A stretch of 64,000 nt of DNA, from contig NZ_FOZM01000001.1 of NCBI RefSeq assembly GCF_900114675.1, positions 806,001 to 870,000 on the forward strand, read 5' to 3'. The notes beneath the pieces were generated by a model, which worked only from the letters and a program-made list of their open reading frames with translations, searched no databases and was not told the origin of the DNA. The first letter of the stretch is position 1. Each line of letters begins with the position of its first letter. The DNA is from Yoonia litorea (GTDB lineage: Bacteria > Pseudomonadota > Alphaproteobacteria > Rhodobacterales > Rhodobacteraceae). A program made the position numbers and the translations under genes. This document shows positions 1 through 64,000 of the stretch, in pieces.

Positions 1-1401
1 TTTCTTGAGATCGGGGCTACGGCTGCGCACGGGATGTATGGTGGTGCAGCCCCCTGTGCCGGTGTGGTCGCAGGCGTTGGGCGGGTGCATGGCCAGCAGG
101 TGATGGTCGTGTGCAATGATGCCACCGTGAAAGGCGGCACCTATTATCCGATGACCGTCAAGAAACATCTGCGCGCGCAGGAAATTGCGGCGCAGTGTCA
201 TCTGCCGTGCGTCTATCTGGTGGATAGCGGCGGGGCGAACCTGCCCAATCAGGACGAGGTATTCCCTGACCGCGATCACTTTGGTCGCATTTTCTACAAT
301 CAGGCGCAGATGTCGGCGGCGGGGATTGCGCAGATTGCCGTGGTTATGGGCTCATGCACGGCGGGCGGGGCCTATGTACCGGCGATGGCCGATGTGTCGA
401 TCATCGTCAAAGAACAAGGCACGATCTTTCTTGCGGGGCCCCCGTTGGTGAAAGCGGCAACGGGCGAGGTCGTCTCTGCCGAGGCGCTGGGCGGCGGTGA
501 CGTGCATACGCGTCTGTCCGGCGTGGCCGATTATCTGGCCGAAGACGATGCCCATGCATTGGCATTGGCGCGGCAAGCGGTCGCCTCATGTGCGATAGAA
601 AAACCTATTTCAGTCAAACGGTTACCTTCTGAACCTCCTGCAATTGATCCGGCGACGCTGTTTGATGTGGTGCCAGCAGATTTGCGCACGCCTTACGATA
701 TTCGCGACGTGATCAGGCGTATCACGGATGGGTCAAGATTTGATGAATTCAAGGCGCGGTTTGGCGAAACGCTGGTGTGTGGCTTCGCCCATATCGACGG
801 CTGGCCTTGTGGGATTGTCGCCAACAACGGGGTGCTGTTTTCGGAGAGTGCCCAGAAGGGGGCGCATTTCGTTGAACTGTGCAGTCAGCGCAAGATTCCG
901 CTGGTTTTCCTGCAGAATATCACCGGCTTCATGGTGGGCCAGAAATACGAGAACGAAGGCATCGCGCGGCACGGGGCCAAGATGGTGACTGCGGTCGCCA
1001 CAACCAAGGTGCCGAAGATCACGATGGTTGTTGGCGGCTCTTTCGGCGCTGGAAATTATGGCATGGCAGGAAGGGCTTACAGTCCGCAGTTCATGTGGTC
1101 ATGGCCGACCTCGCGCATCTCTGTCATGGGCGGCGAGCAGGCCGCGGGCGTGCTGGCGACTGTCAAGCGCGACGCGATTGAGCGCAAAGGCGGGGCGTGG
1201 TCGGACGCGGAAGAAACGGCCTTCAAACAGCCAACGATTGATATGTTCAACACGCAATCACACCCGCTTTATGCCTCTGCGCGACTTTGGGATGACGGCA
1301 TTATTGACCCGCGCAAATCGCGTGAGGTGCTGGCCTTGTCACTGGCTGCAGCCCTGAACGCACCCATTGAGGAGACACGCTTCGGCGTGTTCCGGATGTG
1401 A
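1..1401 (+). CDS. mccB: Methylcrotonyl-CoA carboxylase carboxyltransferase (beta) subunit, 5' truncated by window
   Basis: Transfers CO2 from carboxybiotin to 3-methylcrotonyl-CoA, giving 3-methylglutaconyl-CoA in leucine breakdown. The frame is open from base 1, so the start lies outside the window; 466 residues are present where the family has about 535. Acyl-CoA carboxyltransferase motifs are clear: [12 protein letters not shown] and [14 protein letters not shown] in the first lobe, [11 protein letters not shown] and [16 protein letters not shown] in the second. Propionyl-CoA carboxylase beta is the main alternative by family, but the biotin subunit, HMG-CoA lyase and hydratase that follow make the leucine pathway much more likely. 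It is separated from mccA by 87 bases that hold an unusual tandem repeat. Confidence 0.95.
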
Positions 1402-1412
1402 TGGAAGTGGCA

Positions 1413-1479
1413 TACACAGCACGTACACAAGCTGTACACAGGCTGTACACCGACTGTGCAGACACCTGTGCAGACATGG
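1413..1479. repeat. Degenerate ~11-bp tandem repeat between mccB and mccA
   Basis: Six head-to-tail units of 11, 11, 11, 11, 12 and 11 bases: tacacagcacg, tacacaagctg, tacacaggctg, tacaccgactg, tgcagacacctg, tgcagacatgg. The junctions create partly palindromic TGTACA or TGTGCA words about one helical turn apart. The array ends inside the mccA ribosome binding site. A related array with an identical 13-base core (CTGTGCAGACACC, here 1454-1466) lies between soxB and soxD at 43411-43480. The repeat is read directly from the sequence; its function is unknown. Confidence 0.85.
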
Positions 1480-1488
1480 AGGTGGTCC

Positions 1489-3399
1489 ATGTTTGACACA
1501 ATCCTCATTGCCAACCGTGGCGAGATCGCCTGCCGGGTGATCAAAACGGCGCGGGCGATGGGTGTGCGCACGGTGGCGGTCTATTCGGATGCAGATGCGC
1601 AGGCCTTGCATGTCGCGATGGCGGATGAGGCTGTCCATCTTGGCCCTGCACCAGTGGCAGAGAGTTATCTGCGCGGCGATCTGATCATTGAAGCTGCGCG
1701 TCTCACCGGCGCGGAGGCGATTCATCCGGGCTATGGCTTTCTGTCGGAAAACCCGGACTTCGTTGAGGCCGTCGAAGCGGCGGGATTGGTCTTTATCGGA
1801 CCATCGGCCAAGGCGATCCGTGCCATGGGGCTGAAGGATGCGGCCAAGGCGCTCATGGCCGAGGCGGGTGTGCCTGTCGTGCCGGGATATCACGGCGCAG
1901 AGCAGGACCCTGCCTTTCTGGCGGACCGTGCTGCCGAGATCGGCTATCCGGTCCTGATCAAGGCGGTCGCTGGCGGCGGCGGCAAGGGGATGCGCCTTGT
2001 GGAAGCGGCATCGGATTTTGAAGAAAACCTGAGTGCGGCGCAGGCTGAAGCCAAGACAGCGTTCGGCAATCCGGCTGTGTTGATCGAGAAATACATCCAG
2101 AGCCCACGCCATATCGAAGTGCAGGTCTTTGGCGATGGCACCCAAGCCGTGCATCTGTTCGAGCGGGACTGCTCGCTTCAGCGTCGCCACCAGAAGGTCA
2201 TCGAGGAAGCGCCTGCGCCCGGGATGACTGACGCGGTGCGCGCGGCCATGGGGGAGGCAGCCGTCAGGGCCGCCGAAGCGATCGGCTATGCCGGTGCTGG
2301 CACGGTTGAATTTATTGTCGACGGGGCGAACGGGCTGCGCACCGACGGTTTCTGGTTCATGGAGATGAACACCCGTTTGCAGGTCGAGCATCCCGTGACC
2401 GAGGCGATCACGGGTGTTGATCTGGTGGAATGGCAGTTGCGGGTCGCGGCGGGCGAAGATTTGCCAGCGTCTCAGGATGATCTGAAAATCACAGGTCATG
2501 CTTTCGAGGCTCGGCTTTATGCCGAGGATGTCCCGGCGGGCTTCCTGCCTGCCACCGGGCGGATTGATCACCTGTCGTTCCCTGACCTTGCGCGGATTGA
2601 TAGCGGGGTGCGGGCAGGGGATGAGATTTCCCCTTGGTATGATCCGATGATTGCCAAGGTGACGGTGCAGGGCCCTGATCGGGGCAGCGCGTTGCGCAAA
2701 CTGCGCGCGGCGCTCGACCGGACAGAAGTGGCGGGCACAGTCACGAACATTGATTTTTTGCGCAAGCTCGCACGCGATGACGGGTTTGCCGCTGCTGCGT
2801 TTGATACCGGACTGATCGCTGCGCGCGGTGCCGGGCTAAGCAATGCGGTTCTGCCGACCGCACGCGAGGTCGCTGTGGCGGCGGTGACAGCCGCAGGCAT
2901 CACGCCTGAGCCTTTGCAGGGCTTTTCGCTATGGGCGCCGTTGCGGTGGCGTATCACGCTGGATTGCGCAGGTCGGACCTATGCGCCACAGATCGAGATG
3001 CTGGCACCGGACCGTTGCCGCGTAACACTGGAGGATGCGCACGACACCTTAGCGTGGTGGGGCGGGACGTGGGGATTGCCTGCTTTGCGTCACGGCGGTT
3101 ACGTCACCGTCTTTGGTGCGGCCACCCACAGCTTTGCGATTGTCGATCCGCTGGCGCGGGATACCGCGGCTGAAGGGGGTGATACAGTCATGGCTCCGAT
3201 GCCGGGGCTGGTGACGGCTGTCGTGGTCAAGGCAGGGCAGGCGGTCACGGCTGGTGACAGGCTCGTTGTGCTAGAGGCGATGAAGATGGAGCATGTGCTA
3301 CGCGCACCGCGCGACGGTGTCCTGGCCGAAGTGGCTGTCGCCCAAGGCCAGCAGGTGGCAGCGGGCGATCTGGTTGCAGCACTGGAGCCAGAGGCATGA
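1489..3399 (+). CDS. mccA: Methylcrotonyl-CoA carboxylase biotin-carrying (alpha) subunit
   Basis: Biotin carboxylase plus biotin carrier of methylcrotonyl-CoA carboxylase; 636 residues, usual for the family. Domains in order: biotin carboxylase N-lobe (ILIANRGEIACRV at the start), ATP-grasp with GGGGKGMR near residue 165 and EMNTRLQVEHPVTE near 290, a middle linker region, and a C-terminal biotinyl domain with EAMKMEH, the biotinylated Lys being about residue 599. A GTG at 1456 would add 11 residues encoded by the repeat; I prefer ATG 1489 because GGAGG (1478-1482) stands six bases before it. Its stop overlaps the next start (ATGA). The ligase that should modify it is encoded at 26813. Confidence 0.95.
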   Translation: MFDTILIANRGEIACRVIKTARAMGVRTVAVYSDADAQALHVAMADEAVHLGPAPVAESYLRGDLIIEAARLTGAEAIHPGYGFLSENPDFVEAVEAAGLVFIGPSAKAIRAMGLKDAAKALMAEAGVPVVPGYHGAEQDPAFLADRAAEIGYPVLIKAVAGGGGKGMRLVEAASDFEENLSAAQAEAKTAFGNPAVLIEKYIQSPRHIEVQVFGDGTQAVHLFERDCSLQRRHQKVIEEAPAPGMTDAVRAAMGEAAVRAAEAIGYAGAGTVEFIVDGANGLRTDGFWFMEMNTRLQVEHPVTEAITGVDLVEWQLRVAAGEDLPASQDDLKITGHAFEARLYAEDVPAGFLPATGRIDHLSFPDLARIDSGVRAGDEISPWYDPMIAKVTVQGPDRGSALRKLRAALDRTEVAGTVTNIDFLRKLARDDGFAAAAFDTGLIAARGAGLSNAVLPTAREVAVAAVTAAGITPEPLQGFSLWAPLRWRITLDCAGRTYAPQIEMLAPDRCRVTLEDAHDTLAWWGGTWGLPALRHGGYVTVFGAATHSFAIVDPLARDTAAEGGDTVMAPMPGLVTAVVVKAGQAVTAGDRLVVLEAMKMEHVLRAPRDGVLAEVAVAQGQQVAAGDLVAALEPEA

Positions 3400-4265
3400 G
3401 TGGCGCCGCGCCCGAATTTGTGCGCATTCACGAGGTTGGCCCCCGTGACGGGTTGCAGAACGAGCCACGCGTGATCCCACTGGGCGAAAAGCTGGCGCTG
3501 ATTGATCTGCTGGCCCGATCGGGGCTGCACGAGATTGAGGTGGGCAGTTTTGTGCACCCCAAGCGGGTGCCGCAGATGGCAGAGAGTGACGCGCTTTTGC
3601 AGGCCTTGCCGGTGGCGGACGTGCGCTATGCGGTGCTGGTGCCCAATATGCGCGGGTGGGACCGCTTCGTGGCTGCACGACAGGATGGGGTGGCCTATTC
3701 GGTTGCGGTTTTCATTTCAGCTTCGGAAGGGTTTTCGCAAAGCAATCTGGGCTGCACGATCAATCAGTCGATTGACCTTTTGCGCCCCGTCGCAGAGGCG
3801 GCTGGCGCGGCGGGTGTACATCTGCGGGGCTATGTCTCTTGCGTGACGGATTGCCCGTTCGACGGACCGGTGTCGCCCGATCAGGTGGCCGATGTGGTTG
3901 GGCGCTTGCGTGAGGTGGCGGCAATGCCCGTGTCGTTGGGCGACACCATTGGCAAGGGAACACCGGGGCGCGTGGCCCGCATGATCGAGGCGGTGCGCGC
4001 CGTTGTGCCGGTGGATGATCTTGCGGGACACTTCCACGATACCGCAGGACAGGCGCTTGGGAATATTGAGGCGGCCCTTGATCTGGGGTTGCGTGCCTTT
4101 GATGCGGCGGTGGGCGGTTTGGGGGGATGTCCCTATGCGCCCGGTGCACCGGGCAATGTGGCGACGGAGGCTGTGCTCGATCTGATGGCTGAGCGCGGGT
4201 TTGAAACCGGGGTTGATCGGGACCTGATCGGGCAGGCCGCCGAGATGGCGAGGGCAATGCGATGA
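3396..4265 (+). CDS. mvaB: Hydroxymethylglutaryl-CoA lyase
   Basis: Cleaves 3-hydroxy-3-methylglutaryl-CoA to acetoacetate and acetyl-CoA, the last step of leucine degradation. The 289-residue protein shows the HMGL-like TIM barrel: EVGPRDGLQNE at residues 11-21 (metal and substrate site), GDTIGKGTPG near 183, HFHDTAGQALGN near 214, and the family signature GLGGCPYAPGAPGNVATE near 242 with the catalytic Cys. The ATG overlaps the mccA stop by four bases and its own stop overlaps the next gene by four, so the three genes are translationally coupled. The related citramalate/homocitrate synthases are excluded by the GGCPYAPGA loop. Confidence 0.95.
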   Translation: MSGAAPEFVRIHEVGPRDGLQNEPRVIPLGEKLALIDLLARSGLHEIEVGSFVHPKRVPQMAESDALLQALPVADVRYAVLVPNMRGWDRFVAARQDGVAYSVAVFISASEGFSQSNLGCTINQSIDLLRPVAEAAGAAGVHLRGYVSCVTDCPFDGPVSPDQVADVVGRLREVAAMPVSLGDTIGKGTPGRVARMIEAVRAVVPVDDLAGHFHDTAGQALGNIEAALDLGLRAFDAAVGGLGGCPYAPGAPGNVATEAVLDLMAERGFETGVDRDLIGQAAEMARAMR

Positions 4266-5047
4266 TTGATCTGACAGTTGATGCGCGCGGTGTCGCGACG
4301 CTCACCCTCAACCGCGCTGACAAGCACAACGCACTGTCGCAGGCGATGATCGACGGGCTGGCGGATGCCGCGAAAGACATCGCGGCGAGAGACGATATCC
4401 GTGTGGTCGTGCTGACAGGAGCGGGGGCCTCTTTCTGTGCTGGCGGCGATCTTGGCTGGATGCAGGACCAGATGCGGGGCGACGACAGCGTGAAACGCGC
4501 AGCGGCGACGTCGCTGGCGCAGATGCTATTTGCGCTCAATACCTTGCCGCAACCGGTGATCGGTCGGGTGCAGGGCAATGCCTTTGGTGGCGGCGTGGGG
4601 CTGGCATGTGTCTGTGATCAGGTGATTGCGGATGCGCAAGCGCGCTTCGGGCTGACAGAGGTGCGGCTTGGCCTGATCCCGGCCACGATCGGGCCATATG
4701 TGCTGGCGCGCATGGGTGAAGCGAAGGCGCGGCAGGTCTTCATGTCTGGGCGGATTTTTGATGCCGCTGAGGCGCAGTCGCTGGGGATCGTGAGCACTTG
4801 TGTTGCCGCTGAAAATCTGGATGCGGCGGTGGCAGCGGCGGTGGCGCCCTACCTCAGGGCCGCGCCGCAGGCTGTGGCCGCGGCGAAGGCATTTGCCCGA
4901 AAACTGGGCCCTGTTATCAATCAGGAGACGATCACGGCGTCGGTTGACGCATTGATCACGCAATGGAAATCGGAGACTGCAGAAGAAGGCATTTCCGCCT
5001 TTTTTGAACGCAGACGGCCCCGATGGGACGCTGAATCTGACGGGTAA
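4262..5047 (+). CDS. Enoyl-CoA hydratase family, probable methylglutaconyl-CoA hydratase
   Basis: A crotonase-fold protein of 261 residues. By position it should hydrate 3-methylglutaconyl-CoA to HMG-CoA, the step between MccAB and HMG-CoA lyase (liuC/AUH role). Visible: the first oxyanion-hole segment GAGASFCAGGDLGWMQ near residues 57-72, and NAFGGGVGLACVCD near 106 with the second oxyanion-hole Gly. The catalytic Glu region falls at FGLTEVRLGLIPATIGPYV. It starts at ATG overlapping the lyase stop by four bases and ends the operon; no good intrinsic terminator follows. The exact substrate is inferred from context. Confidence 0.88.
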   Translation: MIDLTVDARGVATLTLNRADKHNALSQAMIDGLADAAKDIAARDDIRVVVLTGAGASFCAGGDLGWMQDQMRGDDSVKRAAATSLAQMLFALNTLPQPVIGRVQGNAFGGGVGLACVCDQVIADAQARFGLTEVRLGLIPATIGPYVLARMGEAKARQVFMSGRIFDAAEAQSLGIVSTCVAAENLDAAVAAAVAPYLRAAPQAVAAAKAFARKLGPVINQETITASVDALITQWKSETAEEGISAFFERRRPRWDAESDG

Positions 5048-5111
5048 TGCCCGATTTCCGTCTCACTTATGAACACTTTGCTAAGCATTTTGACCCTAGA
5101 TGGAGTTCAAG

Positions 5112-6029
5112 ATGCATATTCAATGGCCCTCATTTGACCAGATGACCTATCGCGTGATGCGGTTGCGCCGCTTGCTTGCGGTGGCAATGATGATCCCGCT
5201 GATCGGGCTGCTGTCAGTGTCATGGGCCTATCCGGATGTCCTGTCTGCGGCCCATGCCAGCATCGCGGCCTGCGGGCTTGCGCTTTTGCTGGTGGCACAT
5301 GTGGTGATCTTCCCCAATGTGACGCTTGAAACCCTCGCACTGGCATTTGCCGCAACGGGGCTTGTCGTCATCATGCCGTTGATCAAGGCACTTGCTGTCT
5401 GGGCACCGGTCGAGCAACAATCGGGCGCGCTTCTTTTGCTGGTGGCCTTTGCGGTTGCCCTTTGCGGTGTCGTGATGATCCTGTGCCAGATCCTGCTTGG
5501 CGGGATCATTTATGCCGGTCCAACGGTCAAGCGTGTGATGGTGGCCAGTCAGACTGTTGAGTGCAGTGCAAAGTTCGCGCTGCAGCAACTCTCGCTTGCG
5601 CCCAATTCGCGCCGCGGACGCCTGCTGGCAGGTGAGGTTGACGACAACGGCTTCTTTGATGTGGCCGTGGCGACCATGGGCCATGATGGCACGCCTGAAT
5701 GCATCCGTGTCGATGCCAAAGTGCTTGAGTCAAATTCCGACCAGCATGACGTCATGCTGATCAGCCGCTCTGGTGCTGTGACTGTGACCTCTTTGAGAGT
5801 GACCCCTGTGGCAGGCGGTGCCTCGGTTGAGGTGCGCGATATGCCGGGTGACTTTACGCTGGGCATGTATCTGCTTTTCTGGCTGACCGATCAGCAGGCC
5901 GACACCCTGACCGAAATGACCGATCTGATGGCCGGTCGCGAAGGGCGGGCAAACGGGTTGTCACATCACATCTCGCTCACATCGGTGGCGGGGGCGCTCT
6001 TGTCGCCGCGCGCGCCAATGATCGACTAG
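5112..6029 (+). CDS. Integral membrane protein of unknown function
   Basis: I do not recognise this protein. It has 305 residues from ATG 5112, chosen because GGAG (5102-5105) lies six bases before it; the ATG at 5100 overlaps that site. After a short cytoplasmic N-terminus there are about four hydrophobic segments in residues 20-150 (for example MMIPLIGLLSVSWAY and LLLLVAFAVALCGVVMILC). A soluble C-terminal half of mixed strand character follows, with FFDVAVATMGHDG and a moderately hydrophobic patch LGMYLLFWL near residue 258. It lies alone between the leucine operon and the nuo cluster, and nothing nearby suggests its role. Confidence 0.75.
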   Translation: MHIQWPSFDQMTYRVMRLRRLLAVAMMIPLIGLLSVSWAYPDVLSAAHASIAACGLALLLVAHVVIFPNVTLETLALAFAATGLVVIMPLIKALAVWAPVEQQSGALLLLVAFAVALCGVVMILCQILLGGIIYAGPTVKRVMVASQTVECSAKFALQQLSLAPNSRRGRLLAGEVDDNGFFDVAVATMGHDGTPECIRVDAKVLESNSDQHDVMLISRSGAVTVTSLRVTPVAGGASVEVRDMPGDFTLGMYLLFWLTDQQADTLTEMTDLMAGREGRANGLSHHISLTSVAGALLSPRAPMID

Positions 6030-6400
6030 ACGCGCAGCCCGCGCCTTTCCGCAACCTTCTGTCTCATTCTTACCTGCCATGTCATGCGGCCTTGAATGGC
6101 CGTTGGGGCCTGTCGGATGGATGGGTGATGGCTGTCGCCGATGCGGCAAATGCTTGCAAAACTGTCGTTGCGTGGTGGTATGGGCAGGGTGCAGCGGGCT
6201 TATGGTGACATTGGGACGGACACCTGAGCGGAGGCTATAAATGGCTGGTCTGGCTTGAACGCGCCGCAGCATCTGTCGTTTTTCGGAAATTTGAACATCT
6301 GCGACACCGCGCTTGGTTGACCCTTGGCAGGTGCAAGGCTATTCAGCGGGCAGCCAACACCGGCGTGCCTTTGTGCGCGCTGAGCCGAAAGGAACACCCC
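6030..6400. other. Gene-free leader region upstream of nuoA
   Basis: No credible gene is seen in these 371 bases; overlapping open frames on either strand are shadows or extensions of nuoA. It holds a small hairpin at 6087-6102 (CGGCC, 6-base loop, GGCCG) without a T-run, a TATAAA at 6236-6241, a strong GGAGG at 6230-6234 in front of a five-codon open frame (6241-6258), and a second promoter-like pair at 6317-6345. It probably carries the promoter and a long 5' leader of the nuo operon. Confidence 0.6.
6317..6345 (+). promoter_or_regulatory. Candidate sigma-70 promoter for the nuo operon
   Basis: TTGACC (6317-6322), a 17-base spacer, then TATTCA (6340-6345), ending 55 bases before the nuoA start. 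The -35 match is strong and the spacing ideal; the -10 is moderate. An alternative -10, TATAAA at 6236-6241, has only TTGGGA at 19-base spacing upstream. Inference from consensus only. Confidence 0.4.
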
Positions 6401-6766
6401 TTGCAGGAAATGCTTGCAGAATACCTGCCGATCTTGATTTTCCTGGGCCTTGCGATTGCTCTGGGCCTGATCCTGATCCTGGCAGCAGCTATCGTCGCCG
6501 TCCGCAACCCCGACCCTGAAAAGGTCTCTGCCTACGAATGCGGGTTCAACGCCTTCGACGACGCGCGGATGAAATTCGATGTGCGCTTCTACCTCGTTGC
6601 GATCCTTTTCATCATCTTTGACCTCGAAGTGGCCTTTCTCTTCCCTTGGGCGGTGGCCTTCCAGGAAGTGAGCATGGTCGGTTTCTGGTCGATGATGGTT
6701 TTCCTCGGGGTCCTCACCATCGGCTTTGCCTATGAGTGGAAGAAAGGAGCGCTGGAATGGGAGTGA
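6401..6766 (+). CDS. nuoA: NADH-quinone oxidoreductase subunit A
   Basis: Membrane subunit of complex I, homologous to mitochondrial ND3. 121 residues with three transmembrane helices and the conserved loop [21 protein letters not shown]. That loop lies between the first two helices near the quinone-site/membrane-arm interface and includes the Cys of the active/deactive switch. I start at TTG 6401 because AAAGGAA (6388-6394) is six bases upstream; ATG 6410 would remove three residues. The open frame continues upstream to 6317, but those residues do not look like NuoA. It is the first gene of a 14-subunit cluster; its stop lies inside the nuoB start region. Confidence 0.95.
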
Positions 6767-7287
6767 TGACAGGCACATCTGTCGGCGCCGACAAAGAACA
6801 TGGCGCGCAGCTGATCAATTCGGAACTGCAGGACAAGGGTTTCCTTGTCACTTCGACCGCTGACATCATCAACTGGGCGCGGACAGGCAGCCTGCACTGG
6901 ATGACATTCGGTCTGGCCTGCTGTGCGGTCGAGATGATGCACACCTCGATGCCGCGTTACGACCTTGAGCGATTTGGCACAGCGCCGCGTGCCTCCCCCC
7001 GCCAGTCAGACCTGATGATCGTTGCGGGCACTTTGACCAACAAGATGGCCCCTGCGCTGCGCAAGGTTTACGACCAGATGCCGGAGCCGCGCTATGTGAT
7101 CTCGATGGGGTCATGTGCTAACGGTGGCGGTTATTATCACTACAGCTATTCGGTGGTGCGCGGGTGTGACCGTATCGTGCCAGTCGATGTCTATGTCCCC
7201 GGCTGTCCGCCAACCGCAGAGGCGCTGCTTTACGGCATCCTGCAATTGCAGCGCAAGATGCGCCGGACCGGAACGATCGTGCGCTAA
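6757..7287 (+). CDS. nuoB: NADH-quinone oxidoreductase subunit B
   Basis: Peripheral-arm subunit (PSST) that carries iron-sulfur cluster N2, the last electron carrier before quinone. 176 residues. The N2 ligands are visible in LACCAVEMM (adjacent cysteines near residue 54), [12 protein letters not shown] near 119 and [15 protein letters not shown] near 148. ATG 6757 is preceded at seven bases by AAAGGAG (6743-6749) and overlaps the nuoA end by ten bases. ATG 6766, overlapping the nuoA stop, is an alternative three codons on. Confidence 0.96.
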
Positions 7288-7305
7288 GCGCCAGAGGATT
7301 TTGTT

Positions 7306-7917
7306 ATGACTGAAGCCCTGCAAGAACTCGGCACCCATCTGGAGCTGAAGCGCACCGACTGCGTGCTGTCATGGGATGTTGCCAATGACGAGCTGACGGT
7401 CAACGTCGCGCCGTCCTCTCTGGTCAGCTTTGTCGAGTTTCTGAAAACCGATGCGACCTGCAAGTTTTCATCGCTGATCGACATCACTGCCGTTGACTAC
7501 CCCAGCCGTGCGAAGCGGTTTGACGTGGTCTACCATTTCTTGTCGATGTATCAGAACCAGCGCATCCGCCTGCGTGTCCAGATCCGTGAAGAAGATATGG
7601 TGCCGTCGATCATGTCGGTGCACCCTTCGGCCAACTGGTTCGAGCGTGAAGTCTTCGATATGTTTGGCATTCTGTTCACCGGTCACCCTGATCTGCGTCG
7701 CATCCTGACTGACTATGGTTTCCGTGGCTTCCCGCTGCGCAAGGATTTCCCGACAACGGGCTATACCGAGGTGCGCTATGACGAGGTGCAAAAACGCGTT
7801 GTCTATGAACCGGTGAAGCTGGTGCAGGAATACCGCCAGTTCGACTTTATGTCGCCATGGGAGGGTGCCGAATACATCCTGCCTGGTGATGAAAAGAAAG
7901 AAGAGAAGGCCGGCTGA
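7306..7917 (+). CDS. nuoC: NADH-quinone oxidoreductase subunit C
   Basis: 30-kDa peripheral-arm subunit of complex I, needed for assembly of the quinone module. 203 residues with the family signature in ERE(V)FDMFGI near residue 107 and [19 protein letters not shown] near 130. It is a separate gene here, not fused to nuoD as in E. coli. Its TGA overlaps the ATG of the following sulfotransferase gene by one base, so that non-nuo gene is part of the same transcript. Confidence 0.96.
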
Positions 7918-8810
7918 TGGCCGCGCCGACGCTTCTTTTCGGGGTGGGTGCGACCAAGGCGGGGACGACCTGGCTTTATCGCTACCTCCACGATCATCCC
8001 GATTGCGGGATGCCTGCGGTGAAAGAAGCGCATTACTGGGACACATTCGCCGCGGACGGGCGTGAGAAACAGCTGACCGCCTTCCGGGTGCGCCTGCGCG
8101 AGATGCGGGCGCAAAAGCGCGATGCAGCAGCGCTGGGCCGTGGCTGGCAGGTCGATAATCTTGACCGCCGGATCAATGAGATGAAGGCGCTTGTCGCTGT
8201 CCTTGAAGAGGATCGGACGGGTGATGCGGGCTATCTTGCTTGGATGCAGGACGGGCGCGGAACGGCTGCTGTGGTGGCAGACATGACTCCCAACTATGCC
8301 ACGCTGGACGACGAGACACTCGCGCGGATGCGTGATGCCGCACCGGGCGCGAAGTTCGTGTTCTTGATCCGTGATCCGCTGGACCGGCTGTGGTCCCATA
8401 TCCGGATGCAGGCACGCCGCCAGCGTCAGGACCACGAGAAATACGAGAAGAAGTCGAACAATATCCTTTACCGGATTCTGAACCGCGGGCAGGAGACTCA
8501 CATCCTTGAGCGTGGCGATTACCCTAAGATCATCCGCAAGCTGCGCCGTGTGATCCCTGAAGGGCGGTTGTTGATCCAGTTTTTCGAGGATTTGTTCACC
8601 GAAACGGGGTTGGCCCGCGTCTGTGCATTTCTGGGCATTACGCCCGTCAAGGCCCAGGTCGCAAAACCGGTCCATGAGGGCCCGGAAGTGGTGATGCTGG
8701 ACAAGCTGCGTCCGCGCGCACTGGGCCTTTTGAATGAACATTATGAATGGGTGGCCCGCAACGTCGGGCCCCTGCCACAGCGGTGGCAAGACAATCTAGC
8801 GAGGGTTTAA
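7917..8810 (+). CDS. Sulfotransferase-domain protein inserted between nuoC and nuoD
   Basis: A 297-residue protein of the PAPS-dependent sulfotransferase fold. The 5'-phosphosulfate loop is clear at residues 7-19 (GVGATKAGTTWLY) and the 3'-phosphate element near 146-157 (FLIRDPLDRLWSH). No signal peptide or membrane segment is seen, so it is probably cytoplasmic. The acceptor cannot be told from sequence; the N-terminal motif resembles that of the sugar and glycan type (heparan-sulfate-like) enzymes. It overlaps the nuoC stop by one base and nuoD starts three bases after it, so it is embedded in the operon. No link to complex I activity is known to me. Confidence 0.85.
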   Translation: MAAPTLLFGVGATKAGTTWLYRYLHDHPDCGMPAVKEAHYWDTFAADGREKQLTAFRVRLREMRAQKRDAAALGRGWQVDNLDRRINEMKALVAVLEEDRTGDAGYLAWMQDGRGTAAVVADMTPNYATLDDETLARMRDAAPGAKFVFLIRDPLDRLWSHIRMQARRQRQDHEKYEKKSNNILYRILNRGQETHILERGDYPKIIRKLRRVIPEGRLLIQFFEDLFTETGLARVCAFLGITPVKAQVAKPVHEGPEVVMLDKLRPRALGLLNEHYEWVARNVGPLPQRWQDNLARV

Positions 8811-8813
8811 GCC

Positions 8814-10052
8814 ATGATGGACGGCGATATCCGTGTAAATACATATGACGACGGCTCGACCGATGCCGCAACGGATGAACAGCAGATCCGGAACTTCAAC
8901 ATCAACTTTGGTCCCCAGCACCCTGCGGCCCACGGTGTGTTGCGTCTGGTGCTGGAACTTGACGGCGAGATCGTAGAGCGCTGCGATCCCCACATTGGCT
9001 TGCTGCACCGTGGCACGGAAAAGCTGATGGAAAGCCGGACCTATCTGCAAAACCTGCCGTATTTCGACCGGCTGGATTATGTGGCCCCAATGAACCAGGA
9101 ACACGCCTGGTGTCTGGCCATTGAAAAGCTGACTGGCACCGAAGTGCCACGTCGCGCAAGCCTGATCCGGGTGCTTTATTCCGAGATTGGCCGTGTATTG
9201 AACCACCTGCTGAACGTGACCACTCAGGCGATGGACGTGGGTGCGCTGACGCCGCCGCTTTGGGGCTTTGAAGAGCGCGAGAAGCTGATGGTGTTTTACG
9301 AGCGCGCCTGTGGTGCGCGCCTGCACGCAGCCTATTTCCGCCCCGGCGGTGTCCATCAGGACCTGCCTGACGAGCTGATTGAGGATATCGACGCCTGGGC
9401 CGTGGAATTCCCGAAGGTGCTGGACGACATCGACGGTCTGTTGACTGAGAACCGGATCTTCAAGCAGCGCAACGCCGATATCGGTATTGTCACAGAAGAG
9501 GACATTCAGGAGTGGGGCTATTCGGGCGTGATGGTCCGTGGCTCTGGCCTGGCGTGGGATTTGCGCCGTGCACAGCCTTATGAGTGCTACGACGAGTTCG
9601 AGTTCCAGATCCCTGTCGGCAAGAACGGTGACTGTTATGACCGCTACCTCTGCCGCATGGAAGAGATGCGCCAGTCGACCCACATCATCCGTCAGGCCTG
9701 CGAAAAGCTGCGCCACGAAAAGGGTGATGTGATGGCCCGTGGCAAAATGACCCCGCCGACTCGCGGTGAGATGAAGACCTCGATGGAGGCGCTGATCCAC
9801 CACTTCAAACTCTATACCGAAGGGTTCCACGTGCCAGAAGGCGAAGTCTACGCGGCCGTCGAGGCGCCAAAGGGTGAATTCGGTGTCTATCTGGTGGCTG
9901 ACGGAACCAATAAGCCATATCGTGCCAAGCTGCGCGCACCGGGCTATCTTCACCTGCAGTCGATGGATTACATCTGCAAGGGTCACCAGTTGGCTGACGT
10001 CAGTGCGATTATCGGCACCATGGATGTGGTGTTCGGAGAGATCGACCGTTGA
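8814..10052 (+). CDS. nuoD: NADH-quinone oxidoreductase subunit D
   Basis: 49-kDa peripheral-arm subunit, descended from [NiFe]-hydrogenase large subunits; with NuoB it forms the quinone pocket. 412 residues with [15 protein letters not shown] near residue 30, which includes the quinone-binding His, and [14 protein letters not shown] near 61. The usual Asp/Arg residues follow in the later helices. The start is the first of two adjacent ATGs. The stop TGA is overlapped by the TTG of a small membrane-protein gene. Confidence 0.97.
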
Positions 10053-10246
10053 CCGTCGGGGATATCCTGCTTGGCCTGTTGATCGCCTGCGGCTTTTTCC
10101 TGTCAGCGGCGGTCAGCCGGATGTTTCGGCGGCGGATGTCGGGGATTGTCTTTGGTGGCGTGATCGGCATCGCCTTTTCGGTCACGGTGCTGATTTACGG
10201 ATTGAACAACGTCTTTGCGATCGCTGAGACGGAGCTTGCAAATTAA
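10049..10246 (+). CDS. Small two-helix membrane protein between nuoD and nuoE
   Basis: 65 residues, with two hydrophobic segments ([17 protein letters not shown] and [19 protein letters not shown]) separated by a basic loop RMFRRRM, which predicts a helical hairpin in the inner membrane. The start is TTG 10049, overlapping the nuoD stop (TTGA) with GGAGA upstream at 10035-10039, an arrangement typical of coupled operon genes. I recognise no family. The function is unknown; an accessory or assembly role for complex I is possible but unsupported. Confidence 0.65.
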
Positions 10247-10290
10247 GCCGGTTCCTCAAGGGGCCGCGTTGAACAAATGGAGAGACTGAC

Positions 10291-10626
10291 ATGCGTTACG
10301 CCCTGATCCCCTTGTCATTCGTGGCCCTTTCGGCCTGTTCGCTGGAAATCCCTGATTTTCGCAATGGCATGGAAGCCGCGCCTGCAGCCGTCGAGGTGCC
10401 AGAGGTGCCGGTTGCGCCACAGTCGGCAAAAGAACGGTTTGTCAGCGCAGCGGTTGCCAATGGCTGCGTCGTTGATGAGACGAACTCTGCCACGATCCTC
10501 GCAGGAGCAACGCTGACGGTTGAGGATTTGGCGCGGATCATGACCGAGCTGAAGAACGAAGGACGCGGCGAAATCGCTGCAGACGGTCAGTCTTTCCGGG
10601 TAATCTCGGACGGTTGCACCGCATGA
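10291..10626 (+). CDS. Small lipoprotein between nuoD and nuoE
   Basis: 111 residues beginning with a lipoprotein signal (MRYALIPLSFVALSAC; lipobox LSAC, lipidated Cys at residue 16). A Pro/Val/Ala-rich linker and a small soluble domain with two cysteines (GCVV and DGCTA) follow. The domain resembles a short alpha/beta unit with LTVEDLARIMTEL. GGAG lies about eight bases before ATG 10291. It should be anchored on the periplasmic side, which is odd for a gene among those for the cytoplasmic arm of complex I. I do not recognise the family. Confidence 0.75.
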   Translation: MRYALIPLSFVALSACSLEIPDFRNGMEAAPAAVEVPEVPVAPQSAKERFVSAAVANGCVVDETNSATILAGATLTVEDLARIMTELKNEGRGEIAADGQSFRVISDGCTA

Positions 10627-10701
10627 CATTAGACTTGCCCGAGACCGCTCTTGTGGTATCGGGTGCGCAGAACTGAGCGGGTGACAGCCTGCTGAAAGCC
10701 A

Positions 10702-10720
10702 GGTGGCCCGGAACGCCACC
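10702..10720 (+). other. Hairpin just upstream of nuoE
   Basis: Perfect six-base stem GGTGGC / GCCACC with a seven-base loop, ending 23 bases before the nuoE start and just before its A/G-rich ribosome binding region. There is no T-run, so it is more likely an RNA stability or processing element than a terminator. Confidence 0.35.
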
Positions 10721-10743
10721 GAAAAGGGAACCGGAACGACACA

Positions 10744-11835
10744 ATGCTACGCCGCCTTTATCACGAACAGCCTGACACGTTTGCTTTCACACCTGACAAC
10801 CTCAAGTGGGCCGAAGCACAGATCAAGAAGTTTCCCGAAGGCCGTCAGGCATCGGCGATCATTCCGCTGTTGTGGCGCGCCCAAGAGCAAGAGGGTTGGC
10901 TGAGCCGCCCGGCGATCGAGTATGTCGCAAACATGCTCGATATGGCATTCATCCGCGCCTTCGAGGTGGCTTCGTTCTATTTCATGTTCCAGTTGCAGCC
11001 TGTCGGCTCGATTGCGCATGTGCAGGTTTGCGGCACGCTTTCATGCATGATCTGCGGCGCAGAAGACCTGATCGGTGTTTGCAAGGAAAAGATCGCGTCA
11101 GAGCCGCACACGCTTTCGGCTGATGGCAAGTTCTCTTGGGAAGAGGTCGAATGCCTGGGCTCATGCGCCAACGCGCCGATGGTCCAGATCGGCAAGGATT
11201 ACTATGAAGATCTGACAGCCGAGCGTTTTGCCGAGATCATTGATGAATTGGCAGCAGGGCAGGTGCCCGTGCCGGGGCCACAGAATGGCCGCTATGCGGC
11301 TGAGCCGCTTAAAGGTCTGACCTCGTTGAAGGAATATGACAGCGGCAAGACCAAGTATAACGCCAGCGTGCAGCTTGCCACGGACATCGGTGACACCGTA
11401 AAGCGGATTGATGGCACCGAGGTGCCTTTGCTGACACCTTGGGTGAAACCTGTCACCGCGGATGCCGATAAGGTCGAAGAACCCAAACCTGCCAAGAATA
11501 AGCCCGTTGATGAAACAGGCATCACCAAGCAGCAGGCCGTGGCTGAATCTGCGGCGAAGCCTGTCGGCAAGTCGAACCCCGAAACCACTATCGAGAAAGA
11601 GCCTGAGCTTCTGTCAGGGCCGCGCGATGGCGGTGCAGATGATCTCAAGAAGATCAGCGGTGTCGGGCCGAAACTGGAAGGCGTGCTGAACGAGCTTGGT
11701 TTCTACCACTACGACCAGATTGCAGCCTGGACCGAGGAAGAAATTGCCTGGGTCGATAGCCGTCTGAAGTTCAAGGGCCGCATCGCGCGTGATGGCTGGA
11801 TTGAGCAGGCGCAGGAGTTGGCCAAAGCAAAATAA
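10744..11835 (+). CDS. nuoE: NADH-quinone oxidoreductase subunit E with C-terminal HhH extension
   Basis: 24-kDa subunit of the NADH module carrying [2Fe-2S] cluster N1a. 363 residues, about twice the usual 160-240. The standard domain spans about 1-175, with cluster ligands in CGTLSCMIC near residue 98 and [11 protein letters not shown] near 138. A Lys/Pro/Ala-rich linker (about 225-290) then leads to a compact domain at about 295-360 with [17 protein letters not shown], a helix-hairpin-helix pattern, ending [16 protein letters not shown]. The next gene carries a near-copy of this tail. Such tails are, to my knowledge, seen in Rhodobacteraceae NuoE; their role is unclear. Confidence 0.95.
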
Positions 11836-11945
11836 CCGCCCGATCTTTGGGCAGTGTCACCTTTGACGTGTATCGAGAGCATGTATCTGAACACGGAATT
11901 TCTTTACCCAAAGGCCGAAACTCGGTTAGAGGTGGAACAGGCGCG

Positions 11946-11970
11946 GACCTGGGTCGATTTGACGCAGGTC
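11946..11970 (+). other. Imperfect hairpin downstream of nuoE
   Basis: GACCTG and GTC pair with GAC and CAGGTC around a GATTT loop with one mismatch, followed by ctttggcgttttg. It lies in the 191-base gap between nuoE and the next gene. It could be a weak attenuator or an RNA processing site. The same gap contains a 43-codon open frame (11881-12012) without a usable ribosome binding site. Confidence 0.35.
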
Positions 11971-12026
11971 CTTTGGCGTTTTGTTCATAAGGCCGTTCCG
12001 GCCGCCACCTGAGGGAGAAATTTCAC

Positions 12027-12638
12027 ATGAAAGATACTGCACCAATCAGTGAAGGCATTATCGCAGTTGCGGCGTTGTTCGCCATTATCGCGACTGGCGT
12101 TGCCTTTGTTCTCTACGATTTTTCATTTTTTGCTGCAGCCTGCATTGGCGGTGGTGTCGGTCTGGTGGCAGCTATTGTTCTGGCTTTGGGCTGGCGTGAG
12201 CCTGCGCCGGGCCCGCAAGGTGTTGCGACACGCGAGGTCGCGCCTGCACCGACATCCGTTCCTGACCCTGTGGCTGTTCCTGAGCCCGCAGCGGCTGAGC
12301 CTGCGCCAGCGGTTGCCACACCTGCACCCGCTGCCCCTGTGACGGCGGCTGCCGAAAAGCCCGAATTCATGTCAGAGGCGCGCGAGGGCGGGCCTGATGA
12401 TCTCAAGCAGATCAAGGGCGTCGGGCCGAAGCTTGAAAACACATTGCACGGGATGGGCGTCTACCATTTCGACCAGATTGCATCATGGGGTCCGGCAGAG
12501 GTTGCCTGGATGGATGACAATCTTGAAGGCTTCAAAGGCCGCGTCTCCCGTGACAACTGGATTGATCAGGCCAAAGTTCTGGCCGGAGGCGGCGAGACTG
12601 CGTTCTCCAAGAAGGTGGAGGATGGTGACGTCTACTAA
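12027..12638 (+). CDS. Membrane-anchored HhH-domain protein, paralogue of the NuoE tail
   Basis: 203 residues. Two hydrophobic segments (about 11-30 and 34-54) form a membrane anchor, then a Pro/Ala/Val-rich linker (about 57-112), then a domain at about 118-190 (PDDLKQIKGVGPKLENTL to KGRVSRDNWIDQAKVL). By eye that domain is roughly 60% identical to the C-terminal domain of NuoE encoded just upstream. The ATG is preceded by GAGGGAGAAA. The layout suggests that one domain was duplicated, once fused to NuoE and once tethered to the membrane. The molecular function is unknown; HhH units often bind nucleic acid, but that is not shown here. Confidence 0.85.
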   Translation: MKDTAPISEGIIAVAALFAIIATGVAFVLYDFSFFAAACIGGGVGLVAAIVLALGWREPAPGPQGVATREVAPAPTSVPDPVAVPEPAAAEPAPAVATPAPAAPVTAAAEKPEFMSEAREGGPDDLKQIKGVGPKLENTLHGMGVYHFDQIASWGPAEVAWMDDNLEGFKGRVSRDNWIDQAKVLAGGGETAFSKKVEDGDVY

Positions 12639-12653
12639 GACGTCGCGAGGTCT

Positions 12654-12878
12654 ATGGCGCAAAAACACGGAGACACCAACCAAGCCAAAGCCGGACAACG
12701 GGTCGCGTTGCTTATGGCGGGTGTTGGTGTTTTGTGGATACTGGTGACGCTGATCGGGTCGGAATATGGGTGGTCCAACAGGACTCGTGCCCTTTTTGAC
12801 CTTGCAGCGCTCGCCGGTTTCGGGTTTGCCCTGTGGCAAACGTATCGACTGTGGCGGATGCGCCAAAAAGATGACTGA
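12654..12878 (+). CDS. Small membrane protein, DUF5337-like
   Basis: 74 residues with two hydrophobic segments ([19 protein letters not shown] and [21 protein letters not shown]), charged ends, and a short loop NRTR between. It resembles small proteins annotated DUF5337 next to nuoF in Rhodobacteraceae, from memory. It begins 16 bases after the previous gene and ends 36 bases before nuoF. A role in the inner membrane near complex I is possible; nothing in the sequence proves it. Confidence 0.65.
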
Positions 12879-12913
12879 CCGCGCCCAAGCGCGCACGACA
12901 AGGGCCAAGACTG

Positions 12914-14200
12914 ATGCTCAAAGACGAGAACCGGATTTTCACGAACCTCTACGGGATGCACGAGCGGACCCTCAAGGGTGCGCAGGCGCGCGGCCACTGG
13001 GATGGCACCGCCGATATCATCAAGAAAGGCCGTGACTGGATCATCAATGAGATGAAAGCCTCTGGCCTGCGTGGCCGTGGAGGTGCGGGGTTCCCGACGG
13101 GTCTGAAATGGTCCTTCATGCCCAAGGAAAGCGACGGTCGTCCGGCCTATCTGGTGGTAAACGCTGACGAATCCGAGCCGGGCACATGCAAAGACCGCGA
13201 GATCATGCGCCACGACCCCCACACGCTGGTGGAAGGCTGCCTGATCGCCTCTTTCGCGATGAACGCGCACGCCTGCTACATCTACATCCGTGGCGAATAC
13301 ATCCGCGAGAAAGAGGCGCTGCAAGCTGCCATTGATGAAGCCTACGAGGCGGGTCTGGTCGGCAAGAATGCAGCAGGGTCCGGTTGGGATTTCGACATTT
13401 ACCTGACCCATGGTGCCGGTGCCTATATCTGTGGTGAGGAAACCGCCCTGATCGAAAGCCTTGAAGGCAAAAAGGGTATGCCGCGCATGAAGCCGCCATT
13501 CCCTGCGGGGGCTGGTCTTTATGGGTGCCCGACCACTGTAAACAACGTGGAATCGATCGCCGTGGTGCCGACCATCCTGCGCCGTGGCGGTGACTGGTTT
13601 GCCTCTATGGGGCGTCCGAACAATGCGGGCACAAAGCTCTTTGCGATTTCGGGCCATGTGAACAATCCATGTGTCGTCGAAGAAGAGATGTCGATCTCGT
13701 TCGAGGAACTGATTGAAAAGCACTGCGGCGGCATTCGCGGCGGTTGGAGCAACCTCAAGGCCGTGATCCCCGGTGGGTCATCGGTGCCATGTGTACGCGG
13801 CGAGAACATGCGCGATGCAATCATGGATTTTGATGCGCTGAAGGAAAAAGGCTCCAGCCTTGGCACAGCGGCGGTCATCGTGATGGATAACTCCACCGAT
13901 ATGATCAAGGCGATCTGGCGTCTGTCCAAATTCTACAAGCACGAAAGCTGCGGCCAGTGCACACCATGCCGCGAAGGCACCGGCTGGATGATGCGCGTGA
14001 TGAAGCGCTTGGTTGAAGGTAACGCAAGCGTGGAGGAAATCGACATGCTGCTTGACGTGACAAAGCAGGTCGAAGGTCATACGATTTGTGCATTGGGCGA
14101 TGCGGCAGCTTGGCCGATCCAAGGGTTGATCAAGAACTTCCGCGACGAAATCGAAGATCGTATCGCCAGCAAACGGGCAGCGGGGATTGCAGCGCAATGA
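12914..14200 (+). CDS. nuoF: NADH-quinone oxidoreductase subunit F
   Basis: 51-kDa subunit that binds NADH and FMN and carries [4Fe-4S] cluster N3. 428 residues. The NADH/FMN site is seen in [16 protein letters not shown] near residue 53 and [19 protein letters not shown] near 169. The N3 ligands are in [15 protein letters not shown] near 347 plus the Cys in [10 protein letters not shown] near 390. Its stop is overlapped (ATGATGA) by the start of a lipoprotein gene. Confidence 0.97.
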
Positions 14201-14601
14201 TGAAACAGGGTCTGGCTTTGGTCGCGGCTTTGGGCTTGGCGGCGTGTGAAACAGGGACGTCGCGGTCGTTTGATGATCCGGCCGTGCAGCAGCTCTACAC
14301 GATGTCGGTGCCGGAATATTATGCTGCGCTGACATTGGCACAGCGTGTCGCGCAGGGCTGTGACCGTTATGTTTATGACTCAGCACTGGATGCCGACCTG
14401 AACGATGCGCGCAACGAGATGGGGCGCGGATCACTATCGGCGCTGGGTTTGCGCAACGCCATCGAACTGGAGACAGACGTGGCCCGCCGCAGTTTCGAGG
14501 TGAAGCACAACGTCAATGTGCGCACCGACAACCTCTGCAACGCAGGCGATGCCGAAACACTGGAGGGCACAGCCCTATCGGCGATGCTGGTCCCCGTCTA
14601 G
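14197..14601 (+). CDS. Small lipoprotein overlapping nuoF
   Basis: 134 residues with a lipoprotein signal ([15 protein letters not shown], lipobox LAAC). The mature domain is mainly helical, with cysteines in QGCDRYVYD and DNLCNAGD that could form a disulfide in the periplasm. The start ATG 14197 overlaps the nuoF stop; longer versions of the frame only extend into nuoF. I do not recognise the family. It is followed after 28 bases by a strong intrinsic terminator, so it appears to end a transcript. Confidence 0.75.
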
Positions 14602-14629
14602 GTCGGCAGACTGAACCGAGACATGATGG

Positions 14630-14654
14630 GCCGCGCCAAATGGTGCGGCTTTTT
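14630..14654 (+). terminator. Intrinsic terminator inside the nuo cluster
   Basis: GCCGCGCC, loop AAAT, GGTGCGGC (eight-base stem with one G-U pair), then TTTTT. It has the textbook form and lies between the nuoF-lipoprotein pair and the DUF3291 genes. It should split or attenuate the nuo cluster into an upstream (nuoA-F) and a downstream (nuoG-N) unit unless antitermination or an internal promoter operates. A weak promoter-like pair, TTGTGC (14684-14689) and TAACGA (14708-14713), follows. Confidence 0.75.
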
Positions 14655-14732
14655 CATTTGTGCTGTGGCTTTGCCTGATGGTCTTGTGCCATTGTCACGC
14701 AACCGCGTAACGATCATCCGGACGGGGCAGGT

Positions 14733-15182
14733 ATGCATCTGGCAGAATTGAACATCGGGCGTCTTTTGGCCCCCACCGACGACCCGCAAGTGGCCGAGTT
14801 TATGGAAAACCTTGATCGTATCAACGGTCTTGGCAAGCGGATGCCGGGATTTGTCTGGATGATGGAAGGTTCGGGGGAGCCCGGCACGGGCAACACCGAA
14901 AACAGCATCGACGGTGATCCGCAGTTCGTTTCAAACCTGACCGTATGGGAGACCCCGGCGCAGTTGCAGACCTTTGTCTTTGAGACGCTTCACGCCCGTT
15001 TCATGGATCGCAAAGCCGAGTGGTTCGAACGTCTTGTGCGGATGCATTTCGTGATGTGGTGGATTGAGGAAGGGCATCGCCCGACCCTTGACGAGGCGCT
15101 TGAGAAACTCGCCTTGCGCGAAGAGCAGGGTGATAGCACAGAGGCTTTCGGCTGGGACTGGCTCAGGGCGAAGTATCTGTGA
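14733..15182 (+). CDS. DUF3291 family protein, first of a tandem pair
   Basis: 149 residues beginning HLAELNIGRLLAP, with PGFVWMMEG, NLTVWETPAQLQTFVFETLHARFM and MWWIEEGHRPTLDEALEKL. These are the pattern of DUF3291, small proteins related to the antibiotic-biosynthesis monooxygenase fold. No signal peptide or cofactor motif is seen. It is the first gene after the internal terminator and overlaps the next gene, a paralogue, by one base (TGATG). The function is unknown. Confidence 0.8.
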   Translation: MHLAELNIGRLLAPTDDPQVAEFMENLDRINGLGKRMPGFVWMMEGSGEPGTGNTENSIDGDPQFVSNLTVWETPAQLQTFVFETLHARFMDRKAEWFERLVRMHFVMWWIEEGHRPTLDEALEKLALREEQGDSTEAFGWDWLRAKYL

Positions 15183-15646
15183 TGCAGCGCCACCTTGCAG
15201 AGTTCAATTTCGGGACCTTGGCCTATCCGTGGGATGATCCGCGGATTGCGGGGTTTCAAAATGCGATTGCGCAGGTGAATGCGATTGCCGAACGCAGCCC
15301 AGGGTTTGTCTGGCGTCTGTCCGACGACGATATGGAGGCAACGCAGGAAGACCCCGCCGGTCCGCTTGCCGACCGGCCCAACACGGCCTCCACCTTGTCG
15401 GTCTGGGAAGACGCAGGTTCGCTTTATCGCTTTGTCACCAAGACTTTACACGCCCGCATCATGCGCGGTGCACCGGATTGGTTTGTTCCCGGCGACAGCG
15501 GATTTCTGGTGTGTTGGTGGGTGCCTGCTGGCACACGCCCCACGGTGGCAGAAGGCATGGCACGCTGGCAGTCCTTGCAGCGCGACGGTGACACCGAGGA
15601 TTGTTTCGGCGGGCGACGGCTCAAATCGCTTTCTTTGGCGGTTTAG
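15182..15646 (+). CDS. DUF3291 family protein, second of a tandem pair
   Basis: 154 residues, clearly paralogous to the preceding gene: HLAEFNFGTLAYPWDDPRI, PGFVWRLSDDD, LSVWEDAGSLYRFVTKTLHARIM and CWWVPAGTRPTVAEGMARW align in order. I start at ATG 15182, overlapping the upstream stop by one base; GTG 15179 would add one residue. The pair probably arose by tandem duplication and may act as a heterodimer, as ABM-fold proteins are usually dimeric, but this is inference. Confidence 0.8.
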   Translation: MQRHLAEFNFGTLAYPWDDPRIAGFQNAIAQVNAIAERSPGFVWRLSDDDMEATQEDPAGPLADRPNTASTLSVWEDAGSLYRFVTKTLHARIMRGAPDWFVPGDSGFLVCWWVPAGTRPTVAEGMARWQSLQRDGDTEDCFGGRRLKSLSLAV

Positions 15647-15720
15647 ACGGAACGGGGCGTCAATTTTCCGGTTTGATATTGTATAACGGCCTTTGATTAC
15701 CGATGTCGGGGCGAGACGAA

Positions 15721-15737
15721 TTGCCACCCTCTGGCAA
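15721..15737 (+). other. Hairpin just upstream of an exported-protein gene
   Basis: Perfect six-base stem TTGCCA / TGGCAA with a CCCTC loop, directly followed by the CGGAGAA ribosome binding site of the gene starting at 15750. It could protect the 5' end or affect access to the site. Confidence 0.35.
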
Positions 15738-15749
15738 CGGAGAAAACCG

Positions 15750-16154
15750 ATGCAAAAACACGCAAAGATGATGTTGCTCGCAGCCCTGATCGGATTTGGC
15801 GCTGCACCTGTTGGCGCGCAGACCCCGCTTAAGGACGTTGCACATGTGCGCGACGGCATTATCCACGTCGGCATGGCCTATGAGATTTCAGAGAAATGCC
15901 CTGAGATCAGCGCACGTCTGTTTCGGGGCATCGGGTTCCTTAACTCATTGAAAAGACACGCACGTTCGCTCGGATATACCGAGGCGGAAATTGATGCCTA
16001 CGTCAATGACGACGCCGAGAAAGATCGGCTGGAAGCGATAGCGCGCGAGAGCCTGGCCGCACTTGGCGTGGTTGAGGGTGAAGAAGCGACCTATTGCGCG
16101 GCTGGCCGCGCCGAGATGGAAGCGAACACGCGTGTCGGCTGGCTGCTACGTTGA
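15750..16154 (+). CDS. Exported protein, DUF5333-like
   Basis: 134 residues. The N-terminus MQKHAKMMLLAALIGFGAAPVGAQ is a Sec signal peptide, probably cleaved after VGA. The mature part is helical with two cysteines (EKCPEIS and ATYCAAG) and ends in TRVGWLLR. It resembles proteins annotated DUF5333 in Rhodobacteraceae, from memory. ATG 15750 is chosen because GGAGAA lies six bases upstream and the signal peptide then starts correctly; the frame is open further upstream. Probably periplasmic; function unknown. Confidence 0.7.
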   Translation: MQKHAKMMLLAALIGFGAAPVGAQTPLKDVAHVRDGIIHVGMAYEISEKCPEISARLFRGIGFLNSLKRHARSLGYTEAEIDAYVNDDAEKDRLEAIARESLAALGVVEGEEATYCAAGRAEMEANTRVGWLLR

Positions 16155-16293
16155 TCTGTTGAAAATGGATCGAAAATTGGTCGTTTTTTTCCCAATCTGA
16201 CTAGCGTCTCAGGGCGTGTCACGTTAGAACGCGGCCAACGCGGCGCCGTCGTTTCCGAGGGTTCCCGCGAAAGGGAACATATAAGGCACGCCA

Positions 16294-18309
16294 ATGTCTA
16301 ATCTGCGCAAAGTCGTCATTGATGGGAATGAGGTCGAAGTCGACGGGTCTATGACCCTGATACAGGCCTGTGAGGAAGCCGGAATCGAGATCCCGCGTTT
16401 CTGCTATCACGAGCGGCTTTCGATTGCTGGTAACTGCCGGATGTGTCTGGTCGAGGTCGTCGGCGGCCCGCCAAAGCCCGCCGCTTCCTGTGCGATGCAG
16501 GTCAAGGATCTGCGCCCCGGACCAGAAGGTCAGCCACCTGTTGTGAAAACCAACTCGCCCATGGTCAAAAAGGCCCGTGAAGGTGTGATGGAGTTCTTGC
16601 TGATCAACCACCCGCTCGACTGCCCGATCTGCGATCAGGGCGGCGAATGTGACTTGCAGGATCAGGCGATGGCCTACGGCGTGGATTTCAGCCGTTTCCG
16701 TGAGCCCAAGCGTGCCGTTGACGATCTGGACCTTGGTCCATTGGTCGAAACCCACATGACCCGCTGCATTTCCTGCACCCGCTGCGTGCGCTTCACGACA
16801 GAGGTCGCCGGGATTCACCAGATGGGCCAGACGGGTCGTGGCGAGGATGCCGAGATCACCAGCTACTTGGGCGAAACACTCGACAGCAACATGCAAGGCA
16901 ACATCATTGATCTCTGCCCAGTTGGTGCGCTGGTCTCCAAGCCTTACGCCTTTACCGCCCGTCCGTGGGAGCTGACCAAGACTGAGTCCATCGACGTGAT
17001 GGACGCGCTGGGGTCAAACATCCGCGTGGACACCAAAGGCCGCGAAGTCATGCGCTTCCTGCCGCGCAACCATGACGGCGTGAACGAAGAATGGATTTCC
17101 GACAAAACGCGTTTCGTTTGGGACGGTCTGCGCCGCCAGCGTCTGGATACCCCTTACATCCGCGAGAACGGCAAGCTGCGCAAAGCCAGTTGGGGCGAGG
17201 CGCTGAGCGCTGCCGCAGCCGCGATGAAGGGGAAAAAGGTTGCCGGTCTGGTGGGTGATCTTGCCCCCGTTGAGGCTGCCTTTGCCCTAAAGCAAATGAT
17301 CGAAGGGCAGGGTGGCGTTGTGGAATGCCGCACCGATGGTGCGAAACTGCCGGCGGGTAACCGTTCGGCCTATGTGGGCAATGCGACGGTCGAGGATATC
17401 GATGACGCAGAGATGATCCTGCTGATCGGGACCAACCCGCGCGAAGAGGCACCAGTGCTCAATGCCCGTATCCGCAAGGCTTGGCTGAAGGGTGCCAAGG
17501 TTGCTGTCATCGGTGAAGCTGCTGATCTGACCTACGACTATATGCACATCGGCACCGATCGCGCCGCGCTGGAATCGCTGTCGAAGATGGATCATTCCGA
17601 TAAGGACGGCGTCCGTGGTGTGATGATTGTCGGGCAGGGCGCGCTGAACGAAGCTGACGGTGCCGCTGTACTCGGCACCGCAATGCAGACCGCTCAGGCC
17701 GGATCGTCGAAGTTTATGGTCCTGCACACTGCCGCTGGCCGTGTCGGTGCGCTGGATGTAGGTGCGGTTGCGCCAAACGGGATGGCCGACGTGAACGACG
17801 CCGAGGTGATCTACAATCTTGGTGCTGACGAGGTTGATATCGCTGCCGGTGCTTTCGTGATCTATCAGGGCAGCCATGGTGACCGCGGTGCACATCGTGC
17901 CGACATCATCCTGCCGAGTGCAGCCTACACCGAAGAAAACGGCCTTTTCGTGAACACCGAAGGTCGCCCGCAACTGGCCCTGCGTGCCAGCTTCCCGCCG
18001 GGTGAGGCCAAGGAAAACTGGGCCATCCTGCGTGCCCTTTCGGCAGAACTGGATGCGACCTTACCATTTGACAGCATGGCGCAGCTGCGTCAGGCGCTGG
18101 TCAAAGAGGTGCCGCATCTGGCTTATGTGGATGATGTGCCTGAAAACGCATGGCAGCCTCTGCCCGCAGGCAAGCTGGGCGATGCGGATTTCCGCAATGC
18201 CATCACCGATTTCTATCTGACGAACCCGATTGCCCGTGCGTCGAGCCTCATGGCCGAACTGAGCGCGAACGCGAAGGCGCGGAAATCCGCGCCGATGGCA
18301 GCGGAATAA
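16294..18309 (+). CDS. nuoG: NADH-quinone oxidoreductase subunit G
   Basis: 75-kDa subunit of the NADH module. 671 residues, the mitochondrial/alphaproteobacterial size, shorter than the 900-residue E. coli form. The N-terminal [2Fe-2S] domain has [15 protein letters not shown] and AASCAM. The His-containing N5 site is in [19 protein letters not shown] near residue 105. The N4 ligands are in [12 protein letters not shown] near 152 and DLCPVGAL near 205. A molybdopterin-oxidoreductase-like domain without Mo ligands follows. The 139 bases upstream contain a T7 run but no clear terminator or promoter. Confidence 0.97.
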
Positions 18310-18321
18310 GGACAATAACAC

Positions 18322-19362
18322 ATGGTTGAATTCTTCACACAAACCAACCTTGGCATTGTCCTGTTGATCCTTGGGCAGTGTCTGTTGGTTCTGATCCCGC
18401 TGCTACTGGCGCTGGCCTTCCTGATGTATGCTGACCGCAAGGTCTGGGCAGCCGTGCAGATGCGCAAGGGACCAAACGTGGTTGGTGCCTTTGGTTTGCT
18501 GCAATCATTTGCGGACTTTCTGAAATACATCGTCAAGGAAATCGTCGTTCCTGCTGGCGCGGATAAATTTGTCTTCTTCCTCGCCCCGATGATTGCCTTT
18601 GTGCTGGCCGTCATTTCCTGGGCGGTGATCCCGTTTAACGAAGGCTGGGTGCTCGCGGATATCAACGTTGCCATTCTTTACATCTTCGCCATTGGCTCAC
18701 TCGAGGTTTATGGCGTGATTATGGGTGGTTGGGCGTCGAACTCGAAGTATCCGTTCCTTGGTTCGCTGCGCTCTGCCGCGCAGATGATTTCTTATGAAGT
18801 GTCTATCGGTTTGATCATCATTGGTGTGATTATCTCGACCGGCTCAATGAACCTGTCTGACATCGTGGCCGCACAAGACGGCAACGCGGGTCTTTTCAAC
18901 TGGTATTGGGTCGCACACTTCCCGATGCTGTTCCTTTTCCTGATTTCGGCGCTGGCGGAAACCAACCGTCCGCCGTTCGACCTGCCCGAAGCGGAATCGG
19001 AACTGGTTGCCGGTTATCAGGTGGAATATTCCTCAACGCCGTTCCTGCTTTTCATGATTGGCGAATTGATGGCCGTGGTGCTGATGTGCGCCCTGATCAG
19101 CCTCCTGTTCTTCGGCGGCTGGCTGTCACCGGTGCCGTTCCTGCCTGATGGCGTGTTCTGGATGATCCTGAAAATGGCAGGCTGTTTCTTCATCTTCTCG
19201 ATGGTGAAGGCGATCACACCGCGTTACCGCTACGACCAGCTGATGCGGATCGGCTGGAAGGTTTTCCTGCCAATGTCACTGGCATGGGTGGTGATCGTGT
19301 CTTTCCTTGCAAAATTCGAAGTCATGGGCGGCTTTTGGGCCCGCTGGACGATGGGGGGTTAA
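18322..19362 (+). CDS. nuoH: NADH-quinone oxidoreductase subunit H
   Basis: Membrane subunit homologous to ND1, joining the peripheral arm to the proton-pumping arm and forming part of the quinone channel. 346 residues, about eight or nine transmembrane helices. Family signatures: [19 protein letters not shown] near residue 35 and [20 protein letters not shown] near 213, with the Glu-rich loop that lines the quinone chamber. AAGGA lies ahead of ATG 18322. Confidence 0.97.
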
Positions 19363-19365
19363 TCA

Positions 19366-19860
19366 ATGACTCAGATCGACTACAACCGCGCGGCCAAATA
19401 CTTCCTGCTTCAGGATTTCTGGGTCGGCTTCAAACTGGGCATGAAGTATTTCTTCTCGCCCAAAGCGACGGTGAACTACCCGCACGAGAAGGGGCCACTC
19501 AGCCCCCGTTTTCGTGGTGAGCACGCGCTGCGCCGTTATCCAAATGGCGAAGAGCGCTGCATTGCTTGCAAACTCTGCGAGGCTGTTTGCCCGGCACAGG
19601 CCATTACAATTGATGCCGAACCCCGCGATGACGGCAGCCGCCGTACCACGCGCTACGACATTGATATGACCAAATGCATCTACTGCGGTTTCTGTCAGGA
19701 AGCCTGCCCGGTTGATGCGATTGTCGAAGGCCCGAACTTCGAGTTTTCAACAGAGACCCGTGAAGAGCTTTACTACAACAAGGAAAAGCTCTTGGAAAAC
19801 GGCGACCGTTGGGAAACCGAGATCGCACGTAACCTCGAACTGGACGCGCCTTACAGATGA
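19366..19860 (+). CDS. nuoI: NADH-quinone oxidoreductase subunit I
   Basis: TYKY subunit carrying [4Fe-4S] clusters N6a and N6b. 164 residues with the two ferredoxin motifs [14 protein letters not shown] near residue 65 and [14 protein letters not shown] near 104, after an amphipathic N-terminal helix ([15 protein letters not shown]). It starts three bases after nuoH and overlaps the following CMD-family gene by four bases (ATGA). Confidence 0.97.
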
Positions 19861-20255
19861 CCGACCAGAACCCCTTTGAAAGCATGATGAAGATGGGCCA
19901 GGACTGGGCCAAGGCGATGAATGTCGACCTTGATGCCTTTACGCCAAAGGGGTTTGAAAACCTCTGGCCGACTATGTCCAAAGAGGCGATGGAAATGTGG
20001 TTCGGCAACACCATGAACCCTGGTGGGCTGGACGCCAAAACACGGTTGCTGCTGACGCTTTCAGGGCTGACCATTCTGGGCGCGCAAGCCGAGGCGCAGA
20101 TCCGCCTGACCGTGCGCCATCTGGTCGAGGCCGGGGCCACCAAACAAGAGATTGCCGAAGCGATAGCCCAGACAGGTATGTTCGCCGGCGCGCCAGCCAT
20201 GACCAAGACCATGGAACTGGCGAATGAAGTATTGGAAAAGGACGAAAGCGCATGA
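19857..20255 (+). CDS. Carboxymuconolactone decarboxylase (CMD/AhpD-like) family protein between nuoI and nuoJ
   Basis: 132 residues, all helical. The second half, [36 protein letters not shown] and [20 protein letters not shown], follows the CMD fold. The CxxC pair of the peroxidase (AhpD) branch is absent, as is any cysteine, so a thiol-peroxidase role is unlikely. It overlaps nuoI and nuoJ by four bases at each end, so it is firmly co-translated with membrane-arm subunits. A gene of this kind at this place is, as I recall, seen in other Rhodobacteraceae; its function there is unknown. Confidence 0.85.
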
Positions 20256-20857
20256 CCGTCTTCGCGTTCATATTTTACCTCTTCGCGGTGGCCACGATCA
20301 CTGGCGGGTTGATGACAGTCGTCAGCCGGAACCCCGTCCATTCGGTGCTTTGGCTTATTCTTGCGTTTCTGTCGTCTGCAGGGCTTTTTGTCACTTTGGG
20401 CGCTGAGTTTGTCGCGCTGTTGCTTGTCATTGTTTACGTCGGTGCAGTTGCGGTCCTGTTCCTGTTTGTCGTTATGATGCTGGACGTCGATTTTGCCGAA
20501 CTGAAGGCCGAGATGACAAAATACCTGCCGTTGGCCTTGCTGATCGGCGTGGTGATCTTGATGCAGCTGGCCTTGGCATTTGGTGTCTGGGGCTTTGACA
20601 GCGGTGCTGCGGACCGGATCGCGGCACCATCGGCGGATGTCGACAACACCCGTGCCTTGGGGCTGCTGATCTATGATGACTATATCCTGCTGTTCCAACT
20701 GGCGGGTCTGATCCTGCTGGTCGCCATGATCGGTGCGATTGTTCTGACATTGCGCCACCGTGTGGACATCAAGCGCCAGAACGTGCTGGCGCAGATGTAT
20801 CGTGATCCAGCCAAGGCGATGGAGCTCAAAGACGTCAAGCCGGGGCAGGGTCTGTAA
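20252..20857 (+). CDS. nuoJ: NADH-quinone oxidoreductase subunit J
   Basis: Membrane subunit homologous to ND6. 201 residues, five hydrophobic helices. The conserved third helix is visible around [27 protein letters not shown], with the Gly-rich pi-bulge pattern near residue 65. The start overlaps the CMD-family gene (ATGA). Confidence 0.96.
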
Positions 20858-20863
20858 GAACTG

Positions 20864-21334
20864 ATGCGCCGCCTCGCCATCATATCCGCAGCCGCCACGC
20901 TGATCGCCACCGAAGGGGTTGCCCTGACGCTGGCTGATTGCAAGCGCGTGACGCACCCCAGCCATGGCGGCGAAATCCGCCATATGGATCTGGGCGAGGG
21001 GCGTGTGATCTGGCTGGACTGGTGGAGTCAGGAAGGCACGGCAAAGGGGTTCAGCCTTGTCGAATGCGAAAGCGGCAAGATGTTGAAGTTCCGCACCGCC
21101 GAAACAAACATGGGTCGCCGGTCCGACTTTGACCGCACGGATGATGCCATCGCCGTGCTGGAGCGTCACCAGTCGGGCGCGCGGGTCTTTGCCACGTTTG
21201 AGCGGATCGCGGCAGACCTTGAATTCATCGCCCGCGATATCGCGATCACGACCGAAACGACAGAAAACTGCGCTTGCGCGGCTGCTTATCCGGCGCTGCG
21301 TGGCGACAAAACAGAATTTACGCTGGCCGGATAG
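20864..21334 (+). CDS. Exported protein of unknown function between nuoJ and nuoK
   Basis: 156 residues with an N-terminal signal peptide ([24 protein letters not shown]), cleavage likely near VALTLA. The mature protein has five cysteines (ADCKRV, VECESG, NCACAA; the CAC pair near residue 137) that could be paired in the periplasm. The start ATG lies six bases after the nuoJ stop. No family recognised. It is the fourth small exported protein encoded within the nuo cluster. Confidence 0.72.
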
Positions 21335-21384
21335 GTCAGCAAAGCCAAGAAGACGGGGTGCCAAGCCCCAAAGGGAACGAACGT

Positions 21385-21690
21385 ATGATCGGACTTGAAC
21401 ACTATCTCACAGTGGCGGCGGCCCTGTTTGTCATTGGCATCTTCGGATTGTTCCTCAACCGCAAGAACGTGATCATCCTGCTGATGAGCATCGAATTGAT
21501 GCTTCTGGCGGTGAACATCAACCTCGTGGCCTTCTCAAGCTATCTCGGCGATCTGGTCGGGCAGGTCTTTACCCTGTTCGTTCTGACCGTCGCCGCCGCA
21601 GAGGCTGCGATCGGCCTTGCGATCCTTGTGTGTTTCTTCCGCAACCGCGGAACCATCGACGTTGAAGACGTCAACGTGATGAAGGGCTAA
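21385..21690 (+). CDS. nuoK: NADH-quinone oxidoreductase subunit K
   Basis: Membrane subunit homologous to ND4L. 101 residues, three helices. The two membrane Glu residues of the proton path are seen in [10 protein letters not shown] near residue 37 and [12 protein letters not shown] near 72. ATG 21385 follows AAGGGAAC at a good distance; longer forms of the frame run into the upstream gene. Confidence 0.96.
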
Positions 21691-21694
21691 ACTC

Positions 21695-23833
21695 ATGGAA
21701 ACGATCATCCTTTTTGCCCCGCTCGTTGGCGCGATTATCTGTGGTTTCGGTTGGAAGCTGATCGGTGAAACAGCCGCGCAGTGGACAGCGACCGGCCTGC
21801 TTTTCGTCTCGGCGTTCTTTTCGTGGATCATCTTCCTGACCTTTGATCCTGCCGCGCATGACAATGCGGTTTACACGGTCAACATCCTGCGCTGGATCGA
21901 AAGCGGCACGTTGAGCACGGATTGGGCGATCCGCATGGACCGTCTGACGGCGATCATGTTGATCGTCATCACGACCGTCTCAGCGCTGGTGCACCTGTAT
22001 TCCTTTGGCTACATGGCCCACGACGACCACTTCCGCGAAGGCGAAAGCTACCGTCCGCGCTTCTTTGCGTATCTGTCGTTCTTTACCTTTGCCATGCTGA
22101 TGCTGGTAACCGCTGATAACCTTGTGCAGATGTTCTTCGGCTGGGAAGGCGTGGGTGTCGCATCCTACCTGCTGATTGGCTTTTACTACCGTAAGCCTTC
22201 AGCCGGTGCCGCGGCGATCAAGGCTTTTGTGGTTAACCGTGTCGGTGATTTCGGTTTCGCGCTGGGTATCTTCGCCCTCTACTATGTGACCGACAGCATC
22301 AACTTCAGCGATATTTTCGCGGCGATCCCTGATCTGCAGGGTCAGACCATCACCTTCATGTGGCGCGAGTGGGACACGCTGAACCTGATTGCCTTCCTGC
22401 TGTTCATCGGTGCGATGGGTAAATCGGCGCAGCTCTTCCTGCACACATGGTTGCCCGACGCGATGGAAGGCCCGACACCTGTGTCGGCTCTGATCCACGC
22501 CGCGACCATGGTGACCGCCGGTGTCTTCCTTGTCTGCCGCATGTCGCCGCTGATGGAATACGCCGAAGCAACGACAAGCTTTATCGTGTTCCTGGGTGCG
22601 ACGACGGCGTTCTTTGCCGCGACCGTGGGTCTGGTGCAGAACGACATCAAGCGCGTGATTGCTTATTCGACCTGTTCGCAGCTTGGCTATATGTTCGTCG
22701 CTGCCGGTCTGGGCGTCTATTCGGTCGCCATGTTCCACCTGCTGACACACGCGTTCTTCAAGGCGATGCTGTTCCTCGGGGCCGGTTCGGTGATCCATGC
22801 GATGCATCACGAGCAGGATATGCGGAACTATGGCGGCCTGCGCCATAAGATCCCCAAGACCTTCTGGATGATGATGATCGGTACACTGGCGATCACCGGT
22901 GTGGGTATTCCGCTGCTCTATCTCGGCTTCCCTGTCGGCTTCGCGGGCTTCGTGTCCAAAGACGCCATCATCGAAAGCGCCTACGCAGGCACGATGGGCG
23001 GCTATGCCTTCTGGATGCTGGTCATCGCTGCGCTGATGACAAGCTTCTATAGCTGGCGTCTGATGTTCCTGACCTTCTACGGCAAGCCACGTGGCGACAA
23101 GCACACGCATGAGCATGCCCATGAAAGCCCGACTGTCATGCTGGCACCGCTCTACGTGCTGGCTATCGGTGCGGTGCTGTCCGGCATGGTGTTCTACAAG
23201 CCATTCTTTGGCAGCGACGAAAGCGTCGGCAAATACTTCGGTGCCATTGTCTCTGAAGAGAAGGCAGAGGATCACGCCAACCTTGGTTTCACCCTGATCG
23301 CGCCGGCCTATGCCGCAGCGAGCGGTGACGACGGCCATGGTGGTGACGACCACGGCAAAGCCGCTTGGCCGGAAGTGCCGGGGCAGGGTGCGATCTTCAA
23401 GCATCCCGACAACCACGTCCTGCATGAGGCGCACCTCGTTCCAGTCTGGGTCAAGGTCGCACCGTTCATCGCAATGCTTCTTGGATTGGGACTGGCCTAC
23501 CAGATGTATATTCGTCGGCCTGACTGGCCTGCGAAACTGGCCGAGCAGCAAGCGCCGCTTTACCAGTTCCTGCTCAACAAATGGTACTTTGACGAAATCT
23601 ACGACTTCCTCTTTGTCCGTCCGTCCATGGCCCTTGGCCGCATCCTGTGGAAGCGGGGTGATACGGATACCATCGACGGAGGCATCAACGGCGTCGCTAT
23701 GGGCATCATTCCATTCTTTACCAAGCTCGCGGGCCGCGCGCAGTCGGGCTACATCTTCAGCTATGCCTTCGCGATGGTCCTTGGCCTTGCGGTGCTGCTG
23801 ACCTGGGTCACGCTGTTCGGGGGAGCAAACTAA
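21695..23833 (+). CDS. nuoL: NADH-quinone oxidoreductase subunit L
   Basis: Largest antiporter-like, proton-pumping subunit (ND5). 712 residues, about 14-16 helices plus the long lateral amphipathic helix near the C-terminus. Motifs: [17 protein letters not shown] near residue 148, [20 protein letters not shown] near 249 and the discontinuous-helix Lys/His residues. A His/Asp-rich hydrophilic insert (residues about 548-562, [12 protein letters not shown]) lies before the lateral helix. Its last base is the first base of the nuoM start. Confidence 0.97.
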
Positions 23834-25374
23834 TGGGCAACGTTCTTTCCCTGACGACTTTCCTGCCGCTGATCGGGGCGCTGATCCTTGCGATCTTCTT
23901 GCGCGGCGATGACGAAGCCGCACAGCGCAACGCCAAATGGGTGGCGCTGGTCACAACGGTTGTGACCTTCGTGGTCTCGCTCTTTATCCTCGGCAACTTC
24001 AACCCTGCCGATACCGGCTTCCAGATGGTGGAGGAGCGCGAATGGCTCTTGGGTCTGCAATACAAGATGGGCGTCGATGGTATTTCGATCCTTTTTGTGA
24101 TGCTGACCACGTTCCTGATGCCGTTGGTGATCGCCTCCTGCTGGGAGGTGAAAACCCGGGTCAAGGAATACATGATCGCCTTCCTGATCCTCGAGACGCT
24201 GATGCTGGGCGTGTTCCTCGCGCTTGATCTGGTGCTGTTCTATCTGTTCTTCGAAGCAGGTCTGATCCCGATGTTCCTGATCATCGGTATATGGGGCGGC
24301 GTGAACCGTATTTACGCGAGCTTCAAGTTCTTCCTTTATACCTTCCTCGGCTCGGTCTTGATGCTGGTGGCGATGGTGGCGATGTTTGCGGATGCAGGCA
24401 CGACCGATATCCCGACACTGATGAACCATTCGTTCGGCACCGAAAGCTTCAGCTTGCTTGGTGTGCAGATCGTGGGCGGTATGCAGACGCTTTTGTGGCT
24501 GGCGTTCTTTGCCAGCTTCGCGGTCAAGATGCCGATGTGGCCCGTCCACACCTGGTTGCCTGACGCGCACGTGCAGGCCCCGACGGCCGGTTCTGTGGTT
24601 CTGGCGGCGATCCTGCTCAAGATGGGGGGCTACGGCTTCCTGCGGTTCAGCTTGCCGATGTTCCCTGTCGGCTCAGAGGTGATGGGTCCGCTGGTGCTGA
24701 CACTGTCGGCCATCGCGATTGTCTACACGTCACTGGTCGCACTGGTGCAGGAAGACATGAAAAAGCTGATTGCCTATTCTTCGGTCGCGCACATGGGTTA
24801 CGTGACCATGGGCATCTTTGCGGTGAACCAGCAAGGCATCGACGGTGCGATCTTCCAGATGATCAGCCACGGCTTTATCTCCGGCGCGCTCTTCCTTTGT
24901 GTCGGCGTCATCTATGACCGGATGCACACTCGCGAGATCGACGCCTATGGCGGTCTGGTGAACCGGATGCCAGCCTATGCGCTGATCTTCATGTTCTTCA
25001 CGATGGCCAACGTCGGTCTGCCAGGCACGTCTGGTTTTGTGGGTGAATTCCTGACGCTGATGGGTGTCTTCCAGGTCAACACGTGGATTGCGGTCTTTGC
25101 GACCTCCGGTGTGATCCTCTCGGCGGCCTATGCGCTGTGGCTCTACCGCCGCGTCGTCTTTGGCGATCTGATCAAGGAAAGCCTCAAGACCATCACCGAC
25201 ATGGGCCGGCGCGAGCGGGTGATCTTTGCTCCGCTTGTAGCGATGACACTCTTGCTGGGCGTCTATCCCGCGCTCGTTCTCGACATTATCGGACCAAGCG
25301 TGTCTGCGCTGGTCGGCAACTACGAAACCGCGCTTGCGACCTTTGAGGCCGCAACGCAGTTCGCTTCGAATTAA
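23833..25374 (+). CDS. nuoM: NADH-quinone oxidoreductase subunit M
   Basis: Antiporter-like, proton-pumping subunit (ND4). 513 residues, about 14 helices. Motifs: [18 protein letters not shown] near residue 140 with the key Glu, and [17 protein letters not shown] near 239. Start ATG overlaps the last base of nuoL (TAATG). Confidence 0.97.
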
Positions 25375-25386
25375 GGAAGGCCCGTC

Positions 25387-26823
25387 ATGATTGGTGCTGA
25401 TATCCAAATCCTGATGCCCGAAATCATCCTGTCGGTCTATGCGATGGGTGCGCTGTTGCTGGCGGTCTATACCACCAAAGACGCTATGGCGCCGCTGCTG
25501 ACATGGGTCACGTCTGGCCTCTTTGTCTTGCTGGCGATCTGGATCGGGATCAACGGGCAGGGGACGAATACCGCCTTTGGCGGAATGTTCGTTGATGACG
25601 GGTTCGCCCGCTTTGCGAAAGTTGTGATGCTGCTGTCGGCAGCTGCGGTTCTGTTGATGTCAGAAGCCTATATGCAGCGCCGCGGATTGCTGAAATTCGA
25701 ATACCCGTTGCTGGTGGCACTCGCTGTTGTCGGCATGATGGTCATGGTTTCCGCTGGCGATCTGATGGCGCTTTACATGGGCCTCGAACTGCAATCGCTG
25801 TCGCTTTATGTTGTGGCCTCGCTGCGCCGCGATAGTGTGAAGTCGACCGAAGCAGGGTTGAAGTATTTTGTACTTGGCGCGCTGTCGTCGGGTCTGCTGC
25901 TTTATGGCGCGTCACTGACCTACGGTTACACAGGCACGACGCTCTTCTCCGGCATTATCGAGGCCACGTCCGATGGCGCGTCGCTGGGTCTGCTGTTCGG
26001 TCTGGTCTTTCTGCTGGCAGGTTTCGCTTTCAAAGTGTCTGCAGCGCCTTTCCACATGTGGACGCCAGACGTCTACGAAGGCTCGCCTACACCTGTCACA
26101 GCCTTTTTTGCGACAGCACCAAAGGTTGCAGCGATGGCGCTTTTCGCGCGTGTGGTCCATGACGCCTTCGGCGGGATCGTCGGCGACTGGCAGCAGATCG
26201 TAGCCTTCCTGTCTGTCGTCTCCATGTTCCTTGGTGCGGTGGCCGCAATCGGGCAACGCGACATCAAGCGTCTGATGGCATACTCGTCTATCGCCCACAT
26301 GGGCTTTGCTCTGATGGGTCTGGCCGCTGGCACCGCCTTTGGCGTGCAGGCGATGCTGATTTACATGGCGATCTATGTGACCATGAACATCGGCACCTTT
26401 GCCTTCATCCTGTCGATGGAGCGTGATGGCCGCCCTGTCACCGACATCAACGCACTGCGGATGTATTCTAAACGGCAACCGCTCCGGGCGCTTGCAATGC
26501 TGGTCCTATTGTTCAGCCTTGCCGGTGTGCCGCCGATGGTTGGCTTCTTTGGCAAGCTCTACGTGCTGCGTGCTGCCTATGACGGTGGTCTTGCATGGCT
26601 CGCAGTGGCTGGTGTGATCGCGTCAGTGATCGGTGCGTTCTACTATTTGCGGATCGTCTATTTCATGTACTTCGGCGAAGAGGGCGAGCAGCTTGATACC
26701 AACCGCAATCCCGTGCTTTGGGGGATGCTGATGGTGTCAGCCGGTGTCATGGTGATCGGCGTCGTCAACCTCTTCGGGGTTGAGCCGATTGCAGCAGCCG
26801 CGGCGGCAACGCTTGTCAACTAA
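25387..26823 (+). CDS. nuoN: NADH-quinone oxidoreductase subunit N
   Basis: Antiporter-like, proton-pumping subunit (ND2), last of the nuo genes. 478 residues, about 14 helices. Typical stretches: [15 protein letters not shown] near residue 129, [17 protein letters not shown] near 155 and [19 protein letters not shown] near 216. AAGGAAGG precedes the start. The biotin ligase gene begins inside its last codons. Confidence 0.97.
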
Positions 26824-27583
26824 CGACAGCGCGACCCACGATCACGGGCCGTGGCCTGAGGGCTACGGCTGTGTCGTTCTGGAAAGTGTCGACAGCACGA
26901 TGGCAGAGGCCGCACGCCGCGCGCCCGAGATCGAGCGCCCGACATGGATCATTGCCAAAACGCAGACCGCCGCTCGCGGCAGGCGGGGACGGGCATGGAT
27001 TGCACCGCCCGGAAACCTGAACGCGACGCTCATCTTCCGACCGGAAGCCACTGCGCCAGAGGCGGCAAAGCGGTCCTTCCTTGCGGCCAACGCGCTTTAT
27101 CAGGCCCTGTCAATCTTCATCCCTGTCGAGAAACTGAGCCTCAAGTGGCCCAATGATGTCTTGCTGTCGGGTGGCAAGGTCGCCGGTATCCTGCTTGAGA
27201 CAAGCGGAAGCGGGCCGTTTGTCGATTGGTTGTCAGTTGGGATTGGGGTGAACCTCAAGCATACGCCCGACGGCGTCACTGATGCCGCGTTTCCGCCGAC
27301 CTCTGTCATGGAGGCCACCGGGATCGAGATCACACCGCTTGATTTTCTGGCAACCCTTGCTGATGCCTATGCCACGCAGGAGGCAAAGCTCCTGCGTTTG
27401 GGTTTTGACCGCATCCGCGATGACTGGCTGGCCAATGCCGCACGCTTGGGCGAGGTGATCACCGCCCGGACAGGGCGCGAAGAGATCACAGGGATCTTTG
27501 ACAGCATCGACCGCGACGGCAATCTTGTCCTGATCACCGGAACAGGACCGCGCGCCATACCTGCAGCGGACGTGTATTTCTAA
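26813..27583 (+). CDS. birA: Biotin--[acetyl-CoA-carboxylase] ligase
   Basis: Activates biotin to biotinyl-AMP and attaches it to the carrier Lys of biotin enzymes, here expected to include MccA of this window (EAMKMEH). 256 residues without the N-terminal DNA-binding domain of E. coli BirA, so it is not expected to be a repressor. Catalytic-domain motifs: SVDSTMAEA near residue 24, the biotin-adenylate loop GRRGRAW near 56, and [17 protein letters not shown] near 110. I start at TTG 26813, overlapping nuoN by 11 bases. TTG 26780 is also in frame but would encode an unlike N-terminus. Confidence 0.92.
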
Positions 27584-27597
27584 GAAGGAGGCGGCCC

Positions 27598-28371
27598 ATG
27601 CTTTTGGCCATCGACTGCGGCAACACCAATACGGTGTTTTCGATCTGGGACGGTGAGAGCTTTATCGCCACATGGCGCACAAGCACCGAGTGGCAGCGCA
27701 CAGCGGACCAATACTATGTCTGGCTGTCAACTTTGATGCGGTTTCAGGACATCGACGTTGTCTTTGACGAGGTGATCATCAGCTCGACCGTGCCACGCGT
27801 TGTGTTCAATCTGCGTGTGTTTGCTGACAGGTATTATGGCGTCCGGCCTTTGGTTGTGGGCAAGCCTGAGTGCCTGTTGCCTGCGGCTCCGCGTGTTGAT
27901 GCAGGAACGCAGGTTGGCCCTGACCGTCTGGTCAACACTGCGGGCGCATTCGATCGCCATGGCGGCAATCTGATCGTCGTCGATTTCGGGACGGCCACCA
28001 CATTTGACGTGGTGGCAGAGGATGGCGCTTATGTGGGTGGGGTGATCTCACCGGGTGTGAACCTCTCGCTTGAGGCATTGCACAATGCGGCCGCTGCCTT
28101 GCCGCATGTCGATATCACCAAACCTCAGGCAGTCATTGGCACAAATACCGTGGCCTGTATGCAGTCTGGCGTCTTTTGGGGTTACATCGGATTGGTCCGT
28201 GAGATATGCGCCCGCATCAAGGCCGAGCGTGGTCTGCCGATGAAAGTCGTCTCGACAGGTGGCCTTGCGCCGCTATTTCAGCAGGCAGAAGACCTCTTTG
28301 ACGCATTCGAAGATGATCTGACCATGCACGGGCTGACCGTCATTCACAGGTTCAATAAGGAAAACGCATGA
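27598..28371 (+). CDS. coaX: Type III pantothenate kinase
   Basis: Phosphorylates pantothenate, the first step of coenzyme A synthesis, and is of the type insensitive to CoA feedback. 257 residues of the ASKHA fold: DCGNTNTVFSIWDG at residues 5-18, GPDRLVNTAGAFD near 107, and DFGTATTFDVV near 127. A strong AAGGAGG precedes ATG 27598. The stop overlaps the RNase J start by four bases. Confidence 0.95.
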   Translation: MLLAIDCGNTNTVFSIWDGESFIATWRTSTEWQRTADQYYVWLSTLMRFQDIDVVFDEVIISSTVPRVVFNLRVFADRYYGVRPLVVGKPECLLPAAPRVDAGTQVGPDRLVNTAGAFDRHGGNLIVVDFGTATTFDVVAEDGAYVGGVISPGVNLSLEALHNAAAALPHVDITKPQAVIGTNTVACMQSGVFWGYIGLVREICARIKAERGLPMKVVSTGGLAPLFQQAEDLFDAFEDDLTMHGLTVIHRFNKENA

Positions 28372-30032
28372 GCGACCGCCTGATCTATCTACCTCTCGGA
28401 GGTGCCGGAGAAATCGGCATGAATGCCTATGTCTATGGCTACGGCAAAGAGGGGCAGGAGCGGCTGATTGTCGTGGACCTTGGTGTGACCTTCCCCGATA
28501 TGGATGGCACGCCGGGTGTTGACCTGATCCTGCCTGACATTGCCTGGTTGGAAGAGCACAAGGCGCAAATCGAAGGCATCTTCATCACTCATGCCCACGA
28601 GGATCACGTCGGGGCCATTGGTCACTATTGGGAACGCCTCGGTGCGCCTGTCTATGCCCGTCGCTTTACTGCCAATATCGCGCGGCGCAAACTGGGCGAA
28701 CATGGGCACCCTGAAAGCGTGGTGAAGGTCGTTGACCCTTATCCGCACATGATCAAATGCGGACCGCTGACCGTGTCCTACCTGCCAATCAGCCACTCGA
28801 TCCCTGAAAGCGCAGGGCTGTTGATCGACAGCCCCGAAGGGCGCGTGCTGCATTCCGGTGACTTCAAAATTGATGAAACGCCTGTTGTGGGCGATCCATG
28901 GAATGCGGCCCTGTGGGAAGAGGTCTCAAAGGATGGGGTGAAGGCACTGGTCTGCGACAGCACCAATGTCTTTTCCGCGGCACCTGGACGGTCTGAAGCC
29001 TCGATCGCCGATCCCGTGGCTGATCTGATGAAAGAGGCCAAAGGCATGGTTGTCGCGACCACCTTTGCCAGCAACATCGCGCGCCTGAAAACACTGGCAA
29101 CGGCGGCGCAAAAGGCAGACCGCTCTGTCGTGCTGCTGGGCCGGGCAATGCGGCGCATGGTCGAAGCCGCCGTGGAAGAAGGCATCCTGACAGGCTTTCC
29201 CAGCACAGTATCTCCTGAAGATGCGCAGAACATCCCACGCGAAAACCTGATGCTGCTCGTGACCGGATCACAAGGCGAACGCCGGGCCGCGTCTGCCCAG
29301 CTTGCGCAGGGCAACTACATGGGGATCAAGTTGAAAGAGGGCGATACGTTTCTCTTTTCGTCCAAAACCATCCCCGGCAATGAACGCGGTGTCATCCGCA
29401 TCATGAACCAGCTTTCCGAACTGGGTGTCGATGTCGTCGATGATGCCGGTGGCAAGTATCACGTCTCTGGCCACGCCAATCGCCCTGATCTGGAACAACT
29501 GCACAAGATCGTCCAGCCGCAAATCCTCATCCCGATGCACGGTGAGCATCGTCACCTGCGCGAACATGTGAAACTGGGCAACCAGGGTGGGATCACAGGG
29601 ATCGTGGCGGTGAACGGGATGATGATTGATCTGTCAGGAAACGCACCAACCGTCGCTGAATACATCGACACCGGGCGCACCTATCTGGACGGGTCGGTGC
29701 AGGTCGGCGCGCTCGATGGCATCGTGCGCAACCGCATCCGCATGGCGCTCAACGGGCAGATGGTTGTGACGCTGATCGTTGATGAAAACGACGAACCCTT
29801 GGGCGAGCCTTGGGTGGAGACAAATGGCCTGCCAGAAATCGGCTCGTCAGGAGCACCGCTGGTTGAAGTGGTCGAAGAAGACTTGGGTCAGTTCGTCATG
29901 CGCGCCAACGCCAAGACCTTGCGCGATGATGACAAGCTTGAGAAAGAGCTCAAAAGCATCGCGCGCCGGACCGCCCAGACAGAGATCGGCAAGAAGCCGG
30001 AAGTTATGGTGATCATCTCCCGTTTGGGCTAG
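28368..30032 (+). CDS. rnj: Ribonuclease J
   Basis: Metallo-beta-lactamase/beta-CASP ribonuclease with 5'-exo and endo activity in RNA maturation and decay. 554 residues. Zinc ligands are in THAHEDHVGAIGHY near residue 75 with later His/Asp at HSGDFKIDETP near 165. The beta-CASP segment holds SGHANRPDLEQL near 366 and PMHGEHRHL near 386. It overlaps coaX (ATGA), completing a nuoN-birA-coaX-rnj run that links complex I expression to this transcript. Confidence 0.95.
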   Translation: MSDRLIYLPLGGAGEIGMNAYVYGYGKEGQERLIVVDLGVTFPDMDGTPGVDLILPDIAWLEEHKAQIEGIFITHAHEDHVGAIGHYWERLGAPVYARRFTANIARRKLGEHGHPESVVKVVDPYPHMIKCGPLTVSYLPISHSIPESAGLLIDSPEGRVLHSGDFKIDETPVVGDPWNAALWEEVSKDGVKALVCDSTNVFSAAPGRSEASIADPVADLMKEAKGMVVATTFASNIARLKTLATAAQKADRSVVLLGRAMRRMVEAAVEEGILTGFPSTVSPEDAQNIPRENLMLLVTGSQGERRAASAQLAQGNYMGIKLKEGDTFLFSSKTIPGNERGVIRIMNQLSELGVDVVDDAGGKYHVSGHANRPDLEQLHKIVQPQILIPMHGEHRHLREHVKLGNQGGITGIVAVNGMMIDLSGNAPTVAEYIDTGRTYLDGSVQVGALDGIVRNRIRMALNGQMVVTLIVDENDEPLGEPWVETNGLPEIGSSGAPLVEVVEEDLGQFVMRANAKTLRDDDKLEKELKSIARRTAQTEIGKKPEVMVIISRLG

Positions 30033-30077
30033 CAGGCGGCCTGCGGCTTGATCACTGCTTTGTGAACCTGTTAGCAT

Positions 30078-30107
30078 TCTGGCATGTAGCGATTTTGCCA
30101 TGCCAGA
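30078..30107 (+). promoter_or_regulatory. Hairpin abutting a ribosome binding site
   Basis: Perfect nine-base inverted repeat TCTGGCATG / CATGCCAGA around a 12-base loop. The last stem base is immediately followed by AAAAGGAG, the ribosome binding site of the GTG start at 30120. Its closeness to the site suggests an effect on translation or mRNA stability; it is not a terminator as no T-run follows. Confidence 0.5.
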
Positions 30108-30119
30108 AAAGGAGTTCAC

Positions 30120-30476
30120 GTGTTTCATTTCAAGTCTATTCTCGCCGCAGGCGCGGCTGCCGTCGCGCTTTCTGCATGTGTTGATACATCGACAGCAACA
30201 CCTGTCAGTGCCGTCGCCGCAGACCGGAACGTGATCATCACCAATGCAACAGGCCGGACAATCTGGCGCTTCTATGGCTCCCGCGTGACCACGTCATCCT
30301 GGGAAGAGGATATTCTTGGATCATCGATCCTGCCGAACGGCGACTCCGTCAACATCAACTTTGATGACGGCACCGGCTCTTGCAACTTTGATATGAAAGC
30401 GGAATTCCGCGACGGGACCAGCATCGTGCAGCCCAACATCAACGTCTGCACCGTTTCGCGCGTGACCTTCCGGTAA
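30120..30476 (+). CDS. Small lipoprotein of unknown function
   Basis: 118 residues with a lipoprotein signal (FKSILAAGAAAVALSAC; lipobox LSAC). The mature domain is beta-rich: VIITNATGRTIWRFYGSRV, SILPNGDSVNINFDDG, and CNFDMKAEF paired with NVCTVSRVTF suggesting a disulfide. This pattern resembles small periplasmic beta-sandwich proteins, but I cannot name the family. The GTG start is supported by AAAAGGAG five bases upstream. It converges with the helicase gene, separated by a terminator-like hairpin. Confidence 0.75.
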   Translation: MFHFKSILAAGAAAVALSACVDTSTATPVSAVAADRNVIITNATGRTIWRFYGSRVTTSSWEEDILGSSILPNGDSVNINFDDGTGSCNFDMKAEFRDGTSIVQPNINVCTVSRVTFR

Positions 30477-30486
30477 ATGCATTTTG

Positions 30487-30511
30487 CGGGCACGCGGTTG
30501 GCGCGTGCCCG
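30487..30511. terminator. Perfect hairpin between convergent genes, probable bidirectional terminator
   Basis: CGGGCACGCG, loop GTTGG, CGCGTGCCCG: a perfect ten-base stem. It sits in the 42 bases between a plus-strand lipoprotein gene and the minus-strand helicase gene. T-rich bases flank it on one side (cattttg) and atta on the other, without a full T-run either way. Confidence 0.6.
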
Positions 30512-30518
30512 TAGACAA

Positions 30519-31976
30519 TTACTTGTCCTTTGCGCGTTCGGCGAAGCTTTTTGCCAGAAACGCGGGCACATCATCACCTAGACCGACGACATCACGGTCG
30601 TTTCTGCCACGATTGCGGCCACGGTTCCCACGATCCTGCTTCGGCTTGTCGTCGTGCTGCGGTTTAGCGGCTGCTTTCGGCTTGTCCTGCGCCGGCGCAT
30701 CCTCTGCGGCGGGGGATGATGCTGCCTCTTTGGCCGGCGCATCGTCCTGCTTGCGACGGCCACGGCTGCGCTTTGGTTTCTCATCAGACTTCGCACTGTC
30801 GTCAGAGTGCGGCGCAGCCTTTTCCTGTTTCAACGGATTGTCCATCCGCGGGATCGTCTGTTTGACGAGGTCCTCCACCGCCTCAAGATACTTATCATCG
30901 CGCGGGATCGCGATCATCACAGCGGTGCCTTTGCGACCGGCGCGACCGGTGCGCCCGATCCGGTGGACATAGTCTTCGGCGTGGCTTGGCACGTCGAAGT
31001 TAAAGACATGGCTCACGTTCGGGATATCAAGCCCACGGGCCGCCACATCTGAGGCCACAAGAAAGCGCAAGTCACCATCCCTGAACTTGTCGAGCGTTCT
31101 GGTCCGGTGGCTCTGGTCCAGATCACCATGGATGGGTGCGGCCTGATAGCCGTATTTGTTCAGCGATTTGGCAACGATATCGACGTCTGACTTGCGATTG
31201 CAGAAGATGATCGCATTGGTGCAGGCTTCGCCTTCCTGATCAATCAGCGCACGCAAGAGGGCGCGCTTTTGCGAGGCCTCTTTGCGCCGGTCAGCAGCTT
31301 TGAAAACAACAACGCCCTGCTTGATGTTGTCGTTCGTTGTGGCCGCCCGCGCCACCTCGATCTTTGCCGGGTTCGACAGAAAAGTGTTGGTGATCCGCTC
31401 GATCTCGGGGGCCATTGTCGCCGAGAAGAACAAGGTCTGTCGTGTGAATGGCGTGCGTTTGAAGATTTCCTCGATATCGGGAATGAACCCCATGTCGAGC
31501 ATCCGGTCAGCCTCATCCACCACCATGACCTTGACGTCCGTCAGAATGAGTTTGCCCCGCTCCAGATGGTCGAGCAGGCGGCCCGGCGTCGCAATCAGGA
31601 CATCGACACCTTTGTCGATGATGGCATCCTGATCCTTGAAGCTGGTGCCACCGATCAGAAGCGCGCGGCTCAGTTTGGTATATTTGGCATAGGCGTCAAA
31701 GTTCTCGGCCACCTGCGCGGCCAATTCACGGGTCGGGGCCAGAACAAGGCTCCGTGGCATCCGTGCACGGGCGCGTCCACGCCCCAGAAGGGTGATCATT
31801 GGCAGCGTAAAACTGGCGGTCTTGCCTGTGCCGGTCTGGGCAATGCCCAGAACATCGCGGCCTTCAAGCGCTGGCGGGATCGCACCTGCCTGAATAGGGG
31901 TCGGGGTTTCGTAGCCGGTCTCTGCTACAGCTTTGAGAACCTTAGGGGCAAGGTTCAAGTCGGAAAACTTGGTCAT
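30519..31976 (-). CDS. DEAD-box ATP-dependent RNA helicase, RhlE-like
   Basis: 485 residues with the full DEAD-box set in order: Q motif ETPTPIQ, motif I AQTGTGKTAS, Ia PTRELAAQV, GG, TPGR, motif II DEADRMLD, motif III SAT, ARGLDIPNV (V) and HRIGRTGRAG (VI), followed by a low-complexity C-tail from about residue 375. The tail alternates Lys, Arg, Pro, Asp and Ala, as in RhlE-type proteins that act on rRNA or structured mRNA, often induced by cold. AGGA lies five bases before ATG 31976. The gene is monocistronic, with its own upstream region of about 117 bases. Confidence 0.93.
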   Translation of the reverse strand: MTKFSDLNLAPKVLKAVAETGYETPTPIQAGAIPPALEGRDVLGIAQTGTGKTASFTLPMITLLGRGRARARMPRSLVLAPTRELAAQVAENFDAYAKYTKLSRALLIGGTSFKDQDAIIDKGVDVLIATPGRLLDHLERGKLILTDVKVMVVDEADRMLDMGFIPDIEEIFKRTPFTRQTLFFSATMAPEIERITNTFLSNPAKIEVARAATTNDNIKQGVVVFKAADRRKEASQKRALLRALIDQEGEACTNAIIFCNRKSDVDIVAKSLNKYGYQAAPIHGDLDQSHRTRTLDKFRDGDLRFLVASDVAARGLDIPNVSHVFNFDVPSHAEDYVHRIGRTGRAGRKGTAVMIAIPRDDKYLEAVEDLVKQTIPRMDNPLKQEKAAPHSDDSAKSDEKPKRSRGRRKQDDAPAKEAASSPAAEDAPAQDKPKAAAKPQHDDKPKQDRGNRGRNRGRNDRDVVGLGDDVPAFLAKSFAERAKDK

Positions 31977-32093
31977 TTACGTCCTGTGTATGCGGGTCGG
32001 TCCGCAATGATGATATAGGACGCATTTCCTCCGCGTCCGGCGTCTGGTGGATGTGGGCTATCCCATATGCTGCAGTGCGTCAAGGAAGGTCCC

Positions 32094-32912
32094 CTAGACC
32101 TTGCCTTTGCGTGACTTTTCCGCCGCGTTGCGCATCAACGCAAGCCGGCGGAAAACCGTCCCGTCGTCCGTGTTTAACCGCTCCAGCAGGTGCCGCACCA
32201 GATTGCCGATGGCAGGCGCTTGGCCCGCATCGCGCCAGAGCGGGGCCAGAAGATGGGCCTCAAGATCGCCCTGCAGCACCGAAAAATCCTTCATCCCCAT
32301 CGGCAGCGGGGATGTATTGCGATCCTTCACCTTGAACGCCTTCTGCGGTGGCAGGCCGGAAAAACAGCGTTCGGCCTCATAGATCTTCATCAGCGAAAAG
32401 AACATGCCCATCCGCGCAGCCAGCGTGCGGTCCGCTTCGCTTTGCCCATGCTCTGCAAAGGTGATCACAGCCGAGATCAGCCAACGCGTGGGCAGGGTTT
32501 CCAACAGCCAGTCTTCCTCTTCCTTCCAAAGGCGCAGGAAAAGGGCTGGCGCGCCATCGGGGTAGGTATGTTTGCGCAAATGTGCGATCAGCAACCCATG
32601 CAACAGTGCCAGCTCGCTATGGCCATGCAATTCACCCAAAAGCGCATGGCGTTTTTTTTGCGTGCGGCTCAAGCCTTCGGGGCGGGGGTTTTGCTGGGGT
32701 GGCAAAGGTTGCGACTTCAGCACCGCAAAATCAACGTCGTGCGGTGGCAAAGCCTCGCCGGTCAGAAGGGCACGCCGTTTTTGGTAGGCTGGCATCAGGC
32801 TGCCGATCCCGCCTTCAAATGTTTCGCCTGTCTTGTCCAAGCCCGCCTCCTGTCTCGCGCTGCCAGAAAACACAGCCGCCACGCAGAAGACAAGCGCGAG
32901 GCAGCTCTTCAT
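32094..32912 (-). CDS. Conserved-looking hypothetical protein, possibly exported
   Basis: 272 residues from ATG 32912. The N-terminus MKSCLALVFCVAAVFSGSA looks like a Sec signal peptide, but no ribosome binding site precedes it; instead it directly follows the terminator-like T-run of prfC. A later start at 32795 (MPAYQKRRAL) is possible and would make the protein cytoplasmic. The rest is helical and rich in Leu, Arg and Glu, with LLGELHGHSELALLHGLL, LWKEEEDWLLETLP and HLLAPLWRDAGQAPAIGNL. I recognise no domain. Start and localisation are uncertain. Confidence 0.6.
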   Translation of the reverse strand: MKSCLALVFCVAAVFSGSARQEAGLDKTGETFEGGIGSLMPAYQKRRALLTGEALPPHDVDFAVLKSQPLPPQQNPRPEGLSRTQKKRHALLGELHGHSELALLHGLLIAHLRKHTYPDGAPALFLRLWKEEEDWLLETLPTRWLISAVITFAEHGQSEADRTLAARMGMFFSLMKIYEAERCFSGLPPQKAFKVKDRNTSPLPMGMKDFSVLQGDLEAHLLAPLWRDAGQAPAIGNLVRHLLERLNTDDGTVFRRLALMRNAAEKSRKGKV

Positions 32913-32919
32913 CTTGGCC

Positions 32920-32969
32920 AAAAAACTCTGGGGGAGACGCCCCGCAGGGGCGGCGGGGGCAAAGCCCCC
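32920..32969 (-). terminator. Double hairpin with T6 after prfC
   Basis: On the minus strand, right after the prfC stop, come GGGGGC-TTT-GCCCCC (32969-32955) and CGCCCC-TGC-GGGGCG (32952-32938), then TCTCCCCCAGAG and TTTTTT (32925-32920). Two perfect six-base stems in tandem followed by T6 make a likely intrinsic terminator. The GC palindromes also look like the short repeats seen at gene ends in this bacterial group. Confidence 0.6.
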
Positions 32970-34564
32970 TAGACCATCATCTCTTTTGTCGCCGTCAGCT
33001 TCACGTCCGGATAGTCACGGACAACCCGGTCGATATCCCATTGCAATCGCGTCAGAAACACCGTGTCGCCGTCATTGTCCGTCGCGATGTGCTGCTTGTT
33101 TGCGGCGACGAACTTGTCGACTGCATCCTTCTCGCCGGCCACCCAGCGGGCAGAGGTGAACTGCGAGCCTTCGAAGCGGACCGGCAGTCCGTATTCCAAC
33201 TCGATCCGGCTGGCCAGAACCTCGAACTGCAGCGCGCCGACAACACCCACAATAAAGCCCGAACCGAATGTCGGCTTGAAGACCTTGGCGGCCCCTTCTT
33301 CGGCAAACTGCATCAGCGCCTTTTCCAGATGCTTGGCCTTCATCGGATCGCCAGCCCGGCAGGATTGCAGCAATTCCGGCGCGAACGACGGGATACCGGT
33401 CACACGGATTGCCTCGCCTTCGGTCAGCGTATCGCCAATGCGCAACTGCCCGTGGTTCGGAATGCCGATGATATCGCCAGCCCAGGCCTCTTCCGCCAAT
33501 TCGCGGTCAGAGGCGAGGAAAAGCACAGGGTTCGTAATCGCCATTTGCTTTTTGGAACGCACGTGGGTCAGCTTCATCCCACGTTCAAAATGGCCGGAGG
33601 CAAGGCGCACAAAGGCGACGCGGTCGCGGTGCTTGGGGTCCATATTGGCCTGCACCTTGAAGACAAAACCCGCCACCTTGCTTTCCTCAGGGGCGATATT
33701 GCGCGGTTCGGCGCTCTGGACCTGCGGCTCTGGGCCGTAGGTCGCCAGACCGTCCATCAGTTCTTTGACGCCAAAGCTGTTCATGGCCGAGCCGAACCAG
33801 ATCGGTGTCATCGACCCGTTGAGCACCGAAGCCGGATCGAGTGTCGGCAAAAGCTCCTTTGCCATCTCGATTTCTTCAAGGAACTTTTCCAGCAGATGCG
33901 CAGGCACATGCTCGGCCAGCTTCGGGTCGTCGATGCCGTTAAATTCAATGCTTTCGGCGATCTTGTTGCGGTCGGCGCGGTCCATCAGTTCCAACCGGTC
34001 GCGCAGGATGTCATAGCAGCCGATGAACTCGCGCCCGACACCGATGGGCCAGCTTGCGGGTGTGACATCAATGGCAAGGTTTTCCTGAATCTCGTCAATG
34101 ATCTCGAAGGTATCACGGCTTTCGCGGTCCATCTTGTTACAGAAGGTCAGGATCGGCAGGTCCCGCAGGCGGCACACTTCGAACAGTTTTTGCGTCTGAC
34201 TTTCGACACCCTTGGCACCGTCGATCACCATCACGGCCGCATCCACGGCTGTCAGCGTGCGGTAGGTATCTTCTGAAAAGTCCGAGTGGCCGGGCGTGTC
34301 GACAAGGTTGTAGCGGTATTTGCCAAAGTCGAACGACATGGCCGAGGCCGAAACGGAAATCCCGCGGTCCTTTTCCATCTGCATGAAGTCGGAGCGCGTA
34401 CGCCGCGCCTCGCCCTTGGCGCGGACCTGTCCAGCCATCTGGATCGCGCCGCCATAAAGCAGGAATTTTTCTGTCAGCGTCGTCTTGCCAGCGTCAGGGT
34501 GCGAAATGATCGCAAAGGTCCGGCGGCGCGCGATTTCTGGGGGAAGTTCAGGGCGATTTGTCAT
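32969..34564 (-). CDS. prfC: Peptide chain release factor 3
   Basis: GTPase that recycles RF1/RF2 from the ribosome after termination. 531 residues from ATG 34564, close to the 529 of E. coli. Motifs: G1 SHPDAGKTTLTEKFL near residue 18, G2/switch region with RGISVSASAM, G3 DTPGHSDF near 92, G4 NKMDR near 146. Two ATGs lie six bases apart; I choose the second because AAGGA then stands six bases upstream, while it touches the first. EF-G-like domains follow but the EF-G C-terminal domains IV/V are absent, as expected. Confidence 0.95.
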   Translation of the reverse strand: MTNRPELPPEIARRRTFAIISHPDAGKTTLTEKFLLYGGAIQMAGQVRAKGEARRTRSDFMQMEKDRGISVSASAMSFDFGKYRYNLVDTPGHSDFSEDTYRTLTAVDAAVMVIDGAKGVESQTQKLFEVCRLRDLPILTFCNKMDRESRDTFEIIDEIQENLAIDVTPASWPIGVGREFIGCYDILRDRLELMDRADRNKIAESIEFNGIDDPKLAEHVPAHLLEKFLEEIEMAKELLPTLDPASVLNGSMTPIWFGSAMNSFGVKELMDGLATYGPEPQVQSAEPRNIAPEESKVAGFVFKVQANMDPKHRDRVAFVRLASGHFERGMKLTHVRSKKQMAITNPVLFLASDRELAEEAWAGDIIGIPNHGQLRIGDTLTEGEAIRVTGIPSFAPELLQSCRAGDPMKAKHLEKALMQFAEEGAAKVFKPTFGSGFIVGVVGALQFEVLASRIELEYGLPVRFEGSQFTSARWVAGEKDAVDKFVAANKQHIATDNDGDTVFLTRLQWDIDRVVRDYPDVKLTATKEMMV

Positions 34565-34642
34565 GCGCATTCCTTATGCAATGCCGTGCAGAAGGGCAAT
34601 TGCTCTGCGTGCCTTAACCAAGAATTTGGGTTCTCATCATAA

Positions 34643-35284
34643 ATGCGGCCTATGTGTTGTCGCTCTCTTTCCAGCGTTGTTGCCCTGCTGGGGCTGACCG
34701 CCTGCGGCGGCGGGGGAAGCAGTGGCGGCAACAGTGGGATCGATCCGCGCTTGGCACGGCTCGATGTCTATGAGGCGCAGCAACTGCGGCTCTTTGGCAA
34801 TCCGCAAACCGGTGCCATCGGCATGGCGATCACGCAGGATCCGGCAATCCCTGCGGCTGGCACGCTGAACTTTGAAGGGGCCGCCGCCATCCAGATCGAA
34901 CACAGCAGCAAAACGCTCGCGCTTTACGGCGATGCGGTGCTCGCCCTCGATTTCGAGGCGGCAACTGCGGCAGGCTCGGTTTCCAATGTCTTTGGGCAGG
35001 CATTGACCGGCAAGGTTGCCGATTACACAGGTGAGCTTTCACTTGCAGGTGACGGGCTGGAGGGTGCTGAATTTCAGATCACCTATGCGGGCCGGCTGAC
35101 CACTGATGCAACTGACTACGGTTTTGCAGGCACGCTGGAAACAATGCTTCTGGGCGATCAGGTTGCCGGTGTCGCCGGCATCGACCTTGATGCCGATATC
35201 GCGCATGGGGCAGGGGTGCTCACTGGCAGCGTCATCGTTTTTGGTGAGGTGGCGGCGACGCAAGATACGCCCGTTGCACCTTAA
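34643..35284 (+). CDS. Lipoprotein with Gly-rich linker and beta-rich domain
   Basis: 213 residues. Lipoprotein signal ending LLGLTAC, then GGGGSSGGNSG, then a beta-rich domain with alternating hydrophobic residues and repeated phrases (GTLNFEGAAAIQIE, YTGELSLAGDGL, ADIAHGAGVLTGSVIVFGEV). The layout is that of surface lipoproteins with a TbpB-like beta-barrel, but no iron- or haem-binding motif is visible. Its stop codon TAA shares the tetranucleotide TTAA (35281-35284) with the stop of the convergent Hint-domain gene. A second lipoprotein of the same architecture is encoded at 47556. Confidence 0.75.
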   Translation: MRPMCCRSLSSVVALLGLTACGGGGSSGGNSGIDPRLARLDVYEAQQLRLFGNPQTGAIGMAITQDPAIPAAGTLNFEGAAAIQIEHSSKTLALYGDAVLALDFEAATAAGSVSNVFGQALTGKVADYTGELSLAGDGLEGAEFQITYAGRLTTDATDYGFAGTLETMLLGDQVAGVAGIDLDADIAHGAGVLTGSVIVFGEVAATQDTPVAP

Positions 35285-36237
35285 CCCCCCGATGCTTTGC
35301 GTAAAAGGGCTGCAGCCTGTTTCAGCGGGATCAGGTTATCTTTCACCTCATAGTCGTGATAGCCATGCAGACTGTGAGGCGTGTTCTGATCCGTCTGGTC
35401 GGTATGGGTGCGCGGATCGACCAGGTGAGATTCCGCAGCAATGCCTTCGGCAAAAATGATGTGATGGGCGTCAAAGATCAGTTGATAATAATCGACAAAT
35501 CCGCCCTTGCGCCGTGTGATCGACTGGCCATCGACAAGATGCCTTGCCTTGACAAGCACCTCGGCCCGTCCAGAGCCAAGCCTGTCGTCACGCTGGTAAA
35601 TGAACAACCGGTGGTCAGGGCGCAACAACAGATCACCTTCGTTGTTGAGCGCGCCGGACGGGATCACCACCGGCGCAAAGCTGCCTGTGGCGCGTAAGGT
35701 CGCATGGCCGATCGATTTTATAGGTTGCGGGCCTGCGTCGCGGGTCAGCACCTCATCTCCGGGGGAAAGCGCCTCCACAGGGCACATCCGGCCATCGCGC
35801 AGCGTGATCCGTGTGCCCTTTGCAAATGATCCGCTGGCGGCCTCTGCAAAACGTTTTGTCGCCAGATGACGCGCGATGCCGACAAGGCGGTAGTCCACCA
35901 GCGGCACCATTTCTCCAAGCGAGAGAACAAACACCTCTGCCGCCATGTCATCCTCGACCTCGACAAGGATCAGGACCTCATGGGTCGTACCGTCAGTGTC
36001 CATCAGGGTCAGGCAGCTATCGAGATGCACAAGATTTCCCGAGGCGTCGTCGCGCCGTAACGCGCCACGTTCAGAGATCAGCGTCAAAGGGCGCTGGCGC
36101 GCGCCTTGTATGATCTGGAAGGAATCGTCGAGCACAAGTTCATCAGCAAAAGAGATGAATTCCCCTTTCATGACACCGTCACTGGTGACCACATCGCTGG
36201 CGCAATACACATCCAATGTCAGAAGGCGATCCTGCAT
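35281..36237 (-). CDS. Hint (Hedgehog/intein) domain protein
   Basis: 318 residues. The N-terminal 130 residues are beta-rich and unrecognised. A Hint domain spans about 136-280: SFAKGTRITLRDGRMCPVEALSPGDEVLT, then the block B-like stretch with LLLRPDHRLFIYQ and LVKARHLVDGQSI, then YQLIFDAHHIIFAEGIAAES. In relatives the first residue of the domain is Cys (CFAAGTRI); here it is Ser 137. Such proteins are common in Rhodobacteraceae and often linked to secreted or self-cleaving proteins. No export signal is seen. Stop shared in TTAA with the convergent lipoprotein gene. Confidence 0.88.
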   Translation of the reverse strand: MQDRLLTLDVYCASDVVTSDGVMKGEFISFADELVLDDSFQIIQGARQRPLTLISERGALRRDDASGNLVHLDSCLTLMDTDGTTHEVLILVEVEDDMAAEVFVLSLGEMVPLVDYRLVGIARHLATKRFAEAASGSFAKGTRITLRDGRMCPVEALSPGDEVLTRDAGPQPIKSIGHATLRATGSFAPVVIPSGALNNEGDLLLRPDHRLFIYQRDDRLGSGRAEVLVKARHLVDGQSITRRKGGFVDYYQLIFDAHHIIFAEGIAAESHLVDPRTHTDQTDQNTPHSLHGYHDYEVKDNLIPLKQAAALLRKASGG

Positions 36238-36350
36238 GGGTCACGTCTATCCCAGCAGCATCGGCTCTCCAAGGTGCAATGACATTTGCCGAACATCAAT
36301 TGCAGTGCTACCTCGGCTGGTGAGGACAATAGCAAAAAGGGACGAGTGAG

Positions 36351-37130
36351 ATGGATCTTGGGATCAAAGGAAAGCGCGCGCTGGTATGTGCGTCGTCAAA
36401 AGGCTTGGGTCGCGGCTGCGCCGAGGCCCTCGCGGCAGCCGGTGTCGATCTGGTTCTGAACGCACGTGGGGCCGAGGCGCTGGAAGAAACCGCACAGCAC
36501 ATCCGCGACACCTACGGCGTCAACGTCACAGCCGTTGCGGCTGATGTCGCCACCGAAGAGGGACGCAAGGCACTGCTTGATGCCGCAGGTCAGGTCGACA
36601 TTCTGGTCAACAACGCAGGCGGCCCACCTCCGGGGCTGTGGTCCGACTGGGATCGCGACGATTTCATTCAGGCCTTGGATGCCAACATGCTGGCGCCGAT
36701 TGCTCTGATGAAGGCGATATTGCCAGGTATGATCGAGCAGGGCTGGGGACGTGTGGTGAATATCACCTCCGGTTCGGTCAAGGCCCCGGTCCCGCTACTG
36801 GGTCTTTCCAATTCCGCGCGTGCAGGTCTGACAGGCTACGTCGCAGGGACAGCCCGTCAGGTGGCGCAACACGGCGTGAACATCAACAACATGCTGCCAG
36901 GCATCCACGCTACGGACCGTGCCGTCAGCCTCGACACGGGCGTGGCGAACGCCCAAGGCATCTCGATGGAGGAAGCCAAGGCGCAGCGCGAGGCGACCAT
37001 TCCGGCCCGCCGCTACGGCACATCGGCAGAGTTCGGCGCGATGTGTGCGTTCCTTTGCTCGCAGCACGCCGGCTTCATCGTCGGGCAAAACATCGTGCTA
37101 GACGGCGGAGCGATCAACGCAACGATCTGA
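36351..37130 (+). CDS. SDR-superfamily protein with non-canonical active site
   Basis: 259 residues of the short-chain dehydrogenase/reductase fold. The dinucleotide loop reads CASSKGLGRG (residues 13-22) where TGxxxGxG is usual. NNAG is intact at 87-90 and the Ser region is NITSGSVKAP near 137-146. The catalytic YxxxK is missing: the aligned segment is LSNSARAGLTG at 152-162. This matches the SDR-like subgroup (ketoacyl reductase-like, cd05344 type) known to lack a perfect tetrad. Activity is therefore uncertain. It overlaps the following AlkC-like gene by one base (TGATG). Confidence 0.88.
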   Translation: MDLGIKGKRALVCASSKGLGRGCAEALAAAGVDLVLNARGAEALEETAQHIRDTYGVNVTAVAADVATEEGRKALLDAAGQVDILVNNAGGPPPGLWSDWDRDDFIQALDANMLAPIALMKAILPGMIEQGWGRVVNITSGSVKAPVPLLGLSNSARAGLTGYVAGTARQVAQHGVNINNMLPGIHATDRAVSLDTGVANAQGISMEEAKAQREATIPARRYGTSAEFGAMCAFLCSQHAGFIVGQNIVLDGGAINATI

Positions 37131-38248
37131 TGGCGCAGGGTTTCAGCCTGAAGGACGAGCTGTTCAACGCCGAAACGGTGACGCAGCTTGCAAACCACTT
37201 CGAGGAGGCGGGCGTCTTTGCGTCCGCCCCTTTTGTGAACGACGTGCTGGCAGAGATGCCACCGCTGGAATTGAAAGCGCGGATCAATCTGATCGCAGAT
37301 GTCCTTGAGCGGTATCTGCCGGAAGATTTCGAAGAGGCCGCGGATGCCATCCTCCGCGCCTTGCCACCACCCCTTGATCCGACCCGCAGTGACGACGATT
37401 TCGGGCATTTCATCTACGCGCCACTGGGTGTCTTTGTCGAAAGACACGCGCTGGAAAACCACTCTGCGCTGGGGCTTGATCTGCTGGAGGCCCTGACACA
37501 GCGGTTTTCAATGGAATTTTCGCTGCGTGCGTTCCTCAATCGCTGGCCAGAGCAAACACTGGCGAAAGTGATGAGCTGGACGTTACACCCGCACTATCAC
37601 GTGCGCCGCCTTGCCAGCGAAGGGACACGCCCGCGCCTGCCATGGGGCCAGAATGTTGCGCTCACCACCGACCAGACGCTTCCCATCCTTGACCGGCTTT
37701 ATGCCGACCCCACGCGTTTTGTGACCCGTTCGGTCGCCAACCACCTCAATGATATCACAAAGAAAAATGCGTCAGCGGTGATTGAGCGACTGGCCCTTTG
37801 GCAAAAAGAGGGCAAACAAAACGAGAAAGAACTTCTCTGGATGCGCAAGCACGCGCTGCGCGGGTTGATCAAGGCGGGCGACAAAGCTGCGATGGCGCAT
37901 CTGGGCTATGATGCAAACGTCGCCCTTACGGATGCGAAGATCGAAATTTCACCGCAATCCTTTGCGCGCGGCTCACGCGCCGAGATCGCCGTCAATCTGT
38001 CGACAAGGGATGATGCCCCCTTGATTGTCGACTACGCGATCGACTTTGTGACAGCCAAGGCGGGCGTCACACGCAAGGTCTTCAAGCTCAAGATTGTTGA
38101 TGCGCGGGCTGGCAAACCGCAGTCACTGCGCAAGGTTCACCATTTCAAAGACAACGCGACCACATTCACGCTTTATCCCGGAGACCACGTGATTTCGCTT
38201 CAGGTCAATGGCCGCGTGGTCGCGTCGCAGCCCTTCACGCTTGGCTAG
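37130..38248 (+). CDS. DNA alkylation repair protein, AlkC-like glycosylase
   Basis: 372 residues. The N-terminal 260 residues are alpha-helical HEAT-like repeats of the AlkC/AlkD DNA glycosylase superfamily, with WTLHPHYHVRRLASEGTRPRLPW near 145-167 and TRSVANHLNDITKKNA near 200. AlkC excises 3-methyladenine from alkylated DNA without flipping the base. The last 110 residues form a beta-rich domain (ARGSRAEIAVNLSTRDDAPLIVDYAIDFVTAK and TFTLYPGDHVISLQVNG), consistent with the Ig-like C-terminal domain of AlkC. ATG 37130 is chosen by the TGATG overlap with the SDR gene; the frame is open far upstream, but only as a shadow of that gene. Confidence 0.88.
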   Translation: MAQGFSLKDELFNAETVTQLANHFEEAGVFASAPFVNDVLAEMPPLELKARINLIADVLERYLPEDFEEAADAILRALPPPLDPTRSDDDFGHFIYAPLGVFVERHALENHSALGLDLLEALTQRFSMEFSLRAFLNRWPEQTLAKVMSWTLHPHYHVRRLASEGTRPRLPWGQNVALTTDQTLPILDRLYADPTRFVTRSVANHLNDITKKNASAVIERLALWQKEGKQNEKELLWMRKHALRGLIKAGDKAAMAHLGYDANVALTDAKIEISPQSFARGSRAEIAVNLSTRDDAPLIVDYAIDFVTAKAGVTRKVFKLKIVDARAGKPQSLRKVHHFKDNATTFTLYPGDHVISLQVNGRVVASQPFTLG

Positions 38249-38320
38249 TCTTGTCCTTATCGGCCTCAGTTGTTAGGTCGGACATACCCAATTATTTTCG
38301 TCAGGGATTCCTTCGCCCCT

Positions 38321-39403
38321 ATGCCTACACCCCGACTAGAGGTTTCCCACATCGTCAAGGAATTTGGCGGACGCCGGGTGGTGGATGATGTCAGCTTGCT
38401 GGTTATGCCGGGGCAGGTGACGTGTCTGCTAGGGCCGTCAGGCTGCGGTAAGTCAACGACATTGCGCATGATCGCCGGTGTCGAATCTCTGGATCGCGGT
38501 GCAATCGTGGTCGACGGAGAGCTTGTCTGTGATGGCCGCCAGCAACTCCCCCCGGAAGAGCGCAATATCGGCCTGATGTTTCAGGACTTTGCCCTGTTTC
38601 CGCACCTGACCGTCGCGCAAAACGTGGCCTTTGGCCTCAAAGGGCGCAAGGTCACGGATCGTGTCCATGATCTCTTGGCCAAAGTCGGGATGACAGCCCA
38701 CACCAATGACTACCCCCATCAACTGTCGGGCGGAGAACAGCAACGTGTTGCACTGGCACGCGCACTTGCCCCCAAACCGCGCATCATGTTGATGGATGAG
38801 CCGTTTTCAGGTCTTGATGATCGCCTGCGCGACGATATCCGCGACGAGACCCTCGCAGTGCTCAAGGATGAAGGCACAGCTGTCCTGCTCGTCACGCACG
38901 AACCGGCCGAGGCGATGCGGATGGCGGATGAGATCGCTTTGATGCGCGACGGTAAGATCGTTCAGCGCGGCGCTCCCTACAACATCTATAACGCTCCGGT
39001 TGATATCGACGCTGCCGCATTCTTCAGTGATATCAACGTGATCCAAGGCGAAGTTCGCGGCGCATTGACAGAAACCCCGTTCGGTCAGTTCCTTGCCCCT
39101 GGTGTGCCTGACGGGACGGCTGTGGATATCGTCATCAGGCCGCAGCACATCAAGATCGACTTTGATCGTGGCGGGCGCGGACCGCACCCGACACCCGAAG
39201 ATGGCACGGCCGCGCGCGGCGTTGTGAAGCGCGCACGTTTCATGGGGTCGTCGAGCCTTGTGGAGTTCCGGATGGACTACGACGGGTCTATACTCAAAGC
39301 GGTTGTACCGTCGGTCTTTTTGCCCAAACCCGATATGCCGCTCTGGCTGATGATCCGCCGCGACCGCTGTTTTGTGTTTCCGCGAAAAGCAGCCGCAGCC
39401 TAG
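38321..39403 (+). CDS. ABC transporter ATP-binding protein, FbpC/PotA-like, without adjacent permease
   Basis: 360 residues. Walker A GPSGCGKST near residue 36, Q-loop FQDFALFPHLT near 88, signature LSGGEQQRVALARAL near 133, Walker B IMLMDEPFSGLD near 156, switch His in VTHEPAEA. A C-terminal TOBE-like region (about 235-355) follows, as in ferric-iron, spermidine and sugar importers. No binding protein or permease gene lies nearby. ATG 38321 is used; a good ribosome binding site is not evident. Its TAG shares CTAG (39400-39403) with the stop of the convergent LOV gene. Confidence 0.9.
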   Translation: MPTPRLEVSHIVKEFGGRRVVDDVSLLVMPGQVTCLLGPSGCGKSTTLRMIAGVESLDRGAIVVDGELVCDGRQQLPPEERNIGLMFQDFALFPHLTVAQNVAFGLKGRKVTDRVHDLLAKVGMTAHTNDYPHQLSGGEQQRVALARALAPKPRIMLMDEPFSGLDDRLRDDIRDETLAVLKDEGTAVLLVTHEPAEAMRMADEIALMRDGKIVQRGAPYNIYNAPVDIDAAAFFSDINVIQGEVRGALTETPFGQFLAPGVPDGTAVDIVIRPQHIKIDFDRGGRGPHPTPEDGTAARGVVKRARFMGSSSLVEFRMDYDGSILKAVVPSVFLPKPDMPLWLMIRRDRCFVFPRKAAAA

Positions 39404-39960
39404 CCGTCGGTCAACTCGTAATGCGCGATGCGCGCAAGCGACTGATCGAGCGCGATAAAGGGCGGTACGAAGGACCAGCCCTCTGCGGTAAGGGCAGAAT
39501 TCATCTTTGCGACGTCTTCCTGCAAGGTTTCGCTGAAATGTGCCAATTGCGCGGTAGTCTGCGTCGTGATGTCGAACTGTGATCCCAGAAACAGCGGTGA
39601 CCTGCCGGGGAATGTCAGTTTCGACAGATAAAGGAGGTTGAGAAACCGCGACCCGTCTTTGCGGCAGTTTGGCAAAATGAAGTCTGCCTGCAGTCGCGTG
39701 TCATCGTCGAGGAACTTCCGCATCCGCGTGCGAATGGTGTCCATCCCTTGGGGGGGCTGCAAGATCCGGCAGTTCTGACCGATCATGTCCTCGCGCGCGT
39801 GGCCTGTCATGTCGCAGAAAGCGTCGTTGATGACCACCAGCGGCATGTCGTTCAGGGCGGCATCTGCAATGACCATCGGAACGGCGCTTTGCATGACGCA
39901 TGCGTCAAGGTCTTTGGGGCGAGGTTGCACGTTTGGATTGTAGAGTGGACCATCCTGCAT
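39400..39960 (-). CDS. Short LOV-domain photoreceptor
   Basis: 186 residues with one PAS/LOV domain (about 20-135). The flavin-adduct loop is GQNCRILQ with Cys 64. The other FMN contacts are in place: NCRKDGSRFLN (Asn 98, Asn 108) and FLGSQFD (Gln 128, the light-switch Gln). A helical C-terminal extension of about 50 residues follows, with no output domain. It resembles the short LOV proteins of Rhodobacter sphaeroides (RsLOV) and Dinoroseobacter shibae, which sense blue light. The downstream partner is unknown. A possible promoter, TTGATT-16-TATCGT (39994-39967), would give an almost leaderless mRNA. Confidence 0.88.
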   Translation of the reverse strand: MQDGPLYNPNVQPRPKDLDACVMQSAVPMVIADAALNDMPLVVINDAFCDMTGHAREDMIGQNCRILQPPQGMDTIRTRMRKFLDDDTRLQADFILPNCRKDGSRFLNLLYLSKLTFPGRSPLFLGSQFDITTQTTAQLAHFSETLQEDVAKMNSALTAEGWSFVPPFIALDQSLARIAHYELTDG

Positions 39961-40032
39961 ATCACGACGATACGTGCAGTGGTCCGCAAATCAAACGTAT
40001 TTCGGGGCCTCTATGCGAAAGGTTATGCGCCT

Positions 40033-40275
40033 TTACGTGACACGCCCTGCGCGTCCGCCACGGCGCTTGGTGATCTGACCGGCCCTTGACGGCAGCTCTG
40101 CCATGACCGTCTTTCGGGCCTCAGGCGACATGCGCGACCATGCTGTAATCTCGTCAATGGAGCGCAGACAGCCGGTGCACAGCCGGCTTTCGGGATGGAT
40201 GACGCAGATCTTGATGCAAGGGCTGTCGATTTCGGCGCGCGACCAGATGTGGTCGGTGTTTTCAGGTTTGCTCAC
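40033..40275 (-). CDS. DUF1289 family protein
   Basis: 80 residues with the Cys pattern of DUF1289: [29 protein letters not shown] (four Cys, a possible metal or Fe-S site near residues 20-38). The C-terminus is basic (KRRGGRAGR). Its start overlaps the ruvX stop by four bases (ATGA on the minus strand), so it belongs to the ccmI-ruvX transcript. The function is unknown. Confidence 0.88.
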
Positions 40276-40748
40276 AATGTGCCCCTCATATGCGCCAGTC
40301 GGTCCAGCAGTCCTTGCAAGATATACCCTGCGGCCACGTGATCAATCACCTCTGCGCGACGTTTTCGTGTCGTATCCGCCTCAAGCAAGGCTCTTTCGGC
40401 GGCCACAGTCGACAGGCGCTCGTCCCAGAAGGTGATCGGCAGCGGGGTGAGTCGTTCCAGATTGCGGGCAAAGGCGCGTGTCGCCTGACAGCGCGGCCCT
40501 TCCGAGCCGTCCATATTCATCGGCAGCCCAAGCACGATGCCGGTGACCATCCGGTGCGTTGTCAGCTCAAGAAGTTTTGCCGCGTCCACGCCGAATTTCT
40601 TGCGCTTGATGGTCTCGATGGGGGTCGCCACGGAACGCATCACATCAGAAATCGCCACACCGATCGTCACAGTGCCAAGGTCCAACCCGGCAATCGCCCC
40701 CATCGGAGGGATCGCTTGCGCAAATTCCTCTGGAGTCTGACAGATCAT
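40272..40748 (-). CDS. ruvX: Putative Holliday junction resolvase / pre-16S rRNA nuclease (YqgF)
   Basis: 158 residues of the RNase H-like YqgF family, implicated in 16S rRNA 5'-end maturation. Motifs: [15 protein letters not shown] at 20-34 with the first catalytic Asp, [15 protein letters not shown] near 75, and [15 protein letters not shown] near 105. The last acidic residue is in [12 protein letters not shown]. It overlaps ccmI and DUF1289 by four bases at its ends. Confidence 0.93.
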
Positions 40749-41944
40749 TCGTCAAGCACGCCGGCATCACGCGCGGCATTGGTCAGGATCTCCATGCCGC
40801 GCATGGAACTGACGAAAACCTGCTGCGCCTCGTTCCAGACGGTCCGTGCGGACTCCAGATCACCAAGCACGCCATAGGCGCGGATCAGACGGGCCCAATC
40901 CTGCGCGGGCCCTCCTTCTGTGGCGAGCCGGTCGGCCAAGCCTGCGACCATGCCGCCAATCATGGCCTGCTGATCCTCTGGCGACATCTCCTGCGCTTGC
41001 TCCATCTGCTCGAATGTCGGTCCGCGTGTTTCGGGCAGCGCATATTCGACACCCGCCCGGAACGCCGCGTCAGAGGCCTGCGCCCGTGCGCTGGCCACAT
41101 GGAAATTCTGCGGATCGCCCCCTTCAATGATCGTCCGCCAGAGCCGCAGGGCAATATCGGGTCGGTCAGTCTGGTTATAGAGCGCGCCGAGGTAATAGCG
41201 TGCGGCAATGTTGCCGTCGTCGCGCACAAGGATTTCCCTGATAAGCTCTTCGGCTTCGGGTGAGACAAGACCACCGGCAGCCACGACCTTCAGATCCAGA
41301 AGACGCTGGTAGTCTGTCAGCAACGCCTCATCCCCTTTGATCGCGATGACCTGCTGTTGGGCATCGACAGCCGCCGCATAGTTGCGCATTTCGACTTCGT
41401 GGAAGGCCAGCCGTTCCCATGCCTCCAGATCATCGGGTCGTGTCGGGGCAATCTCGCGCAGTTGCTCGATCGCAGCGACGTAATCGGCTGGCAGGTCATT
41501 CTGCGGCGGGGTGGGGGCGACAGCCTCAAGCGCGGCCTGATCAGGCCGGTTCGCCCGCATCTCGTCACTTGCGGCCAAACGCGCCTGCAACGGCAGATCG
41601 CCATAACCCGGTGCACCGCTGGTCCAATAGACCCCGAAGGTCACGGCAAGAAGCGTCAGGCCGATGACAAGTGACAGGCCCTTGGTCGGCCCACCTTGCC
41701 CTGCTTGCGGCGAGGCTTCCTTGTTGGCGGCGATCAGACGGCGGGCGACCTCGGCTCTGGCCCGTTCGGCCTCATCTGCTTCCAAAAGACCGCGTTCGAG
41801 GTCCTTGTCGATTTCGTCAAGCTGGGCGCGATAGATGGCCACATCAGGGTTTTCGTCTGGCACGTCCTGCGGACGCAGCAGCGGTGTGACGATCATCGCC
41901 GTGACGGCCACTGCCAATAGCGCACAAACTGTCCAGAAAACCAT
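40745..41944 (-). CDS. ccmI: c-type cytochrome biogenesis protein CcmI
   Basis: Apocytochrome chaperone that delivers cytochromes c to the haem lyase CcmF/H. 399 residues from ATG 41944. Two membrane segments ([22 protein letters not shown] and [19 protein letters not shown]) flank a cytoplasmic coiled loop ([33 protein letters not shown], typical of CcmI), then a periplasmic TPR domain. The frame is open 25 codons further upstream, but the shorter start places the first helix at the N-terminus with AAAAGGA upstream. No other ccm genes are in the window. Divergent from soxB. Confidence 0.9.
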
Positions 41945-42146
41945 GGTATCCCCGTCCTTTTCACCGGCTGACATAACGGTCTCGCCCTGCGCTGAAAAGG
42001 CCCTGCGACCTTTGGGCAATTCACGTCACCGCGCGCATGTCGTAAATAGCGGGTTACACGCCGCTCAGAGTATCCTCTTGCGCCGCGTCGCGGTCCAGAT
42101 AAGAGGCAGGCGGACCACCTGCACGCTGCGAGGGATTCTTTTATCA

Positions 42147-43391
42147 ATGAGACGCTATTCTGCTTTTGCCATCGCCAAAGAGGCTATGCGCAACCACACC
42201 GGTTGGGACCGCGCGTGGGCAAAATCTGCACCTAAAAAGAAATACGATGTGATCATCGTTGGCGCTGGCGGGCACGGTCTGGCAACGGCCTATTATCTTG
42301 GCAAGAACTTCGGCATCACCAATGTCGCAATTCTGGAAAAAGGCTGGCTTGGTGGCGGCAATACGGGGCGCAACACCACAATCATCCGCTCCAACTATCT
42401 GCAGGACCCTTCGGCCGCGATCTATGAAAAATCGCGCAGCCTTTATGAGACGATGTCTCAGGACCTGAACTACAACGTGATGTTCTCGCCGCGCGGCGTG
42501 ATCATGCTGGCCCAGACCCAGCATGAGGTCCGCGGCTACAAACGCACAGCCCATGCAAACGCGCTGCAAGGTGTGCAGACTGAATGGATCGGGCCTGAGC
42601 GCGTAAAAGAGCTTTGCCCGATTATGAACATTGACGGACCACGGTATCCGGTTCTGGGCGGCCTTTGGCAGGCCAGAGGCGGCACCGCACGCCATGACGC
42701 TGTTGCTTGGGGCTATGCGCGGGCCTGCTCTGACATGGGCATGGATATCATCCAGAAATGCGAAGTGACCGGCGTGCGTCAGGAAAACGGCAAGGTGATC
42801 GGTGTCGATACCTCACAAGGGCCGATTGACTGCGACAAGCTGGGGATGGTCGTGGCCGGACACTCTGGCGTTCTGGCGCAGATGGCCGGTTTCCGCCTGC
42901 CGATCGAATCCGTCGCGCTTCAGGCGCTGGTGTCGGAACCGATCAAGCCCTGCATGGATGTGGTCGTCATGGCCAACACAGTGCACGGCTACATGAGCCA
43001 GTCCGACAAAGGCGAGATGGTCATCGGCGGCGGCACCGACGGCTACAACAACTACACCCAGCGCGGATCATTCCATCACATCGAGGAAACCGTCCGCGCG
43101 CTGGTCGAGACCTTCCCGATGATCAGCCGCCTCAAGATGCTGCGCCAGTGGGGCGGCATCGTTGATGTGACCGGCGACCGCTCGCCGATCCTGTCGAAAA
43201 CGCCGGTAGAGGGTGTCTTCGTAAACTGCGGCTGGGGCACTGGCGGCTTCAAGGCGATCCCAGGGTCAGGGTGGGCCATGGCTGAACTGATGGCCAAGGG
43301 GCAGTCACCGCTGACCGAAGAGTTCAGCATGTTCCGCTTCCGCGAAGGCAAATTCATCGACGAAAGCGTCGCAGCAGGGGTGGCGCACTGA
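42147..43391 (+). CDS. soxB: Sarcosine oxidase beta subunit
   Basis: Flavoprotein subunit that oxidises sarcosine (N-methylglycine) in the four-subunit enzyme, giving glycine, H2O2 and, with folate, 5,10-methylene-THF. 414 residues: FAD-binding VIIVGAGGHGLATAYYL at 36-52, and GGTARHDAVAW near 178-188, whose His 183 should be the covalent FMN site by alignment from memory. C-terminal FVNCGWGTGGFKAIPGSG closes the flavin site. ATG 42147 fits the usual N-terminus MRRYSAFAIAKEA; the frame is open upstream but that part opposes ccmI. First gene of soxBDAG. Confidence 0.95.
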   Translation: MRRYSAFAIAKEAMRNHTGWDRAWAKSAPKKKYDVIIVGAGGHGLATAYYLGKNFGITNVAILEKGWLGGGNTGRNTTIIRSNYLQDPSAAIYEKSRSLYETMSQDLNYNVMFSPRGVIMLAQTQHEVRGYKRTAHANALQGVQTEWIGPERVKELCPIMNIDGPRYPVLGGLWQARGGTARHDAVAWGYARACSDMGMDIIQKCEVTGVRQENGKVIGVDTSQGPIDCDKLGMVVAGHSGVLAQMAGFRLPIESVALQALVSEPIKPCMDVVVMANTVHGYMSQSDKGEMVIGGGTDGYNNYTQRGSFHHIEETVRALVETFPMISRLKMLRQWGGIVDVTGDRSPILSKTPVEGVFVNCGWGTGGFKAIPGSGWAMAELMAKGQSPLTEEFSMFRFREGKFIDESVAAGVAH

Positions 43392-43410
43392 TGAAGAACG
43401 CCGTTTTCCC

Positions 43411-43480
43411 TGTGCAGACACCGTATGTACGGCCAGTGTACAGCCTGTGTACAGCCGGTGCACACCCGGTGCACAGCACT
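43411..43480. repeat. Degenerate ~11-bp tandem repeat between soxB and soxD
   Basis: A leading tgtgcagacacc followed, after three bases, by five exact 11-base units: tgtacggccag (43426-43436), tgtacagcctg, tgtacagccgg, tgcacacccgg and tgcacagcact (ending 43480). The unit consensus TGYACRSCCNG matches the array between mccB and mccA, and the core CTGTGCAGACACC (43410-43422) is identical to 1454-1466. Each unit carries a TGTACA- or GTGCAC-like palindrome one helical turn from the next. Confidence 0.85.
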
Positions 43481-43506
43481 TTTCACAAAATTTCAAAGGG
43501 TTACCC

Positions 43507-43836
43507 ATGCTGATCCTGCATTGCCCCTATTGCGGCGTCGACGCCGACGAAACCGATCTGCACGCCGGTGGCGAAGCGCATCTCAAGCGTGAGGGACCGG
43601 GGTCGACAGATGATGATTTCGAGGATTATCTGTTCCTCCGCGAGAACCCCAAGGGGGTGCATTTTGAGCGCTGGCGCCATGTCTACGGCTGCGGCAAGTG
43701 GTTCCTCGCGGCGCGCTGCACCAACACGCTTGAGGTCTTTGGTACGTACTCGGCCCAGACGACAGAGCCGCCGCAGGAAATCAAGGATATCATCTCCGAA
43801 AAACGATCCGGCTGGTCGTGGGGGAACTTGTCATGA
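43507..43836 (+). CDS. soxD: Sarcosine oxidase delta subunit
   Basis: Small zinc-binding subunit of heterotetrameric sarcosine oxidase. 109 residues from ATG 43507, with AAAGGG upstream. The zinc ligands fit Cys 6 and Cys 9 (CPYCG), His 58 and Cys 62 (RHVYGC). The frame extends upstream through the repeat, but those residues (repeat-encoded) are not like SoxD. Stop overlaps the soxA start by four bases. Confidence 0.93.
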   Translation: MLILHCPYCGVDADETDLHAGGEAHLKREGPGSTDDDFEDYLFLRENPKGVHFERWRHVYGCGKWFLAARCTNTLEVFGTYSAQTTEPPQEIKDIISEKRSGWSWGNLS

Positions 43837-46800
43837 GCACACGTCTGGCTAAACAGGGTCGCCTGATCAATCGCGGCGCAGCAGTCTCTTTTTCGTTTAA
43901 TGGCAAGCACTTGCGTGGATATGAAGGTGACACGCTCGCCTCTGCCTTGCTAGCCAATGACCAGATGCTTGTCGGGCGTTCGTTCAAATATCACCGCCCG
44001 CGTGGCGTTGTGGCCTCCGGCGCGGAAGAGCCGAACGGTCTGGTGAATCTGGGCAAGGGCGGCAAGTTTGAACCCAACCAGCGCGTGACAACGACAGAAC
44101 TTTTTGAGGGGCTGTCGGCCACTTCGCAGAACCACTGGCCAAGCCTTGAATTCGACGTGGGCGCCATCAACACCCATCTGTCACGGTTCTTGCCTGCCGG
44201 GTTCTACTACAAGATGTTCATGTTCCCACGTCCGTTCTGGAAGCATGTCTATGAACCCTTCATCCGCAAATCTGCCGGTCTGGGAAAGGCCCCGAAAGAC
44301 CGTGACGCCGATACCTATGAGCACTTTCACTGCGCCGTGGATGTCCTTGTTATCGGTGGAGGAATCGCCGGTCTCGCCGCTGCGAAGGCGGCAGGGGAAC
44401 GTGGCGCCCGCGTGCTGCTGGTCGAGCAATCCGCCTACTGGGGTGGTCGTGCCGTTGTCGATACGCCGCAGATCGACGGGATGCAGGCCGAGAAGTGGGT
44501 CGACCAGACCGTCGCTCTGCTGCAAGAGATGCCCAACGTGGACCTGCGTCTGCGCTGCATGGGTGCGGGTGTCTATGACCACGGCTATGCGCTCGCCTAT
44601 GAGCGGCTGACTGATCACGCCCCAAGCGAGGAAGGCCCGCGCCACCGTCTCTGGCGTGTGCGTGCAAAGCAGATCGTGACAGCGACAGGTGCAATCGAGC
44701 GGCCATTGTCGTTCGCGGCCAATGACTTGCCGGGCGTTCTTCTGGCATCTGCCGTGCGTGATTACGTGGTGAACTACGGTGTCTCCGTCGGTGACCGCAC
44801 CGTGGTTGTCACCAACAACGACGACGCCTACCGCACAGCGATTGTCCTCAAAGAGGCCGGTCTTGAGGTGCCGGTGATCGTTGACGCGCGCGACGCAGCC
44901 GAGGGTGATCTGATTGATCAGGCCAAGGCATTGGGCATCCGCATTGCATTCGGCAAGGGCATTGCCAAGGTCAAAGGCGGCAAGCGCGTCACCGGCGTGG
45001 CGCTTTGCAATCAGGCAGGTGAAGGCGGGGTGGTCGAAGAGATCGACTGCGACTGCGTTGCTATGTCCGGCGGCTGGTCGCCTGTTGTGCATCTCTGGTC
45101 CCATTGTGGCGGCAAGCTGATTTGGGACGCGGAACAGGCCATGTTCCGCCCCGATCCAGAGAAAGCGCCAACAGGTGACAAAGGGCAGCCATTCGTGACA
45201 ACCGCAGGTATTGCCAACGGGCATCTGTTCACGGCAGAGGTTGTTAGTGACGGTTGGGCTGCAGGCCGTGCCGCCGCCAAAGCCGCCGGCCACACCAAGA
45301 AGGGCGCGCAGGCCCCCGAAGGTGTCGACGCTGTCGAGGGGCCATTGTCACCTGTCTGGCTGATGCCGCAGGGGGCCAAGTATGAGCTGCGCGCCAAAGC
45401 GTGGCTCGACTTCCAGAACGACGTGAAGGTGTCAGACGTGCAGCTTGCCGCGCGCGAAGGCTTTGAAAGCGTCGAACATACCAAACGCTACACAACGCTC
45501 GGCATGGCGACCGATCAGGGGAAGCTCAGTAATATCAATGGTCTGGCGATCCTTTCTAAATCGCTTAACGCTGATATCCCGAATGTTGGCACAACCACGT
45601 TCCGCCCGCCTTACACGCCGATCTCCATGGGTGCGATCACGGGTGTCGCGCGGGACGAGTTGTTCCAGCCTGTCCGCAAGACACCTGTTTCCGATTGGTC
45701 CAACGGCAATGGTGCCGACAACGAACCCGTCGGCCAGTGGCGCCGTCCTTACGCCTATGTGCGCAGCGGCGAGAGCGTCCACGATGCGGTCAACCGGGAA
45801 GTGAAGAACGCGCGCGAGAAACTTGGCCTGCTCGATGCTTCGACCCTTGGCAAGCTGATTGTCAAAGGGCCGGACGCGGGCAAGTTCCTCGACATGATGT
45901 ACACCAACATGATGTCGAACCTTGCGGTTGGCAAATGCCGCTACGGTCTGATGTGCACCGAGAACGGCTTTCTGATGGACGACGGCGTGGTTGCGCGGAT
46001 GTCAGAGGACACATGGCTCTGCCACACGACCACCGGCGGTGCCGAGCGCATTCACGGCCATATGGAAGACTGGCTGCAGTGCGAATGGTGGGACTGGAAA
46101 GTCTACGTCGCCAATGTGACAGAGCAATACGCACAGGTCGCCGTCGTCGGCCCCAATGCCCGCAAGGTGCTGCGCAAGCTGGGCGGCGATATGGACCTCT
46201 CTGCCGAGGCGCTGCCGTTCATGCAATGGGCGACAGGCAAGATCGGGGATTTTGACGCGCGGGTCTTCCGAATCTCGTTCTCCGGTGAACTGTCTTACGA
46301 AGTCGCCGTGCCCGCGGGGCAGGGACGCGCTTTCTGGGATGCGCTGATGGAGGCTGGTGAAGAGTTTGGCGTCATGCCTTACGGCACTGAGGCTTTGCAC
46401 ATCATGCGGGCCGAGAAGGGCTTTATCATGATCGGTGATGAAACCGATGGCACGGTTATTCCGCAGGACCTGAACCTGCAATGGGCGCTGTCCAAGAAGA
46501 AAGAGGATTACCTCGGCAAGCGCGCGCATGAACGCAGCCATATGGCCGACCCGAACCGCTGGAAGCTGGTGGGACTGGAAACTGTCGACGGGTCTGTCCT
46601 GCCTGACGGGGCCTATGCGATCGCAGAAGGCACCAACGACAACGGGCAGCGCAATACCCAAGGCCGTGTCACCTCGACTTACTACTCGCCAACGCTGGAG
46701 CGCGGGATCGCCATGGGGCTGGTCCTGCACGGACCTGACCGCATGGGCGAGGTGATCGAATTCAATAAGGTCGACGGCGGCACGGTTGCCGCAAAGATCG

Positions 46801-46847
46801 TCGATCCTGTCTTCTACGACAAGGAAGGGGAGAAGCAGAATGTCTGA
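43833..46847 (+). CDS. soxA: Sarcosine oxidase alpha subunit
   Basis: Largest subunit, 1004 residues, with NAD+ and tetrahydrofolate sites. Domains in order: N-terminal ferredoxin-like fold without cluster (GDTLASALLANDQMLVGRSFKYHRPRG split over residues 30-57), a dinucleotide-binding domain with VLVIGGGIAGLAAAKAAG near 173, and a GcvT/aminomethyltransferase-type domain from about 600 to the end, where the formaldehyde equivalent is passed to THF. ATG 43833 overlaps the soxD stop; an in-frame start 15 bases earlier is less likely. Its stop overlaps soxG by eight bases. Confidence 0.95.
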   Translation: MSTRLAKQGRLINRGAAVSFSFNGKHLRGYEGDTLASALLANDQMLVGRSFKYHRPRGVVASGAEEPNGLVNLGKGGKFEPNQRVTTTELFEGLSATSQNHWPSLEFDVGAINTHLSRFLPAGFYYKMFMFPRPFWKHVYEPFIRKSAGLGKAPKDRDADTYEHFHCAVDVLVIGGGIAGLAAAKAAGERGARVLLVEQSAYWGGRAVVDTPQIDGMQAEKWVDQTVALLQEMPNVDLRLRCMGAGVYDHGYALAYERLTDHAPSEEGPRHRLWRVRAKQIVTATGAIERPLSFAANDLPGVLLASAVRDYVVNYGVSVGDRTVVVTNNDDAYRTAIVLKEAGLEVPVIVDARDAAEGDLIDQAKALGIRIAFGKGIAKVKGGKRVTGVALCNQAGEGGVVEEIDCDCVAMSGGWSPVVHLWSHCGGKLIWDAEQAMFRPDPEKAPTGDKGQPFVTTAGIANGHLFTAEVVSDGWAAGRAAAKAAGHTKKGAQAPEGVDAVEGPLSPVWLMPQGAKYELRAKAWLDFQNDVKVSDVQLAAREGFESVEHTKRYTTLGMATDQGKLSNINGLAILSKSLNADIPNVGTTTFRPPYTPISMGAITGVARDELFQPVRKTPVSDWSNGNGADNEPVGQWRRPYAYVRSGESVHDAVNREVKNAREKLGLLDASTLGKLIVKGPDAGKFLDMMYTNMMSNLAVGKCRYGLMCTENGFLMDDGVVARMSEDTWLCHTTTGGAERIHGHMEDWLQCEWWDWKVYVANVTEQYAQVAVVGPNARKVLRKLGGDMDLSAEALPFMQWATGKIGDFDARVFRISFSGELSYEVAVPAGQGRAFWDALMEAGEEFGVMPYGTEALHIMRAEKGFIMIGDETDGTVIPQDLNLQWALSKKKEDYLGKRAHERSHMADPNRWKLVGLETVDGSVLPDGAYAIAEGTNDNGQRNTQGRVTSTYYSPTLERGIAMGLVLHGPDRMGEVIEFNKVDGGTVAAKIVDPVFYDKEGEKQNV

Positions 46848-47406
46848 TGCTGTGAGTGCCCTGAACGGCAAGGTTGCCGCTGGCGAAGTGACCGTCCGCG
46901 ATAGCGGCCTGCAAGGGATGATCATCCTGCGCGGTGATCTGGCCGACAAGAAACTGCGGTCTGCCTGTAAGGCTGTGACAGGTCTGGCTGTGCCTGAACG
47001 CGGCAAGGCTGTGGTCGAAGGCAAATCCGGCCTCTGCTGGATGTCACCTGACGAATTGCTGGTGCTTGTGCCCTACGAACAGGCAGGTGAGGCGGTGGCC
47101 AAGATCGACGAGGCACTAAGCGGAACACACTATCTGGCCGAGAATGTCTCCGACGCCCGCGCTCTGATTCTTGTGGAAGGCGAGTTCGGGCGCGAGGTGA
47201 TCGCGAAGCTGGCCCCGGTGGATCTGCATCCTGACAGTTTTGGGGTCGGCGACTTCCGCCGGACCCATCTGGGGCAGGTGGCTGCCGCCTTCTGGATGGT
47301 GGACGAGGATACCTTTGCAGTGATCTGCTTCCGCTCGGTGGCCGAGTATACTTTCAACCTGCTTGCCGCCAGCGCCAAGGCTGGGCGCGTGGGGCATTTG
47401 GTTTAA
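46840..47406 (+). CDS. soxG: Sarcosine oxidase gamma subunit
   Basis: 188 residues of the SoxG family, distantly related to GcvT, needed for assembly and channeling in the sarcosine oxidase tetramer. Seen: SGLQGMIILRGDLAD near residue 22, GLCWMSPDELLVLVP near 63, and the C-terminal FRRTHLGQVAAAFWMVDEDTFAVICFRS split over 140-170. ATG 46840 lies within the soxA end, with AAGGAAGGGGAG upstream. A GC-rich hairpin (47420-47434) follows without a T-run. Confidence 0.92.
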   Translation: MSDAVSALNGKVAAGEVTVRDSGLQGMIILRGDLADKKLRSACKAVTGLAVPERGKAVVEGKSGLCWMSPDELLVLVPYEQAGEAVAKIDEALSGTHYLAENVSDARALILVEGEFGREVIAKLAPVDLHPDSFGVGDFRRTHLGQVAAAFWMVDEDTFAVICFRSVAEYTFNLLAASAKAGRVGHLV

Positions 47407-47555
47407 TGGCGCTTTTCGGGCGCGCGTGGCGCGCAATGGACTGCGTGGGGGCAAAGCATATTTAAAATGAGCATGGTCTTCAGTGCGCCATAATAAGGTC
47501 AAAGTGTTCCCGATAAGAATGTGTTAAGCTTCTATTTTATCGAGAGAATTCACTC

Positions 47556-48152
47556 ATGCTTTCCACACGTCCGATCAAACAATCCTTGCTCGTCATCAGC
47601 GCACTCGTGCTTTCAGCCTGCGGGGGAAGTGGCGGCGGCGGTGCTGGTGGCGCATCGCTTGCGGACTTTGCAAGTGACTTTGCGGCATTGAGTGCAGATC
47701 CAAATATCAACAGTGCAACGCCACAAACGACGGTGAACGCGCTTCGCGGATCGACGCGCTATAATGGTGTGATCAACATCGGCGTTCCCCAGTCATCGAC
47801 CAGTTCTTTGGACACGAAGAACTATTACGGAAACATCGCAATGACTGTTGATTTCGTCAGCGGTGCAGATGCCGTGTCCGGAACCGCCGATAACTTCGTC
47901 CTCTACAACTCTTTTGTCGCCTCTCCTGACGTAGGGTCCAGAGTTTCCGGCAGTCTCAGCTTTTCTGGTGCGACCACGCAAGACAATGAATCAATCGGCG
48001 ATGGCATCGAAGGCACCATGACTGGCGCGATTGAGGGCGTGGACAGCAGCGGCACATTTTCAGGCAGTATCACAGGATTGACCGGAAACGGGATGCGATT
48101 GTTCCTGGACGGTCCTGACCTTGGCGGTGGCGTGGCAATTCTGGTCGATTGA
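47556..48152 (+). CDS. Lipoprotein with Gly-rich linker and beta-barrel-like domain
   Basis: 198 residues. Lipoprotein signal KQSLLVISALVLSAC, then GGSGGGGAGGAS, then a Ser/Gly/Asp/Thr-rich beta domain (NYYGNIAMTVDFVSGADAVSGTADN, SGSLSFSGATTQDN, GTFSGSITGLTGNGMRLFLDG). It has the same plan as the lipoprotein at 34643 and resembles TbpB-like barrel lipoproteins with the typical closing NGMRLFLDG-type hairpin. No ligand motif is seen. It lies 149 bases after soxG, in its own unit, upstream of sodB. Confidence 0.75.
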   Translation: MLSTRPIKQSLLVISALVLSACGGSGGGGAGGASLADFASDFAALSADPNINSATPQTTVNALRGSTRYNGVINIGVPQSSTSSLDTKNYYGNIAMTVDFVSGADAVSGTADNFVLYNSFVASPDVGSRVSGSLSFSGATTQDNESIGDGIEGTMTGAIEGVDSSGTFSGSITGLTGNGMRLFLDGPDLGGGVAILVD

Positions 48153-48221
48153 TCAGCAAAAGACCCAAACTCAGTGTTGCCTCATCACTCAGTTCGCATT
48201 GTCTGCCCCTTGACCTTGCGG

Positions 48222-48267
48222 CCTCATGTGACATCTATCGCTGTAAATGTAACCAACCCACATGAGG
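48222..48267 (+). promoter_or_regulatory. Inverted repeat covering the sodB ribosome binding site
   Basis: Perfect nine-base arms CCTCATGTG (48222-48230) and CACATGAGG (48259-48267), 28 bases apart. The right arm contains GAGG, the Shine-Dalgarno of sodB (ATG 48275). ACAT and ATGT next to the arms extend the symmetry. If transcribed it would hide the ribosome binding site; as DNA it could be an operator. TTGACC at 48210-48215 just upstream is a possible -35 element. Confidence 0.55.
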
Positions 48268-48274
48268 TCTGACT

Positions 48275-48874
48275 ATGGCTTTCTCGCTTCCCGATCTTCC
48301 TTACGCACATGACGCGCTTGCCTCGAAGGGCATGTCGGCTGAAACACTCGAATACCACCACGACCTGCACCACAACGCCTATGTGACAAACGGCAACAAG
48401 GCGATTGAAGGCACAGAGTGGGAAGGCAAATCCCTCGAAGAGATCATCGTCGGCACCTACGACAAGAACGCAGTTGCCCAAAACGGGATCTTCAACAACA
48501 TCAGCCAGCTCTGGAACCACAACCAGTTCTGGGAAATGATGGGGCCTGGCGACAACAAGATGCCAAGCGAGCTTGAATCAGCGCTGGTTGAAAACTTCGG
48601 CTCCGTCGACGACTTCAAAGAAAAATTCTCCGCCGCAGGTGCAGGCCAGTTCGGTTCGGGCTGGGCATGGCTGGTGAAGAACAGCGACGGGTCTTTGGCC
48701 GTGACCAAGACCGAGAACGGCGTGAACCCGCTCTGCTTCGGTCAGACCGCTCTGCTGGGTTGCGATGTATGGGAGCACTCCTATTACATCGACTTCCGCA
48801 ACAAGCGCCCGGCTTATCTGACCAACTTCCTCGACAATCTGGTCAACTGGGAAAACGTCGCAAGCCGCATGTAA
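48275..48874 (+). CDS. sodB: Superoxide dismutase, Fe (or cambialistic) type
   Basis: Converts superoxide to H2O2 and O2. 199 residues. Metal ligands fit His 28 in EYHHDLHHNAYV, His in NHNQFWEMM near 77, and Asp/His in DVWEHSYYIDF near 160-164. The FWEMM and AGAGQFGSGWAWL stretches are of the bacterial Fe-type, though Fe or Mn use cannot be settled from sequence. GAGG lies seven bases before the ATG inside an inverted repeat. A clear terminator follows. Confidence 0.95.
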   Translation: MAFSLPDLPYAHDALASKGMSAETLEYHHDLHHNAYVTNGNKAIEGTEWEGKSLEEIIVGTYDKNAVAQNGIFNNISQLWNHNQFWEMMGPGDNKMPSELESALVENFGSVDDFKEKFSAAGAGQFGSGWAWLVKNSDGSLAVTKTENGVNPLCFGQTALLGCDVWEHSYYIDFRNKRPAYLTNFLDNLVNWENVASRM

Positions 48875-48898
48875 ACGCGCGGATTTCTGGACATTCAC

Positions 48899-48935
48899 AA
48901 AGGCCCGTGGGACACCTCCTGCGGGCCTTTGCTTT
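48899..48935 (+). terminator. Intrinsic terminator of sodB
   Basis: AAAGGCCCG and CGGGCCTTT form a perfect nine-base stem around a 14-base loop, followed by gcttt. The form is good although the T-run is interrupted. It lies 24 bases after the sodB stop and 11 bases before the next gene. Confidence 0.75.
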
Positions 48936-48945
48936 GGAGGGATGC

Positions 48946-49923
48946 ATGACCGGACCGGACATCAAACAGATTGAAAGCGCCCGCCGGGAGATCGCAGCGC
49001 ATGTGATTGAAACACCTATCCTGCCGCTCTCGTCGGCGCGTTGGAACGGTATCCTTCCCGATTGCGCGAGTATGAGCCTCAAGCTCGAGCTGTTTCAGCA
49101 AGCAGGATCATTCAAGGCGCGCGGGGCCTATCTGGGAATTTCGCGTTTGTCCGATGCGGACCGTGCCGCGGGCGTCGTGGCGGCAAGTGGTGGCAATCAC
49201 GCTTTGGCCGTATCGTGGGCGGCGCAAGCGGCAGGCGTAGATGCCTTAATCTGCATGCCCAAAGCCACAGATCCGGCACGGATCGCAGGCTGTGAAGCCT
49301 TGGGTGCGACCGTGACTTTGCATGATGACATGGCCGGTGCTTTCGGCGCGATGAACAAGGCCGCTGACGCGGGCAGGGCGCTGATGCACCCGTTCGAGGC
49401 CGAACATATGATCCTTGGCGCGGCGACCTGCGGGGCAGAATATGCAGAGCAGGCCGCGGACATCGACACATTTGTCGTGCCGATCGGCGGGGGCGGCCTT
49501 GTCAGTGGTATGGCTTGCGCGATCAAGCAGTTGCGCCCTGATGCGCAGGTGATCGGTGTGGAACCCTTCGGCGCAGATAGTATGTCGGCTAGTTTTGCGG
49601 CAGGAGAACCTGTCGCAATCGAGAAAGTGGATACAATTGCCGACAGCCTCGGCGCTCCGCTGGCGATGCCGTTGAGCTATGCTGTGGCGCGCGCACATGT
49701 GGACCGGATCGTTCTGATTTCAGATCAGGAGATGCTGCGGGCAATGGACATTTATCAGAATGTCCTGCGCATCACCGCAGAGCCTGCCTGTGCGGCGTCT
49801 TTGGCCGCAGTTCTAGGCCCCCTCAAAGACGAGCTCAAAGGACGCCACGTCGGTCTGATTGCGTGCGGGTCAAATATTTCGCTGACGCGCTACAGCGCGC
49901 TTATGTCATCGCGCGAAAGCTGA
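48946..49923 (+). CDS. Threonine/serine dehydratase family, PLP-dependent
   Basis: 325 residues, fold type II PLP enzyme. PLP Lys 57 in GSFKARGA, the Asn loop SGGNHA near 79-84, phosphate-binding GGGGL near 178, and the C-terminal CGSN. It lacks the regulatory ACT domains of biosynthetic IlvA, so it is of the short catabolic type (threonine dehydratase or serine racemase-like). GGAGG (48936-48940) lies five bases before ATG 48946; the longer frame into sodB is a shadow. Its end overlaps the convergent LOG gene by 18 bases. Confidence 0.9.
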   Translation: MTGPDIKQIESARREIAAHVIETPILPLSSARWNGILPDCASMSLKLELFQQAGSFKARGAYLGISRLSDADRAAGVVAASGGNHALAVSWAAQAAGVDALICMPKATDPARIAGCEALGATVTLHDDMAGAFGAMNKAADAGRALMHPFEAEHMILGAATCGAEYAEQAADIDTFVVPIGGGGLVSGMACAIKQLRPDAQVIGVEPFGADSMSASFAAGEPVAIEKVDTIADSLGAPLAMPLSYAVARAHVDRIVLISDQEMLRAMDIYQNVLRITAEPACAASLAAVLGPLKDELKGRHVGLIACGSNISLTRYSALMSSRES

Positions 49924-50466
49924 CCCAAGCAGTGCTTCGAGTTCAGTGACGTCAGCGGCCAGTTGCACGAAACTGAGAATATCATCGCCAGCAAATCCGC
50001 GCTCGACGATGTGCTCAAGAAGCGAAACGAGCGGATTCCAGAAGCCGCCGACATTCAGCAGGATGATCGGCTTACCGTGAAGCTTAAGCTGGCGCCACGT
50101 CAGGGCTTCAAAAAATTCGTCAAGCGACCCTGCACCGCCAGGCAAGACGACAACCGCGTCTGCGTTCATGAACATCACCTTTTTGCGTTCATGCATTGTC
50201 TCAGTGACGATGAAGCTGTCCAGATCGCGCTTGCCGACCTCCCAATCCATCAGATGCGTGGGGATAACGCCAAAGGTTGCGCCGCCTGCCTCTTGGACGG
50301 CATTGGCCACGCGCCCCATCAACCCGACGTCGCCGGCCCCGTAAACCAGACGCCAGGCGTTGTCCGCCAGCATCTTGCCAACGTCCTCGGCAGCCTGTGC
50401 ATAGGCCTCATCGCGCCCGTCACGTGAGCCACAATAGACACACACCGATCTCAGATTTTCGGTCAT
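49906..50466 (-). CDS. LOG-family protein (TIGR00730 type phosphoribohydrolase)
   Basis: 186 residues with CVYCGSRDGRDEAY near the N-terminus, VYGAGDVGLMG near 40, and the hallmark PGGAGSLDEFFE near 112 with the catalytic Glu. Relatives cleave nucleoside monophosphates to base and ribose-5-phosphate (cytokinin-activating in plants; purine salvage or housekeeping in bacteria). ATG 50466 has GAAAGGG upstream; the frame is open much further back but that part opposes the LysM gene. Divergent from the LysM-protein gene, 112 bases apart. Confidence 0.92.
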   Translation of the reverse strand: MTENLRSVCVYCGSRDGRDEAYAQAAEDVGKMLADNAWRLVYGAGDVGLMGRVANAVQEAGGATFGVIPTHLMDWEVGKRDLDSFIVTETMHERKKVMFMNADAVVVLPGGAGSLDEFFEALTWRQLKLHGKPIILLNVGGFWNPLVSLLEHIVERGFAGDDILSFVQLAADVTELEALLGSAFAR

Positions 50467-50578
50467 CACGGCCCTTTCGCCTCTGGTTGCTTTACTGGTC
50501 ATAACGGCGTTGCTAACGTGCCTCAACCAAATGCGGTGGGGGACGGCCCGATCGGGGGCGCTGCAATAGGGGCAAGGT

Positions 50579-51883
50579 GTGACAGACGACGTAAAATCAG
50601 GGGTGAGCCCGTTACTCCTGGGCGGTGGCTTTGCTGCCGTTTTGATCATCGGGGCATTGGCCTTTTTACCTGCACCGGAACCTGAAATTGTTGAGACGGT
50701 GCCGATTGCGCCGCAGCCAGCCAGCACAGCAACACCGCCCATCGTTGAAGAGATCGTTCCGCCTGAACCAGCCGAGAGCGAAACCGAAACGGCTGACACC
50801 ACGCCGGAAAACACCGAAGCTGCAGAGCCAGGTCCGGAAGTCGTCGCGGAATCGCCGGCCGTGCCAGCCCCCCGTGCGCCCGAGTTTGACACGTTCCGCG
50901 TGGACCCGGACGGCAGTATGGTCATTGCGGGACGGGCCGAGGCCGGACAGACCGTCGATGTCATGCTGTCTGGCACGCGCATCGACCGTGTTGAGGCGGA
51001 CAGTTCGGGATCATTCGTGGCTTTGCCGTTGGCCAGCCCTTCAAGTGACCCGCGCCGCCTGACGTTGATTGCTGATCCAGAAGGGGCTGCGATTGAGTCA
51101 CTGACAAGCTATATCGTGGCACCGATTGCGGCACCGCTCATTGTGGCCGAAGAAGATCTGACACCGGTCGAAGAACCCGCGATCCCGCAAGAAGATCTTG
51201 CCGATGTTGCTGCCGTCGCGGACACAGCCACGCAAGACGAGGCGGTCATTGCACAAACCGCCCCGAGCCTTGACGAAACACCAGCCGCAGAGGCGGTGGA
51301 CGCGCCTGAGGTTGCCACGGACACCGCGCCTGTGCCCACGGTCTTGCAGACTGACGAGGACGGGGTGCGGATCGTGCAGGGGGAACAGACCGCAGAGACC
51401 GATAACGTGGCCCTTGATGCGATCACCTACGACCCGGAGGGCGACGTGCAGCTTTCTGGCCGCGCGAGCACTGACGAAGGCGCGGTACAGGTCTATCTCG
51501 ACAACCAACCGCTGGCTGCCGCCCCGATCGACAACGAGGGATCGTGGCAGTTGGACCTGCCAGAGATCGACACTGGGGTCTATACGTTGCGCGTCGATGA
51601 GGTCGATGCAGAAGGCACTGTTGTTTCGCGCGTCGAAACACCGTTCAAGCGTGAAGAACCCGAAGATGTTGCCGCTGTTCTGGCAGAGGAAACTGCACAA
51701 GAGGGGTTCGAGGTTGCGGTCAGAACCGTTCAGCCAGGATCAAGCCTTTGGGCGATTGCCGAGGAGACATGGGGCGACGGTATTCTTTATGTCGAAGTGT
51801 TTGAGGCCAACCGTGACCTGATCCGCGATCCCGACCTCATCTACCCCGGCCAGATCTTCCGAATTCCTGCACTCTCTGATTAA
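50579..51883 (+). CDS. Membrane-anchored LysM protein with Ig-like repeats
   Basis: 434 residues. A single N-terminal transmembrane segment (VSPLLLGGGFAAVLIIGALAFL), a long Pro/Glu/Ala/Thr-rich stalk, two Ig-like or BON-like beta units (SMVIAGRAEAGQTVDVMLSG near 120 and DVQLSGRASTDEGAVQVYLD near 290), and a C-terminal LysM (VQPGSSLWAIAEETWGDG to YPGQIFRIP). It is probably anchored in the inner membrane and reaches the peptidoglycan. Start is GTG 50579 with GGGGCAAG upstream. The protein is very acidic and of low complexity in its stalk. Confidence 0.85.
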   Translation: MTDDVKSGVSPLLLGGGFAAVLIIGALAFLPAPEPEIVETVPIAPQPASTATPPIVEEIVPPEPAESETETADTTPENTEAAEPGPEVVAESPAVPAPRAPEFDTFRVDPDGSMVIAGRAEAGQTVDVMLSGTRIDRVEADSSGSFVALPLASPSSDPRRLTLIADPEGAAIESLTSYIVAPIAAPLIVAEEDLTPVEEPAIPQEDLADVAAVADTATQDEAVIAQTAPSLDETPAAEAVDAPEVATDTAPVPTVLQTDEDGVRIVQGEQTAETDNVALDAITYDPEGDVQLSGRASTDEGAVQVYLDNQPLAAAPIDNEGSWQLDLPEIDTGVYTLRVDEVDAEGTVVSRVETPFKREEPEDVAAVLAEETAQEGFEVAVRTVQPGSSLWAIAEETWGDGILYVEVFEANRDLIRDPDLIYPGQIFRIPALSD

Positions 51884-51949
51884 TCCTGCCTGACACTGGT
51901 CATTGAGATCGCCGGTCACTATCTATGGAGGCCGCAGACTGGAGACCCC

Positions 51950-53773
51950 ATGCGCCGCCTCGCCAAAACCGACAACAATCTCAATGATGCCCAAATCCAA
52001 GGCTGGGGGGTCATTCAAAAGGTCATTCCCTATCTCTGGCCAGAAGGTCAGCCATGGGTCAAACGCCGTGTGGTGATCGCGCTTCTGGTGCTGCTTCTCT
52101 CCAAGGTGATCGCGGTCACCACGCCGATTTTCTACAAGCAAGCCGTCGATGCGCTGGCCCCCGAGGGTGCCGCAGCCGCGACAATCCTGGGGTTAGGCGC
52201 TGTTGGTCTGACCTTGGCCTACGGGATGGCGCGCCTGATGACGGTTGGCTTTCAGCAATTGCGCGACGTGGTTTTCACCCGTGTGGGTCAGCGGGCCTTG
52301 CGGCAGCTCGCGCTTGAGACCTTTACCCATATCCATCGTTTGTCGCTGCGCTATCACATCACACGCAAAACCGGTGGTCTGTCGCGGATTATCGAACGCG
52401 GCGTGAAGGGCGTCGACTTTTTGTTGCGGTTCCTGCTTTTCAGCATGGGACCACTCGTTCTTGAGTTGCTGATGATCTCGGTGATCCTGTTTTTCCTCTT
52501 TGATGTCTGGTACCTGGCTGTCGTCGTTCTGACGATCGCGCTCTACGTCTGGTTCACGTTCAAGGTGACAGAGTGGCGTGTCCGCATCCGCAAAGAGATG
52601 AACGATCAGGATACGGACGCAAACCAGAAAGCCATCGACAGTCTGCTGAACTTTGAAACCGTCAAGTATTTTGGTGCCGAGCAGTGGGAGGCCGACCGCT
52701 ACGATGTGGCGATGTCGCAATATGAAAACGCGGCCATCCGGACCAATTATTCGCTCGCCTTCCTCAATTTCGGCCAGTCCTTGCTGATCACAGGTGGTCT
52801 GGTTGCGGTCATGGTCATGGCGGCTGTCGGGGTTCAGCGTGGCGACCTCACTGTGGGCGACTTCGTGATGGTCAACGCCTATATGATCCAGATCACCATG
52901 CCTCTGAACTTCTTGGGCACGGTCTATCGCGAAATCCGGCAGGCGCTGATCGACATGGGCGATATGTTCGATCTGCTGGGTCAGCCTGCGGAGGTGAAAG
53001 ACAAGCCTGATGCAAAACCGCTGAAGGTTGATGGTGGGCGGGTTACCCTCAAGAACGTCTCGTTCGGCTATGAGGCGGCACGCCCGATCCTGAAGGGGAT
53101 CGACCTTGATGTGGCACCCGGACAGACAGTGGCCATCGTCGGCTCCTCAGGGTCAGGCAAATCGACAATCGGCCGGCTGCTTTTCCGGTTCTACGACGTG
53201 GGTGAGGGGGCTTTGCTGATTGACGGTCAGGATGTCAGGGATGTCACCCAAGACAGCCTTCATGCCGAAATCGGCGTTGTGCCGCAGGACACTGTCCTTT
53301 TTAACGATACAGTGCGCTACAATATCGCCTATGGACGCCCGGGCGCATCCGAGGAAGAGATCATCAGTGCAGCCAAAGCGGCGAAAATTCACGATTTCAT
53401 CTCCGCTCTCCCCGAGGGCTACGACACGACCGTTGGTGAACGCGGGCTCAAGCTCTCAGGTGGTGAGAAGCAGCGTGTTGGCATTGCCAGAACGCTTTTG
53501 AAGAACCCGCCGATCTTGTTGTTGGATGAGGCAACCTCCGCGCTGGACACCGATACCGAGATGGAGATTCAGGCCGAGCTGAAAGCGATGGGCGAGGGGC
53601 GCACGGTGATCACAATCGCGCACCGTCTGTCGACGATTGCAGATGCAGACCGGATCGTGGTTCTTGAAAACGGCCATATCGTTGAGGAAGGCAAACACGA
53701 GGAGTTGCTCGAAGCCAATGGCCGCTACGCGCATCTTTGGAACCGCCAGCAATCAGAAGAAGAGCCTGCCTAG
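51950..53773 (+). CDS. Atm1-type ABC transporter (fused permease-ATPase)
   Basis: 607 residues. Six-helix exporter domain (about 40-330) with family-typical VIALLVLLLSKVIAVTTPIFYKQAVDAL. The ATPase domain has Walker A GSSGSGKST near 396, signature LSGGEKQRVGIARTLL near 500, and Walker B ILLLDEATSALD near 522. It is of the Atm1/ABCB7/HMT group, which exports glutathione-derived or sulfur compounds and protects against heavy metals. Works as a homodimer. Its TAG shares CTAG (53770-53773) with the convergent yetF-like gene. Confidence 0.92.
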   Translation: MRRLAKTDNNLNDAQIQGWGVIQKVIPYLWPEGQPWVKRRVVIALLVLLLSKVIAVTTPIFYKQAVDALAPEGAAAATILGLGAVGLTLAYGMARLMTVGFQQLRDVVFTRVGQRALRQLALETFTHIHRLSLRYHITRKTGGLSRIIERGVKGVDFLLRFLLFSMGPLVLELLMISVILFFLFDVWYLAVVVLTIALYVWFTFKVTEWRVRIRKEMNDQDTDANQKAIDSLLNFETVKYFGAEQWEADRYDVAMSQYENAAIRTNYSLAFLNFGQSLLITGGLVAVMVMAAVGVQRGDLTVGDFVMVNAYMIQITMPLNFLGTVYREIRQALIDMGDMFDLLGQPAEVKDKPDAKPLKVDGGRVTLKNVSFGYEAARPILKGIDLDVAPGQTVAIVGSSGSGKSTIGRLLFRFYDVGEGALLIDGQDVRDVTQDSLHAEIGVVPQDTVLFNDTVRYNIAYGRPGASEEEIISAAKAAKIHDFISALPEGYDTTVGERGLKLSGGEKQRVGIARTLLKNPPILLLDEATSALDTDTEMEIQAELKAMGEGRTVITIAHRLSTIADADRIVVLENGHIVEEGKHEELLEANGRYAHLWNRQQSEEEPA

Positions 53774-54294
53774 GAGTGTCTGGATACGTGGCTCAGCATT
53801 CGGTCATCGAAGTCTGTGTCTGACGCGCGATGCAGCACAGAGATATCGCCCGTTGCTTCCATCACCACGGCCACAACCTGATCGTAGTGCAGCACATTTG
53901 CCTCGCGCAATTTCGCGATCAGATCAGCCTCGCTGACATGAGCGGCGGACAGGTTGTCATGCAGGATTTGCGGACCGTCCATCAGCAACAGCGGCGTGTT
54001 GCTGATTGTTGACTGCACAGAATCATGTCGCGCGGCGAGCCGCGTCGCTATCCATTGCAAGGTGAAAAGCACAGCAATCGCCATCAGTGGCACAGACAGG
54101 GGTGTGGAATTCGCCATCGCGGCACCGGCCAGAACAGAGCCGATTGCGACTGTTACCGCGAAGTCATGCGGCGCCATTTTGGCAAAGCTGCGCAACCCCA
54201 TCAGTCTAACAGCGAAGATGATTGCGACATAGGCAAGGATGCCCCCAAAGGCCGCCTGCCAGAGCTCTGTCAGGTCATCTGGAAAAAACTGCAT
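53770..54294 (-). CDS. YetF-like (DUF421) membrane protein
   Basis: 174 residues: three hydrophobic segments (LAYVAIIFAVRLMGLRSFAKM start region, FAVTVAIGSVLAGAAM, LMAIAVLFTLQWIATRLA) and a soluble C-terminal domain with TPLLLMDGPQILHDNLSAAHVSEADL and QVVAVVMEATGDISVL, as in the DUF421 family. Members are linked to envelope stress and germination in Bacillus, but the biochemical role is not known. AAAGGCG precedes ATG 54294. Stop shared in CTAG with the ABC transporter gene. Confidence 0.88.
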   Translation of the reverse strand: MQFFPDDLTELWQAAFGGILAYVAIIFAVRLMGLRSFAKMAPHDFAVTVAIGSVLAGAAMANSTPLSVPLMAIAVLFTLQWIATRLAARHDSVQSTISNTPLLLMDGPQILHDNLSAAHVSEADLIAKLREANVLHYDQVVAVVMEATGDISVLHRASDTDFDDRMLSHVSRHS

Positions 54295-54377
54295 CGCCGC
54301 GCCTTTCTTGTTGGATCACTCTATCTCAACATGGGGCGGCTGGTTGAAAGTCGAGAACCGGGGCTTGTGGGCGGCGC

Positions 54378-57300
54378 TTACTCGGCCGCCTGCACGCCCG
54401 GCTTAAAGACCAGCGGTTTTGATGCAGCGTCATCGTCTTCGTGCCAGATGAGCTCAGGTGCCTTGATCCGTTTGGCCTGCCTGCGCAGCGCCCAATCATG
54501 TGCCGCGCGGCTGCTGCGGCCCAAAGGCAGGCGCGCAATCCAATGCGCGTAAGTAACGATCCAGACCCTGACCGCCAGCATCGAGGGCGTAAAGACGAGC
54601 GTCAGCATCGTTGCGATCCCGAGGCCGAAGACAACGGCAGTTGCAAGCTGCTTCCACCAAAGGGCAGTCGGACTGTCGATGGAATAGCCGCCGTTCATGA
54701 AATCAAGGCTCAACCCGAACATCATCGGCGCAAGGCCTGCCATTGTCGTGATGGTCGTCAGCAAAACGGGGCGGATGCGGGCCTCGGCCGTTCTGATGAT
54801 CGCCTCGATCCTTGGCATGTAGCGGCTGTATTCCTGATAGGTGTCGATCAGAATGATGTTGTTGTTCACAACGATCCCTGCCAGCGCGACGATCCCGGTG
54901 CCGGTCATGATGATCGAGAATGGCTGGTCCATGACCAGCATGCCGACAAGGGTGCCTGCCGTGGACATGACGACGGCCATCAGAACAAGCACAGAATTGT
55001 AGATGCTGTTGAACTGCGCCAAGAGGATGATGAACATCAGACCCAGCGCGCCGGAGAATGCTACCTGCAGGAAGGCCGCCGATTCAGCCTGTTCTTCCTG
55101 ATCGCCTGTCCATTCCCATGCAATTGATGCAGGCAGGGGGTCTGTCTCCAGCCAGGTTGTCAGCGCTGCAATGCGTTCGTTCGGATTGACTGGGGTTTCA
55201 CTGACGTCTCCGACGGAAACGCGTGCGGCCAAGTCTTCAAATCTGGTTTCGCCCTCAAGGGTTTCGACGGCATAGCGGTCCATGCCGCTTGCCTCTTCGT
55301 CCGTGATGCGAACGACGGCGAGTGGCTGGCCGTCTGCTGTCAGTCTGGTCAGACCTGCGGCCACATCAGCCTTTACATCGAAAAAGCGGCGTTGATCGAC
55401 ACGGTCGATTTGCGCAAGTTTCGCGACGGGCGTGCGTGTGATGAAGTTAGAAAGTGGCACCAGCCCCTGATTGGTGCGCACTTTCAAGGTGTCCAATGTC
55501 GATAGGACGCGGTCCTCTTCTGGCAGGCGGACTCGGATTTCGATTTCCTCGTCGGATGTGTCGACCCGCATGGTATCAAGGAGAATGCCGCGCGTGACCA
55601 TTTGCACCATGCCGCCAACCGTGGCGACATCTGCGCCATACCGACCCGCCTTTTCGACATCGACGTTGATCTGCCAGTCGATCCCGGGCAGCGGCAGGCT
55701 GTCCTCGATGGTGATCAATCCCGGCGTTGTCTCGAACTGGTTGCGGACCCGCAGGGCGGCAGCGGTGAGGTCTTCCCAGTTGTCCCCGCGCAGTCGCAGG
55801 TGCACGGGTTTGCCCGACGCCGGCCCGCGTGATTGGGCGAGGATTTCCGTCTCTATGCCGGGGATCTGGCTGAGCGCGTCCTGCAGCTCCTGAAGAACAA
55901 TATCACCGTCGAGTTCTGCAATGCCTGCGCGGTCTTCCCATGGGATCGTTTCAAGCTGCACTTGTCCGATGCTGTCTGGCGGTGTGCCTGCACCGCTTGC
56001 GTCGGTATTCAAACCACCGTCACCGGCAAAAGAGAATGCCGTGATGACACCGGGATGGGCCAGAACCACGTCTTCGGCCTGTCTGACGAGCGCATCTTTT
56101 TCAGCCAGAGAAAGGTTGCCGCGCGCGCGGACAAAGACGATGGCCTGCTCGGGCTCGGATTCCACAAAGAATTCCGTGCCGTTGTTGTTGGCCCCGTAGT
56201 AGCCGAAGATGGAAATGACGGTGAAACCAACCGCGGCGACTGTCACCAATGGCATGATCGGATTACCGGTGATGAAAGCCATGACGTGTCCGAAAGCTGT
56301 CCGCCGGTAACCTGCCTTGATGGTTTTGGGCGCCCGCTCGATCTTTGCCGCACCCATTGTGATCGAGAGAATGAAAGCGCCAGCCAGAAACAGGGCCATG
56401 CCGGGCAAGCTGTCGGCCAAACCAGCGCTTTGGACGGCGTTTCCGCTCAGGTAGCCAGGATTGAGGGTCAGCATTGCGCCGGTGAAGACCACCATAATGG
56501 CCGGAAAAACCAGAAGGGCTCTGACGACCCATGGCAAACGTGCTTTCAGCCAGTCAGACGCCCCACCAAAGGCGCGGCTTAGCCGGCCGGTCACACCGCC
56601 CATGACAGGCAGGTAAATCAGTGCCACGACCAGCGATGCTGACAGCACAAAGATCAGTGTTACCGGCAGCATCCCCATGAACTGCCCCGGCACACCCGGC
56701 CAGAACAGCATAGGAAGGAAGGCGCATAGCGTCGTCGCTGTAGACGAGATGATCGGCCAGAACATGCGCTTGGCTGCTTCGACATAGGCATGCATCGGGC
56801 CTGTGCCCTCGCGGATGCGTTTGTCGGCGTATTCGACCACGACAATCGCCCCGTCGACGAGCATCCCCACGGCAAGAATCAGACCAAACATCACGATGTT
56901 AGAAATCGTGACTTCCATCACGGCCAGAAGCGCAAAGCACAAAAGAAACGAGGTCGGGATCGCGAAGCCAACCAACAAGGCGGGTCGCGTGCCCAGAGCT
57001 GCCAGAACGACGATCATGACCAATGCAATGGCTGTCAGCACGGACCCTTCCAACTGGCTGACCATTGAGGCCACGTTGCGCGACTGGTCGTTGGAGGTGC
57101 CAACCTCGATCGCCTGTTGCAATTCAGGCGACCAGCTGAGCCGCTCTTCTTCGACGATATCTTTGACCAGTGCGGTTGTGTCGATCAGGTTGAAGCCTTT
57201 GCGTTTGACCACCTGTAGCGCGACCGTGTTGACACCGTTAAAGCGGGCAGTGCCGATGCGGTCTTCGAATGTCAGGCGGATTTCGGCAAGATCGCCAAGG

Positions 57301-58058
57301 GTGATCACACGGTCGCCGTTGGTCTTGACCGGCAGATTATAGATGTCTTGCGGTTCGTCGAATGACGACGGAATCTTGACAGCGAAACTGCCCTGATCGG
57401 TTTCGATTTCACCCGCCGCAACAAGCAGGTTGTTGTTGGTCACGACCCCGATCAATTCGCCAGCCGTCACGTTGTAGGCTTCCAGCCTGAGGGGGTCGAT
57501 GATGACTTCGACCATTTCGTCACGCTGTCCGGCCAGACCGGCCTCCAACACGGCATCAAGACCTTCGATGCGCTCTTGCAGACGTTTGGCCACTTGCAGA
57601 AGCGTCCGTTCGGGCACTTGGCCTGTCAGGTTGACGATGACAATTGGAAATTCCGAGAAGTTGAATTCGTCGATCGTGTAGCTGTCTGCGCCGCTTGGAA
57701 ATCGCGCTTCGGCACGGTTCATGGCTGCGCGCACATCAGCGAGCACTTGGGTCTTGTTCCAGCCGAAGTCGAATTCCAATACGACAATGGCAAAGCCTTC
57801 GGCAGCGGTGGAGGACATCGTGTCGAGCCCGTCGAGGTCGGCAAGCTCTGCCTCCATCGGTTTCACCAGTAGCGATTCTGAATCCTCTGCCGATATGCCT
57901 GGGAAGGGGACCGAGACGAAGACGGCGGGGATCTCGATGTCAGGCTCGCCTTCTTTCGGCAGCCCGATGTAGGCCGATCCGCCTGCGATCAAAGACAGAA
58001 AGATAAAAGCAAGCACCATCCGCGCACGGGCGGCGGCCCAATCGACAATGCCTGTCAT
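54378..58058 (-). CDS. RND efflux transporter permease, unusually long
   Basis: 1226 residues, against about 1030-1050 for most AcrB-type pumps. RND signatures are present: two large periplasmic loops, the membrane stretch ALGTRPALLVGFAIPTSF, VGMLVDGAIVVVEY with the proton-relay Asp near residue 420, and the late GIVALAGIVVNNNIILIDTY. Between the two repeats (about 520-640) there are additional hydrophobic segments (VRALLVFPAIMVVFTGAML, LPGMALFLAGAFILSITMG) that lengthen the protein. It overlaps its adaptor gene by four bases. No outer-membrane TolC-type gene is adjacent. Substrate unknown. Confidence 0.92.
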   Translation of the reverse strand: MTGIVDWAAARARMVLAFIFLSLIAGGSAYIGLPKEGEPDIEIPAVFVSVPFPGISAEDSESLLVKPMEAELADLDGLDTMSSTAAEGFAIVVLEFDFGWNKTQVLADVRAAMNRAEARFPSGADSYTIDEFNFSEFPIVIVNLTGQVPERTLLQVAKRLQERIEGLDAVLEAGLAGQRDEMVEVIIDPLRLEAYNVTAGELIGVVTNNNLLVAAGEIETDQGSFAVKIPSSFDEPQDIYNLPVKTNGDRVITLGDLAEIRLTFEDRIGTARFNGVNTVALQVVKRKGFNLIDTTALVKDIVEEERLSWSPELQQAIEVGTSNDQSRNVASMVSQLEGSVLTAIALVMIVVLAALGTRPALLVGFAIPTSFLLCFALLAVMEVTISNIVMFGLILAVGMLVDGAIVVVEYADKRIREGTGPMHAYVEAAKRMFWPIISSTATTLCAFLPMLFWPGVPGQFMGMLPVTLIFVLSASLVVALIYLPVMGGVTGRLSRAFGGASDWLKARLPWVVRALLVFPAIMVVFTGAMLTLNPGYLSGNAVQSAGLADSLPGMALFLAGAFILSITMGAAKIERAPKTIKAGYRRTAFGHVMAFITGNPIMPLVTVAAVGFTVISIFGYYGANNNGTEFFVESEPEQAIVFVRARGNLSLAEKDALVRQAEDVVLAHPGVITAFSFAGDGGLNTDASGAGTPPDSIGQVQLETIPWEDRAGIAELDGDIVLQELQDALSQIPGIETEILAQSRGPASGKPVHLRLRGDNWEDLTAAALRVRNQFETTPGLITIEDSLPLPGIDWQINVDVEKAGRYGADVATVGGMVQMVTRGILLDTMRVDTSDEEIEIRVRLPEEDRVLSTLDTLKVRTNQGLVPLSNFITRTPVAKLAQIDRVDQRRFFDVKADVAAGLTRLTADGQPLAVVRITDEEASGMDRYAVETLEGETRFEDLAARVSVGDVSETPVNPNERIAALTTWLETDPLPASIAWEWTGDQEEQAESAAFLQVAFSGALGLMFIILLAQFNSIYNSVLVLMAVVMSTAGTLVGMLVMDQPFSIIMTGTGIVALAGIVVNNNIILIDTYQEYSRYMPRIEAIIRTAEARIRPVLLTTITTMAGLAPMMFGLSLDFMNGGYSIDSPTALWWKQLATAVVFGLGIATMLTLVFTPSMLAVRVWIVTYAHWIARLPLGRSSRAAHDWALRRQAKRIKAPELIWHEDDDAASKPLVFKPGVQAAE

Positions 58059-59287
58059 CCTTCGGCCTCCGCAAATGTGGGCCTGACCGGCACACCGTCG
58101 GTTACGAATTCCTGCCCGACCGTGATAATGGCCACCGGATCGGGCAAGTCAGTGACCCAGACACCCTGAGACGTGTCGCGCAGCAATGTGACGGACATAA
58201 ATTGCGCCACGTTGCCGTCTGCAACAATCCTGACGCCGAGTGTCCCTTCATCGTTGAGTGTGAGCGCTGAAGCAGGGATCAGATGCGCCGTGCGCCCTGC
58301 CGCTGCAATGAGAATTTCTGCCGTTTGCCCGTCACTGATCACAAGATCGCTGTTGGGAACAGTCACCTCGACCCGAAAGGTGCGGGTAAGCTCATCTGCA
58401 CTGCGAGACAGGAACGTGACCTGACCGCGCACCTCTTGCCCGCTGGCAAGGCGTGCACCCGCCATCGCACCGACTGAAACTTGCGCCACTTCGGTTTCGG
58501 GCACAAAGCCGACCAGCTTGATCTGGGACAGATCAATAATCGTACCACAAGGGGTGCCGGTCTGCATCAGGCTGCCCAATTCGGCTGTGTCCGTCTCAAG
58601 CAGGCCGGAAAACGGTGCCGTGATCGTCAGATTGTCAATTTCCCGTTCAGCAAAGGCAACGGCAGCAGAGGCTGATTCAATCCCTGCTTCTGCCGAGGCC
58701 ACGGCGGAACTTGCCCGTCTCAGCCCGGCGGTCGCAGCCTCCATCGCGGCTTGGGCGCTCACCAGACGGGTCTCTGAGGCAAAGCCATCCTGTGACAGTC
58801 TTTGTGCCGCGTTGAGATTGATTTCCGCCTCGCGCACCCGTGCTTCGGCTTCGATCACGCCGGCCTGCGCTTCGGGGACGCGACCCTGTGCTTCGGCCAG
58901 ACGCGCGCGCGCTTCGGCCAGCGATGCTTCACGAATACCCGGATCAAGCTGGCAGAGCGTGTCGCCTTCACTGACGGATGTGCCTTTCCGCAACGGATCC
59001 GAAATCACAAGACCAGAGGTCTGTGCCGCGACGGTCACTTGACGCGCCGCCTCGGTTTCGCCGCGCAGGATCACTGCGCTATCAATGGTTTGTGCTGTGG
59101 AGTTCATCGCGACAACCGCGACGGCATCACTGACGGGCACGACCTCAGGCTCGGAGATTTGCGCGTCAGTCATGTCAGCGGGTTGGGGGTTGCCTTGCGC
59201 AAAGCCCATGACCCGATCACGCTCGAACACCATAAGATAGAGTGCGGCCGAAACGAGAACGGCTGTCAGCAGGGGAATCAATCTCAT
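58055..59287 (-). CDS. RND efflux periplasmic adaptor (membrane fusion protein)
   Basis: 410 residues. N-terminal membrane anchor (MRLIPLLTAVLVSAALYLMVF), then the biotinyl-lipoyl-like half VTVAAQTSGLVISDPLRKGTSV, a long coiled-coil hairpin rich in Ala, Glu and Arg (about 145-230), the second lipoyl half ITAPFSGLLETDTAELGSL, and a beta-barrel. It links the pump to an outer-membrane channel. ATG 59287 has AAGGA seven bases upstream; the frame continues 65 codons further, which I treat as non-coding. It is the first gene of a two-gene operon divergent from the yfgM-like gene. Confidence 0.92.
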   Translation of the reverse strand: MRLIPLLTAVLVSAALYLMVFERDRVMGFAQGNPQPADMTDAQISEPEVVPVSDAVAVVAMNSTAQTIDSAVILRGETEAARQVTVAAQTSGLVISDPLRKGTSVSEGDTLCQLDPGIREASLAEARARLAEAQGRVPEAQAGVIEAEARVREAEINLNAAQRLSQDGFASETRLVSAQAAMEAATAGLRRASSAVASAEAGIESASAAVAFAEREIDNLTITAPFSGLLETDTAELGSLMQTGTPCGTIIDLSQIKLVGFVPETEVAQVSVGAMAGARLASGQEVRGQVTFLSRSADELTRTFRVEVTVPNSDLVISDGQTAEILIAAAGRTAHLIPASALTLNDEGTLGVRIVADGNVAQFMSVTLLRDTSQGVWVTDLPDPVAIITVGQEFVTDGVPVRPTFAEAEG

Positions 59288-59544
59288 GTTGTGATCCTTA
59301 AGGCGTGCCGATCCATCAGCATCAAAGAGGGTGTAACTTTGCAGCGCCTCCGAAAAAGAGTGTCGCTGCGCAATCTGAACTATTCGGTTTAGTTTACGCA
59401 GCGTTTTACCATCGGGCAAGCGAACAATTCTGCGCGAACCTGTGATCAAGACTGGCGGGAAGGCTGCTCTGCTCTTGTTCATCGCGTTGGCTTCACGATA
59501 TGTACGCGCAAGGACAATGATCCTGCACCTGAGGAGGACGACCG

Positions 59545-60201
59545 GTGAGCGAGACCGACAGCTTTATCAATGAAGTCAACGAAGAGGTTCGCCGCGAAAA
59601 GCTCTACGGCTATCTGCGTCGCTACGGTTGGATCGCCATTGCCGCAGTCTTGTTGCTTGTGGGCGGGGCCGCTTTTGTCGAATACCGCGCGGCGCAGGAA
59701 CGTGCAGCAGCGCAAGCCACAGGCGATGCGCTTTTGGCTGCGCTGGAGGTGAATGATCCAGCAGCGCGCGCAGATGCCATGGCAGGTATCAGCAGTGATG
59801 GATCATCAGCAGCTGTGACCCTTCTGTTGCAGGCCGCCACTTTGGAAGAGGCGGGCAACTACGATGCGGCTGCCGATGCCTTGAACAGACTTGCTGTCAA
59901 CGGTGAAGCCCCTGAGATGTACCGCGATCTGGCAGCGTTCAAAGCCGCCATGCTGCCAACTGATGATCTGGACGCGCGTAAGGCCGCGCTCGACACGCTT
60001 GCCGCCCCGGGCCGTCCGTTTAGCCTTTTGGCACGCGAACAGCGCGCTTATCTGGCGCTCGCCGAAGGAAATCAGGACGAGGCGATGGAGCTTTTGCGCC
60101 AGATTGTTGAAGATGCTGGTGCAACGCGCGGCTTGCGCGAGCGGGTTCAGAGCCTCATGGTAGCGCTGGGCGAACCACTGCCTGAACTTGTGAACCAGTA
60201 A
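59545..60201 (+). CDS. YfgM-like membrane protein with TPR-like domain
   Basis: 218 residues. A cytoplasmic N-terminus of about 25 residues (DSFINEVNEEVRREKLYGYL), one transmembrane helix (WIAIAAVLLLVGGAAFVEY), then a helical TPR-like periplasmic domain rich in Ala. In E. coli YfgM works with the SecYEG-associated chaperone PpiD. The order yfgM-bamB-der here is as in E. coli, which supports the assignment. GTG 59545 follows GGAGGA. Confidence 0.82.
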   Translation: MSETDSFINEVNEEVRREKLYGYLRRYGWIAIAAVLLLVGGAAFVEYRAAQERAAAQATGDALLAALEVNDPAARADAMAGISSDGSSAAVTLLLQAATLEEAGNYDAAADALNRLAVNGEAPEMYRDLAAFKAAMLPTDDLDARKAALDTLAAPGRPFSLLAREQRAYLALAEGNQDEAMELLRQIVEDAGATRGLRERVQSLMVALGEPLPELVNQ

Positions 60202-60221
60202 TCGGATAGGAAGTGCCCGCC

Positions 60222-61520
60222 GTGACCATCAAAAGCCTTCTTGCCGGAGTGTGCAGCCTGATGGTGCTGGCCGCCTGTGGTGACGATGACTTCATTCTGC
60301 CGGGCGAACGGTTCGATATCAGACCCCAAACAGCGACGCTGAACGAGGCGGTGGCGGTTTCGCTCCCTGCACAGCGGGTCAACAGCACATGGACCCACCG
60401 CAACGGATCACCTTCACACGCGATCACACACCCCGCACTGGGTGCGGACCTCACACCGGTTTTCGTGGCAAATGTCGGTGAGGGTGACAGTGACCGAGCG
60501 CGTATCACCGCCCATCCCGTTGTTGCTGGTGGATTGATCTTCACGCTTGATGCGCGGGCGCGCGTCACCGCCTTTGCGCAGGACGGCACACCCGTCTGGA
60601 CGCGCGATCTGACGCCACGCACCGACACTGACGATGACGCCTCTGGCGGCGGCCTGACGTTTGCTGACGGCACACTTTACGTCACAACCGGCTTTGGCGA
60701 GATCACCGCTCTTGATGCCGCCAGTGGTCAGACACGCTGGGTGCAGGATCTTGATGCGCCAGCCATGTCACCAGCAACTGTGCGGGGCAATCTTGTTTAT
60801 CTTGTTGCAAGAGACAGCACGGCCTGGGCGCTGGAGAGCAGCAATGGCCGGATCGCCTGGCAGCAGGCTGGCGCGCCTTCGGTGGCCAACTTCGGCGGCG
60901 GTGCAGCGCCTGCGACCCAAGGTGAATACGTTGTCTTTCCATTCCCGTCCGGCGAAGTGCAGGCCACATATCCGCTTGGCGGTATTCCGCGCTGGTCCGC
61001 ATTCGTTGCCGGTGAGCGGCTTGGCAGTGCTGCCGGTCTGATCACCGATATTGCGGGCGATCCGGTCATCTCCGGTAACCGCGTCTACATCGGCAATTTC
61101 GGCGGGCGGACGGTCGCGATTGATCTGCAAAGCGGAGAGCGTCTCTGGACTGCGGGTGAGGGGGCGATCAGCCCTGTCTGGCCGGTCGGAAATGCGGTCT
61201 ACCTGATCAATGATATCAACGAGCTTGTCCGGCTTGATGCACGCACCGGCGCGCCAATCTGGCGGACGGCCTTGCCGCGCTTCGAGGACCCTGAGGACAC
61301 ACGTCGTCAAAACAGGGTTTTCGGGCACTATGGGCCAGTGCTGGCTGGTGGCCGTCTGATCGTCACGTCGTCCGATGGTGTGATCCGGTCGTTCGATCCG
61401 GCATCTGGTGCGCTGGTTGCACAAACCGCGCTTCCGGGTGGCGCCGCGACCGGAGCGGTTGTGGCAAACCAGACGCTTTACGTTGTCAGCAAAGACGGGC
61501 AACTCCACGCTTTTCGTTGA
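60222..61520 (+). CDS. bamB: Outer membrane protein assembly factor BamB
   Basis: Lipoprotein of the BAM complex, an eight-bladed PQQ-type beta-propeller. 432 residues from GTG 60222: lipoprotein signal KSLLAGVCSLMVLAAC, then repeated blades such as GLTFADGTLYVTTGFGEITALDAASGQTRW and GNRVYIGNFGGRTVAIDLQSGERLW (each blade about 40-45 residues, given here split). GTG 60213 is also possible, but the ribosome binding site AGGAAG would then be too close. It lies between yfgM-like and der genes. TTGACA at 61517-61522, over its stop codon, could serve as a -35 for der. Confidence 0.9.
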   Translation: MTIKSLLAGVCSLMVLAACGDDDFILPGERFDIRPQTATLNEAVAVSLPAQRVNSTWTHRNGSPSHAITHPALGADLTPVFVANVGEGDSDRARITAHPVVAGGLIFTLDARARVTAFAQDGTPVWTRDLTPRTDTDDDASGGGLTFADGTLYVTTGFGEITALDAASGQTRWVQDLDAPAMSPATVRGNLVYLVARDSTAWALESSNGRIAWQQAGAPSVANFGGGAAPATQGEYVVFPFPSGEVQATYPLGGIPRWSAFVAGERLGSAAGLITDIAGDPVISGNRVYIGNFGGRTVAIDLQSGERLWTAGEGAISPVWPVGNAVYLINDINELVRLDARTGAPIWRTALPRFEDPEDTRRQNRVFGHYGPVLAGGRLIVTSSDGVIRSFDPASGALVAQTALPGGAATGAVVANQTLYVVSKDGQLHAFR

Positions 61521-61568
61521 CAACAAATTGGTGTATCGGCGCGGGTCTAACGCGTCAGGAGCCGGAAA

Positions 61569-63026
61569 ATGAGCTTTACCCTTGCCATCGTGGGACGCCC
61601 CAATGTGGGCAAATCCACCTTGTTCAACCGTCTGGTTGGCAAGAAGCTGGCGCTTGTCGATGATCAGCCCGGCGTGACGCGTGATTTGCGTGAAGGCGAA
61701 GGTCGGATTGCCGACCTGCGCTTTACCGTGATCGACAGTGCGGGTCTGGAAGAAGCCACTGATGATAGCCTTCAGGGCCGGATGCGTCGTTTGACCGAAC
61801 GCGCGGTCGAAATGGCCGACGTTTGCCTTTTCATGATTGACGCTCGCGCGGGACTTTTGCCCGCCGATGAGGTCTTTGCAGATATCCTGCGCAAGAAGAA
61901 TGCCAATGTGATCCTTGCGGCCAACAAGGCCGAAGGAAAGGCGGCTGATGCCACCATTCTGGAGGCCTATGCACTGGGTCTGGGCGAGCCGATCCGCTTG
62001 TCGGCAGAACATGGCGAAGGCCTGCTTGATCTTTACAACGCCCTGACACCAATCGCTGAGGCGCGTGCCGAACAGGCCGAAGCCGACTTGCCTGAGACAG
62101 ACGTTGATGTCGGAGATGATGACGAAGATGCAGCGCGTATTCCAACGAAGGCGCGGCCCTTGCAGATTGCAGTGGTCGGTCGTCCGAACGCTGGCAAATC
62201 GACGCTGATCAACAAGATCATCGGGGAAGAGCGCCTCTTAACCGGTCCCGAGGCTGGCATCACGCGCGACGCGATCTCGGTCCAGCAGGACTGGGGCGGT
62301 GTGCCAATGCGGATTTTTGACACCGCAGGGATGCGCAAAAAGGCGAAGGTCCAAGAAAAGATCGAAAAGCTCTCCGTGTCTGATGGCTTGCGCGCCGTCA
62401 AATTCGCAGAAGTCGTGGTCGTCTTGCTGGATGTCGAAATCCCGTTTGAGCAACAGGATTTGCGTATTGCTGATCTTGCCGAACGCGAAGGGCGAGCCGT
62501 CGTCGTTGCTGTGAACAAATGGGACACCGAAGACGACAAGCAGGACAAACTGCGCGATTTGAAAGAAAGCTTTGAGCGTCTGTTGCCGCAACTGCGTGGT
62601 GCACCGCTGGTGACAGTCTCAGCCAAGACCGGAAAAGGGCTGGATCGTCTGCAGCAGGCGATCATGCGTGCACATGATGTCTGGAACCGGCGTGTGACAA
62701 CGGCGAACCTGAACCGCTGGCTGACGGGAATGCTGGAACAGCACCCGCCACCGGCGCCAGGCGGGCGACGGATCAAGATGCGCTACATGACGCAAGTGAA
62801 GACCCGACCACCGGCGTTTGTCGTGATGACATCTTTCCCCGATATGGTCCCGGACAGCTATAAACGCTATCTGATCAACGGTTTACGGCTTGATTTTGAT
62901 ATGCCCGGTACGCCGATCAGGCTCTACCTGCGTGATCAGGGCGACAAGAACCCGTACAAGGACAAGAAGTCTTCGCAACCCTCGCGTCTGTCAAAGCATC
63001 TCAAGAAGAAGCCGACAGACCGCTAG
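61569..63026 (+). CDS. der: GTPase Der (EngA), ribosome biogenesis
   Basis: Tandem-GTPase needed for 50S subunit assembly. 485 residues: first G domain with GRPNVGKST near residue 8 and DSAGLEE near 56; acidic linker ([12 protein letters not shown]); second G domain with GRPNAGKST near 206, [14 protein letters not shown] near 253 and NKWD near 318; and the C-terminal KH-like domain ending in a basic tail. Its 3' end overlaps the convergent membrane-protein gene by 26 bases. Confidence 0.96.
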
Positions 63027-63720
63027 GCCGACGCATTGCGACAAGCGCAAGCATGATCGCGATACCGACCGCAGCCATCGCTGATACGGTCCAGAGGTCA
63101 AGTTGGTTGGCAACGATGATTGCCACCAAGGCCCAGACGACCGTCAGACCGTAGGATGGTGCCTTGCTGAACCATTGCACCGGTGCGGCGACCAAAAGCG
63201 CACCGGCAATTCCAAGATAAGCCCAGCCTGTCTGGTCTGTAATGAGGCCGTAGCCAGCGGCAGTGCTGCCAAGCGACACGAATGAGGCGGCTGTCAGCCA
63301 GCCTGCGTAAATTCCGACGGGGACGCGGAACAGCCAGATGTCGCGTTCCGGCGTCCGCAGAAGTGCAACGATTGCGCCTGCCGCCATGATGAAAATCGTG
63401 ATCGAGGCCCAAACTGCGCTATTGTTCGCTATCGCGAGCCAAGGCGTGCCGACAGCCAGGCTGACAATCAACGGCCAGCGCGCGCGGTGCCAATCAGCGG
63501 CCTCCGGTCGTTTGACAACGCCGTAAAGTGCTGAAACCGCAAGCCATGTGTAGATCAGTCCCCAGATCGCAAAGGCATAGCCCGCAGGCTGAACGGGCGG
63601 TTCGACTTGCGGGATAGGAAGTTGATCGGCGCGAAATCCGCTGAACGGATTTGCAACAAGCGGAGACAGCACGAAGGTCGCTGTCAGTACGAGTGTGATA
63701 TAGGCGGCTAATTTTTTCAT
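63001..63720 (-). CDS. TspO/tryptophan-rich-sensory-related membrane protein
   Basis: 239 residues from ATG 63720, seven or so hydrophobic segments. The stretch [27 protein letters not shown] near residues 40-66 is typical of bacterial proteins annotated as tryptophan-rich sensory proteins related to TspO/MBR, although the protein is longer than true TspO (about 160). Function unknown; TspO itself binds porphyrins in photosynthetic relatives. The frame continues upstream, but that part opposes serS. The end overlaps der by 26 bases. Confidence 0.75.
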
Positions 63721-63778
63721 ATCGGGCAAACGCCGCGTTGCAGCAGTTGGTTCCAATACCCAGACCCTTGAAAGAGGC

Positions 63779-63802
63779 GAGGCGGATTGCGCAACCCGCC
63801 TC
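63779..63802 (-). terminator. Palindromic hairpin downstream of serS
   Basis: On the minus strand GAGGCGG-G-TTGC-GCAA-T-CCGCCTC is an almost fully self-complementary stem (seven-base arms, one mismatch, then four more bases), followed by gcctcttt. It lies 16 bases after the serS stop. Probable terminator, T-run weak. Confidence 0.5.
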
Positions 63803-63817
63803 GGTCCAAAAGAGTAA

Positions 63818-64000
<183 letters not shown>

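Follow-up and report, generated by a model that had tools for sequence, protein, structure and literature searches.

Arrays of phased 11-bp units that are dispersed over the genomes of Rhodobacterales are very probably bound cooperatively by a single orphan member of the BrnA_antitoxin family, a ribbon-helix-helix (RHH) protein that would regulate its own gene and act locally wherever the arrays are dispersed. Sequence comparison establishes the arrays themselves, the conservation of their positions, their association with the promoter of the RHH gene and the covariation of the unit core with protein type and with β-strand residues; that this protein is the reader of the arrays is likely on the same grounds. 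A shared regulator was among the explanations offered in an initial annotation for two arrays in the stretch of DNA analysed here (the window, 64 kb, G000:C8:806001–870000, from a genome, G000, of 3.32 Mb), and it is strongly supported by the covariation of the array core with the orphan RHH gene.

Both arrays of the window are real, as judged from the sequence and from TRF. Array 1 (1412–1473, minus strand) consists of six units and lies between a carboxyltransferase subunit gene (1–1401, plus strand; Pfam PF01039 on 34–1398, E 7e-144) and a gene for a biotin carboxylase / biotin carrier subunit (1489–3399, plus strand, ATG at 1489; Pfam Biotin_carb_N, CPSase_L_D2 and Biotin_lipoyl on 1492–3396), which were named mccB and mccA, respectively, in the initial annotation. 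The mccB gene is cut by the window edge: its called start precedes the window (L036 1440–3002), and the listed open reading frame begins with an ATG at 34. Read on the plus strand, the cores of array 1 are ATACAC at 1412, GTACAC at 1423, 1434 and 1445, and GTGCAG at 1456 and 1468; their spacing is exactly 11 bp from 1412 to 1456 and 12 bp in the last step to 1468 (TRF 1413–1457 and 1454–1476; genome pattern match C8:807423–807460). Array 2 (43425–43474, plus strand) comprises five units at exact 11-bp spacing and is situated between soxB (sarcosine oxidase beta subunit, 42147–43391, plus strand; TIGR01373 above cut-off) and soxD (delta subunit, 43507–43836, plus strand; Pfam SoxD PF04267, TIGR01374 below cut-off). 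Its cores, ATGTAC at 43425, GTGTAC at 43436 and 43447, and GTGCAC at 43458 and 43469, are of the GTGYAC type (TRF 43426–43477; genome matches C8:849436–849474). Array 1 is oriented against the mcc genes and array 2 in the direction of the sox genes, so that the two are oppositely oriented relative to their own operons. An identical 13-mer had been claimed for both arrays, and the claim is borne out: CTGTGCAGACACC occurs exactly twice in the window, at 1454–1466 and, as a leader or variant unit 13 bp out of phase with array 2, at 43410–43422 (plus strand, exact match). This 13-mer is a variant unit whose orientation is opposite relative to each array.

The count of exactly two copies holds inside the window but not genome-wide, where 22 separate arrays of at least three GTGYAC units were counted from the strand-hits of a three-unit pattern (38 strand-hits in G000 versus 0 for the reversed pattern). 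A two-unit pattern, which is its own reverse complement, gave 38 sites in G000, three of them outside arrays, versus 0 for its reversed control. The G000 arrays adjoin unrelated genes, with codirectional, convergent and divergent gaps all represented. Across 84,980 species genomes at least 116 four-unit stretches are present, and among the matches listed 99 of 116 belong by title to Rhodobacterales, a membership that we assume for the genera named there. Relatives carry from a few up to roughly 100 arrays, as estimated from GTCGGM counts; pattern searches miss degenerate arrays, and gene calls relied on a simple codon model. As arrays occur throughout the genome and the order, the link specific to two amino-acid catabolic operons that had been proposed is refuted. 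A repeat scattered at random intergenic sites had been named as the observation that would speak against a specific regulatory role; the arrays are indeed scattered, but not randomly, many positions being orthologous. No title or abstract start describing these arrays or their reader was found in the open-licence literature.

Clustering of the genes beside arrays yielded one family with an array 48–84 bp upstream of the start in seven of eight loci. These seven loci span three different neighbourhoods, and the eighth, in G010, had an over-long called start. In G000 the gene is found outside the window at G000:C8:1866114–1866554, and an array precedes its start by about 73 bp. The encoded candidate reader is a small BrnA_antitoxin protein (Pfam PF14384 in 4/4 homologues, E 5e-12 to 1.4e-16, 46.5–61 bits versus a cut-off of 26.1) that extends beyond the Pfam match at either end; we take this family to have the RHH fold. 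A single-sequence AlphaFold model reached a mean pLDDT of 45, and the PDB holds no credible sequence relative, the sole match being insignificant. The gene is present in 35 of 56 genomes of the genus; of 149 genera that were sampled across the family, 60 gave an RHH match (E 1e-8 or better). A BrnT-like motif, searched for with a regular expression for the family, was absent near the RHH gene in 63 loci (G000 counted three times). Inspection of the sequences revealed FabH-like, CarB-like, helicase-like and other neighbours with no constant partner gene among them, and a motor gene of the parM type was not found in the RHH operon among the loci inspected. In G025:C11:67787–68172 and G035:C10:198336–198612 the RHH gene looks broken, and both genomes have zero arrays of the three tested cores.

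In most upstream regions of the RHH gene a phased array can be recognised by eye, its core varying between genomes. A test without an assumed core (three units, at least 5 of 7 identical positions, 200 bp upstream) was applied to the best-scoring 29 of 59 other genera with an RHH match and to 28 genus loci, excluding L323 (G035, broken gene) and L322 (G009, masked upstream region). A period-11 array was detected in 23/29 other genera and 22/28 genus loci, and periods 8, 9, 10, 14 and 15 gave 0 arrays in both sets; in the other genera three arrays were detected at period 12 and one at period 13, and neither period gave any in the genus loci. Shuffled upstream regions passed at 0.9% (other genera) and 0.1% (genus), and upstream regions of other genes in the RHH loci at 0/34. 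Six of the 29 genera fail at period 11: G223 and G183 have period 12, G144 reaches 5/7 at period 12, and G142, G095 and G225 display nothing clear. Among the six failing genus loci (G078, G033, G021, G022, G068 and G060), five show degenerate units by eye, and no units are visible by eye at the called start in G060. The cognate motif was found both in the RHH gene's own promoter and genome-wide.

The RHH proteins fall into types according to the first residue of their x-x-T-x-R strand, which is K, R, or P/S (type P). From the promoters a prediction was fixed beforehand, namely that K is accompanied by GTCGG arrays genome-wide and P or S by GTACAGA/GTACATA arrays. Type K had been read beforehand in G022, G068, G030 and G014 and was presumed from match rows in G077, G023, G011 and G026; the latter four, read afterwards, all have K and phased GTCGG units upstream. 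GTCGGM arrays occur in 8/8 type-K genomes with 4–171 strand-hits (G022 6, G068 4, G030 5, G014 105, G077 123, G023 116, G011 171, G026 108); elsewhere, 8 further genomes have 1–6 strand-hits and 40/56 none. Likewise, GTACAKA arrays are present in 8/8 type-P genomes with 4–34 strand-hits (G002 4, G004 10, G003 7, G027 21, G017 33, G078 19, G033 7, G021 34), in 5 further genomes with 1–9, and in 43/56 with none. Reversed-pattern controls gave 0, save one match in one genome. The array in the RHH promoter contributes 1 hit to the counts of G002, G027, G017 and G014 and 2 to those of G004, G003 and G030, so that each of these seven genomes keeps at least 3 hits elsewhere. The type-P genomes G017 and G033 also hold K-type arrays (5 and 2). 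Two RHH types, R and K (C2:168980 and C6:68353), are present in G007, both preceded by phased units of the matching kind; this genome holds a few K-type arrays as well.

Array load, taken as the sum over the three patterns with GTGCAC counted on both strands, has a median of 10 in genomes with the RHH gene (n=35) versus 0 in those without (n=21; Mann-Whitney p 5e-6). At least 10 arrays are found in 18/35 RHH-bearing versus 0/21 RHH-lacking genomes, and any array in 32/35 versus 9/21. The three RHH-bearing genomes without arrays are G074, for which a third part of the prediction had named GCATAA, a core outside the three patterns, and G025 and G035 with their apparently broken genes. Conversely, P-type arrays occur without a detected RHH gene in G075 (9 strand-hits), G071 (7) and also G073 (within the range of 1–9), and G019 and G020, without a detectable RHH gene, have 4 R-type strand-hits.

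Correspondence between residue and core extends beyond the genus. In 29 genera, represented by one genome each and sharing common ancestry, K as strand residue 1 goes with a GG core in 8/10 cases versus 0/17 with R, and R at this position goes with a [GA]T[GA]C[AG] core in 12/17 versus 0/10 with K. R as strand residue 5 is accompanied by G as the first core base in 5/5 cases versus 0/7 with another residue. The p-values of this residue code are descriptive only, because the sequences had already been inspected when the motif classes were drawn up.

Exchange of the core is also visible at individual positions. The comparison covers all 16 non-promoter places of G027, 4 of 8 places of G004 and 20 of the many places of G011. 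In type-P G027, 10/16 non-promoter arrays occupy the positions of R-type arrays as judged from both flanks and 2/16 from one flank, and one row also matched the position of a GTGCAC-type array; in type-P G004, all 4 fetched arrays match R-type positions on both flanks, three of them including G000 and the fourth (L381) G016. Many arrays at one orthologous place thus carry the core of their own genome's RHH type. This may amount to a rewiring of a whole regulon, observed at several stages and legible as a protein–DNA code, in the sense that many arrays carry a new core at old positions in at least one switch, from R to P/S. In type-K G011, by comparison, 1/20 arrays is at an R-type position, on one flank only. 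The G011 GTCGG arrays (L382–L401) appear near-identical by eye, and many of them are embedded in a longer context that is itself dispersed, with approximately GAATCAT..GTTAAC to the left of the array and TTAAYGC..GCGCGCGGT to its right; near-identical copies in a longer common context make them look like a separate, more recent amplification.

Such copies raise the question of a mobile or REP/MITE-like repeat that was copied into intergenic gaps, the array in the RHH promoter being one ancient copy. The array copies of G000 have an ordered set of units in common, which fits this explanation, as does the mccB-mccA junction, where filled and empty sites are found across genomes. In all 29 other genomes that had loci, the 140 bp preceding mccA showed no array. 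By our own reading, 15 of these 29 have the mccB stop no more than about 15 bp from mccA, so that an insert of about 80 bp was either gained or lost. G064, outside the 29-genome sample, has an array before mccA; a simple new insertion was therefore rejected for this site, gain and loss both being compatible with the G064 array. Behind soxB, where gaps longer than about 200 bp were viewed in part, G009 has an array of three units and G020 one of two, and in G010 an array immediately precedes soxD.

A repeat that merely spreads is nevertheless an unlikely explanation for the arrays, since the RHH upstream arrays of the other genera stand beside different neighbours and have different cores, since the cores covary with the RHH protein, and since many positions are conserved while spacers drift. 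When the flanks of array loci in twelve genomes of the genus were compared by tblastx, arrays were located at an identical place in several species; for 12 of the 21 G000 arrays that were fetched, one or more other genomes of the genus have an array at the corresponding position, as judged from both flanks. Clustering of the flanking genes across genera, for which all 99 listed Rhodobacterales loci were used and 17 others dropped, showed that Palleronia and a Rhodobacteraceae MAG (SKW120) likewise have the array before the dihydrolipoyl dehydrogenase gene, and a Planktomarina MAG and a Paracoccus the one behind gltD. Between orthologous arrays, spacer positions 5–8 differ in 18–44% of comparisons, and positions 9 and 10, both independent of the search pattern, in 0/88 and 2/88, respectively; core positions 0, 1, 3 and 4 were fixed by the search pattern, and invariance there is uninformative. 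Copying may be how the arrays spread without being why they persist, and binding by the RHH protein is the reading that we retain.

The relation of the arrays to genes was analysed in 91 arrays (73 of the 99 listed Rhodobacterales loci and 18 G000 loci), of which 76 lie in a clear gap, 4 within a called gene and 11 at the edge of a locus. The gap arrays divide into 50 codirectional, 18 convergent and 8 divergent, with 34.5, 15.1 and 12.3 kb of gap sequence, respectively, being available. Codirectional arrays begin at a median of 41 nt past the stop codon. This proximity, together with the self-complementarity of GUGYAC cores noted on inspection, would suit an RNA-level element, with hairpins that terminate transcription or stabilise mRNA. 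Relative to transcription, however, 21 of the 50 codirectional arrays are on the same strand, 22 on the opposite strand and 7 are symmetric, and this absence of a strand preference disfavours the RNA-binding factor that the initial annotation had allowed for. Complementarity of the array flanks is no greater than in shuffles, the helical spacing is constant, and Rfam returned zero matches in the window; an RNA element was therefore rejected as exceedingly improbable. Free orientation relative to genes, in combination with positions kept across genomes, suggests that the arrays act as DNA, and double-stranded DNA is probably their functional form.

Operators of the ordinary kind, read by a repressor or activator that serves a single pathway such as amino-acid catabolism, would account for both window arrays being placed within catabolic operons and for others beside lpdA, gltD, trpA, agmatinase-like (by inspection) and ABC-transporter genes. 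We regard this as quite improbable, since further neighbours, among them arfB, tag, sulfotransferase, MAPEG and (by inspection) FabH-like genes, have no pathway in common, since convergent gaps hold 18 of the 76 arrays and divergent gaps only 8, and since orientation is random. One G000 array even lies in frame inside a beta-mannosidase-like gene (L026:2834–3100), and the orthologous place in G027 (L363) also has an array. Entericidin-like small lipoprotein genes, recognised by sequence inspection, recur beside arrays or the RHH gene (L041, L344, L361).

In the mechanism that we propose, RHH dimers would bind cooperatively, side by side on 3 to 6 cores 11 bp apart; as this spacing is about one helical turn, all cores would be presented on one face of the DNA. 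Via the upstream array the protein would repress its own promoter, in analogy to ParR and YefM. At the dispersed, mostly intergenic arrays, often situated soon past stop codons, the same nucleoprotein patch could form and work in either orientation as a local repressor, a roadblock or a nucleoid-like organiser. The mixed gene set, the free orientation and the gene-end bias suggest a general local effect and speak for roadblock, insulation or nucleoid organisation rather than a pathway regulon.

Several known systems share features with this arrangement. BrnT/BrnA comprises the protein family of the candidate reader (PF14384), and autoregulation is typical of BrnA-like antitoxins; here, however, the BrnT-like motif is missing from the 63 loci, extra sequence surrounds the Pfam match, and the protein appears to read a genome-wide set of arrays. 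MetJ is an RHH protein that binds cooperatively to tandem met boxes of 8 bp and controls an autoregulated regulon. Tandem operators for an RHH protein are the likeness proposed here by comparison, whereas the 11-bp units, the incoherent gene set, the frequent non-promoter positions and the switching core are different. REP/BIME and BOX elements are likewise short, dispersed, intergenic repeats, but the arrays differ in their defined 11-bp phasing and in their covariation with a cellular RHH protein. The YefM-YoeB operator, as described in PMC4803016, contains two TGTACA palindromes, 12 bp centre to centre, which the antitoxin complex binds cooperatively; palindromes about one turn apart are thus common to both systems, but YefM-YoeB has the Phd/YefM fold and two palindromes at one operon.

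A further likeness is to the ParR/parC centromeres of plasmids such as R1 (PMC9426499): ParR, typically an RHH protein, acts on tandem repeats near the promoter of its operon, which are 11 bp long in R1 and of which R1 ParR requires two or more, and specificity varies between families. The present system differs in its many chromosomal sites without a constant motor gene, in its BrnA-type protein and in a unit core that changes between related species. The RHH protein might accordingly bind the arrays as sites that organise or help to partition the chromosome, in the manner of ParR/parC or of nucleoid occlusion; the spread of the arrays along chromosomal contigs and their scarcity in divergent gaps agree with this. 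The RHH gene has no constant partner gene beside it, however, and array positions along three contigs are indistinguishable from random (KS p 0.2–1.0), with no regular spacing; partition-like sites are thus a doubtful explanation. A Rhodobacterales-wide chromosomal address system, in which one orphan RHH protein marks tens of phased arrays and the code was repeatedly switched, at least once in place, is on balance rather probable. If true, it would assign a role to an antitoxin-like orphan family and account for a class of dispersed Rhodobacterales repeats. As a natural experiment, it would also let joint changes of specificity in a DNA-binding protein and many of its sites be followed among related species, making directly testable both the RHH recognition code and how a regulator with many sites switches its code.

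The four-unit 11-bp GTGYAC pattern is also fitted by Bacteroidota genomes, by some more than once, namely in Prolixibacteraceae (L146, L158, L209, L215), the Prevotella group (L161, L218, L220, L227) and Sphingobacterium (L200, L208, L235); these occurrences are either unrelated or parallel. The same pattern is present in 22 viral contigs (L240–L261).
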